Source: an uncultured Eubacteriales bacterium (lineage in GTDB: Bacteria > Bacillota > Clostridia > Oscillospirales > Oscillospiraceae). Taken from it: DNA of 46,950 nucleotides. The position numbers and the translations under genes were made by a program. Below, piece after piece: positions 1 to 46,950 of the stretch. The DNA lies in the NCBI GenBank assembly GCA_900319695.1, contig ONPN01000019.1, positions 1 through 46,950 on the forward strand. The letters are read 5' to 3'. Position 1 is the first letter of the stretch, and each line of letters starts with the position of its first letter. A model generated the notes under the pieces. The model was not told the origin of the DNA. It was given only the letters and a program-made list of their open reading frames with translations, and ran no database searches.

Positions 1-1
1 C

Positions 2-628
2 ATCGGTTCGCCCCCCGGCTATGTCGGCTATGAGGACGGCGGCCAGCTCACCGAGAAGGTGCGCCGCCGCCCGTGGTCCGTGGTGCTCTTTGACGAGATC
101 GAAAAGGCCCACGAGGACGTGTGGAGCATCCTTTTGCAGATCATGGACGACGGCCATCTCGGCGACTCGACCGGGCGGCGTGTGGACTTTGCCAATACCG
201 TCGTGGTGATGACCTCAAACGTCGGGGCCAAGGCCATCACCGAACGCCGCCTGCCTCTGGGCTTTGCCGCCGACGGGAGTGCCGAGGACTCCGCCATGCG
301 GGAGCAGGTGCAAAAGGAGCTGCGCGCCACCTTCAAGCCGGAATTTCTCAACCGCGTGGATGAGATTATTGTCTTTCACCGTCTCGGCGAGGCCGAGCTG
401 CTGGCCATCACGCGCAGGCTCCTTGATGAGGAGGCCAAACGCTTCGAGGCGCTGGGCGTAGCGCTGCACGTCCCGGAGACGGCGGTGCGCCTGCTCGCCG
501 AACAAGGCCGCGCGGAGGACGCGGGCACAGACCGCGCCGCCCAGCTTTTGCTGGAAGGCGCGGTCCATCCGGGCGACGCGATCACGGTAGACTGTGACGG
601 GGAGAAGATCAGACTTGCGCGGGGGTGA
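2..628 (+). CDS. clpC: Clp ATPase (ClpC-like), C-terminal part, cut by window edge; sensor-2 segment missing
   Basis: This is the second AAA+ module of a Hsp100/Clp unfoldase, which threads proteins into a protease or refolds them. The frame is open from the first bases, so the N-terminus and Walker A lie outside the window. Visible in order are the pore loop GSPPGYVGYEDGG, Walker B VVLFDEIEKAH, sensor-1 region MTSNVGA, and the arginine-finger segment FKPEFLNRVDEI. The family normally continues with a GARPLRR sensor-2 motif and a helix of about 13 residues. Here AEQGRAEDAG runs straight into TDRAAQLLLEG, so that piece is absent in frame. The sequence resembles ClpC more than ClpB (GSPPGYVGYE and LTEKVRRRP). 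It is convergent with the diguanylate cyclase gene. The family call is firm; whether the ATPase works is uncertain. Confidence 0.9.
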   Translation: MGSPPGYVGYEDGGQLTEKVRRRPWSVVLFDEIEKAHEDVWSILLQIMDDGHLGDSTGRRVDFANTVVVMTSNVGAKAITERRLPLGFAADGSAEDSAMREQVQKELRATFKPEFLNRVDEIIVFHRLGEAELLAITRRLLDEEAKRFEALGVALHVPETAVRLLAEQGRAEDAGTDRAAQLLLEGAVHPGDAITVDCDGEKIRLARG

Positions 629-662
629 GCGCCGCGCGCAGCCCCGCTTTATCCGACACCGC

Positions 663-2165
663 TCAATACAGTCTTGTCTTTGCGCCCATGGCTTTCAGTT
701 CTTTTTTGCGTTCATACATGATCTGATCCGCTCTGTCAAAAACGTCGCGCAGCTGCCTGTCCTCCTGTGTCAGGACGGAGCTGCCGACCGAGACGACCAC
801 GCCGTTGGTTTTGACGTTTTCCTCAACCTTGCGATTAAGCGCGTCCAGAACCTCTGCCAGCGCGTCGCAGGCCTCATTCTGGAGTATGACCGCAAATTCG
901 TCGCCGCCGATTCTGAACACTGCGCCGTGCTTAAAATAATTGCAGATCATGGCGCAGGCGTCCTTGATGAGCTTGTCCCCGGCCGCGTGCCCCTGGGTGT
1001 CATTGACATGCTTTAAGCCGTTGATATCGCAGACCGCAACGGCCAGCCGCTGAATTTCCTTTTCCTCTATTTTCCGATTCAACAGCGCTTCCAATTCGGA
1101 ATAGGCGTGCTTGTTTCTCACGCCTGTCAGCGAGTCCGTGTTTGCTATCTCGCGGAAGGTCATACTGGTTTTCTTCTCCGCCTCAATCGCATCGTTTGAC
1201 AAGGCGGCCAGCTCTGCCAGGAGGACAGCCGCGAGAACCAGCGTGGCCACCAGGGTAAACGCAAACTGGTTTCGGCTGGTGGACATGCTCCTTTCGCTGA
1301 TCTCCCGTATCTGATCCTGAATGACGCTCTCACGTATCAGAACGGCAATCTCCCAGCCTGTGTTCTGAATCGGAACATAGCACAGTGTCTCCGCCGCTCC
1401 GTCGGAGGAGAAGCTCAGGCGGCCCGCCTCCCCTTTCGCAAAGTGATCGCGGGTTTCCTGCCAGACAGCCTCCGGGACGAGCCCCTCTGTGGCGTCAAAG
1501 ATATTCCTGTCGGAAATTACCGGGCCCAGCTCGGTGCCGGAAAGGTTTCCGCCGTTTTTTGAGTACAGGCCGAAATAGGTTTTACCCTGATCGTCAAACG
1601 CCAGCAGGTTCACAATGTCCGCCATGTCGATCTGGACAAAGCAGGCCTTGAAGGGCTTGCCCATGATGATAAGCCCCGGCGTCGGAATGGCCAGGCACAG
1701 CTGTCGGGAGGAACCGTACTGCGTTACGGCGCTGACGATCCGATCCTCCATTTTTTCTCTGGACAGAAATTCATGGCGGCTGCCGCCCGTATAGGTCGTG
1801 TACTGCGTATACACGACATTGTCTTCATCCACCAGCGCAAAGCGGTTCAGCGACAGCAGGGACTTGATCTTGCCAAGCGTTTCCCGCAGCTGCTCCTGCG
1901 ACGCAATCTCCTCTTCCTCAATGAAAACCCGCGCCATTTCCATGTGCTCAAAATTGTTGTCGATCTGGTTCGTTATGGTATGCGCGCGGCGTTCGGCCAT
2001 GGCCTCAAGGTAGAAAGCGCTCACGGCGGAGACAGCCTCATCGGTTGCGGAGACCGCCTGTCTGGATGACCACAGCGTATTGGCAACCACCATGGCCAGA
2101 ATGACAAGGCTCCCTATGACCGCTGTCAGCGTAAGTATTCTCTTTGTGATCCGTACTTTCTCCAT
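663..2165 (-). CDS. Membrane diguanylate cyclase with extracytoplasmic sensor domain
   Basis: This protein is predicted to make c-di-GMP from two GTP at the membrane. A transmembrane helix (about residues 9-31) and a second one (about 302-322) bracket an external sensor region of roughly 270 residues, probably of Cache type. A GGDEF domain follows, with the active-site motif RIGGDEF at about 418-424. The usual inhibitory RxxD site five residues before GGDEF is not there (FKHG instead), so product inhibition by that site is unlikely. The ATG at 2165 overlaps the TGA of the upstream binding-protein gene by one base, so translation is probably coupled; a GTG one codon earlier is possible. The pairing suggests the binding protein feeds this sensor. 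No metabolite can be assigned. Confidence 0.9.
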   Translation of the reverse strand: MEKVRITKRILTLTAVIGSLVILAMVVANTLWSSRQAVSATDEAVSAVSAFYLEAMAERRAHTITNQIDNNFEHMEMARVFIEEEEIASQEQLRETLGKIKSLLSLNRFALVDEDNVVYTQYTTYTGGSRHEFLSREKMEDRIVSAVTQYGSSRQLCLAIPTPGLIIMGKPFKACFVQIDMADIVNLLAFDDQGKTYFGLYSKNGGNLSGTELGPVISDRNIFDATEGLVPEAVWQETRDHFAKGEAGRLSFSSDGAAETLCYVPIQNTGWEIAVLIRESVIQDQIREISERSMSTSRNQFAFTLVATLVLAAVLLAELAALSNDAIEAEKKTSMTFREIANTDSLTGVRNKHAYSELEALLNRKIEEKEIQRLAVAVCDINGLKHVNDTQGHAAGDKLIKDACAMICNYFKHGAVFRIGGDEFAVILQNEACDALAEVLDALNRKVEENVKTNGVVVSVGSSVLTQEDRQLRDVFDRADQIMYERKKELKAMGAKTRLY

Positions 2166-3301
2166 CACGAAATATCCCCATACAGCAGCGCAAGCATTGG
2201 GGCTGCGTCCTCCTGGTAAATGACGGTTGTGATCTCATCTGTTTTTTCCGGGAAGAGTCTGCCAGGCAGATTGCCGTCCGCAATTTTCACCGCGACCTGC
2301 AGCGTGTCAAAGCCGATCGAAAAGCAGTCCTGAACTCCGAGACAGTAGATCACACCGTCATCCAGATAGCGCAGCGCCTCCTGATCGTGGTCCATGCCCA
2401 CGATCACCGCACGGCTGCCGGTCTCTATGACCGCTCTGGCCGCTCCGACAGGATTGCTCATATTGCAGCAGACAAGGCCGTCGAGGTCCGGATGCTCCTT
2501 CAAAATTTTTAAGGTCAGCTCGTACGCCAGGTCTACGGAGTCCATGTCGTATTCCACTGCCGCGATCTCCATCTCCCCGTACCGGGCAATGGTATCCCGC
2601 GCGCCTCTCGCGCGATCTTCATGGCAGGGCGCGCCTTTGCTTCCTACCAGAATCGCAACCTTTCCCCTGTACCCCAGCCTTTTGCAGAGGGCCTCTGTCA
2701 GATCGGCGCCGTCCTCATAGTTATGTGTATTCCCGACATAGGCGATTCTTTTGCAGCCCTCCGCGGCATCTGAGCTGGAAAAGGTCATGACCTTTGTCCC
2801 CGACTCCACCATCTCATCCAGGATCGGAGAGATGATCGCTTCGTCCGCAACGTCGACGCCAATCACGTCATAGTCTTTTTTCTCCGCCGTATGCAGCTTC
2901 TCAGTCTGATCGTCGGCTGAGGCACCATCCGGGGCCATGTACTCGTATGTGATCGTGACTCCCTTGTCCAGAAACTGCCGCTGCGCCTCCTCCATTCCCA
3001 GCGCCACCGCGTCCCACCAGGGATGGACTGTCTTATAGGTAAAGTAAAAGCTGTAGTGATCCTTCAGCGGCTTATACGAATCCAGTTCATGTTCAAAATC
3101 AACGGCGCTGCGCACAGATTCCGCCGATTTTGAAATGGCTGTTTCCCCATTTGCGCCGACTTCGATCACACTCTCCGTTTCGCTCAGGGATAAAATCTCC
3201 GTTTTGCTGTCCGCATGGGAGGCCGAAGAAGCGGCCGTGAAGAGAAGCGTCGCCGCCATCAGGGTCGACAGGAGTTTTGCTTTTTGTAAAGTTGGTTTCA
3301 T
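2165..3301 (-). CDS. Exported sugar-type periplasmic-binding-protein (Peripla_BP_4-like)
   Basis: This is a 378-residue solute-binding protein of the ribose/galactose-binding type. An N-terminal export signal ends near residue 30 (SSASHA). The body shows the two-lobe fold: YFTYKTVHPWWDAVALGMEEA at the first lobe start, DVIGVDVADEAIISPILDEM, GKVAILVGSKGAPCHEDRARG, LDGLVCCNMSNPVGAA and VGMDHDQEALRYLDDG. The signal has no lipobox cysteine, unusual for a Gram-positive ABC binding protein, and no permease or ATPase gene is adjacent. Instead it overlaps a membrane diguanylate cyclase, so a sensory role is more likely than transport (inference). The start has a GGAGG seven bases upstream, and an extended -10 lies about 85 bases upstream. 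Confidence 0.88.
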   Translation of the reverse strand: MKPTLQKAKLLSTLMAATLLFTAASSASHADSKTEILSLSETESVIEVGANGETAISKSAESVRSAVDFEHELDSYKPLKDHYSFYFTYKTVHPWWDAVALGMEEAQRQFLDKGVTITYEYMAPDGASADDQTEKLHTAEKKDYDVIGVDVADEAIISPILDEMVESGTKVMTFSSSDAAEGCKRIAYVGNTHNYEDGADLTEALCKRLGYRGKVAILVGSKGAPCHEDRARGARDTIARYGEMEIAAVEYDMDSVDLAYELTLKILKEHPDLDGLVCCNMSNPVGAARAVIETGSRAVIVGMDHDQEALRYLDDGVIYCLGVQDCFSIGFDTLQVAVKIADGNLPGRLFPEKTDEITTVIYQEDAAPMLALLYGDIS

Positions 3302-3386
3302 CTGCGTACCTCCGTCCGGGGCCTTCTCAACACGGGCCTGTTTTCGCTTGGCGCAATGCCTGCCGCCGCAAGCTGTACTTTTTGCT

Positions 3387-3395
3387 ATTATAACA
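3387..3395 (-). promoter_or_regulatory. Extended -10 promoter for the binding protein / diguanylate cyclase operon
   Basis: On the minus strand TG-T-TATAAT reads from 3395 to 3387, a perfect -10 with extended TG. The -35 at 17 bases is poor. The predicted leader is about 80 bases. No riboswitch was recognised in it. Confidence 0.6.
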
Positions 3396-3536
3396 CTTTA
3401 TCGGAAAAAAGCCATAGCAAATGTAAAAAATTGTCTATTTTACCACAGAGAAAGGCGGCAGACTTATATAGGCTGAGCGGCGCAGCATATAGACCCGTCC
3501 TGCTGTCAATCCAGGCAATTGTTGCAGGTAAACACA

Positions 3537-3571
3537 GACCGCGCCTCCCGGCTTCTGTCGGCGGCGCGGTC
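3537..3571 (-). terminator. Hairpin downstream of the acyl-ACP thioesterase gene
   Basis: A 9-bp perfect stem (GACCGCGCC at 3537-3545 with GGCGCGGTC at 3563-3571) lies 11 bases after the thioesterase stop. The U-tract on the minus strand is short (TGTGTTT), so termination may be partial. Confidence 0.6.
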
Positions 3572-3581
3572 TCAAGCGATT

Positions 3582-4301
3582 TTAAAACCCGATACGTCCC
3601 AGAAGGACGGTCTCCTCGCCGCGGGACATGCGGATGTCGAGGCGGCCGTCTTCTTCCTTCTTGTAAAAGGAGAGCAAATCCCCCTCGTGGCAGGGGGCGC
3701 GGAAGATCAAGTCCACGCAGCGCACGGGCTTTTCCCGCAGCGCCTGAACGGAAAAGGCCCCGAAGAGCGCCCGGGGGTAGGCGGCGTTGTTCATGTGACC
3801 GCCGAGGTCGATGTCCGTCGGGCGCACCCGGTACTCGGCGAAGGGCTCTCCGTCAAAGCGATCCGGGACGCGGGCGAAGCCCTCCTCCAGAGCGGAGCCG
3901 CGCACATAGTTCAGGTTTTCCGGGAAAATATCCTGGCTGGGAGCGAGCGCGCCGCTCTCGGTGTTGAGCACGGCCCACTCCGTGCGCCCGGCGATCACGC
4001 GCCTGTCGTCGTGCCAGAGCTCATAGCTGCGGTTGAAGCGCAGGGGCCCCGGCTTCTCCGGCCAGGTCAAAAGCCGCACCGCCTCACTGATGGCGGGCCG
4101 CTCGTCAAAGATGATCTTCGTCTTCACCGTGAGCCAGAAGCGGTTTTTCGCCCGCATGGCGGACAGACCCACACCCAGGCGTTCGGCGTGCTCGGTGGCG
4201 AGGTCCATGAAGAGGGAGAAAGCGCCGGGGACCGACAGTCTGCCGTCAAAATCGCAGATGCTCGGCGCAATCATATAGGGGCGTTCAAATACCTGTTCCA
4301 T
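3582..4301 (-). CDS. Acyl-ACP thioesterase (FatA/B family)
   Basis: The 239-residue protein hydrolyses acyl-acyl carrier protein to release free fatty acids in the cytosol. It contains the two tandem hotdog folds of the bacterial family: the first begins at ICDFDGRLSVPGAFSLFMDLATEHA, and the second carries RPTDIDLGGHMNNAAYPRALF, where the conserved Asp, His and Asn of this family lie. The length is typical. The ATG has an AAGAAGG about eight bases upstream. The gene stands alone between the M14 peptidase gene and an intergenic region on the minus strand. The substrate chain length cannot be read from sequence. Confidence 0.9.
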   Translation of the reverse strand: MEQVFERPYMIAPSICDFDGRLSVPGAFSLFMDLATEHAERLGVGLSAMRAKNRFWLTVKTKIIFDERPAISEAVRLLTWPEKPGPLRFNRSYELWHDDRRVIAGRTEWAVLNTESGALAPSQDIFPENLNYVRGSALEEGFARVPDRFDGEPFAEYRVRPTDIDLGGHMNNAAYPRALFGAFSVQALREKPVRCVDLIFRAPCHEGDLLSFYKKEEDGRLDIRMSRGEETVLLGRIGF

Positions 4302-4370
4302 GCTGTGACCTTCTTTTCTTTTGTTTTCTTCAGCATACCACGAACTGACACAAATGGCAACGGCTTGAGC

Positions 4371-4504
4371 AGAGTGGAGAGTGGAGAGTGAAGAGTGGAG
4401 AGTGGAGTTGTGGAGCGCCTTCGGCGCGGACTGAAAGTTGCTTTCCGTTTTATCTTTTTACTTTTCTCGCAGGGACACCCTTACTCCAAACTCCATACTT
4501 TTTA
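4371..4504. repeat. Dispersed GAGTGTGGAG-type element, copy 1
   Basis: The left arm is an array of GAGTGGAGA/GAGTGAAGA units ending in GTGGAGTTGTGGA, followed by the small hairpin GCGCCTTCGGCGC. The right arm is a short inverted array, TTACTCCAAACTCCATACTT. The right internal hairpin seen in other copies is missing. The right arm abuts the stop of the M14 peptidase gene. Confidence 0.8.
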
Positions 4505-5779
4505 CGTCACCAGGGCGCCGTAAGTCAGAATCGGCAAAACCTTCTTATAGATTTCGTCAAACGCAGAAAGCGGCAGCGGGTTCTCGCCTTTTCCTGCCTC
4601 AATGGTGAAGCCGGGGCGCTCGAAGCGGTCGATGAACCAGTCCTTGTACCCGGCGTAGGACGCGGCCTGCTCGGGATCTGCGAGCGTGTAGCCCGAGAGT
4701 TTTGCGAAGAGCTCGCCGATTTTGCGCGCGCCCTCCGGCTCACACTCGCCCCAGCGCCAGTAGATTTCCTCGCCCTGCGTGTGCAGGCTCAGGGTCAGGC
4801 GCGGCGAGAGGGCGAGGGTATAGTCGTACAGCGCGCGGCTCTCGGGAGCGGACAGGGCCGCCGCGCCGACGTAGTCCTGCGGGGCCGGGCTGCGCACACC
4901 CTGGGCGTACTTGATCTCTCTGGCCCTCTCCCAATCCGCCGGGTATTGGAGGTTGAGATCCGTGCCGCGGATATTGGCTTTCCAGCCGGTCGGAAACGGG
5001 ATGTCGGGCCAGCGGTTTGCAATGTCCACCGCGCCTTTGTAAAACTCGCCCTGCTGCAGCTCGCCCGTCGCGAGATCCAGACCGTCGGGGTTTACCGCCG
5101 GGACAAGCGTGAGATTTGCATATTGCAGCAGCTCCGCCGCGCTCTGGTCAAAAATTTTCTCCCCCTTGACCGAGGCGGCGCAGAGCTCCTCGCAGAATTT
5201 CAGGAGCAGCGGCGTGGTGATCCACTCGTTGGCGTGGTGCTCGGCGTTATAGAGGACTTTGTTTTCCCCGCTGCCGAGCTCAAGCTGCCAGAGGGGTTTG
5301 CCCATGACGCTCTTGCCGATGTCGCCCGTTTTGATAAAGGGATAGCGCGCGGAGAGACCCTGTACGCAGTAGCCGACCAGTGCCGAGCACCAACTGATTG
5401 TTGTCGGCACCACCGGAAAGTCCAGCGGGATCGTGAGCACCTGTCCAATTTGCAGGTTTTCGGCCTGCGAGTCGGGGTTCGCCGCCTCAATCGCCTCGGC
5501 CGTCGTGCCGTAACGCTCGGCAATTTTCCAGAAGGTATCGCCCGCCGCGACGCGGTGCATGGCCGTGCCCGTATACCATGGTAGCAGCGCGCGGTGGGTG
5601 TCCCGCCCGGCGATCCCGTCGACAAGCAGCCCCATCTTACCCTGAAACTGCCGAAGCGCGCGGTCGGTCTTCGGGCCGAAGATCCCGTCGGTCTCGAGCT
5701 CCCCATAGCCCGCTCGGTTCAGCGCGAGCTGCATGAGCTCCACAGCCGGTCCCAGACTCCCCATACGCAGTAAACGCAT
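4502..5779 (-). CDS. LysM/PG-binding M14 zinc carboxypeptidase (gamma-D-Glu-L-diamino acid endopeptidase type)
   Basis: The 425-residue enzyme is predicted to cut peptidoglycan stem peptides. Residues 1-68 form a PG_binding_1 domain (DGIFGPKTDRALRQFQ). Residues about 72-118 are a LysM (HRVAAGDTFWKIAERYG ... LQIGQVLTIP). The rest is an M14 metallopeptidase with zinc ligands HANE in EHHANEW and a third histidine in LSLHTQGEEIYW, and the catalytic Glu in FTIEAGKGENP. There is no obvious signal peptide, which matches the spore-associated members of this family that act inside the sporangium. A GGAGG lies seven bases before the ATG. The stop touches repeat copy 1. Confidence 0.9.
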   Translation of the reverse strand: MRLLRMGSLGPAVELMQLALNRAGYGELETDGIFGPKTDRALRQFQGKMGLLVDGIAGRDTHRALLPWYTGTAMHRVAAGDTFWKIAERYGTTAEAIEAANPDSQAENLQIGQVLTIPLDFPVVPTTISWCSALVGYCVQGLSARYPFIKTGDIGKSVMGKPLWQLELGSGENKVLYNAEHHANEWITTPLLLKFCEELCAASVKGEKIFDQSAAELLQYANLTLVPAVNPDGLDLATGELQQGEFYKGAVDIANRWPDIPFPTGWKANIRGTDLNLQYPADWERAREIKYAQGVRSPAPQDYVGAAALSAPESRALYDYTLALSPRLTLSLHTQGEEIYWRWGECEPEGARKIGELFAKLSGYTLADPEQAASYAGYKDWFIDRFERPGFTIEAGKGENPLPLSAFDEIYKKVLPILTYGALVT

Positions 5780-5842
5780 AGCATCCCCTCCTTTTGTCGT
5801 TCCCGACAGTCTATGCCAAAGAGGAGGGGATTATGATTTGTC

Positions 5843-5871
5843 TGGACTTTCTCGGCACTTCATGGTAGATT
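5843..5871 (+). promoter_or_regulatory. Promoter for the degenerate deacetylase gene
   Basis: TGGACT and TAGATT are separated by 17 bases, and a TG precedes the -10 by one base (TG-G-TAGATT). It lies about 55 bases before the start codon. Confidence 0.5.
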
Positions 5872-5924
5872 AAGACCAAAAAGTAAAAACATTTGTAAAT
5901 CGTTTGCCCTTTGGAGATTATGAG

Positions 5925-7205
5925 ATGAAGCGACTTTACAAGATCATTCTTTTTATACTGTGTCTGTTTTTTCTCGGGCTCGTCCTGTTCGCACTGATTT
6001 ATCTCAGGACCGGTCTCTCCAGAGCGGGCGCGCTTATGCCTTCGGCGGCAACTGTTCAGGCTGTGCCCAGATCAAGCCCGACGCCGACGCCGACGCCCGC
6101 GCTGGTGCTGACGCCTTCCACCCCGGATCCGACGCCGGAGCCGACCCCCGAGCCCACGCCTACTCCCGGGATTTTTCTGAAAGAGAGTGAGGAGATCGAA
6201 TGGCCCTGCGGCATCCCTTTCCGAGATCCCGGATTTACGGCCCTCGGCAGGGACGGTGAAGATATCAGCGCAGAGGTCACGGTCACGGGGGAGGTCACGC
6301 CCTGGCACACCGGCGATTACACGTTGACCTACGCGCTCCCGGGCGGCGCTGACATTGACAGCGTACAGCGCACCGTCCATGTCGTGCCTCAAAAAAGAAA
6401 GGAGGCCGTGAGGCCCGCCACCGGCACGATCTGCCTGACTTATATTGATACGCCAAGTGAACCCACCGAAGAATTGCTGACGCTGCTGAAGCGTGACGAG
6501 GTCAAGGCTACCTTTTTCATCAGCACCTATCAGACAGAGTTTCTTGATCTGCTCCCCAAAATAGCGGAGGACGGGCACGAGCTCGGTATCTACTTCCCGG
6601 ATATGAGCTGGTACAGCGGCGAGGAGGGCGTGCTTGAGCACTGCTTATCCGAAATCGTACGGATGCAGGAAATCATCTATGAAAAGACGGGCCGCTATGC
6701 AAAGTTCATCCGCTTTTACGGCGGCACGCCCAACGCCCGGTATCTGGCCGTGCGCATGCCGGGCGAGTTTGACGAGCTCTACCAGACAATGCACGACATG
6801 GGCCTGCTCGTTTTTGACTGGAATCTAGAGGTGGATGTCGCAGAGGTGACGGCGAAGATCAGCAGCAACTTCACGCATCCCACAAAGCCCTATGACTACG
6901 TTGTCGCCATGCAGCAGAATTTCCGCCGTCAGAGCGTTCTGGCCGTGCCGGAGATGATACGCTGGGGCAAGGAAAAGGGGTACACGTTCTCTCCATTGGA
7001 GGATACCTTCCCCGAGGTACTGTTCGGGCAGGAGGAATATATTCCACCTTCGCCGGAACCCGAGATTGACATTACAAAGCCGGAGACCGCCGCAAAACTC
7101 AAGGATGTTTCCCCGGAGGCTGCGGAGCTTGCGCTTGCAACAATTGACTCCGCGTTCGCCGCCCTTGAATCTGAGTTCAATTCTATGATGACAGATTTCG
7201 ATTAA
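5925..7205 (+). CDS. Membrane-anchored polysaccharide deacetylase-like protein, catalytic residues lost
   Basis: The 426-residue protein starts at the ATG at 5925, with GGAG eight bases upstream. An N-terminal membrane anchor is followed by a Pro/Thr-rich linker of TP and EPTP repeats, a small Ig-like module (CGIPFRDPGFTALGRDG ... TGDYTLTYAL), and a NodB-type fold (TICLTYIDTPSEPTEELLTLL, KATFFIS, AEDGHELGIYF, FIRFYGGTPN). Active enzymes have TFDDG, an H-S/T-x-x-H motif after GHE, and RPPYG. Here these read TYIDT, GIYFPDMSW and RFYGG. The metal-binding residues are therefore missing, and the protein is more likely a binding or structural wall protein than a deacetylase. The tail ends in an acidic, proline-rich stretch and a short helix. 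Confidence 0.82.
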   Translation: MKRLYKIILFILCLFFLGLVLFALIYLRTGLSRAGALMPSAATVQAVPRSSPTPTPTPALVLTPSTPDPTPEPTPEPTPTPGIFLKESEEIEWPCGIPFRDPGFTALGRDGEDISAEVTVTGEVTPWHTGDYTLTYALPGGADIDSVQRTVHVVPQKRKEAVRPATGTICLTYIDTPSEPTEELLTLLKRDEVKATFFISTYQTEFLDLLPKIAEDGHELGIYFPDMSWYSGEEGVLEHCLSEIVRMQEIIYEKTGRYAKFIRFYGGTPNARYLAVRMPGEFDELYQTMHDMGLLVFDWNLEVDVAEVTAKISSNFTHPTKPYDYVVAMQQNFRRQSVLAVPEMIRWGKEKGYTFSPLEDTFPEVLFGQEEYIPPSPEPEIDITKPETAAKLKDVSPEAAELALATIDSAFAALESEFNSMMTDFD

Positions 7206-7335
7206 ATGAAAGATGGCGGGTATCCCCTCTGGGCTATTGAGGGCCTTTCCCTGTAGTCGCAGCAAGCCATAGCCGGTGCATGTCCCGCACACGCGCCGCT
7301 GATATTCCGCTGTATAAACTTTTGGAGGTGCTTTG

Positions 7336-8289
7336 ATGCGCTTTCAGACCCTGTCCAAATACCGCAAAAATATGATGGCCGCGGCCATTGTGATGATCCT
7401 GCTCTACCATACCAAGGGCGCATGGCCGGAGATGGCGCTGAAAAAAGCCGCGGCGTACTTTTACGGCGGCGTGGACGTGTTTTTCTTCTGCTCGGGCGTC
7501 GGCTGCTTTTTCTCTTACCTCGGCGACCGCGACCCCGCCGCTTTTCTGAAGCGCCGCGCCGCGAGGGTTTTGCCGGTTTATCTGCCCTTCATTCTGGTCT
7601 GGCTTGCCCTGCACGTTATTGACGGCTCAATCACGCTTCCCTCGGCGCTGGCCAATCTCTTCGGAGTGCACGGCTTCACCGGGATCAAACCCGCGTTCAA
7701 CTGGTATGTGTCCGGCATGTGGCTGAGCTATCTGCTCACCCCCTGGCTGGCCCCGCTGGCCATGCGCTGCGATACAAGGGCGAAAGCCGCCGTGGCGCTG
7801 CTCGTCCTGCTGCTGTTGAGCGCCGCCTTCTGGGGCGACACGGAGCTTGTCATCATCATGACGCGCTTGCCGGTTTTTTTCCTCGGGATGCTCTTTGCCG
7901 CCGAAAGCCGCCGTCGCGAGGCCCTCACCAAAACGGAGCTTGCGCTTCTGATCTGCGCTGTCCCGGTGGGGGCCGCGCTCCTGTGGGAGACGCCGCGCTT
8001 TGCCGCCGACGTGGTCTGGGACTACGGCCTCGCGTGGTATCCGCTGCTGCTGATCGCGCCGGGGCTCTGCGTGCTGATCGCCGCCGCGTCGGAGGGGCTG
8101 AGCCGGTTTAAGGCGGGACAGGCTGTCAACCGCGCCGTGGCCTTCCTCGGCGGTCTGACCTTTGAAATCTATCTGGTCCATTTCTGGGCGGTGGAAAAGC
8201 CGCTCCCGTGGGTCTTGCCGTTGACCGCTGTGTACACGGCGGCTTTGCACGGCGCGTCCCTGATGGCGAGGAGAGCCATCAGGCAATAG
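7336..8289 (+). CDS. Acyltransferase 3 family membrane protein
   Basis: The 318-residue polytopic protein has about ten hydrophobic segments. It begins with the family signature region IVMILLYHTKGAWPE followed by YFYGGVDVFFFCSGVGCFFSYL and KRRAARVLPVY. Members O-acetylate or O-succinylate sugars and cell-surface polymers at the membrane. The start is the ATG at 7336 with GGAGG seven bases before it; the TTG just upstream is not needed. The neighbours are a deacetylase-like wall protein and a terminator, so a surface-polymer role fits. The substrate is unknown. Confidence 0.85.
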   Translation: MRFQTLSKYRKNMMAAAIVMILLYHTKGAWPEMALKKAAAYFYGGVDVFFFCSGVGCFFSYLGDRDPAAFLKRRAARVLPVYLPFILVWLALHVIDGSITLPSALANLFGVHGFTGIKPAFNWYVSGMWLSYLLTPWLAPLAMRCDTRAKAAVALLVLLLLSAAFWGDTELVIIMTRLPVFFLGMLFAAESRRREALTKTELALLICAVPVGAALLWETPRFAADVVWDYGLAWYPLLLIAPGLCVLIAAASEGLSRFKAGQAVNRAVAFLGGLTFEIYLVHFWAVEKPLPWVLPLTAVYTAALHGASLMARRAIRQ

Positions 8290-8299
8290 AGAAAAGGAT

Positions 8300-8336
8300 G
8301 GGGCTTGCAGCATACTTTGAGCTGCAAGCCCCTTTT
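8300..8336 (+). terminator. Rho-independent terminator after the acyltransferase gene
   Basis: There is a perfect 12-bp stem, GGGGCTTGCAGC (8300-8311) with GCTGCAAGCCCC (8321-8332), a 9-base loop, then TTTT. The converging small membrane protein gene ends at 8343. Confidence 0.85.
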
Positions 8337-8342
8337 GACGCT

Positions 8343-8537
8343 CTACCGCTTTCGTGCATACAGGAACATCCAGGCCACGATCAGTACCAGCGCCGCGACG
8401 ACCACGACGCCGATCACCGCGTTCAGCGCGCCGCTCAAAAGGCTGAACGCGCCGGTGACAACTTTGATGAGCAAAACGATCAGCGCGAGAGCTACGATTG
8501 CCGCGAGGACCGCGTAAACGAGCTTTTTATTGTCCAT
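8343..8537 (-). CDS. Small two-helix membrane protein
   Basis: The protein has 64 residues, beginning MDNKKLVYAVLAAIVALA. A GGAGG lies just before the ATG at 8537 and decides the start. Two long hydrophobic helices (about residues 5-25 and 32-56) are joined by a short loop, and the protein ends in a basic YARKR, which would face the cytosol. No family was recognised. It sits downstream of the rluD-type gene on the same strand and may share its transcript. Confidence 0.7.
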   Translation of the reverse strand: MDNKKLVYAVLAAIVALALIVLLIKVVTGAFSLLSGALNAVIGVVVVAALVLIVAWMFLYARKR

Positions 8538-8576
8538 GATTTGCCTCCCACTATTTCTGTCATGCCGCCTCTGCAA

Positions 8577-9509
8577 TCAAATCTCAGGGCCCAGTCTCAC
8601 CACAACCTGCGTGAAATAGTCCGGCAGCTCTGTTTCAAAGCGCATCCGCTCCCCGCTGCGGGGGTGGATGAAGCTGATGCGCCTTGCGTGGAGACATTGG
8701 CCCTCCAGTCCCTTATCCGGGCACTTCGCGCCATAGAGTCCGTCGCCCAGCAGGGGATGTCCGATGCTCGCCATGTGGACGCGGATCTGGTGGGTGCGCC
8801 CGGTCTCAAGTCGGCAGATCACGCGGCAGTAGCCCCGGTAGCGCGAAAGCAGTTCCCAGTGCGTGACGGCGCGCTTGCCGTTTTTCTCAATGACCGCCAT
8901 GCGCTTGCGATCTATCGGATGCCTCCCGACCGGGCGGTCAATGACCCCGGCTTCCTCGCGCAGATTGCCGTTGACCACGGCCTCGTACTCGCGGAACAGG
9001 CTGTGATCCGAGAGCTGCGCGGAGAGGCCGGCGTGGCTGAAATCGTTCTTCGCCGCGACCAGCAGACCCGAGGTGTCCTTGTCGATGCGGTGGACGATGC
9101 CGGGCCGCTGCACGCCGCCGATGCCGGAGAGCGTGTCCCCGCAGTGATAGAGCAGGGCGTTGACCAGAGTCCCGTCCGGATGTCCCGGCGCGGGATGGAC
9201 CACCATGCCGCGGGCCTTGTTGACGACGATGAGGTCAGAGTCCTCATACACCACGTCAAGCGGCAGATTCTGCGGTTCGAGCGGCAGGGCCTCTGTCTCG
9301 GGAAAGGTGAAGAGCAGCACATCCCCCTCGGCGCCGCGCGCATTTTTCTTGACGGTTTTTCCGTTGAGCGTTACGCCGCCCGCCTCTATACATTTCTGGA
9401 TCAGACTGCGAGAGAGATCGGGATAGATGCGCGCGAGGAGAGCGTCGATCCGTTCTCCGCTCTCCTCGGCTGTTAACTGTATCCGTTCTTCGTCCATTGA
9501 ATGATCCAT
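8577..9509 (-). CDS. rluD: RluA/RluD-family pseudouridine synthase
   Basis: The 310-residue enzyme isomerises uridines in rRNA (RluD-like) to pseudouridine. An N-terminal S4 domain (ERIDALLARIYPDLSRSLIQ ... VTLNGKTVKKN) precedes the catalytic domain with the motif HRIDKDTSGLLV, whose aspartate is the catalytic residue, and the TGRTHQIRVHMASIGHPLLGD signature. The ATG overlaps the lspA stop as TAATG, indicating translational coupling. This is the usual lspA-rluD order of Firmicutes. The exact rRNA site is not decided by sequence alone. Confidence 0.92.
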   Translation of the reverse strand: MDHSMDEERIQLTAEESGERIDALLARIYPDLSRSLIQKCIEAGGVTLNGKTVKKNARGAEGDVLLFTFPETEALPLEPQNLPLDVVYEDSDLIVVNKARGMVVHPAPGHPDGTLVNALLYHCGDTLSGIGGVQRPGIVHRIDKDTSGLLVAAKNDFSHAGLSAQLSDHSLFREYEAVVNGNLREEAGVIDRPVGRHPIDRKRMAVIEKNGKRAVTHWELLSRYRGYCRVICRLETGRTHQIRVHMASIGHPLLGDGLYGAKCPDKGLEGQCLHARRISFIHPRSGERMRFETELPDYFTQVVVRLGPEI

Positions 9510-10561
9510 TACTTGAACTCGGCCAGAATGTCGTCCAGGCTGAAATCCTCATCCGCGCTCTCCACGGGCTTGGGAGCAGGCTTCGGCGCGGCAGGCTTCG
9601 GCACGGCGGCTTTTGCTGCGGGTGCCGGCGCGGCAGGCGCGGGCTTGGGTCTGGGCGTCTCGGTCTTCGGCTTGGAAACGGGGGCGTCCATAAGCCGACC
9701 GGCATAGCCATTGGCCTGGCTTTCCTCGGCACGTTCATTGGCAAGCTCCCAGGCGGCAAAGGGGTCGGCAGCCTCGGTCTTGGCCTTGGGCGCGGCTTTC
9801 GTCTCGTTCAGCTCAAAGGCAGGCTCGGCCTTGGCTTTCTTCTTGCCCATGGCGGCGCGCTGCTGAGCCTTGTATTCCTCATACTCCTGCTCATACTTGT
9901 CCTGGCGGGCTTTGCGGGCGGAGCGAACGGCGCTCTTCTTCTCGGGCGAGAGAACCTCGGCCAAATCTCCCGAAGCAGCGCCGGAGGCAGCGGCGGTCTC
10001 GGTCTTTGCGGCTTCCTTTTCGGCTGCTTTCAGGGCCTTGCGCTCCTTGCGAGAGAGTTTTTTCGGCTTTTCCTCTTCTTCGTCGTCCTCATAGAGCACG
10101 TCGATCTTGTCGCTCTCGGGCCGCTCGAAGATCATCGACAGGGCAAAGAGGATCGCAAAGACCGTAATGAAGATGTCCGCGACGTTGAAGATGGCAAAGT
10201 TGAACAGCTCCACCTTAAACATGTCCTGCACATAGCCGTAGATGATGCGGTCGATCATATTGCCGAGGCCGCCGGCCGCGACAAGGACCAGACACCAGCG
10301 GGAGAACTTCCCGCGGATGAAATTGGTGGCCAGTGCGATGATCACCAGCAGCGTGAAGACGCCGGTCGCGACGATGAAGTAGATGCGCGCGCCGCTGCCG
10401 CTGAGGAAGCTGAACGCCGCGCCGTCATTGTGGACGTTCACGAGGCTGAGGACCCCGGGAATGAAAGCCACTACGTCCGCGCCGAAAAGGGTGTCGGAGA
10501 CCCAGAACTTCACGGCCTGGTCAAGGATGATGACAAGAATGCCGACGATTGAATACAGCAT
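9509..10561 (-). CDS. lspA: Signal peptidase II with a long low-complexity C-terminal extension
   Basis: The aspartic protease removes signal peptides from prolipoproteins in the membrane. The first about 155 residues are a standard LspA with four membrane helices. The catalytic aspartates are D104 in GGLGNMIDRI and D129 in FNVADIFI. The ATG at 10561 with GGAG five bases upstream is the start; the longer frame upstream only reads through a repeat. Unusually, about 195 more residues follow: an acidic/basic charged helix (EDDEEEEKPKKLSRKERKA), Ala/Lys/Glu-rich coiled stretches, a Pro/Ala-rich linker, and a terminal peptide DEDFSLDDILAEFK. The normal family length is about 150-170. The extension is cytoplasmic by topology and may bind a partner (inference). 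Confidence 0.93.
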   Translation of the reverse strand: MLYSIVGILVIILDQAVKFWVSDTLFGADVVAFIPGVLSLVNVHNDGAAFSFLSGSGARIYFIVATGVFTLLVIIALATNFIRGKFSRWCLVLVAAGGLGNMIDRIIYGYVQDMFKVELFNFAIFNVADIFITVFAILFALSMIFERPESDKIDVLYEDDEEEEKPKKLSRKERKALKAAEKEAAKTETAAASGAASGDLAEVLSPEKKSAVRSARKARQDKYEQEYEEYKAQQRAAMGKKKAKAEPAFELNETKAAPKAKTEAADPFAAWELANERAEESQANGYAGRLMDAPVSKPKTETPRPKPAPAAPAPAAKAAVPKPAAPKPAPKPVESADEDFSLDDILAEFK

Positions 10562-10620
10562 GGTAACTCCTATCTGCCGGAAATAAATCCGACGTGCGAA
10601 ATGGAAAGAAGGGGAACGTA

Positions 10621-10733
10621 TAGAGAGTGGAGTGTGGAGAGTGGAGTGTGGAGTTATGGTGTCGCTTCGCGACGATTTCAATTCATCCACAAAGCGGATA
10701 CCTCAGCTCCACTCTTCAAGCTCCACACTGTTC
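10621..10733. repeat. Dispersed GAGTGTGGAG-type element, copy 2
   Basis: The left array GAGAGTGGAGTGTGGAGAG ends in GTGTGGAGTTATGG, then hairpin GTCGCTTCGCGAC, an ATTTCAATT centre, a decayed right hairpin (ATCCACAAAGCGGAT), and the inverted array CTCAGCTCCACTCTTC...CTCCACAC. It fills the gap between the ileS stop and the lspA leader. Confidence 0.85.
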
Positions 10734-10735
10734 CG

Positions 10736-13534
10736 TCATTGCTTTGCAATAACTGCGGCACATCTCGGGCAGAGCCCGGTCTCGGGATCGGCGTCGGTCG
10801 AATGCTTCCAGCAGCGCGGGCACTTGACACCGGGGGCCTCGCTGACGGAGATTTCAAGCCCGGCGTTCTTCACGCCGCGCCCGGTGACATGTTCGTCGTC
10901 GGCGTCGTCGTCCGCGATGAGGCACCGGGACACAATGAAGAGCTCCGCAAGGTCCATGTCGGCCACGGCCTCGAGAGTTTCTTTCGCGCTCTCGTCTCTG
11001 GCGCGCAGGACAACGGCGGCCTCAAGGGGCTTGCCGATGCGCTTGGCGCTGCGGGCGGCCTCCAGCACACCGTTGACGTCGTCGCGCAGGGCGACCAGCT
11101 TGTCCCACTTCGCCATCTCTTCATCGGAGAGGGCGTAGTCGGTGAAAGCGGCGTTCATGCGGTTGAGCAGAATGTTGCGCGTGTCGTCACCGGCGCGGTG
11201 CGGCATGGCCTGCCAGATCTCGTCGCAGGTGAAGGCGAGGATCGGGGCAAACATGCGGGTCATGGTGTCGAGGATCAGGAACAGAGCGGTCTGCGCGCTG
11301 CGGCGCAGCTGCCCGTCGCGTTCCTCACAGTAGAGGCGATCCTTGATGATGTCGAGGTAGAAGCTCGAAAGCTCCACCACGCAGAAGTCGTTGATCGCGT
11401 GGGAGACCGTGTGGAACTCATAGTCGTTGTAAGCCTGCGCGACCTTGGCGATCAGCTCGTTGAGCTTGGTGACGGCCCAGCGGTCGAGGGGCAGCATCTC
11501 CGCGGGGGAGACGAGCTTGTCCGCATCGAAGCCCTCAAGGTTGCCGAGGCAGTAGCGGGCGGTGTTGCGGAACTTGAGGTAGTTCTGGCTGAGCTGCTTG
11601 AAGATTTCCTTGGAGCAGCGCACATCCACATGGTAGTCGGCGGAGCCCGCCCAGAGGCGAATCATGTCCGCGCCGAACTCCTTGATCATATCAGCGGGGT
11701 CGATGCCGTTGCCGAGGGACTTGTGCATGGCCTTGCCCTCGCCGTCGACAGTCCAGCCGTGGGTCAGGCACTCTTTGTAGGGCGCGCCCTGGTTCAGCGC
11801 GCCGACAGCGGTCAGCAGGGAGGACTGGAACCAGCCTCTGTACTGGTCGCCGCCCTCCATGTACATGTCGGCAGGCCAGAAGCCCTGGTCGCGCTTCATG
11901 GCGGCAAAGTGAGTGGAGCCGGAGTCAAACCATCCGTCGAGGGTGTTGGTCTCCTGGACAAAGTGGGTGCCGCCGCAGTGGGGGCAGACAAAGCCCTGGG
12001 GCAGGATCTCGGATGCCGGACGGTCAAACCAGGCGTTGGAGCCCTCTTTCTCAAACAGCTTTGCCACAGCCTCAATGCTCTCCTCGGTGCAGACCGGCTT
12101 TTTGCAGTCCTCACAGTAGAACACGGGGATGGGCAGACCCCAGCGGCGCTGACGGGAGATGCACCAGTCGGCGCGCTCGCGGATCATGGCGGCCATGCGC
12201 TCCTTACCCCAGGCGGGGAGCCAGCGCACATCATCGCAGGCGGCGACGGCGTCCTCTTTAAAGGAGTCAACCGAGCAGAACCACTGCGGGGTGGCGCGGA
12301 AGATGATCGGGTGCTTGCAGCGCCAGCAGTGCGGGTAGGAGTGGACGATGTTCTCAGACGCGAAGAGAACGCCGCTTTCTTTCATGTCGGCGAGGATGAC
12401 GGGGTTGGATTCCTCGGTGCCGAGCCCGGCGTACTTGCCGGCATACTCGGTGTGGCGGCCCTGATCGTCCACGGGGACAACCATCTCCAGCCCGTAACGG
12501 GTGCAGGTGTTGTAGTCGTCCGCGCCGAAGCCGGGAGCGGTGTGGACACAGCCCGTACCGGAGTCCATGGTGACGTAGTCGGCCAGCATCAGCAGACTGG
12601 TCTTCGGCAGGAAGGGATGGTCTGCGAGCATGTACTCGAAGAAGCGGCCCTCGTGGGTCTCGACGATCTCCCAGGACTCAACGCCGCCCGCCTTCATGAC
12701 AGCGGGAATCAGCGCCTCGGCCATAATCAGCATCTCGCCGTTCGGCAGCTTTACGATCGCGTAGCTGTCGCCGGGGGAGAGGGTGATGCCGAGGTTGCCG
12801 GGCAGGGTCCAGGTCGTGGTGGTCCAGATCAGGAAGAAGAGCTTCGACTTGTCCAGATGGCTCAGCTTGCCCTTGTCGTCGTGCATCGGGAACTTGACGT
12901 AGACGGTGGTGACGGGGTCGTCCTGGTACTCGATTTCAGCCTCGGCGAGAGCGGTCTCGTCGTGGGCGCACCAGTAGACGGGCTTGAAGCCCTTGTAGAT
13001 GTGGCCGTTGCGGTACATCTTGCCGAAGATGCGCACCTCGTCCGCCTCAAAGCCCTTGTTCATGGTGAGGTAGGGGTGATCCCAGTCGGCAACGACGCCC
13101 AGGCGCTTGAAGCCGTCCATCTGGCGGTGAACGTACTTCTCGGCGTACTTGTGGCAGGCGGAGCGGAAATCCGCCACGCTCATGGCCTTGTGATTGAGCT
13201 TCTGCTCCTTGATGATGGCGGACTCAATGGGCATGCCGTGGTTATCCCAGCCGGGGATGTAGGGCGTCCAATAGCCGCGCATGGCATAAGAGCGCACGAT
13301 GAAATCTTTGATGCACTTGTTGAGGGCGTGACCCATATGGATGTCGCCGTTGGAGAAGGGAGGTCCGTCGTGCAGGGAGAAGCGGGGGCCGCCCTCATTC
13401 TTTTTCAGGGTCTCGTTATAGAGATCGAGCTCTTCCCATTTTTTAAGCATATCCGGCTCGCGCTTGGGAAGGCCGGCGCGCATCGGAAAGTCGGTTTTCG
13501 GCAGATTCAGTGTGGCGTTAAAGTCCTGTGACAT
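10736..13534 (-). CDS. ileS: Isoleucyl-tRNA synthetase
   Basis: The 932-residue class I synthetase charges tRNA-Ile. The HIGH signature is HMGHALNK (after DGPPFSNGDI) and the KMSKS-like loop is AMHKSLGNG, a form common in clostridial IleRS. The CP1 editing domain lies between them (TTTTWTLPGNLGITL). The C-terminus has the zinc-ribbon cysteines CPRCWKH ... CPRCAAVIAKQ. The length is normal for the bacterial type. It lies between divIVA and lspA, the usual Firmicute order. I looked for a T-box leader in the about 90 bases upstream and found none. Confidence 0.97.
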   Translation of the reverse strand: MSQDFNATLNLPKTDFPMRAGLPKREPDMLKKWEELDLYNETLKKNEGGPRFSLHDGPPFSNGDIHMGHALNKCIKDFIVRSYAMRGYWTPYIPGWDNHGMPIESAIIKEQKLNHKAMSVADFRSACHKYAEKYVHRQMDGFKRLGVVADWDHPYLTMNKGFEADEVRIFGKMYRNGHIYKGFKPVYWCAHDETALAEAEIEYQDDPVTTVYVKFPMHDDKGKLSHLDKSKLFFLIWTTTTWTLPGNLGITLSPGDSYAIVKLPNGEMLIMAEALIPAVMKAGGVESWEIVETHEGRFFEYMLADHPFLPKTSLLMLADYVTMDSGTGCVHTAPGFGADDYNTCTRYGLEMVVPVDDQGRHTEYAGKYAGLGTEESNPVILADMKESGVLFASENIVHSYPHCWRCKHPIIFRATPQWFCSVDSFKEDAVAACDDVRWLPAWGKERMAAMIRERADWCISRQRRWGLPIPVFYCEDCKKPVCTEESIEAVAKLFEKEGSNAWFDRPASEILPQGFVCPHCGGTHFVQETNTLDGWFDSGSTHFAAMKRDQGFWPADMYMEGGDQYRGWFQSSLLTAVGALNQGAPYKECLTHGWTVDGEGKAMHKSLGNGIDPADMIKEFGADMIRLWAGSADYHVDVRCSKEIFKQLSQNYLKFRNTARYCLGNLEGFDADKLVSPAEMLPLDRWAVTKLNELIAKVAQAYNDYEFHTVSHAINDFCVVELSSFYLDIIKDRLYCEERDGQLRRSAQTALFLILDTMTRMFAPILAFTCDEIWQAMPHRAGDDTRNILLNRMNAAFTDYALSDEEMAKWDKLVALRDDVNGVLEAARSAKRIGKPLEAAVVLRARDESAKETLEAVADMDLAELFIVSRCLIADDDADDEHVTGRGVKNAGLEISVSEAPGVKCPRCWKHSTDADPETGLCPRCAAVIAKQ

Positions 13535-13575
13535 GTGTTTACGGCTCCTGTAAAAGTATCTGTGTAACGGGATAA

Positions 13576-13603
13576 CGGGACGCCCGCCTGCGCGAGCGTC
13601 CCG
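13576..13603. other. Hairpin in the divIVA-ileS gap
   Basis: There is a perfect 8-bp stem, CGGGACGC (13576-13583) with GCGTCCCG (13596-13603), and a 12-base loop. No U-tract follows on either strand, so it is not a clear terminator. It may attenuate or stabilise the divIVA-ileS transcript. Confidence 0.45.
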
Positions 13604-13626
13604 GATCAGTCAGTTTGCTGTCCGAA

Positions 13627-14289
13627 TCAGAGGGTGAAGGGCTGGGTGTTCTCCAGCTTGCGCTGTCTCGGGCGGTAGTTGGTTGCATCGTCGGCAATGT
13701 CCAGCTTGACGCTGTCGGCCTGGAGACGGGCGGCGCTGTTCTCAATGGCGCGGACGGTCTCGTCGACGTCGGGCTCCTCAGCCTCAACCGCGGGCGCAGC
13801 TTCTTCCGCCTCTTCCTCTTCTTCCTCAACGGCGACGCCCAGGTCGCCCGCAATGGCCTCCAGCTTGCCGATCTGCGCGGTGCAGACGGCCTTGGCGGCC
13901 TCAATGTACTTGGCGGCGGCGGCCTTCGCGTCGGCGAGGCGCTTCTCCTCAGCGTCGGCGCGGTCGGAAATGGAGCCGATGGTCTCTCTGGCCTTGGCCT
14001 CGGCCTCGGCAATGGTGTTGGCGGCGCGCTGGCGGGCCTCGCTCTCAATCTGCACGGCGAGCTTCTGCGCCGAGAGGATGGCGGCGTTGAGCGCTTCCTC
14101 GTTGGAGCGGTATTCCTCGATCTTGTCGACGAGGACCTTCATCTTGCTCTTGAGAACGGCGTTCTCCTTCTGGGTCGCGGCGACGTCGTCGGCCAGCTCC
14201 TCCAGAAACTCGTCAACGGAGGCCATATCGTAACCGTTGATGCGCGCTCTCTCAAAACCTTTCTCGCGAATATCCTGTGCAGTAATCAT
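13627..14289 (-). CDS. divIVA: DivIVA-domain cell-division protein
   Basis: The 220-residue coiled-coil protein belongs to the DivIVA family, which senses curved membrane at poles and septa. The N-terminal membrane-binding domain is present (TAQDIREKGFERARINGYD, VDEFLEELADDV), followed by a long coiled coil to about residue 150. A Glu/Ala-rich stretch (EEEEEEAEEAAPAVEAEE) and a tail NYRPRQRKLENTQPF follow. The gene lies between sepF and ileS, where DivIVA is found in Bacillus and relatives. The coiled coil is Ala-rich, in line with the GC-rich genome. Confidence 0.92.
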   Translation of the reverse strand: MITAQDIREKGFERARINGYDMASVDEFLEELADDVAATQKENAVLKSKMKVLVDKIEEYRSNEEALNAAILSAQKLAVQIESEARQRAANTIAEAEAKARETIGSISDRADAEEKRLADAKAAAAKYIEAAKAVCTAQIGKLEAIAGDLGVAVEEEEEEAEEAAPAVEAEEPDVDETVRAIENSAARLQADSVKLDIADDATNYRPRQRKLENTQPFTL

Positions 14290-14326
14290 AGCTTATCCAC
14301 CTTTCCAATCTTTTGCGACCTACAGG

Positions 14327-14923
14327 TCAAAAATAGTGTCCGGAGCTCTCCGGCTGCTGTTCTGTCTGTTGCTGCTGCTGCGGCTGCATACCCAATATAT
14401 CTACATTCTGCGGGGTAATGAAATACGTTTTGGCTGACACGGGGGTGATCTTCCCGCCGAGGGCGAAGGCGATGCCGGACAGAAAGTCCAGAAGACGCCG
14501 CGCGGTCTCGGCCGGGACGCTCTCGAGCGTCATCACGCAGGTCATGTCCTGCTGCAGATAACTCACAAGCTCGCCCGCCTCGTCAAAGGTCTTGGGGCTG
14601 AACAGAAGGACGGAGGTGTCCTTGCCGCCGAAGTTCATGGTGCGCTCCCGCCTCGGCTTGCCTGCGCCGGAGGCCGCTTTCTTCAATCCTCCGAAGATGC
14701 CGCCGCCGGATTCCGCCGGCTTTTTCGGCTGAGCCTCCTCGGCGGGGGCGGGGGTTCCGCCGGGATCGGCGAAGGCATTTTCAAACGCCATCTGCGCTGC
14801 GCTGACGGGGGCCTTCTGCTCACTCTTTGGCTGGGGCCTCAGACTCTGGTCCGAACCCTCAAAGAAATCCTCGTCATCGTCGTAGGGCTGCGTCAGTTTT
14901 TTCAATCCATCCATGAAACCCAT
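14327..14923 (-). CDS. sepF: SepF cell-division protein
   Basis: The 198-residue protein links FtsZ to the membrane at the septum. It has the N-terminal amphipathic membrane helix (MGFMDGLKKLTQP), an acidic and Pro-rich linker, and the SepF globular domain (KDTSVLLFSPKTFDEAGELV, RRLLDFLSGIAFALGGKITPVSAKTYFITPQNVDI). The C-terminus is Gln-rich. A GGAGG precedes the ATG by six bases. It lies between yggS and divIVA; ylmG and ylmH, often found between sepF and divIVA, are absent. Confidence 0.93.
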   Translation of the reverse strand: MGFMDGLKKLTQPYDDDEDFFEGSDQSLRPQPKSEQKAPVSAAQMAFENAFADPGGTPAPAEEAQPKKPAESGGGIFGGLKKAASGAGKPRRERTMNFGGKDTSVLLFSPKTFDEAGELVSYLQQDMTCVMTLESVPAETARRLLDFLSGIAFALGGKITPVSAKTYFITPQNVDILGMQPQQQQQTEQQPESSGHYF

Positions 14924-14947
14924 GGCAATCCTCCAGTTCGCGGGCTG

Positions 14948-15655
14948 TCAGTTCTGCCCGACGGGGTAATGGCGCTGCCCGAAGATGGCCGTGCCGACAC
15001 GCACCATATTCGCCCCGCAGGCAATAGCGGCCTCGTAATCGCCGCTCATACCCATAGACATAAAATCCATATGTACATTATCGTATTTTTTTTCGCCATT
15101 GTCAATAAAAAGCTGTCGCAAAAGACGGAAATATGGAAGATTCTCCTCCGGCGCACGGCAAATCGGGGGGATGGTCATGAGTCCGCGCACCCGAATCCCG
15201 GGATAATTCCCCGCTTTTTGAAGCAAAGCGGGCAGCTCCTCGGGCGCAATGCCGGACTTGGAGGCCTCATAGCCGGTGTTAATTTCCAGCAGAATGTCCT
15301 GGACGAGCCCGCGTTTTTCGGCCTGACGAGAGATCTCCTTCATCAGTCCCTCGCTGTCCACGCTGTGGATCAGAGACACGAGACCGACAAGGTACTTGGC
15401 CTTGTTTTTCTGCAAGGTCCCGATGAAGTGGAGCTCAGCCCCCTCATAGGCCCCCTGCTCATGCTTTTCCAAAAGCTCCTGCACGCGGTTCTCGCCGCAG
15501 CAGGGGAGCCCCGCCGCGATCGCCTCCCGCACGCGGGCGGCATCGTTCATCTTCGTCGCACCGACAAGCAGGATCTCGTTGGGGTCGCGTCCGGCGGCCT
15601 CCGCTGCCCGCGCAATATTTGCCTTGACCTGCGCTATGTTTTCCGCAATGGACAT
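14948..15655 (-). CDS. yggS: PLP homeostasis protein, YggS/YlmE family
   Basis: The 235-residue alanine-racemase-like barrel binds pyridoxal phosphate and controls B6 and amino-acid balance. The PLP lysine is in LLVGATKMNDAARVREAI (the usual motif is AVSKxxP). Other signatures are CGENRVQELLEKHE, LHFIGTLQKNKAKYLVG, LEINTGYEASKSGI and DFMSMGMSGDYEAAIACGANMVRVGTAIFG. The gene heads the yggS-sepF-divIVA-ileS-lspA-rluD series on the minus strand, as ylmE does in Bacillus. Confidence 0.92.
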   Translation of the reverse strand: MSIAENIAQVKANIARAAEAAGRDPNEILLVGATKMNDAARVREAIAAGLPCCGENRVQELLEKHEQGAYEGAELHFIGTLQKNKAKYLVGLVSLIHSVDSEGLMKEISRQAEKRGLVQDILLEINTGYEASKSGIAPEELPALLQKAGNYPGIRVRGLMTIPPICRAPEENLPYFRLLRQLFIDNGEKKYDNVHMDFMSMGMSGDYEAAIACGANMVRVGTAIFGQRHYPVGQN

Positions 15656-16017
15656 AGTATGACCTTCTTTATCTGTGATATGGAAATCTTAATATAGTAC
15701 GTTGTTTCTTGTAAAACTTGGTGTTATGCCGTAGGGGCGGCTATCAGCCGCCCGGCAGAGCAATGTCGTTTTTCTGCTTTTTTGTTGGGCAAATTCGTAC
15801 AGCCTGCGGATTCGCCCAACGGTTCGCACCTGTTGTCGATCCTCCGCGCGGGCGGATGCTATCCGCCCCTACGGTGATGATCGTACAGTTTTATCGGAAA
15901 CATAGTAGTAGGGGAGATGCCTGTCCCCTCCCGGCGGCAGACCCTGCTATCTGCGGATGCGCCGAGGCGAACACGGGAAATATTCGTTGCACTGCCGGGC
16001 GTCCGCAGGGGTCGCCC
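15656..16017. repeat. Gene-free stretch with palindromic GTAGGGGCGG-type repeats
   Basis: About 360 bases without a supported gene. They hold several GC-rich palindromic units: GTAGGGGCGGCTATCAGCCG near 15732, GGGCGGATGCTATCCGCCC near 15853, TAGTAGGGGAGATGCCTGTC near 15906 and GCAGGGGTCGCCCCTACGG at 16006-16024. The last runs into the stop codon of the next gene. The upstream part also contains the yggS leader. This looks like a cluster of extragenic palindromes of one family. Confidence 0.7.
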
Positions 16018-16641
16018 CTACGGTATGATTTCACCATTGACGATTCTAAGTCTGTACAGCTCCTCCGGAAACTCCGTGAGCCTGAAAACCAGCATCCGCC
16101 GGCCAAGAGCGTCGGCGGTGACAGAAAGGAGCTGTGCCGGGCACTCGCCCAGATCGTCCAGACGGAGCCGGACAGGGCCGGGGAGCGGAGGCTCGTTTCC
16201 GTCAAAGAGCGCTGCGAGCAGGAGCGTGAAGCCGTAGACCAGCCGCCCCGCCTGTGCGTCGTTCTCCGGCGCTCCGGCGGCGAGAAGGTTTTCCAGCTGT
16301 TCCGGCGTGAGGCTGTCGAGCCCCTCCGGACTCAGCGCTTCCCAGCCGTCGCAGCCGATAAAGTACAGGGCGCTCTCGTCCCCGGTCTCCCCGGCGGAGA
16401 GCCGCGCCCCGTCATCAGCGTCGGGGAACGCGCCCGCTTCCACGGCCCTTTCGCGGCGGATCAGCAGACCGCACAGGCGTCCGCCCGGGGGAACGGGCTC
16501 CGACTCTTCCGCGGGAGCCGGGGCCTCATCTGAGGAAATACGCAGATACAGGGCCGCGGCGCTCCAGCCGCAGAGCGAGGCAAACAGCAGCGCCGCGAGT
16601 ATGTGGTAGAACAGACGTTCCCCGCCGCGCTCAGTCCTCAC
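16018..16641 (-). CDS. Single-pass membrane/exported protein of unknown function, overlapping hfq
   Basis: I do not recognise the family. The likely start is a GTG at 16641 inside the end of hfq (GTGAGGACTGA), an 11-base overlap giving about 207 residues beginning [13 protein letters not shown]. One hydrophobic helix follows ([21 protein letters not shown]), then a long acidic, Pro/Gly-rich extracytoplasmic region. Its frame uses the same GC-rich codon pattern as its neighbours. The stop TAG is contributed by a GTAGGGGCG repeat unit. Position suggests it belongs to the mutL-miaA-hfq operon. The start is the least certain point. Confidence 0.65.
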
Positions 16642-16858
16642 TGTCGAAGGCGATGGGCCGCGGCGGCACCACGGTGGAGATCGCGTGCTTGTAGATGAGC
16701 TGCTGCCGTCCGTCGGAATCGAGCACCACGGTGAAGCCGTCGAAGCCGCGCACAACGCCGTGGAGCTGGAAGCCGTTCATCAAAAACATGGTGACGACGG
16801 CCTTCTCGCGCCGAAGCTGGTTGAGGAATTGATCCTGGAGATTTTGCGTTTTCTGCAT
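16631..16858 (-). CDS. hfq: RNA chaperone Hfq
   Basis: The 75-residue Sm-like protein forms a hexamer that binds sRNA and mRNA. Sm1 is [21 protein letters not shown] with [14 protein letters not shown], and Sm2 is [10 protein letters not shown], a match to the YKHAI signature. The ATG at 16858 has AGGAG eight bases upstream; the GTG three codons earlier overlaps that SD and is unlikely. The C-terminus is short, as in Gram-positives. It follows miaA, the common mutL-miaA-hfq order. Confidence 0.95.
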
Positions 16859-16937
16859 TTCAGCCACTCCTTTTTTTGCGGAGCGGCCTGCTTTCCCGCC
16901 GCCCCGTCATAAGTAATCTGCGCGGTAAATCCACGCT

Positions 16938-17885
16938 CTACTTATGATACCCGCGGCTTAGTAAAAACGCTGTCGAAGAATGCAGGCCCTCCGCAAAATC
17001 GGGCTGACTGCCCCAGAGAACGCGGTGCGCGCCCTCCCAGCGGCCGAACCAGGTGATCTGCCGCTTGGCGTAGCGGCGGCTGCCCTGCTTGATGAGGGCG
17101 GCTGCCTCCTCCCGCGTGAGCTCCCCGCGCAGGGCGAGGGCGGCCTCCTTGTAGCCGATGGCCTGCATGGCGGTACAGTCCGCCGAGAGGCCCGCGCGCA
17201 GAAGGCCCTCGACCTCCTCAAAGAGCCCGCCGGCGATCATGGCGTCCACACGGCTGTCAATGCGCGCGTAGAGATCGGCGCGGTTTTGGTAGTTTAAGAC
17301 GATGCGCGCAGCCTCATAGCGGGGCGGTCGGCGGCGTGTCTCCTCGTCGTGCTCGGTGGCGGTTTTTCCGGTGAGGCGGTAAATCTCGATCGCGCGCACG
17401 ATGCGGCGCTTGTCCCCGGCGTTGAGCTTTTGGGCGCGTTCCGGGTCAAAACCCGCGAGGATTTCCAGCATGGCCTCGCCGCCGAGGCGGTCGAACTCGG
17501 CCTCAAGCTCGACGCGAAGCGTCTTGTTCTCTTCGTTTTCCGCAAAATCGCGGCCCGCGACGAGAGAGTCGATATACAGCCCCGTCCCGCCGACCACGAC
17601 GGGCAGGCGCCCCCGGGCCAGCAGCGCGTCGCAGACCTGTCCGGCCTCTTCAACATACCGGGCAACGGAATAAGGCTCTCCCGGGTCGGCCACGTCAAGC
17701 ATGTGGTGGGGCGCGGCGGCCTGCTCCTCCGGGGTGGCCTTGGCGGTGCCGACGTCCATACCGCGGTAGAGCTGCATGGAGTCGGCGGAGACGATCTCGC
17801 CCCCGAAGGCTTTGGCCAGCTCAATCCCGAGCCGGGTCTTTCCGGACGCGGTAGGCCCCGCGACGACGATGATCCTGTTGTTCAT
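16938..17885 (-). CDS. miaA: tRNA dimethylallyltransferase MiaA
   Basis: The 315-residue enzyme adds an isopentenyl group to A37 of tRNAs reading UNN codons. It has the P-loop GPTASGKTRLGIELA, the DSMQLYRGMDVGTAK motif, VVVGGTGLYIDSL, and the tRNA-binding DKRRIVRAIEIY and RYAKRQITWFG. The ATG overlaps the mutL stop by four bases (ATGA), so the two are coupled. MiaB, which methylthiolates the same base, is encoded 2.4 kb away on the other strand. Confidence 0.95.
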   Translation of the reverse strand: MNNRIIVVAGPTASGKTRLGIELAKAFGGEIVSADSMQLYRGMDVGTAKATPEEQAAAPHHMLDVADPGEPYSVARYVEEAGQVCDALLARGRLPVVVGGTGLYIDSLVAGRDFAENEENKTLRVELEAEFDRLGGEAMLEILAGFDPERAQKLNAGDKRRIVRAIEIYRLTGKTATEHDEETRRRPPRYEAARIVLNYQNRADLYARIDSRVDAMIAGGLFEEVEGLLRAGLSADCTAMQAIGYKEAALALRGELTREEAAALIKQGSRRYAKRQITWFGRWEGAHRVLWGSQPDFAEGLHSSTAFLLSRGYHK

Positions 17886-19783
17886 ACGATTCTCTTGAAC
17901 AGCTTGTCCAGATCCCGCCTTGTCATTACGACAGACACGGGGCGGCCATGGGGGCAGTACTTGACAGCGCCGGACAAAACAGCCTCCGCGACGCGGCGAA
18001 GCTCCTTCTCATCCGTGTCGTAGCCCGCCTTGATCGCGGCCTTGCAGGCGACGGTGTGCAGAATCTCGTCCCTTGCGCTCTGCGGATCGGGGGCCGTACC
18101 GGATTTGAGCTTTTCCAAAATCTCCTCCACAGCGGCGCGCGCGTCGGAGGGATTCATGTCGGCGGGCACGGCGCGCAGGATGTAATCGTCCTCGCCAAAG
18201 GCTTCAATCTCAAAGCCGAGCTCGGACAAAAGCTCGCCGTTCTGCTCCAGCAGGCCCTGTTCCTCCGCACTCAGCCGCAGGGTCACGCCCTCCAGCAGGG
18301 TCTGGGCCATGGCGCGGCGGTCGGACTGCTTGAGATGGTCGAAAATCATACGCTCGTGCGCGGCGTGCTTGTCGATCAGCAGCAGCTCCCCCCCGACCTC
18401 GACCAGAATGTAGAGCTTCAGCGCCTCTCCGATGAGTTTGTAGGCGGGAAGCTGTGAATTTTCAACACTTTGAACAGACTTTTCCACAGTCCTGTCAGAA
18501 AAATCCTGTGGAATCGCTGAATTTTTTGTCGAAGCCGCTTGGGTCTTGACAGGCGTCGGCGCAGAATTGAGATCCAGGCGGGTCTGATACGGCTCCTCAT
18601 ACGCCCGCAGCACCGGCGCGGCCTCCGTTTTTTTCGGCGCGGGGGTGTTTTTCACGCTGTAATTCTGCGCCCGGAAGTCCTCGGCCCGCATGCTGCGGTA
18701 AAAATCTGGCCGGGCGGCGGGCCTTGCGCTCATGGTCGGGGCGGGCGCTGCGACCGGCTTCGGGGCGGGCTTTGCCTCCGTGATCCCGGCGCGGTCCTCA
18801 TCGCTCAGCGCGGCCAGCACCGCGTGATATACGAGGTCAAAGACCCGCTTCTCCTGGGAGAACTTGACTTCGGTCTTCGCCGGGTGGACGTTCACGTCGA
18901 CGGCGGCGTTGGAGAGCGTCAAGTACAGCACGCAGGCAGGGTAGCGCCCGCTGAGCAGGGTGTTTTTGTATGCCTGCTCCACCGCCGACTGCAAAAGGGC
19001 CGAGCGGATGAAGCGCCCGTTGCAGTAGAAAAACTGCATGGCGCGGTTGCCGCGTCCCGCCGAGGGGGAGGACACAAAGCCCGAGACGGACATGTCCCCG
19101 TCGGAGAGGGCGCAGGGCAGCAGATCCTTCGCCGTGTCGCGGCCAAGGAGGGCATAGACGCAGGATTCGGCTTTGCCGTCGCCGGGGGAGAAGAATTCCT
19201 CCTTCCCGTCGCGGATGAGACGGACGGAGACCTCGGGCCTGCCCAGTGCGCAGCGCAGCGCGGCCTGCACACAGGCGGAGGCCTCGGCCCGGTCGGATTT
19301 CAGAAACTTGAGCCTCGCCGGGGTGTTGAAGAAGATCGAGCGCACCTGCATCACGGTTCCCTCGGGGCAGCCGGTCTCGCGCATGTCCTGGATGTCCCCG
19401 GCGGAGAGCGTCATGTGCGTGCCGCTCTCGTCGCCCCGGCGGCGGGTGGTGAGCTCCACCTCACTCACGGCGGAAATGGCGGCCAGCGCCTCGCCCCGAA
19501 AGCCCATCGTTCCGATAGCCTCAAGCCCGCTCTCGTCATGGAGCTTGCTTGTCGCGTGGCGCAGAAAGGCGACGCCCGCGTCCTCGGGGGCCATGCCCTT
19601 GCCGTCGTCGGCTACGCGAATATAGGTGGCCCCGCCGTCGCGGAGCTCCACGGTCACGGCGTGCGCGCCTGCATCAAAGGAATTTTCCATCAGCTCCTTG
19701 ATGACGGAGGCGGGCCGCTCCACAACCTCGCCCGCGGCGATCATATCCGCCACATGCGGGGAGAGAATGTTGATTTCGGACAT
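17882..19783 (-). CDS. mutL: DNA mismatch repair protein MutL
   Basis: The 633-residue protein couples MutS mismatch recognition to strand incision. The GHKL ATPase is at the N-terminus (IAAGEVVERPASVIKELMENSFDAGA, DDGKGM, GFRGEALAAI). The middle is a variable Pro/Ala linker. The C-terminal dimer/endonuclease domain has DKHAAHERM, a variant of the DQHAxxE metal motif, plus ACKAAIKAG and CPHGRP. A GAGG lies about eight bases before the ATG. An S23-type gene ends only 19 bases upstream on the same strand. Confidence 0.95.
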   Translation of the reverse strand: MSEINILSPHVADMIAAGEVVERPASVIKELMENSFDAGAHAVTVELRDGGATYIRVADDGKGMAPEDAGVAFLRHATSKLHDESGLEAIGTMGFRGEALAAISAVSEVELTTRRRGDESGTHMTLSAGDIQDMRETGCPEGTVMQVRSIFFNTPARLKFLKSDRAEASACVQAALRCALGRPEVSVRLIRDGKEEFFSPGDGKAESCVYALLGRDTAKDLLPCALSDGDMSVSGFVSSPSAGRGNRAMQFFYCNGRFIRSALLQSAVEQAYKNTLLSGRYPACVLYLTLSNAAVDVNVHPAKTEVKFSQEKRVFDLVYHAVLAALSDEDRAGITEAKPAPKPVAAPAPTMSARPAARPDFYRSMRAEDFRAQNYSVKNTPAPKKTEAAPVLRAYEEPYQTRLDLNSAPTPVKTQAASTKNSAIPQDFSDRTVEKSVQSVENSQLPAYKLIGEALKLYILVEVGGELLLIDKHAAHERMIFDHLKQSDRRAMAQTLLEGVTLRLSAEEQGLLEQNGELLSELGFEIEAFGEDDYILRAVPADMNPSDARAAVEEILEKLKSGTAPDPQSARDEILHTVACKAAIKAGYDTDEKELRRVAEAVLSGAVKYCPHGRPVSVVMTRRDLDKLFKRIV

Positions 19784-19799
19784 AATGATAACCTCGTTA

Positions 19800-20209
19800 A
19801 AGTTAGGAGTTTGGAGTTAGGAGTGTGGAGTTGATTGTCTTTGTTGAGGATGATAACATTTTTCTCAGCTCTTCACAGTCACTATATAGAGACTGAAACT
19901 GCTCTTCTGTCAGATAATCGGTTTCTTTCATAAGCTTTAACCAATATAGAGTCTCTGAACACTCTTTTAATGAGATATATAATTTTGATAAAAAATCCTT
20001 TCGGCTGATTGCATTTTCCGCTTCAGCCAGATTAGCGCCAATGCTCGTTTCGCTTCGGAGAATCTGTTTGGAAAGGGTGTATTCTTTCTTTTCGTCGCAG
20101 AGATACTGATATAATTTCACAATTCGGACGGCAAAATGGAGACTTTTTTCTTTTGCTGTGACGGGAAGAGCCATAACTCCACACTCCTCACTCCAAACTC
20201 CACACTATT
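19800..20209. mobile_element. Candidate S23-bearing element 1 (terminal inverted arrays plus S23 gene)
   Basis: The S23-family gene is tightly bracketed by inverted copies of the dispersed array. The left end (19801-19833) reads AGTTTGGAGTTAGGAGTGTG. The right end, read inversely (20208-20171), gives AGTTTGGAGTGAGGAGTGTG. Over about 25 bases the ends differ at one position. The arms supply the gene's SD-like AGGAG, its ATG context (GGAGTTATGG) and its last codons. Unlike solo copies, no internal hairpins separate gene and arms. Confidence 0.7.
19803..20174 (-). CDS. S23/four-helix-bundle protein, copy 1 (upstream of mutL)
   Basis: The 123-residue, all-helical protein belongs to the S23/IVS four-helix-bundle family, small proteins first seen inside intervening sequences of 23S rRNA and related in fold to the Avd protein of diversity-generating retroelements. 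Diagnostic stretches are HFAVRIVKLYQYLCDEK, SIGANLAEAENAISRKDF and SLKECSETLYWLKLM. The start ATG and an AGGAG nine bases upstream lie inside the flanking repeat. The last residues (about NSTLLTPNS) are encoded by the other arm. It is about three quarters identical to copy 2 at 21749. mutL starts 19 bases downstream, so the gene may be cotranscribed. Its biochemical function is unknown. Confidence 0.88.
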   Translation of the reverse strand: MALPVTAKEKSLHFAVRIVKLYQYLCDEKKEYTLSKQILRSETSIGANLAEAENAISRKDFLSKLYISLKECSETLYWLKLMKETDYLTEEQFQSLYSDCEELRKMLSSSTKTINSTLLTPNS

Positions 20210-20223
20210 ATACATTCTTTGAG

Positions 20224-20253
20224 TTGAAACTTCCATAGGCTTTATGTTAAAAT
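20224..20253 (+). promoter_or_regulatory. Promoter for miaB
   Basis: TTGAAA (20224-20229) and TAAAAT (20248-20253) are separated by 18 bases, and TG precedes the -10 (TG-T-TAAAAT). It begins about 15 bases beyond the end of S23 element 1. Confidence 0.65.
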
Positions 20254-20291
20254 ATAAAGACTGAGTAATGGAAAATAGAGGAGTTTTACCC

Positions 20292-21710
20292 ATGCCGATT
20301 GAGAGAAAAGTCATTGATATAGAGAAAATCGAGGCCCAGCGGGCGATCTGCGCAAAAATTTTTGAGCGCGTGACCGCCGACGGGCAGAGGCCGCTTGCCA
20401 TGGTGGACACCTATGGCTGCCAGCAGAACGAGGCCGACAGCGAAAAAATCCGCGGCTACCTCGCCGAGATGGGTTACGGCTTTACCCGGGATGAGTTTCA
20501 GGCGGACGTGATCGTGGTCAACACCTGCGCCGTGCGCGAACACGCCGAGATGCGCGTGCTCGGCAACGTCGGCGCGCTCAACCACGCCAAGAAGGCGCGG
20601 CCCGGCCAGATCATCGCGGTCTGCGGCTGCATGGTCCAGCAGGCCCACATGGCCGAGAAGATCAAAATGTCCTACCCCGTGGTGGATCTGGTCTTTGGCC
20701 CGCACGAGCTCTGGCGCTTCCCGGAGCTGCTGCTGCAAGTCATGGAAAAGCATAAGCGCGTCTTCGCCACCGCGAAGGAGGAGGCCGTGGCCGAGGGCAT
20801 CCCGCTCAGAAGGGACGGCAAGGTCAAGGCGTGGCTCTCCATCATGTACGGCTGCAACAACTTCTGCACCTACTGCATCGTCCCCTACGTCCGTGGGCGT
20901 GAGCGCTCGAGGCGGCCCGAGGATGTGGTTGCCGAGGCGCGGCAGCTTGTCGCCGAGGGGTACAAGGACATCACCCTGCTCGGCCAGAACGTCAACTCCT
21001 ACGGCAAGGATCTCGACTGCGGCGTGGATTTTGCCGACCTTCTGCGCATGATCAACGACATCCCCGGCGACTTTCTGATCCGCTTCATGACCAGCCACCC
21101 GAAGGACGCCACCGAAAAGCTCTTCCGCACCATGGCCGCGTGCGAAAAGTGCGCTCACCATATCCACCTGCCCGTCCAGTCCGGCAGCGACCGGGTCTTA
21201 AAGCGCATGAACCGCCACTATGACCGGGCCAGGTACCTCGAAGAGATCGCTTTCGCGCGCAGTCTCATGCCCGACCTTGTCATCACCACCGACATCATCG
21301 TGGGCTTTCCCGACGAGACGGAGGAGGACTTCGCCGATACCTTGAGCCTCTGCGAAGAGGTGCGCTTCGACGCGATGTTCACCTTCATCTACTCCAAGCG
21401 CGTCGGCACCCCGGCGGCCTCCATGCCCGACCCCTACACCCGCGAGCAGAAGCAGGTGCATTTCGATCAGCTCACCGAGCTTGCCAACCGTATCTCCGGC
21501 GAGAAGCATAAGGAGTACGAGGGCAAAACCCTCCGCGTCCTGGTGGACGGCGAGACGGGGAAGGAGCCCTACAACCTCTCCAGCCGCACCAACGGCGGCC
21601 GCCTCGTGCACTTAAAGGGCGACCCCGCACTCATCGGGCAGTTCATCGACGTGAAGATCACGACGAGCAACACCTGGGCGCTGTATGGGAGTGTGGAGTG
21701 TGAAGAGTGA
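20292..21710 (+). CDS. miaB: tRNA-2-methylthio-N6-dimethylallyladenosine synthase MiaB
   Basis: The 472-residue radical SAM methylthiotransferase converts i6A37 to ms2i6A37. The N-terminal domain carries three cluster cysteines (DTYGCQQNEADS, NTCAVRE, CGCMVQ). The radical SAM motif is CNNFCTYC near residue 187, followed by VPYVRGRERSR. The C-terminal TRAM domain closes the protein. The start at 20292 has AGAGGAG eight bases upstream. The last residues (about GSVECEE) and the stop come from the dispersed repeat that begins at 21687, so the natural end has been replaced. Confidence 0.96.
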   Translation: MPIERKVIDIEKIEAQRAICAKIFERVTADGQRPLAMVDTYGCQQNEADSEKIRGYLAEMGYGFTRDEFQADVIVVNTCAVREHAEMRVLGNVGALNHAKKARPGQIIAVCGCMVQQAHMAEKIKMSYPVVDLVFGPHELWRFPELLLQVMEKHKRVFATAKEEAVAEGIPLRRDGKVKAWLSIMYGCNNFCTYCIVPYVRGRERSRRPEDVVAEARQLVAEGYKDITLLGQNVNSYGKDLDCGVDFADLLRMINDIPGDFLIRFMTSHPKDATEKLFRTMAACEKCAHHIHLPVQSGSDRVLKRMNRHYDRARYLEEIAFARSLMPDLVITTDIIVGFPDETEEDFADTLSLCEEVRFDAMFTFIYSKRVGTPAASMPDPYTREQKQVHFDQLTELANRISGEKHKEYEGKTLRVLVDGETGKEPYNLSSRTNGGRLVHLKGDPALIGQFIDVKITTSNTWALYGSVECEE

Positions 21711-22216
21711 AGTGTGGAGTTAAGGAGCGCCTTCGGCGCAATTAGAAAATGAGAGAAGACTTAAACGCCAAAGCCAAGAGCAAACACTTTGCGATACGGA
21801 TCGTGAGATTATATCAATTTCTTTGCGATGAGAAAAAGGAGTATGTACTCTCAAAGCAGATACTCAGGAGTGGGACAAGCATCGGGGCCAATCTTGCTGA
21901 AGCGGAGACCGCGAGCAGCAGAAAGGATTTCCAGGCAAAAGTCTACATTGCGCTGAAAGAGTGCTCGGAAACCCAGTACTGGCTGGAGCTTTTGAAAGAA
22001 ACTGATTATCTGACCAAAGAACAATACAACTCTCTGAACAATGATTGTGAAGAGATACGGAGAATGCTGTCCTCAACGACAAAAACACTGAAACTGACAG
22101 CAGAGAATGAAGAGTAATGCACAGAAGACAGAGAGCAGCTTCCTCAAGTCAATTTAAATTTTGTCCGCGAAGCGGACACAACAACTCCACACTCCACTCT
22201 TCACTCTCCACACTAT
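21687..22216. mobile_element. Candidate S23-bearing element 2 (arms, hairpins, AATT half-sites, S23 gene)
   Basis: The order is: left array GGGAGTGTGGAGTGTGAAGA... ending GTGTGGAGTTAAGG (21687-21724), hairpin GCGCCTTCGGCGC (21727-21739), AATT, S23 gene (21749-22117), 34 bases, AATTTAAATT (22151-22160), hairpin GTCCGCGAAGCGGAC (22163-22177), and the inverted array AACTCCACACTCCACTCTTC to 22216. Solo copies have the same order with a short loop in place of the gene, so the S23 gene occupies the apical loop of the element. Confidence 0.72.
21749..22117 (+). CDS. S23/four-helix-bundle protein, copy 2 (upstream of mutS)
   Basis: The 122-residue paralogue of the gene at 19803 shares the same family blocks: HFAIRIVRLYQFLCDEK, SIGANLAEAETASSRKDF and ALKECSETQYWLELL. 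The start ATG follows a TTAGAAA and has no strong SD. It lies between miaB and mutS on the plus strand, inside element 2. The two S23 genes point away from miaB, one toward mutL and one toward mutS. Function is unknown; an RNA-binding or element-maintenance role is speculation based on the IVS and Avd relatives. Confidence 0.88.
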   Translation: MREDLNAKAKSKHFAIRIVRLYQFLCDEKKEYVLSKQILRSGTSIGANLAEAETASSRKDFQAKVYIALKECSETQYWLELLKETDYLTKEQYNSLNNDCEEIRRMLSSTTKTLKLTAENEE

Positions 22217-22268
22217 TGAAAAGCAACGTGCTGAAAAAGACGCACACAGTATAGAAAAGGAGAAAGCC

Positions 22269-24875
22269 ATGCCAGAGCTGACCCCCATGAAGCGGCAATA
22301 TCAGGAGATCAAGGCGCAGTACGCGGACTGCCTGCTCTTTTTCCGCCTCGGGGATTTTTATGAGATGTTCGACGAGGACGCGAAGACGGCCTCGAAGGAG
22401 CTGGACCTCACCCTCACCACGCGGGATCGCTCGGTGGAGGACCCGGAGGAGCGCACCCCGATGTGCGGCGTGCCCTACCACAGCGCCGAGGCCTATATCG
22501 CGCGCCTGATCGCCAAGGGCTACAAGGTTGCCATCTGCGAACAGACCGAGGACCCGGCCCTGGCGAAGGGCCTTGTCAAGCGCGACGTCATCCGCATCAT
22601 CACCCCCGGCACCGTGACCGAGAGCTCTATGCTCGAGGAGGGGCGCTCCAATTATATCGCCTCGATTTACCTCGCGGGGCGCGAGGGGGGCGCCGCTTTC
22701 TGCGACGTCTCCACCGGCGAGTTCTGCTGCGCCGCCTTTGAAAACGACGCGCTCTCCCACCTCATCAACGAGCTGGGCCGCTTCTCCCCGCGCGAGGTTC
22801 TGCTCTCTCCCGGCGCAAGGGAGCGGGCGGAGATCTATGACTTTGTGACCAAAAAGCTCGCCGCCATGCCCGAGGAGGGCGGCGACAGCTTTGAATACAT
22901 GCCCGCCGCGGCGCTTACTTGTGAGCAGTTCGGCTTCAAGGACATCGACGAGGCCGGCATCGGCGACCAGCCCGGCGCGGTCTGCGCGGCGGGGGCCCTG
23001 CTGGACTACCTGCGCAGCACACAGAAATTTGACCTCGGCCACATCCGCCGTCTCGACGTGTTCTTCGGCGGGCGCTTCATGGAGCTCGACTATGTGACGC
23101 GCCGCAACCTCGAGCTGACCGAGTCCCTCCGCAGCGGGGAAAAGCGCGGGTCGCTGCTGTGGGTGCTCGACCGCACGAGGACCCCGATGGGCGGCAGGCT
23201 CCTGCGCGCCTGGGTGGAGCGTCCGCTCCTGTCCGCCGTCGCGATCCGCCGCCGCCTCAACGCGGTCTCGGAGCTTGTCTCCGACAACGTGACGCGCGGC
23301 GAGCTCATGGAGACCCTGCGCATGGTTACCGACATGCAGCGCCTGGTGGGCAAGGCGGTCTACGGCACCGCCGGGGGCCGCGATCTGCGCGCGCTCTGCA
23401 ACTGCACCGCCGCCCTGCCGAGACTCAAGGAGCTGCTGCAAAACGCCCAGTGCCTGGAGCTCAAGGACATCGCCGCGATGGACGAGCTCGGGGATATCCA
23501 CTATGAGATCGACCGCGCCATCTGCGACGATCCCCCCTTCTCCGTGCGCGAGGGCGGCATCCTCCGCCCCGGCTACTCCGAGGAGGTGGACCGCCTCCGC
23601 AGCGTGCGCGACAACGGGGCTCGTATGGTACAGGAGCTCGAGGCCCGCGAGCGGGAGCGCACCGGCATCAAAAAGCTGAAGGTCGGCTACAACAAGGTCT
23701 TCGGCTATTACATCGACGTGCCCAAGTCCGCGGGCCTTGAAAATGTACCCGAGGACTATATCCGCAAGCAGACCCTCGTCTCGAACGAGCGCTACTTCAC
23801 CCAGGAACTCAAGGCTCTCGAAAACGATCTGCTCACCGCCCGGGACCGGATCAACGAGCTGGAATACCGCTACTTCTGCGAGGTGCGCGACAGCGTGGCC
23901 GCCAAGGTCGACCGTGTCCAGCGCTCTGCTGACGCGGTGGCAAGGCTCGATGTGCTGTGCTCTCTGGCCGAGGTCGCCGTGCGCAACGCCTACACCTGCC
24001 CCGAGATCGACGCCTCCCGCACGCTCCGCATCGTGCAGGGCCGCCATCCGGTGGTGGAGCAGTCCATGAAAAACGTGCTCTTCGTCCCGAACGACACCTT
24101 CCTCGACGACAGGGACGACCGCGTCGCCATCGTGACCGGGCCGAACATGGCGGGCAAATCCACCTACATGCGCCAGACCGCGCTGATTGTGCTCATGGCC
24201 CAGATGGGCTCCTTCGTCCCCGCAAAGGAGGCCACCGTCGGCATCGTCGACCGGGTGTTTACGCGCATCGGCGCCTCCGACGACCTCGCCTCCGGCCAGT
24301 CCACCTTCATGGTGGAGATGAGCGAGACGGCAAATATTCTGAAACACGCCACCGCCCAGTCCCTGCTGATCCTCGATGAGATCGGGCGCGGCACCTCCAC
24401 CTTCGACGGCATGGCCATCGCGCGCGCGGTACTGGAATTCTGCGCCGACAAAAGAAAGCTCGGCGCGAAGACCATGTTCGCCACACACTACCATGAGCTC
24501 TCCGCCCTCGAGGGGGAGCTTGCGGGCGTGCGCAACTACAACATCACCGCCAAAAAGCAGGGCGGGGAGCTGGTCTTCCTGCGCAAGATCGTGCGCGGCG
24601 CAGCCGACGACAGCTATGGCATTGAGGTCGCCAAGCTCGCTGGCCTGCCGGACGCGCTGATCAGCAAGGCCAAGAGCTATCTCAAGGAGCTTGAGGCCGA
24701 GGGCGTGACCGCCATGGCATCGACCGCCGCGCCTGCGGACTTAGGGCAGATCAGTCTTGCCGACGTTGGCAGCGACGAGGTGAGGCGGATATTGCAGGAC
24801 ACCGACCTCAACACACTGACCCCCATTGAGGCATTGAATCTGCTCTATGACCTGCAAAAGAAGGCGAGGGCCTGA
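22269..24875 (+). CDS. mutS: DNA mismatch repair protein MutS
   Basis: The 868-residue protein recognises mismatches and small loops. The N-terminal mismatch-binding domain carries DCLLFFRLGDFYEMFDEDA, with the stacking Phe in the GDFYEMF motif. The connector and lever domains follow. The ATPase has Walker A GPNMAGKSTYMRQ near residue 624, and SDDLASGQSTFMVEM, LLILDEIGRGTSTFDG and FATHYHEL. The ATG at 22269 has GGAG six bases upstream; longer starts read through the repeat. It overlaps the CPBP gene by one base (TGATG). Confidence 0.97.
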   Translation: MPELTPMKRQYQEIKAQYADCLLFFRLGDFYEMFDEDAKTASKELDLTLTTRDRSVEDPEERTPMCGVPYHSAEAYIARLIAKGYKVAICEQTEDPALAKGLVKRDVIRIITPGTVTESSMLEEGRSNYIASIYLAGREGGAAFCDVSTGEFCCAAFENDALSHLINELGRFSPREVLLSPGARERAEIYDFVTKKLAAMPEEGGDSFEYMPAAALTCEQFGFKDIDEAGIGDQPGAVCAAGALLDYLRSTQKFDLGHIRRLDVFFGGRFMELDYVTRRNLELTESLRSGEKRGSLLWVLDRTRTPMGGRLLRAWVERPLLSAVAIRRRLNAVSELVSDNVTRGELMETLRMVTDMQRLVGKAVYGTAGGRDLRALCNCTAALPRLKELLQNAQCLELKDIAAMDELGDIHYEIDRAICDDPPFSVREGGILRPGYSEEVDRLRSVRDNGARMVQELEARERERTGIKKLKVGYNKVFGYYIDVPKSAGLENVPEDYIRKQTLVSNERYFTQELKALENDLLTARDRINELEYRYFCEVRDSVAAKVDRVQRSADAVARLDVLCSLAEVAVRNAYTCPEIDASRTLRIVQGRHPVVEQSMKNVLFVPNDTFLDDRDDRVAIVTGPNMAGKSTYMRQTALIVLMAQMGSFVPAKEATVGIVDRVFTRIGASDDLASGQSTFMVEMSETANILKHATAQSLLILDEIGRGTSTFDGMAIARAVLEFCADKRKLGAKTMFATHYHELSALEGELAGVRNYNITAKKQGGELVFLRKIVRGAADDSYGIEVAKLAGLPDALISKAKSYLKELEAEGVTAMASTAAPADLGQISLADVGSDEVRRILQDTDLNTLTPIEALNLLYDLQKKARA

Positions 24876-25633
24876 TGGAAGAAAAACGACTCCCCTGGCC
24901 CCGGCCCTTCACCAGCCGACTTGCAGGACGCGAGACCATCCCGGTGCTGGCCTATTTGCCGGTGCACCTCTTTCTCCTGCCCTACATATTCAACCGCCTG
25001 TTTGAAAGCGGCGTGATCGACCACGCTGGGGCAAATGTGATCTACTACAGTCTGGGTTTTGTCTGGATGATTTTCACCGCCTTCGGCTTTCTGCGCCGCG
25101 ACTTTGACGCGCTGATCGACGCGCCGCTGCGCTGCGTGCTGGAGGTACTCCGAGCTTACGGTCTGCTGCTCTGCTGCAATCTGGCGATAGGACTGCTGTT
25201 TTTGTACCTGCTTCCGATGCTCGGCGGCAACCCCAACAACCAGGCTGTCGCAGAGGCCGCAGGGGTCGCCGAAGCGAGCGGGGTCGCGGCGAGTACAGCC
25301 GTGAGCATGACGGGCGGCAGCGCGATCAAGGCAGTCGTCATCTTCTTCGGTCCCGTGGTGGAGGAGATGCTGTTTCGCGCCGGAATTTTCGGCGTGCTGC
25401 GGCAGCGAAACCGCCGCGCGGCCTATATTGTGAGCGCCCTGTGTTTTGCGATTGCCCACGTCGCGCCATACGCGGCGCTGTCGCCGGTCTACTGGCTGTA
25501 TCTCATTCAGTACATTCCCGCCGCCCTGCTGCTGGCACGATGCTACGAGCGCTCAAGCTGCATCTGGTGCAGCATCTTTTTCCACATGCTCAACAACGGC
25601 GTCGCCCTCAGCGCGGCGAGCCTGTTGATGTGA
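24875..25633 (+). CDS. CPBP-family intramembrane glutamic protease
   Basis: The 252-residue polytopic membrane protein has the CPBP (CAAX/Rce1-like) motifs: EEMLFRAGIFGVLR (EExxxR), FAIAHVAPY (FxxxH) and FFHMLNNGVAL (HxxxN). Family members process peptides or immunity-related substrates in the membrane. It is translationally coupled to mutS by TGATG. The final residues overlap the start of repeat copy 5, which begins at the stop. The substrate is unknown. Confidence 0.87.
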   Translation: MEEKRLPWPRPFTSRLAGRETIPVLAYLPVHLFLLPYIFNRLFESGVIDHAGANVIYYSLGFVWMIFTAFGFLRRDFDALIDAPLRCVLEVLRAYGLLLCCNLAIGLLFLYLLPMLGGNPNNQAVAEAAGVAEASGVAASTAVSMTGGSAIKAVVIFFGPVVEEMLFRAGIFGVLRQRNRRAAYIVSALCFAIAHVAPYAALSPVYWLYLIQYIPAALLLARCYERSSCIWCSIFFHMLNNGVALSAASLLM

Positions 25634-25813
25634 GTGTGGAGTTTGAAGAGTGGAGTGTGGAGTTAAGGAGTCCGCTTCGCGGACGAATTAAAAAGGCTCT
25701 CTCCGCAGAGCCCAACGCCCTCGACGGCCCGGCGGAGAAATCTGCATCCCCTTTTTTCAATTGTCGCGAAGCGACACCACAACTCCACTCTCAACTCTTC
25801 ACTCTCCACTCTG
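25632..25813. repeat. Dispersed GAGTGTGGAG-type element, copy 5, with about 70-bp non-coding insert
   Basis: The left array GAGTGTGGAGTTTGAAGAG ends GTGTGGAGTTAAGGA, then hairpin GTCCGCTTCGCGGAC and GAATTAAAAA. The centre (about 25694-25757) carries its own hairpin GGCTCTCTCCGCAGAGCC. Then CAATT, hairpin GTCGCGAAGCGAC and the inverted array CACAACTCCACTCTCAAC to 25813. TrmO begins 15 bases later. Confidence 0.85.
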
Positions 25814-25827
25814 ATAAGGAGCCTGCC

Positions 25828-26517
25828 ATGTCCAACGCCCACATCGTCCGCCCCGTCGCTGTGATGCGCAGCGACTTTCCGGAAAAATTCGGCATCCCGC
25901 GCCAGGCGGGGATCGTCCCGGAGCTGGAAAGCCTCGTGGTCTTTGAGCCGGACTATCGTGATCCCGAGGCCCTGCGCGGCATCGAGGGCTTCAGCCACCT
26001 GTGGCTCATCTGGCAGTTCTCCGAGTCCGTGACGGAGAGCTTTTCGCCCACAGTACGCCCGCCGCGCCTCGGGGGCAATACGCGCGTGGGCGTTTTTGCC
26101 ACGCGCTCGCCCTTTCGCCCGAACGCTTTGGGCCTTTCCTGCGTGGAGCTCAAGCGGGTAGAGCAGCGCCCCGGCCTCGGGACGGTACTGGTGGTGCGCG
26201 GGGCCGATCTCATGGACGGCACGCCGATCTATGACATCAAGCCCTACGTCCCTTATGCGGACTGTCACCCCGAGGCAAGCGCGGGCTTTGCTCCGGACCC
26301 CGGCGCGACGCTCTGCGTGGAGCTTCCCGACGAGCTTGCCGCAATGCTGCCGCCGGAGAAGATCGACGCCCTGCGCGGCGTTCTGGCAAACGACCCCCGC
26401 CCCCGCTACCAGCGAGACCCCAAACGGGTCTACGCCATGGACTTTGCCGGAGTCACCGTGCGCTTCACCGTGGACGGCGATACGCTGACGGTGAGGAAAA
26501 TAGAGAGTGAAGAGTGA
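25828..26517 (+). CDS. trmO: TrmO/TsaA family tRNA (t6A37) methyltransferase
   Basis: The SAM-dependent enzyme methylates N6-threonylcarbamoyl-A37 of some tRNAs. The 229-residue protein has the VirR-like/UPF0066 beta-barrel signatures: RSDFPEKFGIPRQAG, GFSHLWLIWQF, GVFATRSPFRPNALGLSCVEL, and LMDGTPIYDIKPYVPYADCH. AAGGAG lies six bases before the ATG. Its last codons (ESEE) and stop are formed by repeat copy 6. MiaA and MiaB in the same region modify the same tRNA position. Confidence 0.92.
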   Translation: MSNAHIVRPVAVMRSDFPEKFGIPRQAGIVPELESLVVFEPDYRDPEALRGIEGFSHLWLIWQFSESVTESFSPTVRPPRLGGNTRVGVFATRSPFRPNALGLSCVELKRVEQRPGLGTVLVVRGADLMDGTPIYDIKPYVPYADCHPEASAGFAPDPGATLCVELPDELAAMLPPEKIDALRGVLANDPRPRYQRDPKRVYAMDFAGVTVRFTVDGDTLTVRKIESEE

Positions 26518-26618
26518 AGAGTTGAGAGTGGAATTGTGGAATCCGCTTCGCGGATGATGTTTAATCGTCGCGGAGCGACACCATAACTCCACTCTTCACT
26601 CTCCACACTCCACTCTTT
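26500..26618. repeat. Dispersed GAGTGTGGAG-type element, copy 6
   Basis: The left array GAGAGTGAAGAGTGAAGAG ends GTGGAATTGTGGA, then hairpin ATCCGCTTCGCGGAT, centre GATGTTTAATC, hairpin GTCGCGGAGCGAC, and inverted array ACCATAACTCCACTCTTC to 26618. It fills the whole gap between the convergent trmO and dpaB stops. Confidence 0.87.
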
Positions 26619-27191
26619 TTATCTTAATATCGGCTGCAATTGCTCGCCCCGCAGCGCGGCTTCAATCGTCTCGCCCAGGAGCGTGAAATCTGCTTGCAGA
26701 GAGCGGGGCTTCTTCACGGGATCGTCCTGGCGGAAGGGGACAAAGTAGACATTCTTCCGGTTTAGCAGCCGCGCGATGTTCTCGGCCGAGCCGGAGAGCC
26801 CGTCGTTGGTGGAGAAGGCGAGCACCAGCGGCCGCCCGTTTCTCAGGTGGGCCTTGGCCGCCATGACCACCGCGCTGTCGGTCATCCCGTGGGCGAGCTT
26901 TGCCAGCGTGTTGCCCGTGCACGGCGCGATCAGCATGGCGTCCATCGGCTCCTTCGGCCCAAGCGGCTCCGCCTCCGCAATCGTGGTGACCACCCTTTTC
27001 CCTGTCAGCGCCATGAGGCGGCGGATGTGGTCGGCCGCGGTTCCGAAGCGGGTGTCCGTCTCGGCGGCGGTCTCGCTCATAATGGGGACAAGCTCGTAAG
27101 TCTCCGCAAGGCTTTCGGCGGCCTTGAAGACCTGCTCATATGTACAGTAGGACCCGCAGAGAGCGAGGCCCAGGCGTTTTTTACCGCTCAT
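26619..27191 (-). CDS. dpaB: Dipicolinate synthase subunit B
   Basis: The 190-residue flavoprotein-type subunit, with DpaA, makes dipicolinic acid, the spore-core chelator, in the mother cell. Signatures are LGLALCGSYCTYEQVF, the IMSETAAETDTRFGTAADH region, and the flavoprotein-like MLIAPCTGNTLAKLAHGMTDSAVVMAAKAHLR. The start overlaps the dpaA stop by 11 bases. Its stop abuts repeat copy 6. It indicates an endospore former. Confidence 0.94.
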   Translation of the reverse strand: MSGKKRLGLALCGSYCTYEQVFKAAESLAETYELVPIMSETAAETDTRFGTAADHIRRLMALTGKRVVTTIAEAEPLGPKEPMDAMLIAPCTGNTLAKLAHGMTDSAVVMAAKAHLRNGRPLVLAFSTNDGLSGSAENIARLLNRKNVYFVPFRQDDPVKKPRSLQADFTLLGETIEAALRGEQLQPILR

Positions 27192-28050
27192 GCTTTTCCT
27201 CCCTTTCCCGGATGACGGCGTAGATCGTGTCGCGGATAAGCGAAGCCGCGGCGCAGGGGGCGCTCTTTCCCGGCAGGCCCGGCGCTGAGATCACATGCAG
27301 CCCCAGGTCTTCTGCCAGCGCCCTGTCGAACCCCGGCTCGGACGCGAGCTCCACCAGCAGACTGTCCGGGCGCAGCCGCTCAAGTACGTCCTTTTCAAGC
27401 ACCGGCGCTGGCACCGTGTTGACCGCAAAGTCCAGCTCCCCGGCAAGCTCCGGCAGCTCCGGAAAGCGGCGGGCGTGGAGACCCAGGGCCTCCGCCTCGG
27501 CCCGGTCGCCCAGCTTCCGCGCGGCGACCCAAACCTCGCAGCCGAGACCGCGCAGCCTCGGGGCGAGGTTTCGTGCGATACGCCCCCAGCCCGTGACCAG
27601 GGCGCGGCCGCGCCACAGACTGCGCGGGCTTTCGCGGATCATAAGCCCGATCGCGCCCTCGGCGGTCAGCGCCGCGTTGCCCACCGTGTAGTCGCGGCGC
27701 GTCATCAGCTCGCACACCGAGAGCCCCGCCCGGATCGCCCCAAGGCTGGTCTCCTGCGCAAAGCGCCCGCCGCAAAGCGTCTGCCCCGGCCACAGCGCCG
27801 TCAGCAGCTCCCCGGGCGTTAGCTTCTGTACGGACAGCGGGGCCGAGATCACGCCGCCTTTTTCCGCCGGGACGCCCAGCAGCACCCAGTCGGCCCCATA
27901 GGCGCAGGCCTCCGGACTTGAACACTGGGCGATCCTCTGCGGCAGGGCGGCCTTTTCCAGCGCAAAAGTCCGCACCGCGTGGCCGTCCCCGGCCAGCAGC
28001 GCCGCCAGCCACGCCGAACGCGCATCCCCGCCGATCACCGCAAATTTCAT
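27181..28050 (-). CDS. dpaA: Dipicolinate synthase subunit A
   Basis: The 289-residue dehydrogenase-like subunit has an N-terminal KFAVIGGDARSAWLAALLAGDGH (family: GGDxRQ) and a C-terminal Rossmann fold (RALVTGWGRIARNLAPRLRGLGCEVWVAARK, FAVNTVPAPVLEKDVLERL). The ATG at 28050 follows a GGAGG; the frame upstream is repeat. It is paired with dpaB, but the asd, dapG and dapA genes often found after it are absent. Sporulation expression is expected but no promoter was identified. Confidence 0.93.
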   Translation of the reverse strand: MKFAVIGGDARSAWLAALLAGDGHAVRTFALEKAALPQRIAQCSSPEACAYGADWVLLGVPAEKGGVISAPLSVQKLTPGELLTALWPGQTLCGGRFAQETSLGAIRAGLSVCELMTRRDYTVGNAALTAEGAIGLMIRESPRSLWRGRALVTGWGRIARNLAPRLRGLGCEVWVAARKLGDRAEAEALGLHARRFPELPELAGELDFAVNTVPAPVLEKDVLERLRPDSLLVELASEPGFDRALAEDLGLHVISAPGLPGKSAPCAAASLIRDTIYAVIREREEKHER

Positions 28051-28086
28051 AGGCACCACCTCCACAGCATCGTATGTCGGAAAAGA

Positions 28087-28190
28087 GCGGAGTGTGAAGA
28101 GTGGAGTTGAAGTGTTGCTGCGCGACAATTTAGAATTGTCCGCGAAGCGGACACCATAACTCCAAACTCCACACTTCACACTCCACACTA
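28087..28190. repeat. Dispersed GAGTGTGGAG-type element, copy 7
   Basis: This is a compact copy: GCGGAGTGTGAAGAGTGGAG, hairpin GTTGCTGCGCGAC, palindrome ACAATTTAGAATTGT, hairpin GTCCGCGAAGCGGAC, then CCATAACTCCAAACTCC and more array to 28190. The outer arms pair over about 20 bases with one mismatch. It lies between the divergent dpaA and thyA, and its right end forms the -35 of the thyA promoter. Confidence 0.88.
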
Positions 28191-28203
28191 AATGTGGTAC
28201 AAT
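28175..28203 (+). promoter_or_regulatory. Promoter for thyA-folA, -35 inside repeat copy 7
   Basis: TTCACA (28175-28180) and TACAAT (28198-28203) are 17 bases apart, with an extended TG (TG-G-TACAAT). The -35 hexamer belongs to the repeat arm; the -10 lies just outside it. Confidence 0.7.
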
Positions 28204-28231
28204 GGGACATCCTTTAGTGAGAGGTAAAGCT

Positions 28232-29062
28232 ATGAGCAGAGCAGACGAGATTTTTATTCAAAACTGCAAAGATATTCTGGAAAACGGCATCTGGGACACG
28301 GACCGCGCCGTCCGCACCCGCTGGGACGACGGGACGCCCGCCCACACGATCAAAAAATTCTGTATTGTCAACCGCTACAATCTGGCGGAGGAGTTTCCCA
28401 TCCTCACCATCCGCCGCATCTACTGGAAGTCCGCCATCGACGAGCTCCTGTGGATCTGGCAGCTAAAGAGCAACAACGTCAAAGAGCTGCGCACCCGCGT
28501 CTGGGACGCCTGGGCCGATGAAAACGGCTCTATCGGCAAGGCCTATGGCTATCAGCTCGGTGTCAGGCACCACTACCCCGAGGGGGACATGGACCAGGTG
28601 GACAAGGTGCTGTGGGACTTAAAGCACAACCCAGCCTCGCGCCGCATTATGACGAATATCTATAACTTTGCCGATCTGTCCGAGATGGCGCTCTACCCCT
28701 GCGCCTACTCCATGACCTTCAACGTCACGGGCGACCGGCTCAACGCGATCCTCAACCAGCGCAGCCAGGACATGCTGACCGCCAACAACTGGAACGTCGT
28801 GCAGTACGCGGTGCTGACGCTGATGATGGCCCAGGTCTCAGGCCTCAAGCCGGGTGAGTTTGTCCACGTCATCGCGGACGCCCACATCTATGACCGCCAT
28901 GTCGACGCTGTAAAGGAGATCATAACGCACGAGCCCAAGCCTGCGCCGAAGTTTATCGTCGACCCGGCGGTGGACGACTTCTACAAGTTCACCCGCGACA
29001 GCTTCACCATGGAGGGCTACGAGTATTCCGACTTCGCCGGGAAGATCCCGGTGGCGCTCTGA
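28232..29062 (+). CDS. thyA: Thymidylate synthase ThyA
   Basis: The 276-residue enzyme makes dTMP from dUMP with methylene-THF. The catalytic cysteine is C157 in ALYPCAYSMTFNV. The folate/dUMP-binding blocks are LNAILNQRSQDMLTANNWNV, FVHVIADAHIYDRHV, and the N-terminal RTRWDDGTPAHTIKKFC. The ATG at 28232 has an AGAGG seven bases upstream. The neighbouring folA gene is 11 bases downstream, an ordinary thyA-folA operon. Confidence 0.95.
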   Translation: MSRADEIFIQNCKDILENGIWDTDRAVRTRWDDGTPAHTIKKFCIVNRYNLAEEFPILTIRRIYWKSAIDELLWIWQLKSNNVKELRTRVWDAWADENGSIGKAYGYQLGVRHHYPEGDMDQVDKVLWDLKHNPASRRIMTNIYNFADLSEMALYPCAYSMTFNVTGDRLNAILNQRSQDMLTANNWNVVQYAVLTLMMAQVSGLKPGEFVHVIADAHIYDRHVDAVKEIITHEPKPAPKFIVDPAVDDFYKFTRDSFTMEGYEYSDFAGKIPVAL

Positions 29063-29073
29063 GGGGACAAACC

Positions 29074-29553
29074 ATGGAAGCCATCGTCGCCGTCTTCTCC
29101 GACTGGGGCATCGGCAGCGAGGGGACCCAGCAGGTGGTCCTCAAAGCCGACCGCGCCCATTTCCGGGAACTCACCGCGGGCGCCGCAGTCATCGTGGGCC
29201 GCCGCACCCTCGCGGATTTTCCCGGCGGCAGACCCCTGAAGGGGCGTAGCAACATCGTGGTCACGCGCCAGGACATCACAATTGAGGGGGCGGAAGTCGC
29301 CCACTCGACGGACGAGGCGCTGGCCCTCGCGGCCAAATACCCGCGCACCCTGGTCATCGGCGGGGCCTCGGTCTATCGCCAGTTCCTGCCGTATCTCGAT
29401 CTGGTGCATGTGACGCAGATCGACCTTGCGCCGAAGTCCGACAGCTACTTTGAAAATCTCGACGACTCCCCGGACTTTCGCGTCCGCGAGACAGGAGACT
29501 GGCAGGAGGAAAACGGCGTCAGCTACCGCTTCGTGACCTACGAGAGAATATAA
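29074..29553 (+). CDS. folA: Dihydrofolate reductase
   Basis: The 159-residue enzyme regenerates tetrahydrofolate for ThyA. The N-terminus has IVAVFSDWGIGSEG, the substrate/NADPH-loop region GAAVIVGRRTLADFPGGRPLKGRSNIVVTR, and the motif TLVIGGASVYRQFLPYLDLVHVTQI. It is on the short side but complete. GAGGGG precedes the ATG, and a strong terminator lies directly after the stop. Confidence 0.9.
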   Translation: MEAIVAVFSDWGIGSEGTQQVVLKADRAHFRELTAGAAVIVGRRTLADFPGGRPLKGRSNIVVTRQDITIEGAEVAHSTDEALALAAKYPRTLVIGGASVYRQFLPYLDLVHVTQIDLAPKSDSYFENLDDSPDFRVRETGDWQEENGVSYRFVTYERI

Positions 29554-29554
29554 A

Positions 29555-29587
29555 AAATGAGGATGCAGACCGGCATCCTCATTTTTT
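29555..29587 (+). terminator. Rho-independent terminator of thyA-folA
   Basis: AAATGAGGATGC pairs with GCATCCTCATTT around a 6-base loop, and a T-run follows. The A-rich left flank makes it able to work in both directions. Confidence 0.92.
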
Positions 29588-29730
29588 ATACTGTTTTTCG
29601 TTAAAACGGTTCGTTTTAACGAAAAGGCATCGCGCAAAGCGCGCTGCCAGTTTTGTGCCCTTGGGCACAAAACACGTCTCATAGGTCTATAAAACGGCTT
29701 TAAGCCGTTTTATGGGAGACCAGTATTAAT
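29586..29730. repeat. Block of four near-perfect palindromes; a second partial copy at 46837
   Basis: In order: CGTTAAAACGGTTCGTTTTAACG-type palindrome (29599-29621), CGCGCAAAGCGCG, TTTTGTGCCCTTGGGCACAA (29653-29674), and ATAAAACGGCTTTAAGCCG (29691-29713). The ends resemble inverted repeats (TAATACTG type). The first 20 bases (29589-29608) recur exactly at 46837-46856. No open frame is seen. Confidence 0.75.
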
Positions 29731-30776
29731 CACAGTTTTTTCTGATAGTATCTCAGCGCCGTTGGAATGGGACAGTCGGTTTTGATTTCCGCCGGGGTCA
29801 TCCAGAGAAAGCCCGGAAGCTCTTTATGCAGCTCCACGCGGTATCCGCGCATGTGCCACTCAACGTGTGTGAACACATGCTTTGCCTCCCCGCAGGGCTC
29901 AACGGACAGCGCCTCCGCACCGAGCGCGCGCACGGCGTCACGCGCCCCGGCCTCGTCCAGCGCGCCGGGGACGTTCGGAAACTCCCACAGCCCCGCGAGC
30001 AGACCCTTGCCCTCACGCTTGCGCACGGCGTAACGATCTCCGCAGCGCAGCAGTAAGACCGTCCGCTCCTCCATGCGGCGCTCCTTTTTGGGGCTTCGCA
30101 CCGGGTAACGCTCCGTCTCGCCCCGGAGGCAGGCGCGGCACAGCGTGTTCAGCGGGCAGAGCCCGCACTTCGGCGCGGCGTTCGGCAGACAGACGGTCTC
30201 GCCGAGCTCCATGATCCCCTCGGTCAGCAGACCCGCCGCCTCCCCGCGCGGATAATGTGCCCGAAGCAGGGCAGCCGTGTCGGCGCGAGTTTTGGGCAGC
30301 ATCACGTCGTCGGCGCAAGCAAGCAGACGGGTCATCACCCGCAGGACGTTTCCGTCCACAGCGGGCTCCGGCTCCCCGCAGGCGATGGAGGCGATTGCCC
30401 CGGCCGTGTAATCCCCGATCCCCGGCAGCTTTCTGAGCGCGGCGGCCTCCCGCGGCAGCTCTCCGCCGTACTCCGCCATGACGATGCGCGCAGCCTTTTG
30501 CAGGTTCCGTGCCCGGCTGTAGTAGCCGAGACCTTCCCAGAGCTTTAATAAAGCGTCCTCATCGACAGCCGCCAACGCCTCGATATTGGGCAGCGCGTCC
30601 AGAAAGCGGGCGTAATACGGGATCACCGCCTCAATGCGCGTCTGCTGCAGCATGATCTCCGACACCCACACATGATAGGGCGTGGGTTCTGCCCGCCAGG
30701 GCAGAGGGCGGCGTACGGCCCGGCACCAGTCGACCAAAAGCGGTATGCAGCTTTGAACCAGCGCCTTGTCGTCCAT
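29730..30776 (-). CDS. mutY: A/G-specific adenine glycosylase MutY
   Basis: The 348-residue base-excision enzyme removes A opposite 8-oxoG. The helix-hairpin-helix is LPGIGDYTAGAIASIA and the catalytic Asp lies in AVDGNVLRVMTRL. The 4Fe-4S ligands are CLPNAAPKCGLCPLNTLC, spaced C-x7-C-x2-C-x5-C, one residue longer in the first gap than the E. coli pattern. A C-terminal NUDIX-like domain (VRKREGKGLLAGLWEFPNV) reads 8-oxoG. The start at 30776 has AAAGGAG five bases upstream. Confidence 0.95.
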   Translation of the reverse strand: MDDKALVQSCIPLLVDWCRAVRRPLPWRAEPTPYHVWVSEIMLQQTRIEAVIPYYARFLDALPNIEALAAVDEDALLKLWEGLGYYSRARNLQKAARIVMAEYGGELPREAAALRKLPGIGDYTAGAIASIACGEPEPAVDGNVLRVMTRLLACADDVMLPKTRADTAALLRAHYPRGEAAGLLTEGIMELGETVCLPNAAPKCGLCPLNTLCRACLRGETERYPVRSPKKERRMEERTVLLLRCGDRYAVRKREGKGLLAGLWEFPNVPGALDEAGARDAVRALGAEALSVEPCGEAKHVFTHVEWHMRGYRVELHKELPGFLWMTPAEIKTDCPIPTALRYYQKKL

Positions 30777-30784
30777 AGCGTCTC

Positions 30785-31012
30785 CTTTCAAAATACAGGG
30801 GCGGCATTTGCCGCCCCACAGACTGTAGACAATCCCTTGCAAACCAAGCTGGTCTTGTAAGGGGGATTTGTGAAGGGGGACGGGGAGTCCCCCTTCACGT
30901 ACAATCCATACAAAAATGGGAACTTTTTCGGAAGTTCCCATTTTTGCCCTGCAAGCTGTCGACAAAGTGTCGACAACTTGCAGGGGCGGCAAAAGCCGCC
31001 CCCGTGTTTTTA
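30785..31012. repeat. Intergenic array of five hairpins
   Basis: Between mutY and the membrane protein gene lie five strong palindromes: GGGGCGGCATTTGCCGCCCC near 30790, a GGGGGACGGGGAGTCCCCC hairpin near 30877, AAAAATGGGAACTTTTTCGG with its inverse near 30913-30946, CTGCAAGCTGTCGACA with its inverse near 30951-30984, and GGGGCGGCAAAAGCCGCCCC near 30983. The last can terminate the membrane-protein gene. No open frame is supported. Confidence 0.75.
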
Positions 31013-31846
31013 TCAGTTTACCTTTTCAAATCCGCCCTCGTCGACCTCGGGGCCGTCGATCTTCTTCTCTTTCAGCTTCTCAAGGTTGCGCACGAAGATC
31101 CACACATACAGCAGCAGCATACCCGCCGCGGCGATGAAAATGAGCTGCATGCCCATGTAGCGCGTGTCCGCCAGGGCCATGATGCAGGCCGCCGCGCCCA
31201 GCATCGTGCTGAACAGGGCCTTATAGCCGTCGGGCACATGGTAGGCGTAGCCGCTGGCGCGGAAGAAGCCCAGCATCGCGCAGATGATGGCCAGCATCTC
31301 CACCGCGAAGGACCAGGGCACGCTGTTGAGGGAGTTCTGCACATAGCTCAGCACCAGCCAGAACGCAAAGAGCACCACGGGCAGCGTCGCGCCGACACGC
31401 ACAAGGCTCTCATGGCCGAAGCTGTCATAGTTGGCCTGACCCAGCACCAGCGGGAAGGCCAGCCCGGACAGGGCGGCAATCACGCAGAGAGTATGGATCA
31501 GCTTCGCGTTTGGGTCCGCCTCCGAGGAGAGCAGCAGCAGCGCCGCGCCCGCGATCATCACAAGCCCGGCTGCCCAGCGCAGGATGGTGAACAGCTTGCC
31601 GGGGTTATACAGGGCGTGGCAGAAGTCGTCCGGCACGCCGATATGGCGCATGCGCATCTGCTCTACAAAGTGGCGGAACAGCAGTGCCGAGGCCACGATC
31701 AGCAGCGGCACGAGAACATTGAAAAAGCTCTTCTCGTTCAGCCCGTTCTCGTCAAAGGCGAGCTGAACCTGCAGCCAGCGGAAGAACACGCCGAAGGCGC
31801 CCGCGCCGGCCGTATAACAGGTGATCTCCAGAGGTTTTTTATACAT
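31013..31846 (-). CDS. Polytopic membrane protein, unknown function
   Basis: I do not recognise the family. The 277-residue protein has about seven or eight hydrophobic helices (for example FNVLVPLLIVASALLF, RWAAGLVMIAGAALLLL, VVLFAFWLVLSYV, SFAVEMLAIICAMLGFF, LIFIAAAGMLLLYVWIF) and a charged cytoplasmic tail (KLKEKKIDGPEVDEGG). I take the ATG at 31846 (MYKKPLEI) rather than an upstream TTG, since the latter has no SD. It is divergent from spoIID with a short shared spacer. Confidence 0.75.
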   Translation of the reverse strand: MYKKPLEITCYTAGAGAFGVFFRWLQVQLAFDENGLNEKSFFNVLVPLLIVASALLFRHFVEQMRMRHIGVPDDFCHALYNPGKLFTILRWAAGLVMIAGAALLLLSSEADPNAKLIHTLCVIAALSGLAFPLVLGQANYDSFGHESLVRVGATLPVVLFAFWLVLSYVQNSLNSVPWSFAVEMLAIICAMLGFFRASGYAYHVPDGYKALFSTMLGAAACIMALADTRYMGMQLIFIAAAGMLLLYVWIFVRNLEKLKEKKIDGPEVDEGGFEKVN

Positions 31847-31955
31847 AAGCCGAATCTCGATTCCATAAAATATTATGTGCCCCAACGGAGGGAACTATAA
31901 TAGTATATCCTCTTTGCCCGCCGCCGTCAAGTAAACGATTTGAAAAGGAGAGCAT

Positions 31956-32927
31956 ATGCTCAGACGCAGTGTTTTTACAGCCTGGCTCGCCCTCGGGCTG
32001 CTCTTTGCCATGCTGTGGGCGGAACGGCTCCTTGCCCCCGCCCCTGCCATATCGAGGGAGAGCGCCGCGCCGGATAGGGCTTTTGCGCCGATAACGGTGC
32101 GCGTCCTGCACGGGGAGGAAGTCGTGGATACTCCGCTGGAGGACTATCTCGTCGGCGTGGTAGCGGCGGAGATGCCCGCGGATTTTGAGCCGGAGGCCCT
32201 CAAGGCCCAGGCGGTGGCGGCCAGAACCTACACGCTCTACTGTATGCGCACAGGGAGGCACGAAAACGCGGACGTCTGCACGGACTTCCGCTGCTGTCAG
32301 GCCTGGAAGAGCGGCGCGGCCATGCGCGAGGGCTGGGGCGAGGCATACGGGGACAAGCTCGCCCGCATCCGCGAGGCCGTGGAGGCCACCGCCGGTGAGT
32401 ATCTGTGCTGGGAGGGGCAGGCAGTCTTTGCCGCGTTTCACTCCTCATCGGCGGGCTTTACCGAGGACTGCGGCGCGATCTGGAGCGGCCTGCCCTATCT
32501 TGTGAGCGTGTCAAGCCCCGAGGACGAGGGCTCGGTTCCGGGCTATGTGAGCACCGTGGAGCGCAGCGCGCTGGACTTTCGGGACACCCTGCTCTCCGTC
32601 GCCCCGGAGGCGGACTTCTCAGGGGAGCCCGAGTCCTGGCTCGGAGAGCTCAGGCGCGACGCGAGCGGGCGCGTGTCGGAGGCGGTGATCGGCGGGGCGG
32701 CGTTTTCGGGTGTGAAGCTGCGGGAGCTCTTCGCCCTGCGTTCTACGGCCTTTGACCTGGCGTTCGTCGACGGGGCCTTCCGCTTTACGGTCACGGGCTT
32801 CGGCCACGGCGTGGGAATGAGCCAGTACGGCGCGAATGTCATGGCCGCCCAGGGCGCGGACTATCGCACGATACTGGCTCACTACTATCCAGGGACGGAG
32901 CTTGTCAGTTTGGAGAGTGGAGAGTGA
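31956..32927 (+). CDS. spoIID: Stage II sporulation protein D (SpoIID) peptidoglycan lytic transglycosylase
   Basis: The 323-residue membrane-anchored enzyme degrades septal peptidoglycan during engulfment. The N-terminal anchor (VFTAWLALGLLFAMLWAE) precedes the SpoIID domain: PLEDYLVGVVAAEMPADFEPEALKAQAVAARTYT, with the catalytic Glu in AAEMP, then FAAFHSSSAGFTEDC and GFGHGVGMSQYGANVMAAQG. GGAG lies before the ATG. The last residues (ESGE) and the stop come from repeat copy 8. It supports an endospore-forming host. Confidence 0.94.
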   Translation: MLRRSVFTAWLALGLLFAMLWAERLLAPAPAISRESAAPDRAFAPITVRVLHGEEVVDTPLEDYLVGVVAAEMPADFEPEALKAQAVAARTYTLYCMRTGRHENADVCTDFRCCQAWKSGAAMREGWGEAYGDKLARIREAVEATAGEYLCWEGQAVFAAFHSSSAGFTEDCGAIWSGLPYLVSVSSPEDEGSVPGYVSTVERSALDFRDTLLSVAPEADFSGEPESWLGELRRDASGRVSEAVIGGAAFSGVKLRELFALRSTAFDLAFVDGAFRFTVTGFGHGVGMSQYGANVMAAQGADYRTILAHYYPGTELVSLESGE

Positions 32928-33019
32928 AGAGTGGAGTTGAGGTGTCGCTGCGCGACGATTTAAATGATCCGCGAAGCGGATACCATAACTCCACACTCCA
33001 CACTCCACTCTCCACACTC
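32910..33019. repeat. Dispersed GAGTGTGGAG-type element, copy 8
   Basis: The left array TTGGAGAGTGGAGAGTGAAG ends GTGGAGTTGAGG, then hairpin GTCGCTGCGCGAC, ATTTAAAT, hairpin ATCCGCGAAGCGGAT, and the inverted array ACCATAACTCCACACTCC to 33019. It spans the whole gap between the convergent spoIID and aldo/keto reductase stops. Confidence 0.87.
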
Positions 33020-34048
33020 TTACATCAAATCTTTGTGCGCCTCATAGAACTCGCGGTAGTCCTTGAGCATATGCTTCAGGAGCTTCGGGGTGTCGAGCTG
33101 GTAGGGGCACTTGGAGGCGCAGCTGTAGCACTCGAGGCAGTCGTCGATCTTGTTCATCTTCTCCTGCCACTCCGGCGTCATGTACTGCTGCCAGGGGGAG
33201 CGGCGCAGCAGCCTGTCCATACGCGCGCAGTTGCGGATTTCAATTCCCACAGGACACGGCATGCAGTAGCCGCAGCTGCGGCAGAAGGAGCCGGCCAGCT
33301 CTTGCCGTTCTTTTTTGATGAAGGCGTCGAGCTCCGCGTCCATCTTCGGGTCCTCTCTGTCGACCGCAAGCCACTGCTCCAGCTCCTCAAAGCTCTGGAT
33401 GCCCCAGATGGGCACCACGTTGTCATAGAGACCCATAAAGGCGTGGCAGGCGCGGACGTTGGTGAGCATGCCTCCCGCGAGACCCTTCATGGCGATGTAG
33501 CCCATGTCGGCCTCCTTGCACTTCTGGGCGAGGGCCAGGTCGCGCTCGGAGGAGATGTAGCTGAACGGAAACTGCAGGGTCTCGAAATACCCGGAGGCAA
33601 TGCAGTCCTCGGCCACATTCACACGGTGAGAGGTGACGCCGATATGGCGGATCCAGCCGCGCGCCTTCGCCTCCAGCGCCCCGGCATAGGCTCCCTCCGG
33701 GTCGTTGGGATCGGGAACCTCGGACACCTGATGGAACTGAAAGAGGTCGATGTAATCGGTCTTCATCATCCTGAGGCTGTTTTCGATGTGCGCGAGCACG
33801 CCCGCCTTGTCACGCGCGGCGCTCTTGGTGGAGATCACGATGTCCCCGCGCACATCGGACAGGGCGAGACCGATCTTCTTCTCGCTGTCGGTGTAGGCGT
33901 TGGCGGTGTCGAAGTAGCGGATGCCGCCCTCGTAGGCCGCCTGTAAAAGCCTCACGGCATAGTCCGTATCACAGCGCTGCACCGGCAGGCAGCCCATGGA
34001 GGTCTTGGTCACGACGAGGCCGGTTTTTCCGAGCGTGAGTGTTTTCAT
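33020..34048 (-). CDS. Aldo/keto reductase with C-terminal 4Fe-4S ferredoxin domain
   Basis: The 342-residue protein combines an AKR barrel with an iron-sulfur tail. The AKR tetrad is visible as D and Y in FDTANAYTDSEK, K in STKSAARDK and H in DLFQFHQV. The C-terminus has CRSCGYCMPCP and CLECYSCASKCPY, giving two 4Fe-4S sets. Such fusions are common in anaerobic Clostridia, and the substrate is unknown. GGAG lies nine bases before the ATG at 34048. The stop abuts repeat copy 8. Confidence 0.9.
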   Translation of the reverse strand: MKTLTLGKTGLVVTKTSMGCLPVQRCDTDYAVRLLQAAYEGGIRYFDTANAYTDSEKKIGLALSDVRGDIVISTKSAARDKAGVLAHIENSLRMMKTDYIDLFQFHQVSEVPDPNDPEGAYAGALEAKARGWIRHIGVTSHRVNVAEDCIASGYFETLQFPFSYISSERDLALAQKCKEADMGYIAMKGLAGGMLTNVRACHAFMGLYDNVVPIWGIQSFEELEQWLAVDREDPKMDAELDAFIKKERQELAGSFCRSCGYCMPCPVGIEIRNCARMDRLLRRSPWQQYMTPEWQEKMNKIDDCLECYSCASKCPYQLDTPKLLKHMLKDYREFYEAHKDLM

Positions 34049-34096
34049 AGCGGACAACTCCTTTTATTGTTTTCTCCAATATAACACAGCCGCGCT

Positions 34097-34143
34097 AAAA
34101 AGAAAAGAGACCGCCGAAGTCTTTGCAGTCTTCGGAGGTCTCT
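34097..34143 (-). terminator. Rho-independent terminator of the F420-ligase-like gene
   Basis: On the minus strand a 14-bp stem with one mismatch (AGAGACCTCCGAAG with CTTCGGCGGTCTCT) is followed by TTTCTTTTT. It lies five bases after the stop. Confidence 0.88.
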
Positions 34144-34148
34144 GCCTT

Positions 34149-35342
34149 TTACTCGTTGGTGTAGTTGTCGAAGTAACCCTGGATGTAGACGATGGGCGTG
34201 CCCTTGTCGCCGGAGCCGGAGGTCAGGTCGCACAGCGAGCCGATCAGGTCGGTCAGGCGGCGGGGCGTGGTGCCCTCGGAGACCATGTTGCCCACGAGAC
34301 TGTCGCCGGTCTTGGCGCGGATGCGCTCCTCAATGGCGGCCTTGAGCGCGTCGCCGCTGAGATCGCCGAAGTCATTGTCGGCGAGGTACTTGAGCTTTAG
34401 CTCGTTCGGCGTGCCGATGAGGCCCGCGGTGTAGCCGGGGGAGACAACGGGGTCGGCCAGCTCCCAGATCTTGCCGACGGGGTCCTTGAACGCGCCGTCG
34501 CCGTAGATCATGGCTTCAATCTTCTTGCCGGAGGCGGCGGAGAGCAGCTTGCTCAGCCGGTCGGCGACATTGGTGCAGTCGCGCGGGAAGAGCTTGACGG
34601 TCTCCTCGGTGGCTTTGTTGGAGCCGAGCAGGCCGTACTCATCGTTATAGCCGCTGCCGTCCACGGGGGTGCAGAGCAGATCGTCCAGACCGAGGACGAC
34701 CTTCGCCCCGGCCTCGCGCAGTAGGCGCTTGGAGCGCTCGCGCGTGTGGATGTCGCAGGTGAGCACGGTGTCGGTATGCTCAAGCAGGGTGGTGACCTTG
34801 TTGCCGAACAGCACCTCAACCTCGCAGCCTTCGCCGCGGATCAGGTCGGAGTAGAAGTCAATGTAGTCCACGCCGGTGAAGGGGTGGACGATGTGGCCGA
34901 ATTTCTCACGGAACTGCGTGAGCGTCAGCGTGTCGCTGTAGGGATTGACCCCGGCTGCGTCCAGACGATCCCAGTCGACCAGGTGGTTGCCGACTTCGTC
35001 CGAGGGGTAGCTGAGCAGCAGAACGATCTTCTTGCAGCCGCGGGCAAAGCCCTTGAGCAGCAGGGAGAAACGGTTGCGGCTGAGGATGGGGAAGGCCACG
35101 CCGACGGTGCCGCCGCCGGTCTTGGCACGGAGGTCGGCCGCGATCTGATCCACGCTGGCGTAGTTGCCCTGGGCGCGTGCCACGACCGACTCGGTCACGG
35201 CGACGACGTCCCTGTCGCAGGGCTTGATCCCGGCCTCCTCCCAGGCGGCCATAACGGCGTCGGCGGCGATCTGAGCAATGTCGTCGCCCTGACGGATGAT
35301 AGGCGCGCGCACACCGCGCACAACAGTTCCGATGGTTCTCAT
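34149..35342 (-). CDS. F420-0:gamma-glutamyl ligase family protein (CofE-like)
   Basis: The 397-residue protein resembles the PF01996 F420-ligase fold. The N-terminus RTIGTVVRGVRAPIIRQGDDI leads to VVAVTESVVARAQGNYASV, then FPILSRNRFSLLLKGFARGCKKIVLL, and later DDLLCTPVDGSGYNDEYGLLGSNKA. CofE adds glutamate to F420-0, but many Clostridia carry this gene without known F420 genes, so the substrate here is unsettled. AAAGGAG lies nine bases before the ATG at 35342. The gene has a good promoter and terminator and stands alone. Confidence 0.78.
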   Translation of the reverse strand: MRTIGTVVRGVRAPIIRQGDDIAQIAADAVMAAWEEAGIKPCDRDVVAVTESVVARAQGNYASVDQIAADLRAKTGGGTVGVAFPILSRNRFSLLLKGFARGCKKIVLLLSYPSDEVGNHLVDWDRLDAAGVNPYSDTLTLTQFREKFGHIVHPFTGVDYIDFYSDLIRGEGCEVEVLFGNKVTTLLEHTDTVLTCDIHTRERSKRLLREAGAKVVLGLDDLLCTPVDGSGYNDEYGLLGSNKATEETVKLFPRDCTNVADRLSKLLSAASGKKIEAMIYGDGAFKDPVGKIWELADPVVSPGYTAGLIGTPNELKLKYLADNDFGDLSGDALKAAIEERIRAKTGDSLVGNMVSEGTTPRRLTDLIGSLCDLTSGSGDKGTPIVYIQGYFDNYTNE

Positions 35343-35427
35343 TGAAATGCGCTCCTTTTGCCAAACGGCACAGATTTTGCTTGAGACTGCGCCACGCGGC
35401 GCAGGGGGATTTATCAATGACCGAATA

Positions 35428-35456
35428 ATTATACAGCCTTGACAGGGATAAGTAAA
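35428..35456 (-). promoter_or_regulatory. Promoter for the F420-ligase-like gene
   Basis: On the minus strand TTTACT (35456-35451) and TATAAT (35433-35428) are 17 bases apart. Confidence 0.75.
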
Positions 35457-35500
35457 GTGTTTTTGTCAAATTTTTGGTGACTTTACGGGGGACATGCCGC

Positions 35501-36271
35501 TCACGAAATATAGACCAGCTCTGTGGGGTTAAAGAGGCGCGGGACCTTCTGGCAGTTGGCAAGACCCCTGCTCACGACCAGGCGGCTGTCCGCAACACCG
35601 CTTGTGAGCTTCGGAAACAGACCCTGTCCCGGGGCAAAAAGCCCCTGCCCGAACAGCCGTATCTGCCCGCCGTGGGCGTGGCCGCTGAGAATGAGCTCAA
35701 TTTGCCGCTCCCGCAGATACCGGGGGTAGTACTCCGGATGGTGACAGAGAAGGAGGTGATACCCGCTCTCGGCGCAAAAGGCGTCCAGCCAGTCGAGCGA
35801 CGGGGGCATGTGCAGGAAACGGCTGCGGGTGTGCCTGTTCGCCTCCCCGGGGGCGTATCCGGCGGCAAGAAACTGCCGGTACGCATACACCCGCGAGGAG
35901 CTCAGCCCCCCAATGACGAGCCGCGCGCCCTCGCGCTCAAGAACCGTGAATGCGTTGTTGAGCGGGACCGCGCCGGTCTCCCGGATCAGCGCGAGATCGT
36001 CGTCCGTGATCATCCACTCGTGATTGCCGAGGGAGGCAAAGCAGGGGGCCAGGGCTGCACAGGCGGAAAAGAAGGGGAGGACCCCGGCTTCTTCGACCTT
36101 GAGCCCCGTCTGCGAAGGTCTGCCGTACAGAAAGTCGCCCGCCACGCAGATGAGCTCGGGCCGGTTTCTCTCGAGCGATGCGAGCACCGCGTCAAAAGGC
36201 CGCTCGTGCAGATCGGACACAAGGGCGAGACGCAGCGGGCAGCCAGGAACGGTATAATAAGTTTCCTGCAA
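35501..36271 (-). CDS. Metallophosphoesterase
   Basis: The 257-residue calcineurin-like phosphoesterase has the motif set DLHE, GDF, GNHEW, HHPEYYP and GHAHGGQ, i.e. all metal ligands. The fold resembles the YkuE/UDP-sugar pyrophosphatase-type membrane-associated group, but the substrate is not decided. The start is judged to be a TTG at 36271, seven bases after GGAGG. An ATG five bases upstream of it is out of frame and too close to the SD. Confidence 0.88.
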   Translation of the reverse strand: MQETYYTVPGCPLRLALVSDLHERPFDAVLASLERNRPELICVAGDFLYGRPSQTGLKVEEAGVLPFFSACAALAPCFASLGNHEWMITDDDLALIRETGAVPLNNAFTVLEREGARLVIGGLSSSRVYAYRQFLAAGYAPGEANRHTRSRFLHMPPSLDWLDAFCAESGYHLLLCHHPEYYPRYLRERQIELILSGHAHGGQIRLFGQGLFAPGQGLFPKLTSGVADSRLVVSRGLANCQKVPRLFNPTELVYIS

Positions 36272-36293
36272 GGCATGGCCTCCTTCCAAAAAA

Positions 36294-36360
36294 ACGGAAA
36301 GTGAAAAGTGAAGTCTAATACTCCGCTCTCCACTTTCCGTTCTTCACTTTTCGCTTTTTT
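36294..36360. repeat. Variant of the dispersed element, copy 9
   Basis: ACGGAAAGTGAAAAGTGAAG, then TCTAATACTCCGCTCTCC and inverted ACTTTCCGTTCTTCAC at 36294-36360. The arms pair over about 18 bases but the unit is A-rich (GAAAAGTGAAG) and the internal hairpins are missing. It overlaps the end of the GtrA gene. Confidence 0.65.
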
Positions 36361-36772
36361 TCTTTGCCCGCTCGTTGGTGTCAATACTGCCGCGGAAGAC
36401 GACGAAGCGGTCATACAGGTACTCTGTCGAGAGATTCAGCGCCATGTTGATGGCTGTGACCAGATACTCGTTCCAGTGAAGCCCTTCGGCCAGCCAGTTG
36501 CCGAGCAGTGTGGTCAGCGGGGTGAATACGGCGTAAAACAGCGCCACCAGCAGCATGGCCTTCGGCACGTTGTTCGCGCTCTGGAAAGTGAACTGGCGGT
36601 TGAGCGTGAAATTCCACAAGACCGACGCGGCCAGCGCGATCAGGTAACAGGGCCAGTAGGGCCAGTCCGTCAGCTCGTTGAGCGCGGTGAAGAGGCCGAT
36701 CTCGATAATCCCCGCCGAGGCGGAGAAGAGCACGAACTTCACCGCGCGCCAGAGCTCGCTGCTTTTTTTCAT
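36344..36772 (-). CDS. GtrA-family small membrane protein
   Basis: The 142-residue protein has four helices: FVLFSASAGIIEIGLFTAL, PCYLIALAASVLWNFTLNRQFTF, AMLLVALFYAVFTPLTTLL and LVTAINMALNLSTEYLYDRFVVF. The LWNFTLNRQFTF block is the family hallmark. Members help flip or modify isoprenoid-linked sugars. It follows the TlpA-like gene by 15 bases on the same strand. Its last codons (NERAKKKSEK) fall in the repeat zone. Confidence 0.85.
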   Translation of the reverse strand: MKKSSELWRAVKFVLFSASAGIIEIGLFTALNELTDWPYWPCYLIALAASVLWNFTLNRQFTFQSANNVPKAMLLVALFYAVFTPLTTLLGNWLAEGLHWNEYLVTAINMALNLSTEYLYDRFVVFRGSIDTNERAKKKSEK

Positions 36773-36787
36773 GTCCCTGTATCCGCT

Positions 36788-38674
36788 TTATCCGACCACG
36801 GCCAGCGCTTCAGCCAGGGCCTCGGGATAGAGATCCGTCTGGGCGCCGACGATGGGATCGCCCAGCAGATTGCCCTCGCTGTCCACGAAGAAGCTCGTGG
36901 GGACGTAGAGGGTAAAGAGCTGATCCTCAATATCGTCCGTGCAGACCAGATTGAGGAAGTCCGCGCCGTTTTCTTTCAGCAGAGCCTTGGCCTCGCGGCC
37001 GGCCTCCGCGCCGTCGAGACAGACGCCGACGATCTGGCAGCCCTGCTTTTCAAACTCGCGCGCGAGCTTTCCGAGTTCCCCGAGCTCTCCGCGGCAGGGG
37101 CCGCACCAGGTCGCCCAGAGGTTGAGCATCGTGACCTTGTGCCCGGCGAAGAGCTCCTCACTCGTCACCTCGTTGCCGCTGAGATCGGTGGTCTTGAAGG
37201 AGACCGCACCGTTCGACTCCGCGTGGGCGGACAGGGGCTCCGACAGGGTCAGACCGGACAGAAAAGCGTCACGGTCTGCGCACAGGGCGGTAAATTCGTC
37301 GTACAGCTCACCCATGGCAGCGCTGTACGCATCCGTCTCGTCCTCAAGCTTGGCGTACTGCGCCAGGTAGAAGGTGGTATCGCCCTCTTTGCCGAGCTTT
37401 TCCAAACTGATGAATTCTGCGCCGTAGGGCTCGTTATACTCGGCCAGGAAGGGCAGCAGCTCCTTGAGCCCGCGATTGCCATCGATGCCGATGAGGTCAA
37501 ACAGGCACCCGCATATATGTTCGTCATCCCACCCGGACTTCGGCGCTTCGGGCTCTTCCGTGCCAAAATCAATGGCCTCAAAGCGCGCGTTTGTGTATGC
37601 AACAAAGGCGTCCCAGTCCTCGTCCGGGATCGCATAGTACAGCGCCGCAATCTCCACAATGCCGGGGTCGGCCATGCTGAGCGGACCGCCGCCGCTCCAG
37701 GAGAGCTTGCCGCGGATATTCTGATAGCGCTCCGGCAGTTCAAAGTGGAAACCGACATAGGGCGCGTCGATCACTTCGTAGTTTTCAAGCTCCGCGGGCT
37801 CCTTCGCAACAGGCTCTTCCACAGCGGGCTCCTCGACGACGAAAGGCTCTTCCACAGCGGGCTCCTCAACGACGAAAGGCTCTTCCGCAGCGGGCTCCTC
37901 GATGACGAAAGGCTCTTCCACAGCGGGCTCCTCAACGACAAAAGGCTCTTCCGCAGTGGGCTCCTCAATGACGAAAGGCTCCTCAACCACGGCGGGGGCC
38001 GCCTGTACGCCGCCGATCAGGCGGATGTTGTCAAGAATCAGCGCCTTGTTCTCCAGCAGGGAGAGATATTCCTTCAGGTAATCCGCCCCGATCACCTCCG
38101 GCGAGCAGAAGCCCAGCAGCAGGTCGGGATTAAAAGCGCACAGGAAATAGGCGTAGCCGTCCCGCTCCCCGATGGGGGTGATGTCCAGATTCTCATAGAG
38201 CTCCGTGACCTGCTTGAAAAGCTCCTCTTCACCCTCATAGTAGACGGGATCCAGATTCTGCTCCATGAGCCAGGCGCGCAGTTCCGCTTCACCCCGGCCG
38301 TTGCTGAGGGCAATAATACTCCCGATCGGCAGAATCTTGCCTGCAAACTGATCGTTTATCTCGCTCAGCTTGTCAAGATCCCCCGAAAGAAAGGCGTCCA
38401 TCTGCAGCTTGCTGAGCTGATCGCACTCCTTCGCGGGCATGGCGATGTAGTCGATGCTGACAGACAGGATGCCCTCGCCGGGGGTGTAGCCCTCGCCGGA
38501 ATCGATAAACTCAAGGCTGCCCTTCGCTGTGCGGAACTCCATCGGGATCCACAGCTCAATACCGGACAGCTCGCCCGTCCAGACCTTTTCGATGCTGCCG
38601 CCGTCTGCCCAGGCCATACCGCCCAGGGAGAGGAGCATCAGCACGGTTAAAAGAAGACTGATGGTTTTTTTCAT
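36788..38674 (-). CDS. Exported TlpA-like thioredoxin with EEP repeat linker
   Basis: The 628-residue protein has a signal peptide (residues 1-24), a first domain starting ELSGIELWIPMEF, an acidic linker of 11-residue EEPFVVEEPAV repeats at 231-296, a second similar domain (APYVGFHFELPERY), and a C-terminal TlpA/AhpC redoxin with WATWCGPCR (WCGPC near 523-527). The redoxin would reduce or isomerise disulfides outside the cytoplasm. The linker is encoded by five to six copies of a 33-bp tandem repeat. It is divergent from the radical SAM gene and followed by GtrA. Confidence 0.88.
   Translation of the reverse strand: MKKTISLLLTVLMLLSLGGMAWADGGSIEKVWTGELSGIELWIPMEFRTAKGSLEFIDSGEGYTPGEGILSVSIDYIAMPAKECDQLSKLQMDAFLSGDLDKLSEINDQFAGKILPIGSIIALSNGRGEAELRAWLMEQNLDPVYYEGEEELFKQVTELYENLDITPIGERDGYAYFLCAFNPDLLLGFCSPEVIGADYLKEYLSLLENKALILDNIRLIGGVQAAPAVVEEPFVIEEPTAEEPFVVEEPAVEEPFVIEEPAAEEPFVVEEPAVEEPFVVEEPAVEEPVAKEPAELENYEVIDAPYVGFHFELPERYQNIRGKLSWSGGGPLSMADPGIVEIAALYYAIPDEDWDAFVAYTNARFEAIDFGTEEPEAPKSGWDDEHICGCLFDLIGIDGNRGLKELLPFLAEYNEPYGAEFISLEKLGKEGDTTFYLAQYAKLEDETDAYSAAMGELYDEFTALCADRDAFLSGLTLSEPLSAHAESNGAVSFKTTDLSGNEVTSEELFAGHKVTMLNLWATWCGPCRGELGELGKLAREFEKQGCQIVGVCLDGAEAGREAKALLKENGADFLNLVCTDDIEDQLFTLYVPTSFFVDSEGNLLGDPIVGAQTDLYPEALAEALAVVG
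37787..37984 (-). repeat. 33-bp tandem repeat encoding the EEPFVVEEPAV linker
   Basis: Five full units plus one degenerate unit, each 33 bp, code for EEPFV(V/I)EEP(A/T)(V/A). Units differ by only a few bases, so copy number could change by slippage or recombination in frame. Confidence 0.9.
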
Positions 38675-38743
38675 GTTTGCCGTACCTCCTTACATTCAAC
38701 TGCAAAACGCCGTTTCACAGTCGTCCATTCTATTTACGCTGTC

Positions 38744-38752
38744 ATTATAACA
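38744..38752 (-). promoter_or_regulatory. Extended -10 promoter for the TlpA-like gene
   Basis: On the minus strand TG-T-TATAAT reads from 38752 to 38744, about 70 bases before the start codon. The -35 is poor. Confidence 0.55.
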
Positions 38753-38822
38753 TCCCGTGCAAGGGAAATCTAACGGAAACTGTGAACAATTCCGCGCAAG
38801 GCTGGAAATCTGCGCTGACGAA

Positions 38823-38831
38823 TGGTACAAT
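38823..38831 (+). promoter_or_regulatory. Extended -10 promoter for the radical SAM gene
   Basis: TG-G-TACAAT, with TGGAAA 17 bases upstream as a weak -35. It lies about 35 bases before the ATG. Confidence 0.5.
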
Positions 38832-38866
38832 TCTTCTCACAAAACAGGGAGGGGAGCGGGACAGAG

Positions 38867-39739
38867 ATGCATTTTGTCGAAGCAAAGGGGCTGCTGACCG
38901 GCGGCAAAGGCTGGCTTGGAATGAATGTCTACCGGGGCTGCACGCACGGCTGCATCTACTGCGACAGCCGCAGCAAGTGCTACGGCTTCACCCACCCCTT
39001 TGAGGATGTGGAGGTCAAGCGCAACGCCCCGGCACTGCTGGAGGCGGCGCTGCGTTCAAAGCGAAAGCCCTGCATGATCGGCACCGGGGCCATGTCCGAC
39101 CCCTATATGCACTGCGAGGAAGAGCTCGGCCTGACCCGACAATGCCTTGAGCTCATCCTCCGTTACGGCTTCGGCGCGGCGATCCAGACCAAGTCGGACC
39201 GTATTCTCCGCGACATTGACCTCCTGGACGAAATCAACCGGAACGCCAAGTGCGTCGTGCAGCTCACGCTGACCACCTGGGACGAGGCGCTCTGCCGCAT
39301 CGTTGAGCCCAACGTCTGCGCAACTTCGCGCCGGGTCGAGGTTTTAAGGGAGATGCAAAAACGCGGCATCCCCACCGTCGTATGGCTCTCGCCCCTGCTG
39401 CCCTTCCTCAACGACACCGAGGAGAATGTCCGGGCAATTCTGAAAGTCTGCGCCGACGCCGGGGTGAAGGGCGTCGTCTGCTTCGGCATGGGCCTCACGC
39501 TGCGCGAGGGCGACCGGGAATATTATTATGCCGCCCTGGACCGGCACTTCCCCGGCCTCAAGGAGCGCTATATCCGCACCTACGGCAATGCCTACGATCT
39601 GCCGAGTCCGAACGCCCCGGCGCTCGAAAAGCTGTTTCACCGATTCTGCGCGGAGCACAGCATGCTCCACACCCCGGAGGACTGCTTCGCGTATATGCGT
39701 GAGCTTCCGGAAAAGAATGAGCAGCTGAGCCTGTTTTGA
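38867..39739 (+). CDS. SPL-like radical SAM protein
   Basis: The 290-residue radical SAM enzyme has its cluster motif CTHGCIYC (CxxxCxxC) right after MNVYRGC, and SAM-fold segments IGTGAMSDPYM, AAIQTKSDRILRDIDLL, VQLTLTTWDEALCRIVEPN and GVKGVVCFGMGLTLREGD. This resembles the spore-photoproduct-lyase-related SPL group of unknown reaction, not the thymine-dimer lyase itself. The ATG at 38867 (MHFVEAKGLL) follows a GGAG about ten bases upstream. It is a single gene between divergent TlpA and a terminator. Confidence 0.88.
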   Translation: MHFVEAKGLLTGGKGWLGMNVYRGCTHGCIYCDSRSKCYGFTHPFEDVEVKRNAPALLEAALRSKRKPCMIGTGAMSDPYMHCEEELGLTRQCLELILRYGFGAAIQTKSDRILRDIDLLDEINRNAKCVVQLTLTTWDEALCRIVEPNVCATSRRVEVLREMQKRGIPTVVWLSPLLPFLNDTEENVRAILKVCADAGVKGVVCFGMGLTLREGDREYYYAALDRHFPGLKERYIRTYGNAYDLPSPNAPALEKLFHRFCAEHSMLHTPEDCFAYMRELPEKNEQLSLF

Positions 39740-39740
39740 A

Positions 39741-39796
39741 AATCAAAAACGCCCTGTCATCTGCACGCAGCGGATGACAGGGTGTGCTCTTTTATT
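39741..39796. terminator. Bidirectional terminator between the radical SAM gene and the small converging gene
   Basis: CCCTGTCATC (39752-39761) pairs with GATGACAGGG (39773-39782). Minus-strand readout gives GTTTTTGATTTT after the stem; the plus-strand tract CTCTTTTATT is weaker. Confidence 0.82.
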
Positions 39797-40037
39797 CCCA
39801 GTGATACTTGATCGGCTTCCACCAGGTAAAACCAAAAGCGAGGCAGTTGGCCGCTGCCTCTTGGCGCGGGATGCCGTTGTCGTCCGCGACCTTCCGGCCC
39901 ACAAGGCAATACTCCGCGGTGTGCAGTCCGAGCAGAAGCAGCAGCGGCTTCGGCTTTCTCTTCACGGCCATCGCGGCAAAGACCCCATACAGAAGCGTGC
40001 AGATCGCCTTTCCGTACTGTCTGGTATAACGGTCCAT
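39792..40037 (-). CDS. Small protein with one hydrophobic segment
   Basis: The 81-residue protein starts MDRYTRQYGKAICTLLYG, with a GGGGAG a few bases before the ATG at 40037. It has a helix (AICTLLYGVFAAMAV), a basic KRKPKP break, a second hydrophobic stretch (LLLLLGLHTAEYCLVG), and ends FGFTWWKPIKYHWE. I do not recognise it. It follows the nitroreductase gene on the same strand. Confidence 0.65.
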   Translation of the reverse strand: MDRYTRQYGKAICTLLYGVFAAMAVKRKPKPLLLLLGLHTAEYCLVGRKVADDNGIPRQEAAANCLAFGFTWWKPIKYHWE

Positions 40038-40054
40038 AAACTCTCCCCCCAATA

Positions 40055-40807
40055 TTATACAGTATATACGGCCACTTTGGACAGCTCCGTTTTCCCGTCA
40101 CCGTCATCGACGAAAAGCTCGCGCGTGAAAGCGACGTTTTTCTCCGCCATGCACAGCTCAAGGAAGCAGAGAAAGATACCCATGTCAATGCGGTTGAAGT
40201 AGGCGGCGGCCGCGGCGTTCATAAAGCTGATGGCCGGCTTTTTCCGGCGATAGACAGTGAGCCTGTTCCCGCTCTGCTCCACGTACCAGGGCTGGGAGTT
40301 GCAGGCGCTCGGCGCGAAACGGGCGATCTCCGCAAGGCCGAACGTATCGCCGGACCAGATTTCGGAAATCTCCTTGCGTTTGGCCTTGAACATATCCTTG
40401 CGGAAGAGGGAGGCGTCCTTTACCTTGCGTATGGCGATCATGATGGCGTAGTCGAGACCGTCATAGCCCGGCTCATCCGGCTTGCCGATCCCAAACCACA
40501 GCGAGCCGATCTCCCGCGACGTAAGCCAGAGGTCGAGCTGCTCGCCGATGTAGCCCGCGTTCATCAGCCAATTGTCCTTCTTCTCACTGTAGAGCATGAC
40601 GCAGTACTCGGCGTCGTGCTTGAAGTTTACCTGTCCGGCCGGGATAATGCGAATGGCGGTGCGGATCTCCGGGTACAGGCGCTCAAAGTTGTTGAATGCC
40701 GTCCTGATCTCCGCAAGCTCCGCCTCCGTGAGCTTTTCCGAGCCCACGCCCCGAAACATATGAAAGGATTTCCTTTTAAAAATAGCTTGATATAATGCTT
40801 TGTCCAT
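40055..40807 (-). CDS. Nitroreductase-like protein (TM1586 type)
   Basis: The 250-residue protein begins MDKALYQAIFKRKSFHMFRG, has the flavin-binding style YIGEQLDLWLTSREIGSLWFG and ARFAPSACNSQPWYVEQ of the TM-nitroreductase group (two tandem halves in one chain), and ends in an acidic VDDGDGKTEL. It probably binds FMN in the cytosol; the substrate is unknown. The ATG at 40807 has GGGAG eight bases upstream. Confidence 0.84.
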   Translation of the reverse strand: MDKALYQAIFKRKSFHMFRGVGSEKLTEAELAEIRTAFNNFERLYPEIRTAIRIIPAGQVNFKHDAEYCVMLYSEKKDNWLMNAGYIGEQLDLWLTSREIGSLWFGIGKPDEPGYDGLDYAIMIAIRKVKDASLFRKDMFKAKRKEISEIWSGDTFGLAEIARFAPSACNSQPWYVEQSGNRLTVYRRKKPAISFMNAAAAAYFNRIDMGIFLCFLELCMAEKNVAFTRELFVDDGDGKTELSKVAVYTV

Positions 40808-40990
40808 GTGGCGTTCTCCCTTCCCCGCATTGTATGATATACTTCTCGCGATCACAACACTCAACAGATTATAAGCGTTTCTCTCATCGGAGCAAGCCTC
40901 TGTCGGGAGCATCCCGTCTCTCGCTCCTCCATCAATACCATGCACGCAAGTTCCTGTCAATCTTTTTTTCGCGCGCGAGTCAGCACCTCT

Positions 40991-41032
40991 TAAAAAAACA
41001 GCAGCCGCTTTCTAGAAGAAAAGCGGCTGCTG
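40991..41032 (-). terminator. Rho-independent terminator of the exported protein gene at 41051
   Basis: On the minus strand CAGCAGCCGCTTTTCT pairs with AGAAAGCGGCTGCTG, then TTTTTTT. The stem is about 15 bp with a short loop. Confidence 0.92.
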
Positions 41033-41050
41033 CGGCTGCAAAAGCTGATC

Positions 41051-41905
41051 TCAGGCGAGAGCGTCATAGGTGATCTTGCCGTCCTCAATGCTCAGGAAGA
41101 TGAGCTCCTGATCCGCATCGGTGAACTGCAGGGTGAGCGGCGTATCCTTTAGACCGAGAATGGAAAGGGCACGGACATAGAGCTCATAAGTGTCGATCTT
41201 GTCCTGACGCACGGCGTCCCAGTTTTTCACATTCTTGATGTTGTCAGCGTTGACATTCTCTTCCCACATGTTGACGTTGATGCTGCCGTCATCGAAGTAG
41301 CTCACGTGTTTGTCGGGGCCCCATGTGCTGTTGAGATCCGCGTCCATCATCAGGGCGAGGTCTCTGACTTCCAGCGTGTGGGGCTGGATCGTGCACATGA
41401 CGAGAGAGGCAAGGGAGTAAACCTCGGGGTCGGAGACGTCTTCAAAGACAAACTCCAGCGCGCTGCCGTCGTCGACCAGGATGACAACGGAGAGGCAGCC
41501 TTCGTCCTTCAGCTCATAGACCAGCGCGTCAAAGCCGTTGATCCAGTAAAAACCGTCGCTCTCAGCGCCGCGCTCGGTGACATAGTCTTCCACGTCCTCC
41601 AGTTCCATGCCCTCTACGAGAGCGACTGCATTGACCTCGATAGTGGCTGCGCCGTCCTCACTTGCAAAAATACAGTAGCAATTGTCGGGGAGATCCGTCT
41701 GTGCGGTCAGCATATCCGGAATCCAAAGATCCAGGTTGATATCGCCGACCTGGTAAAAATTGCCGGTCAGTTCGGCCTTCTCAATCAGTCGCTGGGCAGT
41801 GATCCAGCTGAGGGTTCTGGCGCCCTCGTCTTCGTCGGCCATCGCGGCTGCCGGGAGGGTGAACAGCATGGTCAGAACAAGAATGGCTGCGAGTATTTTT
41901 TTCAT
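41051..41905 (-). CDS. Exported protein of unknown function
   Basis: The 284-residue protein has a clear signal peptide (KKILAAILVLTMLFTLPAAAMA). The mature part is acidic. It contains INLDLWIPDMLTAQTDLP, which resembles the IELWIPMEF start of the first domain of the TlpA-like protein at 36788, and YCIFASEDGAATIEVNAV and GFDALVYEL. I do not recognise a function. A GGAG lies seven bases before the ATG at 41905. It has its own promoter and terminator. Confidence 0.78.
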   Translation of the reverse strand: MKKILAAILVLTMLFTLPAAAMADEDEGARTLSWITAQRLIEKAELTGNFYQVGDINLDLWIPDMLTAQTDLPDNCYCIFASEDGAATIEVNAVALVEGMELEDVEDYVTERGAESDGFYWINGFDALVYELKDEGCLSVVILVDDGSALEFVFEDVSDPEVYSLASLVMCTIQPHTLEVRDLALMMDADLNSTWGPDKHVSYFDDGSINVNMWEENVNADNIKNVKNWDAVRQDKIDTYELYVRALSILGLKDTPLTLQFTDADQELIFLSIEDGKITYDALA

Positions 41906-41963
41906 GTGCTTTCTCCTTTGCAATATTTTTTAACGTTGAGCTTTATATGTGCGTCCGCATAAA

Positions 41964-41992
41964 AATATAACACATTCTTTTAATAAGTACAA
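41964..41992 (-). promoter_or_regulatory. Promoter for the exported protein gene
   Basis: On the minus strand TTGTAC (41992-41987) and TATATT (41969-41964) are 17 bases apart, with extended TG (TG-T-TATATT). Confidence 0.75.
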
Positions 41993-42050
41993 GGCTCATC
42001 GGGAGATTCTCCATTCTGTATATACCCCCTAAAAAGGCAGGAATAAAGGC

Positions 42051-42079
42051 TTGCATCCTTTTCTGCCTCGTGTTAAAAT
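42051..42079 (+). promoter_or_regulatory. Promoter for the HD-GYP gene
   Basis: TTGCAT (42051-42056) and TAAAAT (42074-42079) are 17 bases apart, with extended TG (TG-T-TAAAAT). Confidence 0.75.
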
Positions 42080-42139
42080 TCAAAAAATATTGTCGCACGA
42101 AGAAAGCTGCCCGGTTTATCAGACAGAGGAGGATGCCCG

Positions 42140-44542
42140 TTGGAGTTTTTGAAAGCGCATCAGTTGAACATTATGCTGTATATGAGCGGAATTTGCGGCG
42201 TCCTGGTGGTACTGACCCTGATGACAAAGACGCTGCCGCAAAAGCGCAGGCACATTCTTGCGCGGTTTGAAGCGGCCGCCATGTTTCTTCTGATATTCGA
42301 CCGCTATGCTTATCTTTACCGGGGCGACGGGAGTGCGGTCGGCTTCTGGATGGTTCGGGTCAGTAATTTCATGGTATTTTTCCTGTCGCTCTATATCATC
42401 CACGCCATCACGCTGTATCTGTTTGACCTGTTCAGGGAGAAAAAGGTCAGCGCTGCTCTGCCGAAACGACTGTATGTCTGTGAAGGATTGTATGCCGTCG
42501 GGGCTGCCTTGCTTGTCGTTTCTCAGTTTACCGGCTTGTATTATACCTTTGACGCGAACAATACGTATCAGCGTGCGCCCGGCTACACCATCTGTTTTTG
42601 TATACCGCTGCTGATGATGCTGATACAGGTCTCTCTCATGCTGCAGTATCGGAAGGAGCTTGGACACCGGATCGTCTTTCCTCTGCTTCTGAATACCATC
42701 GTTCCCGTTTTCGCATCGCTCCTTCAGCTCCTGGCCTACGGCCTGTCTCTTACCAACATGACAATTGTCGGTATGGCGATTCTCCTTTACCTGTTTGTGT
42801 TGACCAATCTGAACGAAACGGCGGAGCAGGCGAAAAATCTTGAAATTGAGTTTTACAAAAAAGAAAAAGAGAACGAGCACGACATGTTTGAGCAGACGGC
42901 GGAGGCCTTGGCCAGCGCCATCGATGCAAAGGACAAGTATACGCACGGCCATTCCAAGCGTGTTGCGGCGTATGCCCAGCAAATTGCGCGCGAGGCGGGA
43001 AAGACAGAGGAAGAGTGCGAGAATATCTATTTTGCCGCGCTTCTGCACGATGTGGGCAAAATCGGCGTCGACGAGAGTATTATCAGCAAGGACGGCAAAC
43101 TGACCGACGAGGAATTTGCGCAGATCAAAAAGCATCCCCTGTACGGCGATCAGATCCTCTCCCAGATTCAAAAGCTGCCCTATCTGAGCATCGGCGCGCG
43201 ATACCACCATGAACGCTATGACGGCAAAGGCTATCCGGACCGGCTGAAAGGAGAGGACATTCCCGAAATAGCCCGCATCATAGGCGTGGCGGACGCCTAC
43301 GACGCGATGACCTCCAAGCGCAGCTACCGGGATCCGATCCCCCAGGATCAGGTTCGGGAAGAACTGGTCAAAGGGATGGGCACGCAGTTTGATCCTCAGT
43401 TTGCCAGGATCATGCTGCACCTGATAGACCTGGACACCGGATACCACATGCAGGAGAGGACAACGGGCGATGACTCGGTGTTCAAGACCAGCCTGGACTG
43501 CGAGAGCGTTGGCCGCGAGTGCTCCGTCGGCATCCCGGTTTTTGACCAGCTTATGCGTATACGTCTCTACAGCAAACCGATGGACGGGTTTGGAAAAGAC
43601 AGCCTGCCGTCATTGATTCTGTTCGACTCTCTGGACGGGAGAATCCACGATACGGATGAAAAAAAGAAGAATCTGCTGTATCTCGAGTACGGCAGAATCT
43701 GCTTTGACGGCCATACAGTTTGCGCAGATGCCCGCAGGATGGAGTCGAAAACTTCGGCGCGGGCGCTGCCCCCGGCCGGGAGCGGCGAGACGGAGATGCC
43801 CGCAAATGTGGTTCGCTATGATATTGAGGCTGTGCGCTGCAACGATCATATACAGGTGAAGATTTCCGATGCGAAAGCGACTCGTCAGATCATCACGGCG
43901 CTCCCGGACAGCACGCGCTTCTGCTATCTCTCCATTACCGGTGAGCACTGCCTTATCAGGGGGATTCGCGTGGAGCGTGATGAAGCAAAGATCGGCCCGG
44001 ACGCGATTCCCCGCATCGCGGAAGAAATCAGCTACATCCGCGACTGCCCGCAGGGGGACATTCCCAACGTGCAGATCGACCGCTGGCGCTCGGCGGCGAG
44101 CGAAGGCATTCCAATTTCGAGAGAGCTGAAGCTGCGCTTTCATGCCGCAAGTCTTCCCATGGCACGGCTTGTCTGGCATTGCCCGTTTGTCTGTGTGTTT
44201 TCGTCGAAGGATGGAAGGGTTGACGGGGAGGCTTTCAGGGAATTCGTCCTGGTCCGTCTGGACGGCGAAAACTGGGAGTCGAACGCAGAGACGGAGAACA
44301 ACGTCCTCATTAACCGGACGGCGGCGTTTCCGGGCTGGAACGAATGGAAGGCGGCGTTCAAAAAGGGCGTTGATTGTGAGGTATCCATCCATCGAGAAGG
44401 AAATCAGATCACGGTAGTCACGGAAAACCTCGGCGTTGCGATCAAGTGTATCACGACAATTCACGATGAAGACCAGGACGTCTATGCCGCGTTGACCGGG
44501 GACGAATGCGCCATTACGGATATTCACGTTGAGGCGGAATAA
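42140..44542 (+). CDS. Seven-helix membrane HD-GYP protein with duplicated C-terminal beta module
   Basis: The 800-residue protein is predicted to hydrolyse c-di-GMP. It starts at a TTG seven bases after GAGGAGG; an ATG at 42132 is out of frame. Seven transmembrane helices (about 9-225) are followed by a coiled segment and an HD-GYP domain: HSKRVAAYA, LLHDVGKIG (H303-D304), ARYHHERYDGKGYPDRLKGEDIP, and ADAYDAMTSKRSYR. Residues about 455-800 add two copies of a beta-rich module, one ending YLSITGEHCLIRGIRVE and the other YAALTGDECAITDIHVE. The module lies on the cytosolic side and resembles nothing I can name. It could bind a ligand or partner. Confidence 0.88.
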   Translation: MEFLKAHQLNIMLYMSGICGVLVVLTLMTKTLPQKRRHILARFEAAAMFLLIFDRYAYLYRGDGSAVGFWMVRVSNFMVFFLSLYIIHAITLYLFDLFREKKVSAALPKRLYVCEGLYAVGAALLVVSQFTGLYYTFDANNTYQRAPGYTICFCIPLLMMLIQVSLMLQYRKELGHRIVFPLLLNTIVPVFASLLQLLAYGLSLTNMTIVGMAILLYLFVLTNLNETAEQAKNLEIEFYKKEKENEHDMFEQTAEALASAIDAKDKYTHGHSKRVAAYAQQIAREAGKTEEECENIYFAALLHDVGKIGVDESIISKDGKLTDEEFAQIKKHPLYGDQILSQIQKLPYLSIGARYHHERYDGKGYPDRLKGEDIPEIARIIGVADAYDAMTSKRSYRDPIPQDQVREELVKGMGTQFDPQFARIMLHLIDLDTGYHMQERTTGDDSVFKTSLDCESVGRECSVGIPVFDQLMRIRLYSKPMDGFGKDSLPSLILFDSLDGRIHDTDEKKKNLLYLEYGRICFDGHTVCADARRMESKTSARALPPAGSGETEMPANVVRYDIEAVRCNDHIQVKISDAKATRQIITALPDSTRFCYLSITGEHCLIRGIRVERDEAKIGPDAIPRIAEEISYIRDCPQGDIPNVQIDRWRSAASEGIPISRELKLRFHAASLPMARLVWHCPFVCVFSSKDGRVDGEAFREFVLVRLDGENWESNAETENNVLINRTAAFPGWNEWKAAFKKGVDCEVSIHREGNQITVVTENLGVAIKCITTIHDEDQDVYAALTGDECAITDIHVEAE

Positions 44543-44589
44543 ACGATCGCGTCATATGCGGCTATAGTCTTCCTTTTGCATGGCTCTTG

Positions 44590-44598
44590 TGATACAAT
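44590..44598 (+). promoter_or_regulatory. Extended -10 for the L,D-transpeptidase leader
   Basis: TG-A-TACAAT (44590-44598), with a weak TTCCTT 17 bases upstream. The predicted leader to the ATG at 44754 is about 150 bases. Confidence 0.6.
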
Positions 44599-44604
44599 AA
44601 AAAA

Positions 44605-44753
44605 GAGCACGGCAAAGTCTCGCAGGCTTTTGAGATAATAAGGAAAGTGCCGCTGCTTGGCAATCGTGCGGTCATCGCAACTGTACGATTGTTGACTTAC
44701 GGTTGACGCGCATCAGGCCGTATGATTCAAAACAAAACCGGAGGAGGAGACAA
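44605..44753 (+). promoter_or_regulatory. Structured 5' leader of the L,D-transpeptidase gene
   Basis: The leader carries a 9-bp hairpin CAATCGTGC (44661-44669) with GTACGATTG (44683-44691). GCACGGCA at 44607-44614 could instead pair with either TGCCGC at 44648 or the CGTGC of that hairpin. The pairings exclude each other, as in a switch. I checked the c-di-GMP (GEMM) and ydaO patterns and neither fits. Function is unproven. Confidence 0.35.
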
Positions 44754-45881
44754 ATGAAAAAAATCATCGCAGTTCTTCTCGGCGCGGTTCTGCTTCTCAG
44801 CGTCGGCACCATGAGCGCCGCGGCGGAGGACGGCCTTGCCGATCAGATCGAAGATAAGCTGCACGCTTCGATCCAGCGGGAAGAGGATTCTCCCGAGTGG
44901 ATCACCGCGCTTCCTTCTGCGCAGGACGAGAGCATCACCCAGCTCTTTGTCGTGGCAGGCCTGGGGGCAGACAAAACCACGGCCACGATCTCCATGCACG
45001 AGCGGGATGAAAACGGCGCCTGGAAGCAGATCCTTTCCACGCCCGGTTTTGTCGGCAAGCGGGGCCTGTGCCCGGACGCCGAACACGCCGAAGGCTGTGC
45101 GCAGACGCCGATTGGCGTTTACCGCTTCAACAAAGCCTTTGGCATCGCGCCCGATCCCGGCTGCGCCATCCCCTATACCCAGGTCACGGATGACATCTGG
45201 TGGTCCGGCGACCAGCGCGAGGGCATGCGCTATAACGAGATGGTGGATATCAAGGAGTATCCGGAGCTTGCCAAGGACGACAGCGAGCATATCGTCGATT
45301 ATGAGTATCAGTACCAGTACTGCCTCAACATCAGCTTTAACGAAGAGGGTACGCCGGGCAGAGGCTCCGCCATTTTCCTGCACTGCTTCGGCCCGCTCAA
45401 GCCCTATACGGGCGGCTGTGTGGCCATGCCGGAGAACATCATGAAGCTCGTCATGCAGAGGGTCAAACCCGAATGTGTGGTCGTCATCGACACCCTGGAG
45501 CATTTGAGCCCGGCAACCTGGAAGGCATGGGGCTTTGAGCCGACCGTTGCAATCGACTGCGGCGACTCCAAACTCTATACGCAGGCGGAGCTGGAAGCCG
45601 CCGTTGAAAAGATCAAGACAGAATTTGCCGCCTGGGAGGGCTGCGAGCTGCATAGCATCCGCTACGCCGGAGACGAGAGCTGCACGGAAGAAAATCTCAA
45701 GTGGATGAACGAGCTCAACACGGACGGAAACTACACGCAGGTCGCGGAATTTCTGATGGACTTCCATTCTCCCGTGGAACAGATCGGAGCCTGGGAGGCC
45801 GACAGGGAATACACGGACTACCAGTGGTGGCTCGCCCGCAGCGCGGACGGCGGCTGGGATATTTTGACCTTCGGTTATTAA
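44754..45881 (+). CDS. Exported L,D-transpeptidase (YkuD family)
   Basis: The 375-residue wall enzyme has a signal peptide (KKIIAVLLGAVLLLSVGTMSAAA) and the YkuD catalytic region AIFLHCFGPLKPYTGGCVAMP, with H210 and C222 as the catalytic pair. It also has KRGLCPDAEHAEGCAQTPIGVYRF upstream. L,D-transpeptidases cross-link diaminopimelate residues or attach proteins to peptidoglycan. The C-terminal portion after about residue 260 is not recognised. The ATG at 44754 follows GGAGGAGG. It precedes the exported nucleosidase gene. Confidence 0.88.
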   Translation: MKKIIAVLLGAVLLLSVGTMSAAAEDGLADQIEDKLHASIQREEDSPEWITALPSAQDESITQLFVVAGLGADKTTATISMHERDENGAWKQILSTPGFVGKRGLCPDAEHAEGCAQTPIGVYRFNKAFGIAPDPGCAIPYTQVTDDIWWSGDQREGMRYNEMVDIKEYPELAKDDSEHIVDYEYQYQYCLNISFNEEGTPGRGSAIFLHCFGPLKPYTGGCVAMPENIMKLVMQRVKPECVVVIDTLEHLSPATWKAWGFEPTVAIDCGDSKLYTQAELEAAVEKIKTEFAAWEGCELHSIRYAGDESCTEENLKWMNELNTDGNYTQVAEFLMDFHSPVEQIGAWEADREYTDYQWWLARSADGGWDILTFGY

Positions 45882-45950
45882 ATCCCCTAAGCACTGTAAA
45901 TGAATATGTTTTTACTGTGCATAAATACGACCATATAGGGGGGAAAACAT

Positions 45951-46739
45951 ATGAAAAGAAAACTGAGTCTTGCGGCGGCTGCTGTCCTGCTGCTGATGCT
46001 TGTGTCCGCATCTGTCTGCTTTGCGGAAACTGGCGTGAAGGAAACGGTCAAAACCGGTATCATCGGTGCCATGGATGAGGAAGTCGATTCTCTGAAGGAG
46101 GCACTGGAGGAGAAAGAAACCACTATCATCGCGGGCATGGAGTTCTGCGAAGGCAAGCTCGACGGCGCAGATGTGGTTGTTGTGAAATGCAGCGTGGGCA
46201 AGGTGAATGCCGCGGCTTGCACCCAGATCCTGATTGACCGCTTTGGAGTCGATCGAATCATCAATACCGGCGTGGCCGGCTCTCTTGACGCCGCCATTGA
46301 TATTGGGGATATCGTTGTATCCACTGAGGCTGTGCAGCATGATATGGATGTGACACCACTGGGATATGCACGCGGCGAGATCCCATACTGTGAGAAGTCG
46401 GTATTCCCCGCAGACGAAGAAATGCGGGCGAGTGCGGTGGAAGCCGTCAAGGCCGCTGCGCCGGAGGTTCATGCTTTTGAAGGCCGCGTGTGCAGCGGCG
46501 ATCAGTTCATCGCCTCCCATGAGCAGAAGGAGTATATTCTTTCCACTGTCGGCGGTCTGTGCTGCGAAATGGAAGGGGCCGCGATTGCGCAGGTCTGCAG
46601 TCTGAATGGGACGCCCTTTGTGATCATCCGCGCAATCTCGGATAAGGCGGATGACTCGGAAGAGATGTCCTATGTCGAGTTTGTACAGGCTGCCGCAGAA
46701 AACTGCGCCGCGATAACGCGGTATATGATTGCCCATTGA
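45951..46739 (+). CDS. Exported 5'-methylthioadenosine/S-adenosylhomocysteine nucleosidase-like protein
   Basis: The 262-residue protein has an export signal (KRKLSLAAAAVLLLMLVSASVCFA) before an otherwise standard MTAN fold. The catalytic residues match E. coli MTAN: the Glu in GIIGAMDEEV, the Glu in CCEMEGAAIAQVC, and the Asp in IIRAISDKAD. The substrate loop is GDQFIAS. The usual enzyme is cytosolic and cleaves MTA and SAH, so export is unusual. A GGGGGG lies before the ATG. It follows the exported L,D-transpeptidase by 69 bases. The name mtnN is not given because the location suggests a different role. Confidence 0.85.
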   Translation: MKRKLSLAAAAVLLLMLVSASVCFAETGVKETVKTGIIGAMDEEVDSLKEALEEKETTIIAGMEFCEGKLDGADVVVVKCSVGKVNAAACTQILIDRFGVDRIINTGVAGSLDAAIDIGDIVVSTEAVQHDMDVTPLGYARGEIPYCEKSVFPADEEMRASAVEAVKAAAPEVHAFEGRVCSGDQFIASHEQKEYILSTVGGLCCEMEGAAIAQVCSLNGTPFVIIRAISDKADDSEEMSYVEFVQAAAENCAAITRYMIAH

Positions 46740-46755
46740 TAACGGAATAAAAAGT

Positions 46756-46799
46756 CCAGCCCATCGCTGTTTAACAGGCAGAAATGGGCTGGTTTTTAT
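46756..46799 (+). terminator. Rho-independent terminator after the nucleosidase gene
   Basis: CCAGCCCAT (46756-46764) pairs with ATGGGCTGG (46784-46792), and TTTTTATTT follows. The stem is 9 bp with a 19-base loop. Confidence 0.88.
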
Positions 46800-46836
46800 T
46801 TGGCAGCGGGATTATTGATAAGCAAGCGCGGACTAA

Positions 46837-46856
46837 TACTGTTTTTCGTTAAAACG
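46837..46856 (+). repeat. Partial second copy of the 29.6-kb palindrome block
   Basis: The 20 bases TACTGTTTTTCGTTAAAACG match 29589-29608 exactly; the flanking sequence then differs. The last 94 bases of the window hold nothing else that I recognise. Confidence 0.75.
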
Positions 46857-46950
46857 TAAGCGCACAATTAGCACCCGCCTACCAAGTGACCCATATTTAT
46901 GAGACAATATCCGGAGAACTCGAGAAACTGCCGGTGAGTTTTTCGAGAAA

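Follow-up and report, generated by a model that had tools for sequence, protein, structure and literature searches.

S23 genes between inverted heptamer arrays: a dispersed foldback family with gene-less copies in an Oscillospiraceae genome and in other bacteria

S23 is a small bacterial gene long known from insertions in ribosomal RNA, and RAYT genes with their REP/BIME sequences are another arrangement in which a small gene lies between palindromes and is accompanied by many gene-less copies. According to passages of PMC4990558, an intervening sequence (IVS) of 23S rRNA with an S23 gene carries tandem heptamers at its 5′ end, the number of units varies between strains, and RNase III cuts at the first heptamer repeat. 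The same passages use the term “selfish genetic element”, cite a mobility hypothesis from 1993 and, in 2016, call IVS function and origin unclear, while the abstract considers S23 as probably not made in vivo.

Tandem heptamers have also been described outside rRNA. For instance, passages of PMC6344855, covering 7006 prokaryotic genomes, report them as the most abundant intergenic repeats in many species, with no clear functional clue. Published passages also count inverted pairs, 70 for Xcc and 75 for Xac, and note that four units are preferred. The elements described below are likewise tandem with a period of 7 and dispersed in the genome, and, as far as the passages go, they resemble GGGNATC of Xanthomonas and Nostoc, TAACTGA of Beggiatoaceae and the repeats of the SPADE survey in being mostly intergenic. 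A term search did not find “four helix” in the main texts of PMC4692102, PMC4679880 and PMC6344855, nor “S23” in that of PMC4679880, and no published description of S23 genes between heptad arrays was found in literature that was mostly free of subscription.

The DNA analysed here (the window) comprises 46,950 nucleotides of contig ONPN01000019.1, from an uncultured Eubacteriales bacterium of the Oscillospiraceae. It holds two elements with an S23 gene and six gene-less copies, two of which have a longer or degenerate centre:

19801..19832, plus strand: left heptad arm of S23 element 1, covering the last codons of gene 1
19803..20174, minus strand: S23 gene 1 (four-helix-bundle, PF05635/TIGR02436), 123 aa
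20175..20206, minus strand: right heptad arm of S23 element 1, abutting the gene 1 start codon
21690..21721, plus strand: left heptad arm of S23 element 2
21727..21739, plus strand: inner hairpin GCGCC-TTC-GGCGC of S23 element 2, same hairpin family as solo copies
21740..21743, plus strand: left AATT half-site of S23 element 2
21749..22117, plus strand: S23 gene 2, 122 aa, profile match PF05635/TIGR02436
22151..22154, plus strand: right AATT half-site of S23 element 2
22163..22177, plus strand: inner hairpin GTCCGC-GAA-GCGGAC of S23 element 2, same hairpin family as solo copies
22183..22214, minus strand: right heptad arm of S23 element 2
4377..4500, no strand: gene-less copy, right part degenerate
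10622..10736, no strand: gene-less copy
25632..25818, no strand: gene-less copy with a longer centre; relative G072 has no insert there and the G077 copy has another centre
26502..26621, no strand: gene-less copy, also in relative G068
28081..28190, no strand: gene-less copy, degenerate in G068
32905..33022, no strand: gene-less copy; in G068 the centre is, by eye, inverted and decayed

In a profile search, both window ORFs matched PF05635 (E 1.5e-31 and 6.4e-34) and TIGR02436, and one of the two also matched PF17217 below its cut-off. A sequence-only reading had described the two genes as about three quarters identical; they are similar, and the measured value is slightly lower (70% of 122 residues). 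Its claim that both are flanked by inverted heptamer arrays is borne out, as the arms are 91% complementary for 19801-19832/20175-20206 and 94% for 21690-21721/22183-22214. The sequence coordinates also agree with the order arm, hairpin, AATT, gene, AATT, hairpin and arm that it gave for 21.7-22.2 kb, and with arms that directly adjoin gene 1 at 19.8-20.2 kb, where the last codons are overlapped and GGAGTT-ATG (minus strand) is found at the start. Element 1 has neither inner hairpins nor AATT. In both elements, S23 is the sole gene between the arms and a transposase is absent there. RNA or single-stranded DNA with such mirror-image arms can form a long hairpin.

The elements share with the S23-containing IVS of 23S rRNA the S23 ORF and complementary ends that form a long stem, but differ in site: no window copy lies in rRNA, and many gene-less copies are found outside it. 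A scan of 120 S23 loci at the Rfam gathering threshold placed none in rRNA. The analogy with RAYT and REP sequences, also drawn from the sequence alone, holds for the layout but not for the enzyme, as the gene encodes an S23 ring protein instead of a Y1 transposase, none of which was found in the genome, and the arms are tandem heptamers. A RAYT identity was consequently rejected, given the match to PF05635 and the lack of Y1_Tnp (PF01797) in a profile search of the window's own genome (79% complete). Avd of diversity-generating retroelements is, according to passages of PMC10053308, a relative of PF05635 that acts with a reverse transcriptase. An element of this type was rejected because RVT_1 (PF00078) was not found either in the same 79% complete genome; the Avd NCBIfam match was weak (20.5 bits, where the cut-off is 80). 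Further identities were discarded as well: a known RNA family (none in the window at the Rfam gathering threshold), a known defence gene (no PADLOC match) and a phage gene (PHROGs gave a single weak match, of unknown function, for one window S23 protein). S23 was matched in 2 of 50,697 phage records, and the one examined (H26) has no arms.

The core observation of the sequence-only reading is confirmed, and it is far more general than could be seen from the window. S23 genes were labelled as armed when the inverted score was at least 28 and the lag-7 score at least 18, a rule fixed after the first arm scores were known. Within the genus, 79 S23 loci were fetched and 77 remained, as L133 and L135 were not recovered by the profile; 39 of the 77 genes were armed, nine had one array and 29 had none. 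The armed count becomes 38 without L137, which scored through a non-heptad palindrome and whose label is false by inspection, while L104 was labelled armless although its inverted arms have a period of 8. The 29 armless loci include five fragments (L129-L131, L134 and L136) and two at contig ends (L108 and L122). Across phyla, 66 of 78 genes were armed, in a set made of the best 80 of 587 confirmed matches, which leans towards the window's own clade and of which two loci fall outside the label count. Similar proportions were obtained for gammaproteobacteria (24/29; of 30 loci, L364 is out, its gene having been missed by the motif) and for plasmids (9/10, covering 10 of 25 records). Thus, S23 genes in relatives are not mostly armless; a mostly armless state had been named as contrary to the idea. 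The inner hairpin as a family-wide trait was rejected, as stems adjoin only about one third of the arms elsewhere: stems of at least 5 lie beside 46/134 cross-phylum and 27/80 genus arms, versus 14.6% in shuffles, which is only a modest enrichment.

The gene-less copies are also numerous. In the window's own genome there are at least 40 distinct foldback places (93 matches merged; a lower bound, with 40 of 94 candidates scored), 39 of them away from any S23 gene. These dispersed palindromes have ends in common with the gene-bearing copy, and pairing is retained in the inner hairpins of solo copies, where the number of pair types was not above that of shuffles (200/500). In three further genomes, the heptamer of the S23 locus itself is dispersed, with gene-less inverted pairs in two of these. 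AGATTAC is dispersed in 1 of 16 genomes, in arrays that are mostly single and not inverted, and GGGAATC in 1 of 26, where six of its pairs are inverted; at this GGGAATC locus, the S23 reading frame covers no more than positions 1-64 of the 106 in the profile and may be broken. AATTGAT solos are found in one isolate, and this heptamer also occurs in seven other S23 genomes, in one of which it is commoner than in its own genome (46 matches in G113 against 36 in G104). An S23-linked family with gene-less offspring, as originally suggested, exists in this genome as well as in further genera and phyla.

The sites also turn over. Both window S23 elements are missing from relatives at orthologous sites, so that the anticipated presence/absence variation exists at both loci, and the number of heptads and the arm length differ at sites common to relatives. 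A comparison with G068 (62 own sites including duplicates from overlapping loci, against 655 kb of G068 in contigs picked for repeat matches) located 18 pairs, of which, by reading, 12 are shared and six have other DNA in G068. When nine element pairs common to both genomes were folded, the own copy was stabler in eight and its arm score higher in six, although the pairs were picked by similarity to the own copies, which biases the result towards the own genome. No clear target-site duplication was detected among 31 solos (shared flank of 3.6 nt versus 3.3 permuted, 9/300).

The arms and the protein show further regularities. The heptamer varies from locus to locus, and heptamer similarity correlates with S23 protein similarity (r 0.35 for 99 loci and 0.16 for 61 loci of the cross-phylum set, reached by 0 of 500 permutations in either case). 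In 98 loci, the arm pairs agree in register at 0.90, compared with about 0.71 after a shift of 7. The mode of arm length is 31-32 nt (56/177 arms), and in-phase A[AG]T cores number five in 75/177 arms and four in 52/177, four being nearly as frequent as five. The two solved S23 proteins that were found, 2rld and 2gsc, have five chains each, and the title of a paper cited in passages of PMC10053308 describes Xcc0516 with the words “five four-helix bundles”. The S23 protein is under strong purifying selection, with dN/dS of 0.08-0.18 in the five of ten gene pairs that allowed the calculation.

The best reading, to which we assign a probability of about 0.55, is that of an old family of selfish foldbacks in which an S23 homopentamer would bind the heptads and enable copying. 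The homopentamer would grip one arm with one heptad per subunit, in a manner that can be likened to the ring protein TRAP, which holds one RNA triplet per subunit. With the help of host enzymes of replication or repair, or of a further partner, the complex of S23 and arm would allow the element to copy itself into new gene ends, and gene-less copies would be served in trans. Were a copy to land in 23S rRNA, RNase III would trim it and it would be seen as a classical IVS. A wider version is offered more tentatively, at somewhat worse than even odds: a transposase-free mobile class across phyla, in which an S23 ring, with one heptad per subunit and five per arm, spreads a foldback alone or with host enzymes, and of which the rRNA IVS and much of the heptamer periodicity are products. 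Such a link between S23 and heptads may help to account for the high frequency of 7-letter repeats in bacteria, and it joins two puzzles, namely the abundant intergenic heptamers and the origin and function of the 23S rRNA IVS. As a named family with solved structures, S23 is a candidate partner of heptamer repeats, and binding, stoichiometry (five) and mobility are directly testable.

Movement driven by S23 stays a proposal, as neither a reverse transcriptase nor a Y1 transposase was found in the own genome (79% complete), target duplication is unclear and 21 of the 40 genus genomes with a window-type element have no detectable S23. The last figure partly agrees with what had been named as evidence against the family, solo copies in genomes without S23. 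Genomes of this kind at 92-95% completeness include G053, G061, G074 and G100, those of G061 and G100 having weak element matches. Overall, S23 is matched in 19/40 element-bearing genomes versus 26/62 other genomes of the genus, a weak association. S23 genes with GGAGTGT-type arms are found in G000, G020 and G077, all within the eight genomes whose element matches surpass 1e-20; the probability, calculated by hand for a test picked after the data had been seen, is 56/171,700 (about 3e-4).

A rather improbable alternative casts S23 as a regulator or RNA chaperone, with the arrays as its operators; selection, slippage and gene conversion would have spread them, and the copies at its own gene would serve autoregulation. 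The strong purifying selection on S23 and the shifts in heptad number and arm length at shared sites are consistent with it, as are the Xanthomonas heptamers, which in published passages are generally apart from mobile elements and mostly transcribed. However, foldbacks with alike inner hairpins occupy 40 or more places in one genome and vary in their presence at orthologous sites, and mirrored arms at new places are not produced by slippage alone.

It is also rather improbable that a different enzyme mobilises the elements (a transposase or reverse transcriptase, encoded by the genome or by a visitor), with S23 as a passenger or helper that tolerates the loop. Loops do hold other DNA: the copy at 25632 has a longer centre, and a G068 copy contains a different palindromic repeat. 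The S23-less element genomes and the partnership of Avd with a reverse transcriptase, reported in the passages cited above, point in the same direction. Nevertheless, the own genome has neither of the two families searched, RVT_1 and Y1_Tnp, within its 79% completeness, and in samples from many phyla S23 lies between such arms, with a heptamer that changes by locus.

Chance low-complexity DNA around an AT-rich gene in a repeat-rich genome is very improbable: heptamer arrays are common in bacteria and a lag-7 array is present in 6/146 stretches 1 kb away from S23 loci, but armed pairs arose in 0/1,560 shuffled flanks and 0/66 pairs 1 kb away, and a lag-7 array lay on either side in 0/29 HTH_3 control genes (29 of 30 loci scored), which refutes it. 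In the genus set, lag 7 reached at least 22/28 in 19/77 upstream and 21/77 downstream flanks, against 0/66 and 0/73 stretches 1 kb off; the harmonic lag 14 did so in nine upstream and six downstream flanks, and each of the remaining lags between 3 and 15 in none or one.

In the S23 tree, the longest inner branch separates 19 rows, and because all of them are armed, the arms look old. The 24 armless genus genes that entered the tree all belong to one clade of 41 rows. Additionally, the neighbours of 14 loci of the armless clade were translated and, by eye, resemble ordinary chromosomal genes.

The own genome (2.82 Mb in 96 contigs, 79% complete) contains three S23 genes, one of which (L003) lies outside the window, while the other two are found in the window, its contig C35:

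19803-20174, minus strand, S23 gene 1, clear PF05635/TIGR02436 member
21749-22117, plus strand, S23 gene 2, clear PF05635/TIGR02436 member

Judging from translations, the adjoining genes look like mutL, miaB and mutS. The sequence-only reading had placed both genes between inverted arrays of one dispersed unit, and this description holds: the heptamer GGAGTGT and its variants are present on each side of both. The arms of gene 1 directly abut the gene and overlap its last codons, and gene 2 occupies the centre of its element, enclosed by two hairpins and two AATT sites, as had been claimed. Besides these two loci, there are six gene-less copies in the window.

Such copies are abundant in the own genome. 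When the 118-nt copy at 32905 was used as blastn query, 93 matches were obtained, which collapse into 40 places, a minimum since scoring covered 40 of the 94 candidates; an S23 gene is present at one of the 40. The inner hairpins vary in sequence among copies yet keep their pairing, with a perfect stem of at least 4 in 40 of 40 hairpins (20 cores), although this test is permissive. In 18 aligned cores, 90.8% of cells are paired, versus 36-46% with a slid partner strand; the covariation score is 0.215 versus 0.112 when shuffled (0/500), and there are 8 two-sided pair changes versus 3.8 (1/500), while the number of pair types is not elevated (12 versus 11.2; 200/500). These shuffle counts are not probabilities, because the structure was read from the same sequences and all cores come from one genome.

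Arms of this kind are also common around S23 genes elsewhere. The genus has an S23 match in 45 of 102 genomes (43 above the cut-off) and, among 77 re-found loci, 39 were armed by our rule (inverted score of at least 28 and lag-7 of at least 18, set after a first inspection of the loci), nine had a single array and 29 had none; one armed label (L137) proved false on inspection. One locus armless by the rule, L104, nevertheless has arms in inverted orientation, with a period of 8 (GAATGAAG-type) rather than 7. None of 29 HTH_3 control genes from the same genus had an array on either side.

Across phyla (Bacillota, Bacteroidota, Cyanobacteriota, Spirochaetota, Pseudomonadota, Planctomycetota, Lentisphaerota and Ignavibacteriota), we considered the best 80 of 587 confirmed matches, a set leaning towards the window's own clade. 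In this set, lag 7 reached at least 21/28 upstream of 61 of 80 loci and downstream of 59 of 79; for lag 14 the counts were 28 and 26, respectively, and for each remaining lag between 3 and 15 they were zero or one; 1 kb away, lag 7 reached this value in 6 of 146 stretches. Arms were found at 66 of 78 loci from this set (67 of 78 when at least 100 nt were required on each side), compared with none of 1,560 flank pairs after shuffling and none of 66 pairs taken 1 kb away. A further set was picked by Pfam score, not by likeness to the window proteins, from the class of a Neisseriaceae genome, which we take to be gammaproteobacterial (369 genomes sampled, 77 with an S23 match); 24 of the 29 scored loci, among 30 listed, were armed. 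Additionally, all 10 named plasmid loci had a lag-7 of at least 19 on at least one side and nine passed the arm rule; the single phage locus examined did not pass. On plasmids, S23 is flanked by annotated genes for the S and R subunits of type I restriction in Monoglobus (L246), and by cas2 and cas1 in Anabaena (L254). One 1.5-Mb genome (G442) has 11 weak S23-like matches, ten of them spanning nearly the whole profile; the three stretches examined (L388-L390) contain neither heptad arms nor rRNA.

The heptamer itself changes from locus to locus (AGTTAGG, AATGCAC, AGGTAGG, AATTCGT, etc.), and in three further genomes the locus's own heptamer is dispersed. AGATTAC (L162) has 48 matches in its genome: 14 belong to the S23 locus, and the remaining 34 are spread over 13 places, mostly as single arrays. 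Fifteen other genomes with S23 have no match; the reversed pattern has nine matches in the L162 genome and seven in one other. Two similar loci (L331 and L338), where an AGATTAC array stands opposite one of a different heptamer, look as if two families had combined. GGGAATC, from a gammaproteobacterial locus (L394) whose possibly broken S23 frame covers just profile positions 1-64 of 106, has 36 matches in its genome. Two of these belong to the S23 locus, and six inverted pairs occur, spaced some 60-200 nt; the heptamer is absent from 25 other genomes (15 with S23, 10 without), and the reversed pattern gave no match. It is a published Xanthomonas repeat, with reported counts of 70 inverted pairs in Xcc and 75 in Xac. 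AATTGAT (L167, Flavonifractor sp. An10) has 36 matches in its genome, but is not exclusive to it, since 7 of 15 other genomes also have matches (46 in one). In the Flavonifractor genome, the 18 stretches examined comprise one 522-nt S23 copy, 12 gene-less foldbacks of 66-220 nt (two weak) and five without a heptad foldback. The higher the identity of two S23 proteins, the more alike are their heptamers (r 0.35 over 99 loci and 0.16 over the 61 cross-phylum loci; 0/500 permutations each), a correlation that can derive from inheritance of whole elements as well as from recognition.

Among 177 arms, the commonest length is 31-32 nt (56), and five in-phase positions are found in 75 and four in 52. 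The A[AG]T core keeps phase along the inward strand of 134 arms and along the opposite strand of 49; 36 arms have it on both strands, and 30 on neither. Register agreement between arms at 98 loci was 0.90 (a favoured figure, as the best diagonal was selected), versus 0.79 for neighbouring units and about 0.71 after a one-unit shift. By sequence, 2rld and 2gsc were the sole clear relatives of solved structure. Each contains five chains, and the 2gsc paper names five four-helix bundles in its title. The number five, shared by cores and subunits, suggests that each subunit takes one heptad, although four cores are nearly as frequent.

Both window loci vary among relatives, as expected of a mobile element in the sequence-only reading. 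At locus 1, with both flanks present in five relatives, S23 occupies the same place in G077 and is missing from G068, G065, G072 and G020; the last has an S23 gene (L050, G020:C114:22534-22833) immediately past the far end of that same mutL-like gene. At locus 2, S23 is absent from all five; G077 has a single arm and different DNA there, and G036, a genome without S23 matches, a gap of 1,272 nt. The G068 flanks at these loci are 94-97% identical to the own genome. At site 25632, the corresponding insert is absent from G072. Shared copies differ, by eye, in heptad number, or have a replaced centre or, at 32907, an inverted one, and the relative's site is often occupied by a different palindromic repeat. 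We found no clear target duplication. In a G068 locus (L261, counterpart of L016:526), the centre contains an apparent second palindromic repeat, which looks like an element within an element.

Rfam searches at the gathering threshold detected rRNA in none of 120 distinct S23 loci (80 cross-phylum, 30 from the class sample and 10 more), though one lysine riboswitch and a small number of tRNAs were detected nearby. A published intervening sequence of 23S rRNA with an S23 frame (PMC4990558), described as having tandem heptamers at its 5' end and an RNase III cut at the first repeat, may be read as the same kind of element landed in 23S rRNA.

The proposal of an S23-linked element family stands in part: the family is well supported, but an S23 match is lacking in 21 of the 40 genus genomes that carry the window-type element, some of these 21 being 92-95% complete. 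Draft genomes may lose repeat-flanked genes. Neither a reverse transcriptase domain nor a Y1 transposase was found in the own genome (79% complete), and a role for S23 in the family is put forward as a hypothesis from sequence. The gene has a dN/dS of 0.08-0.18 in 5 of 10 pairs, those with unsaturated synonymous sites. In a tree of 148 proteins, which has few columns and many unresolved forks, the longest inner branch separates 19 rows, every one armed, and 26 of 28 armless rows fall in one 41-row clade (24 from the genus and two of the four cross-phylum ones); thus, the arms look old and would have been lost or diverged within one line. The S23 genes of this armless clade (L095-L116 and others), in the same genus, apparently lie in ordinary chromosomal places and may have a different function.

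The window also has two intergenic palindromic repeats not related to the heptad element (29584-29735 and 30819-30980), whose relatives number dozens of copies in G068 (85-98% identical), and six overlapping copies of 33-base tandem repeats (37778-38017).
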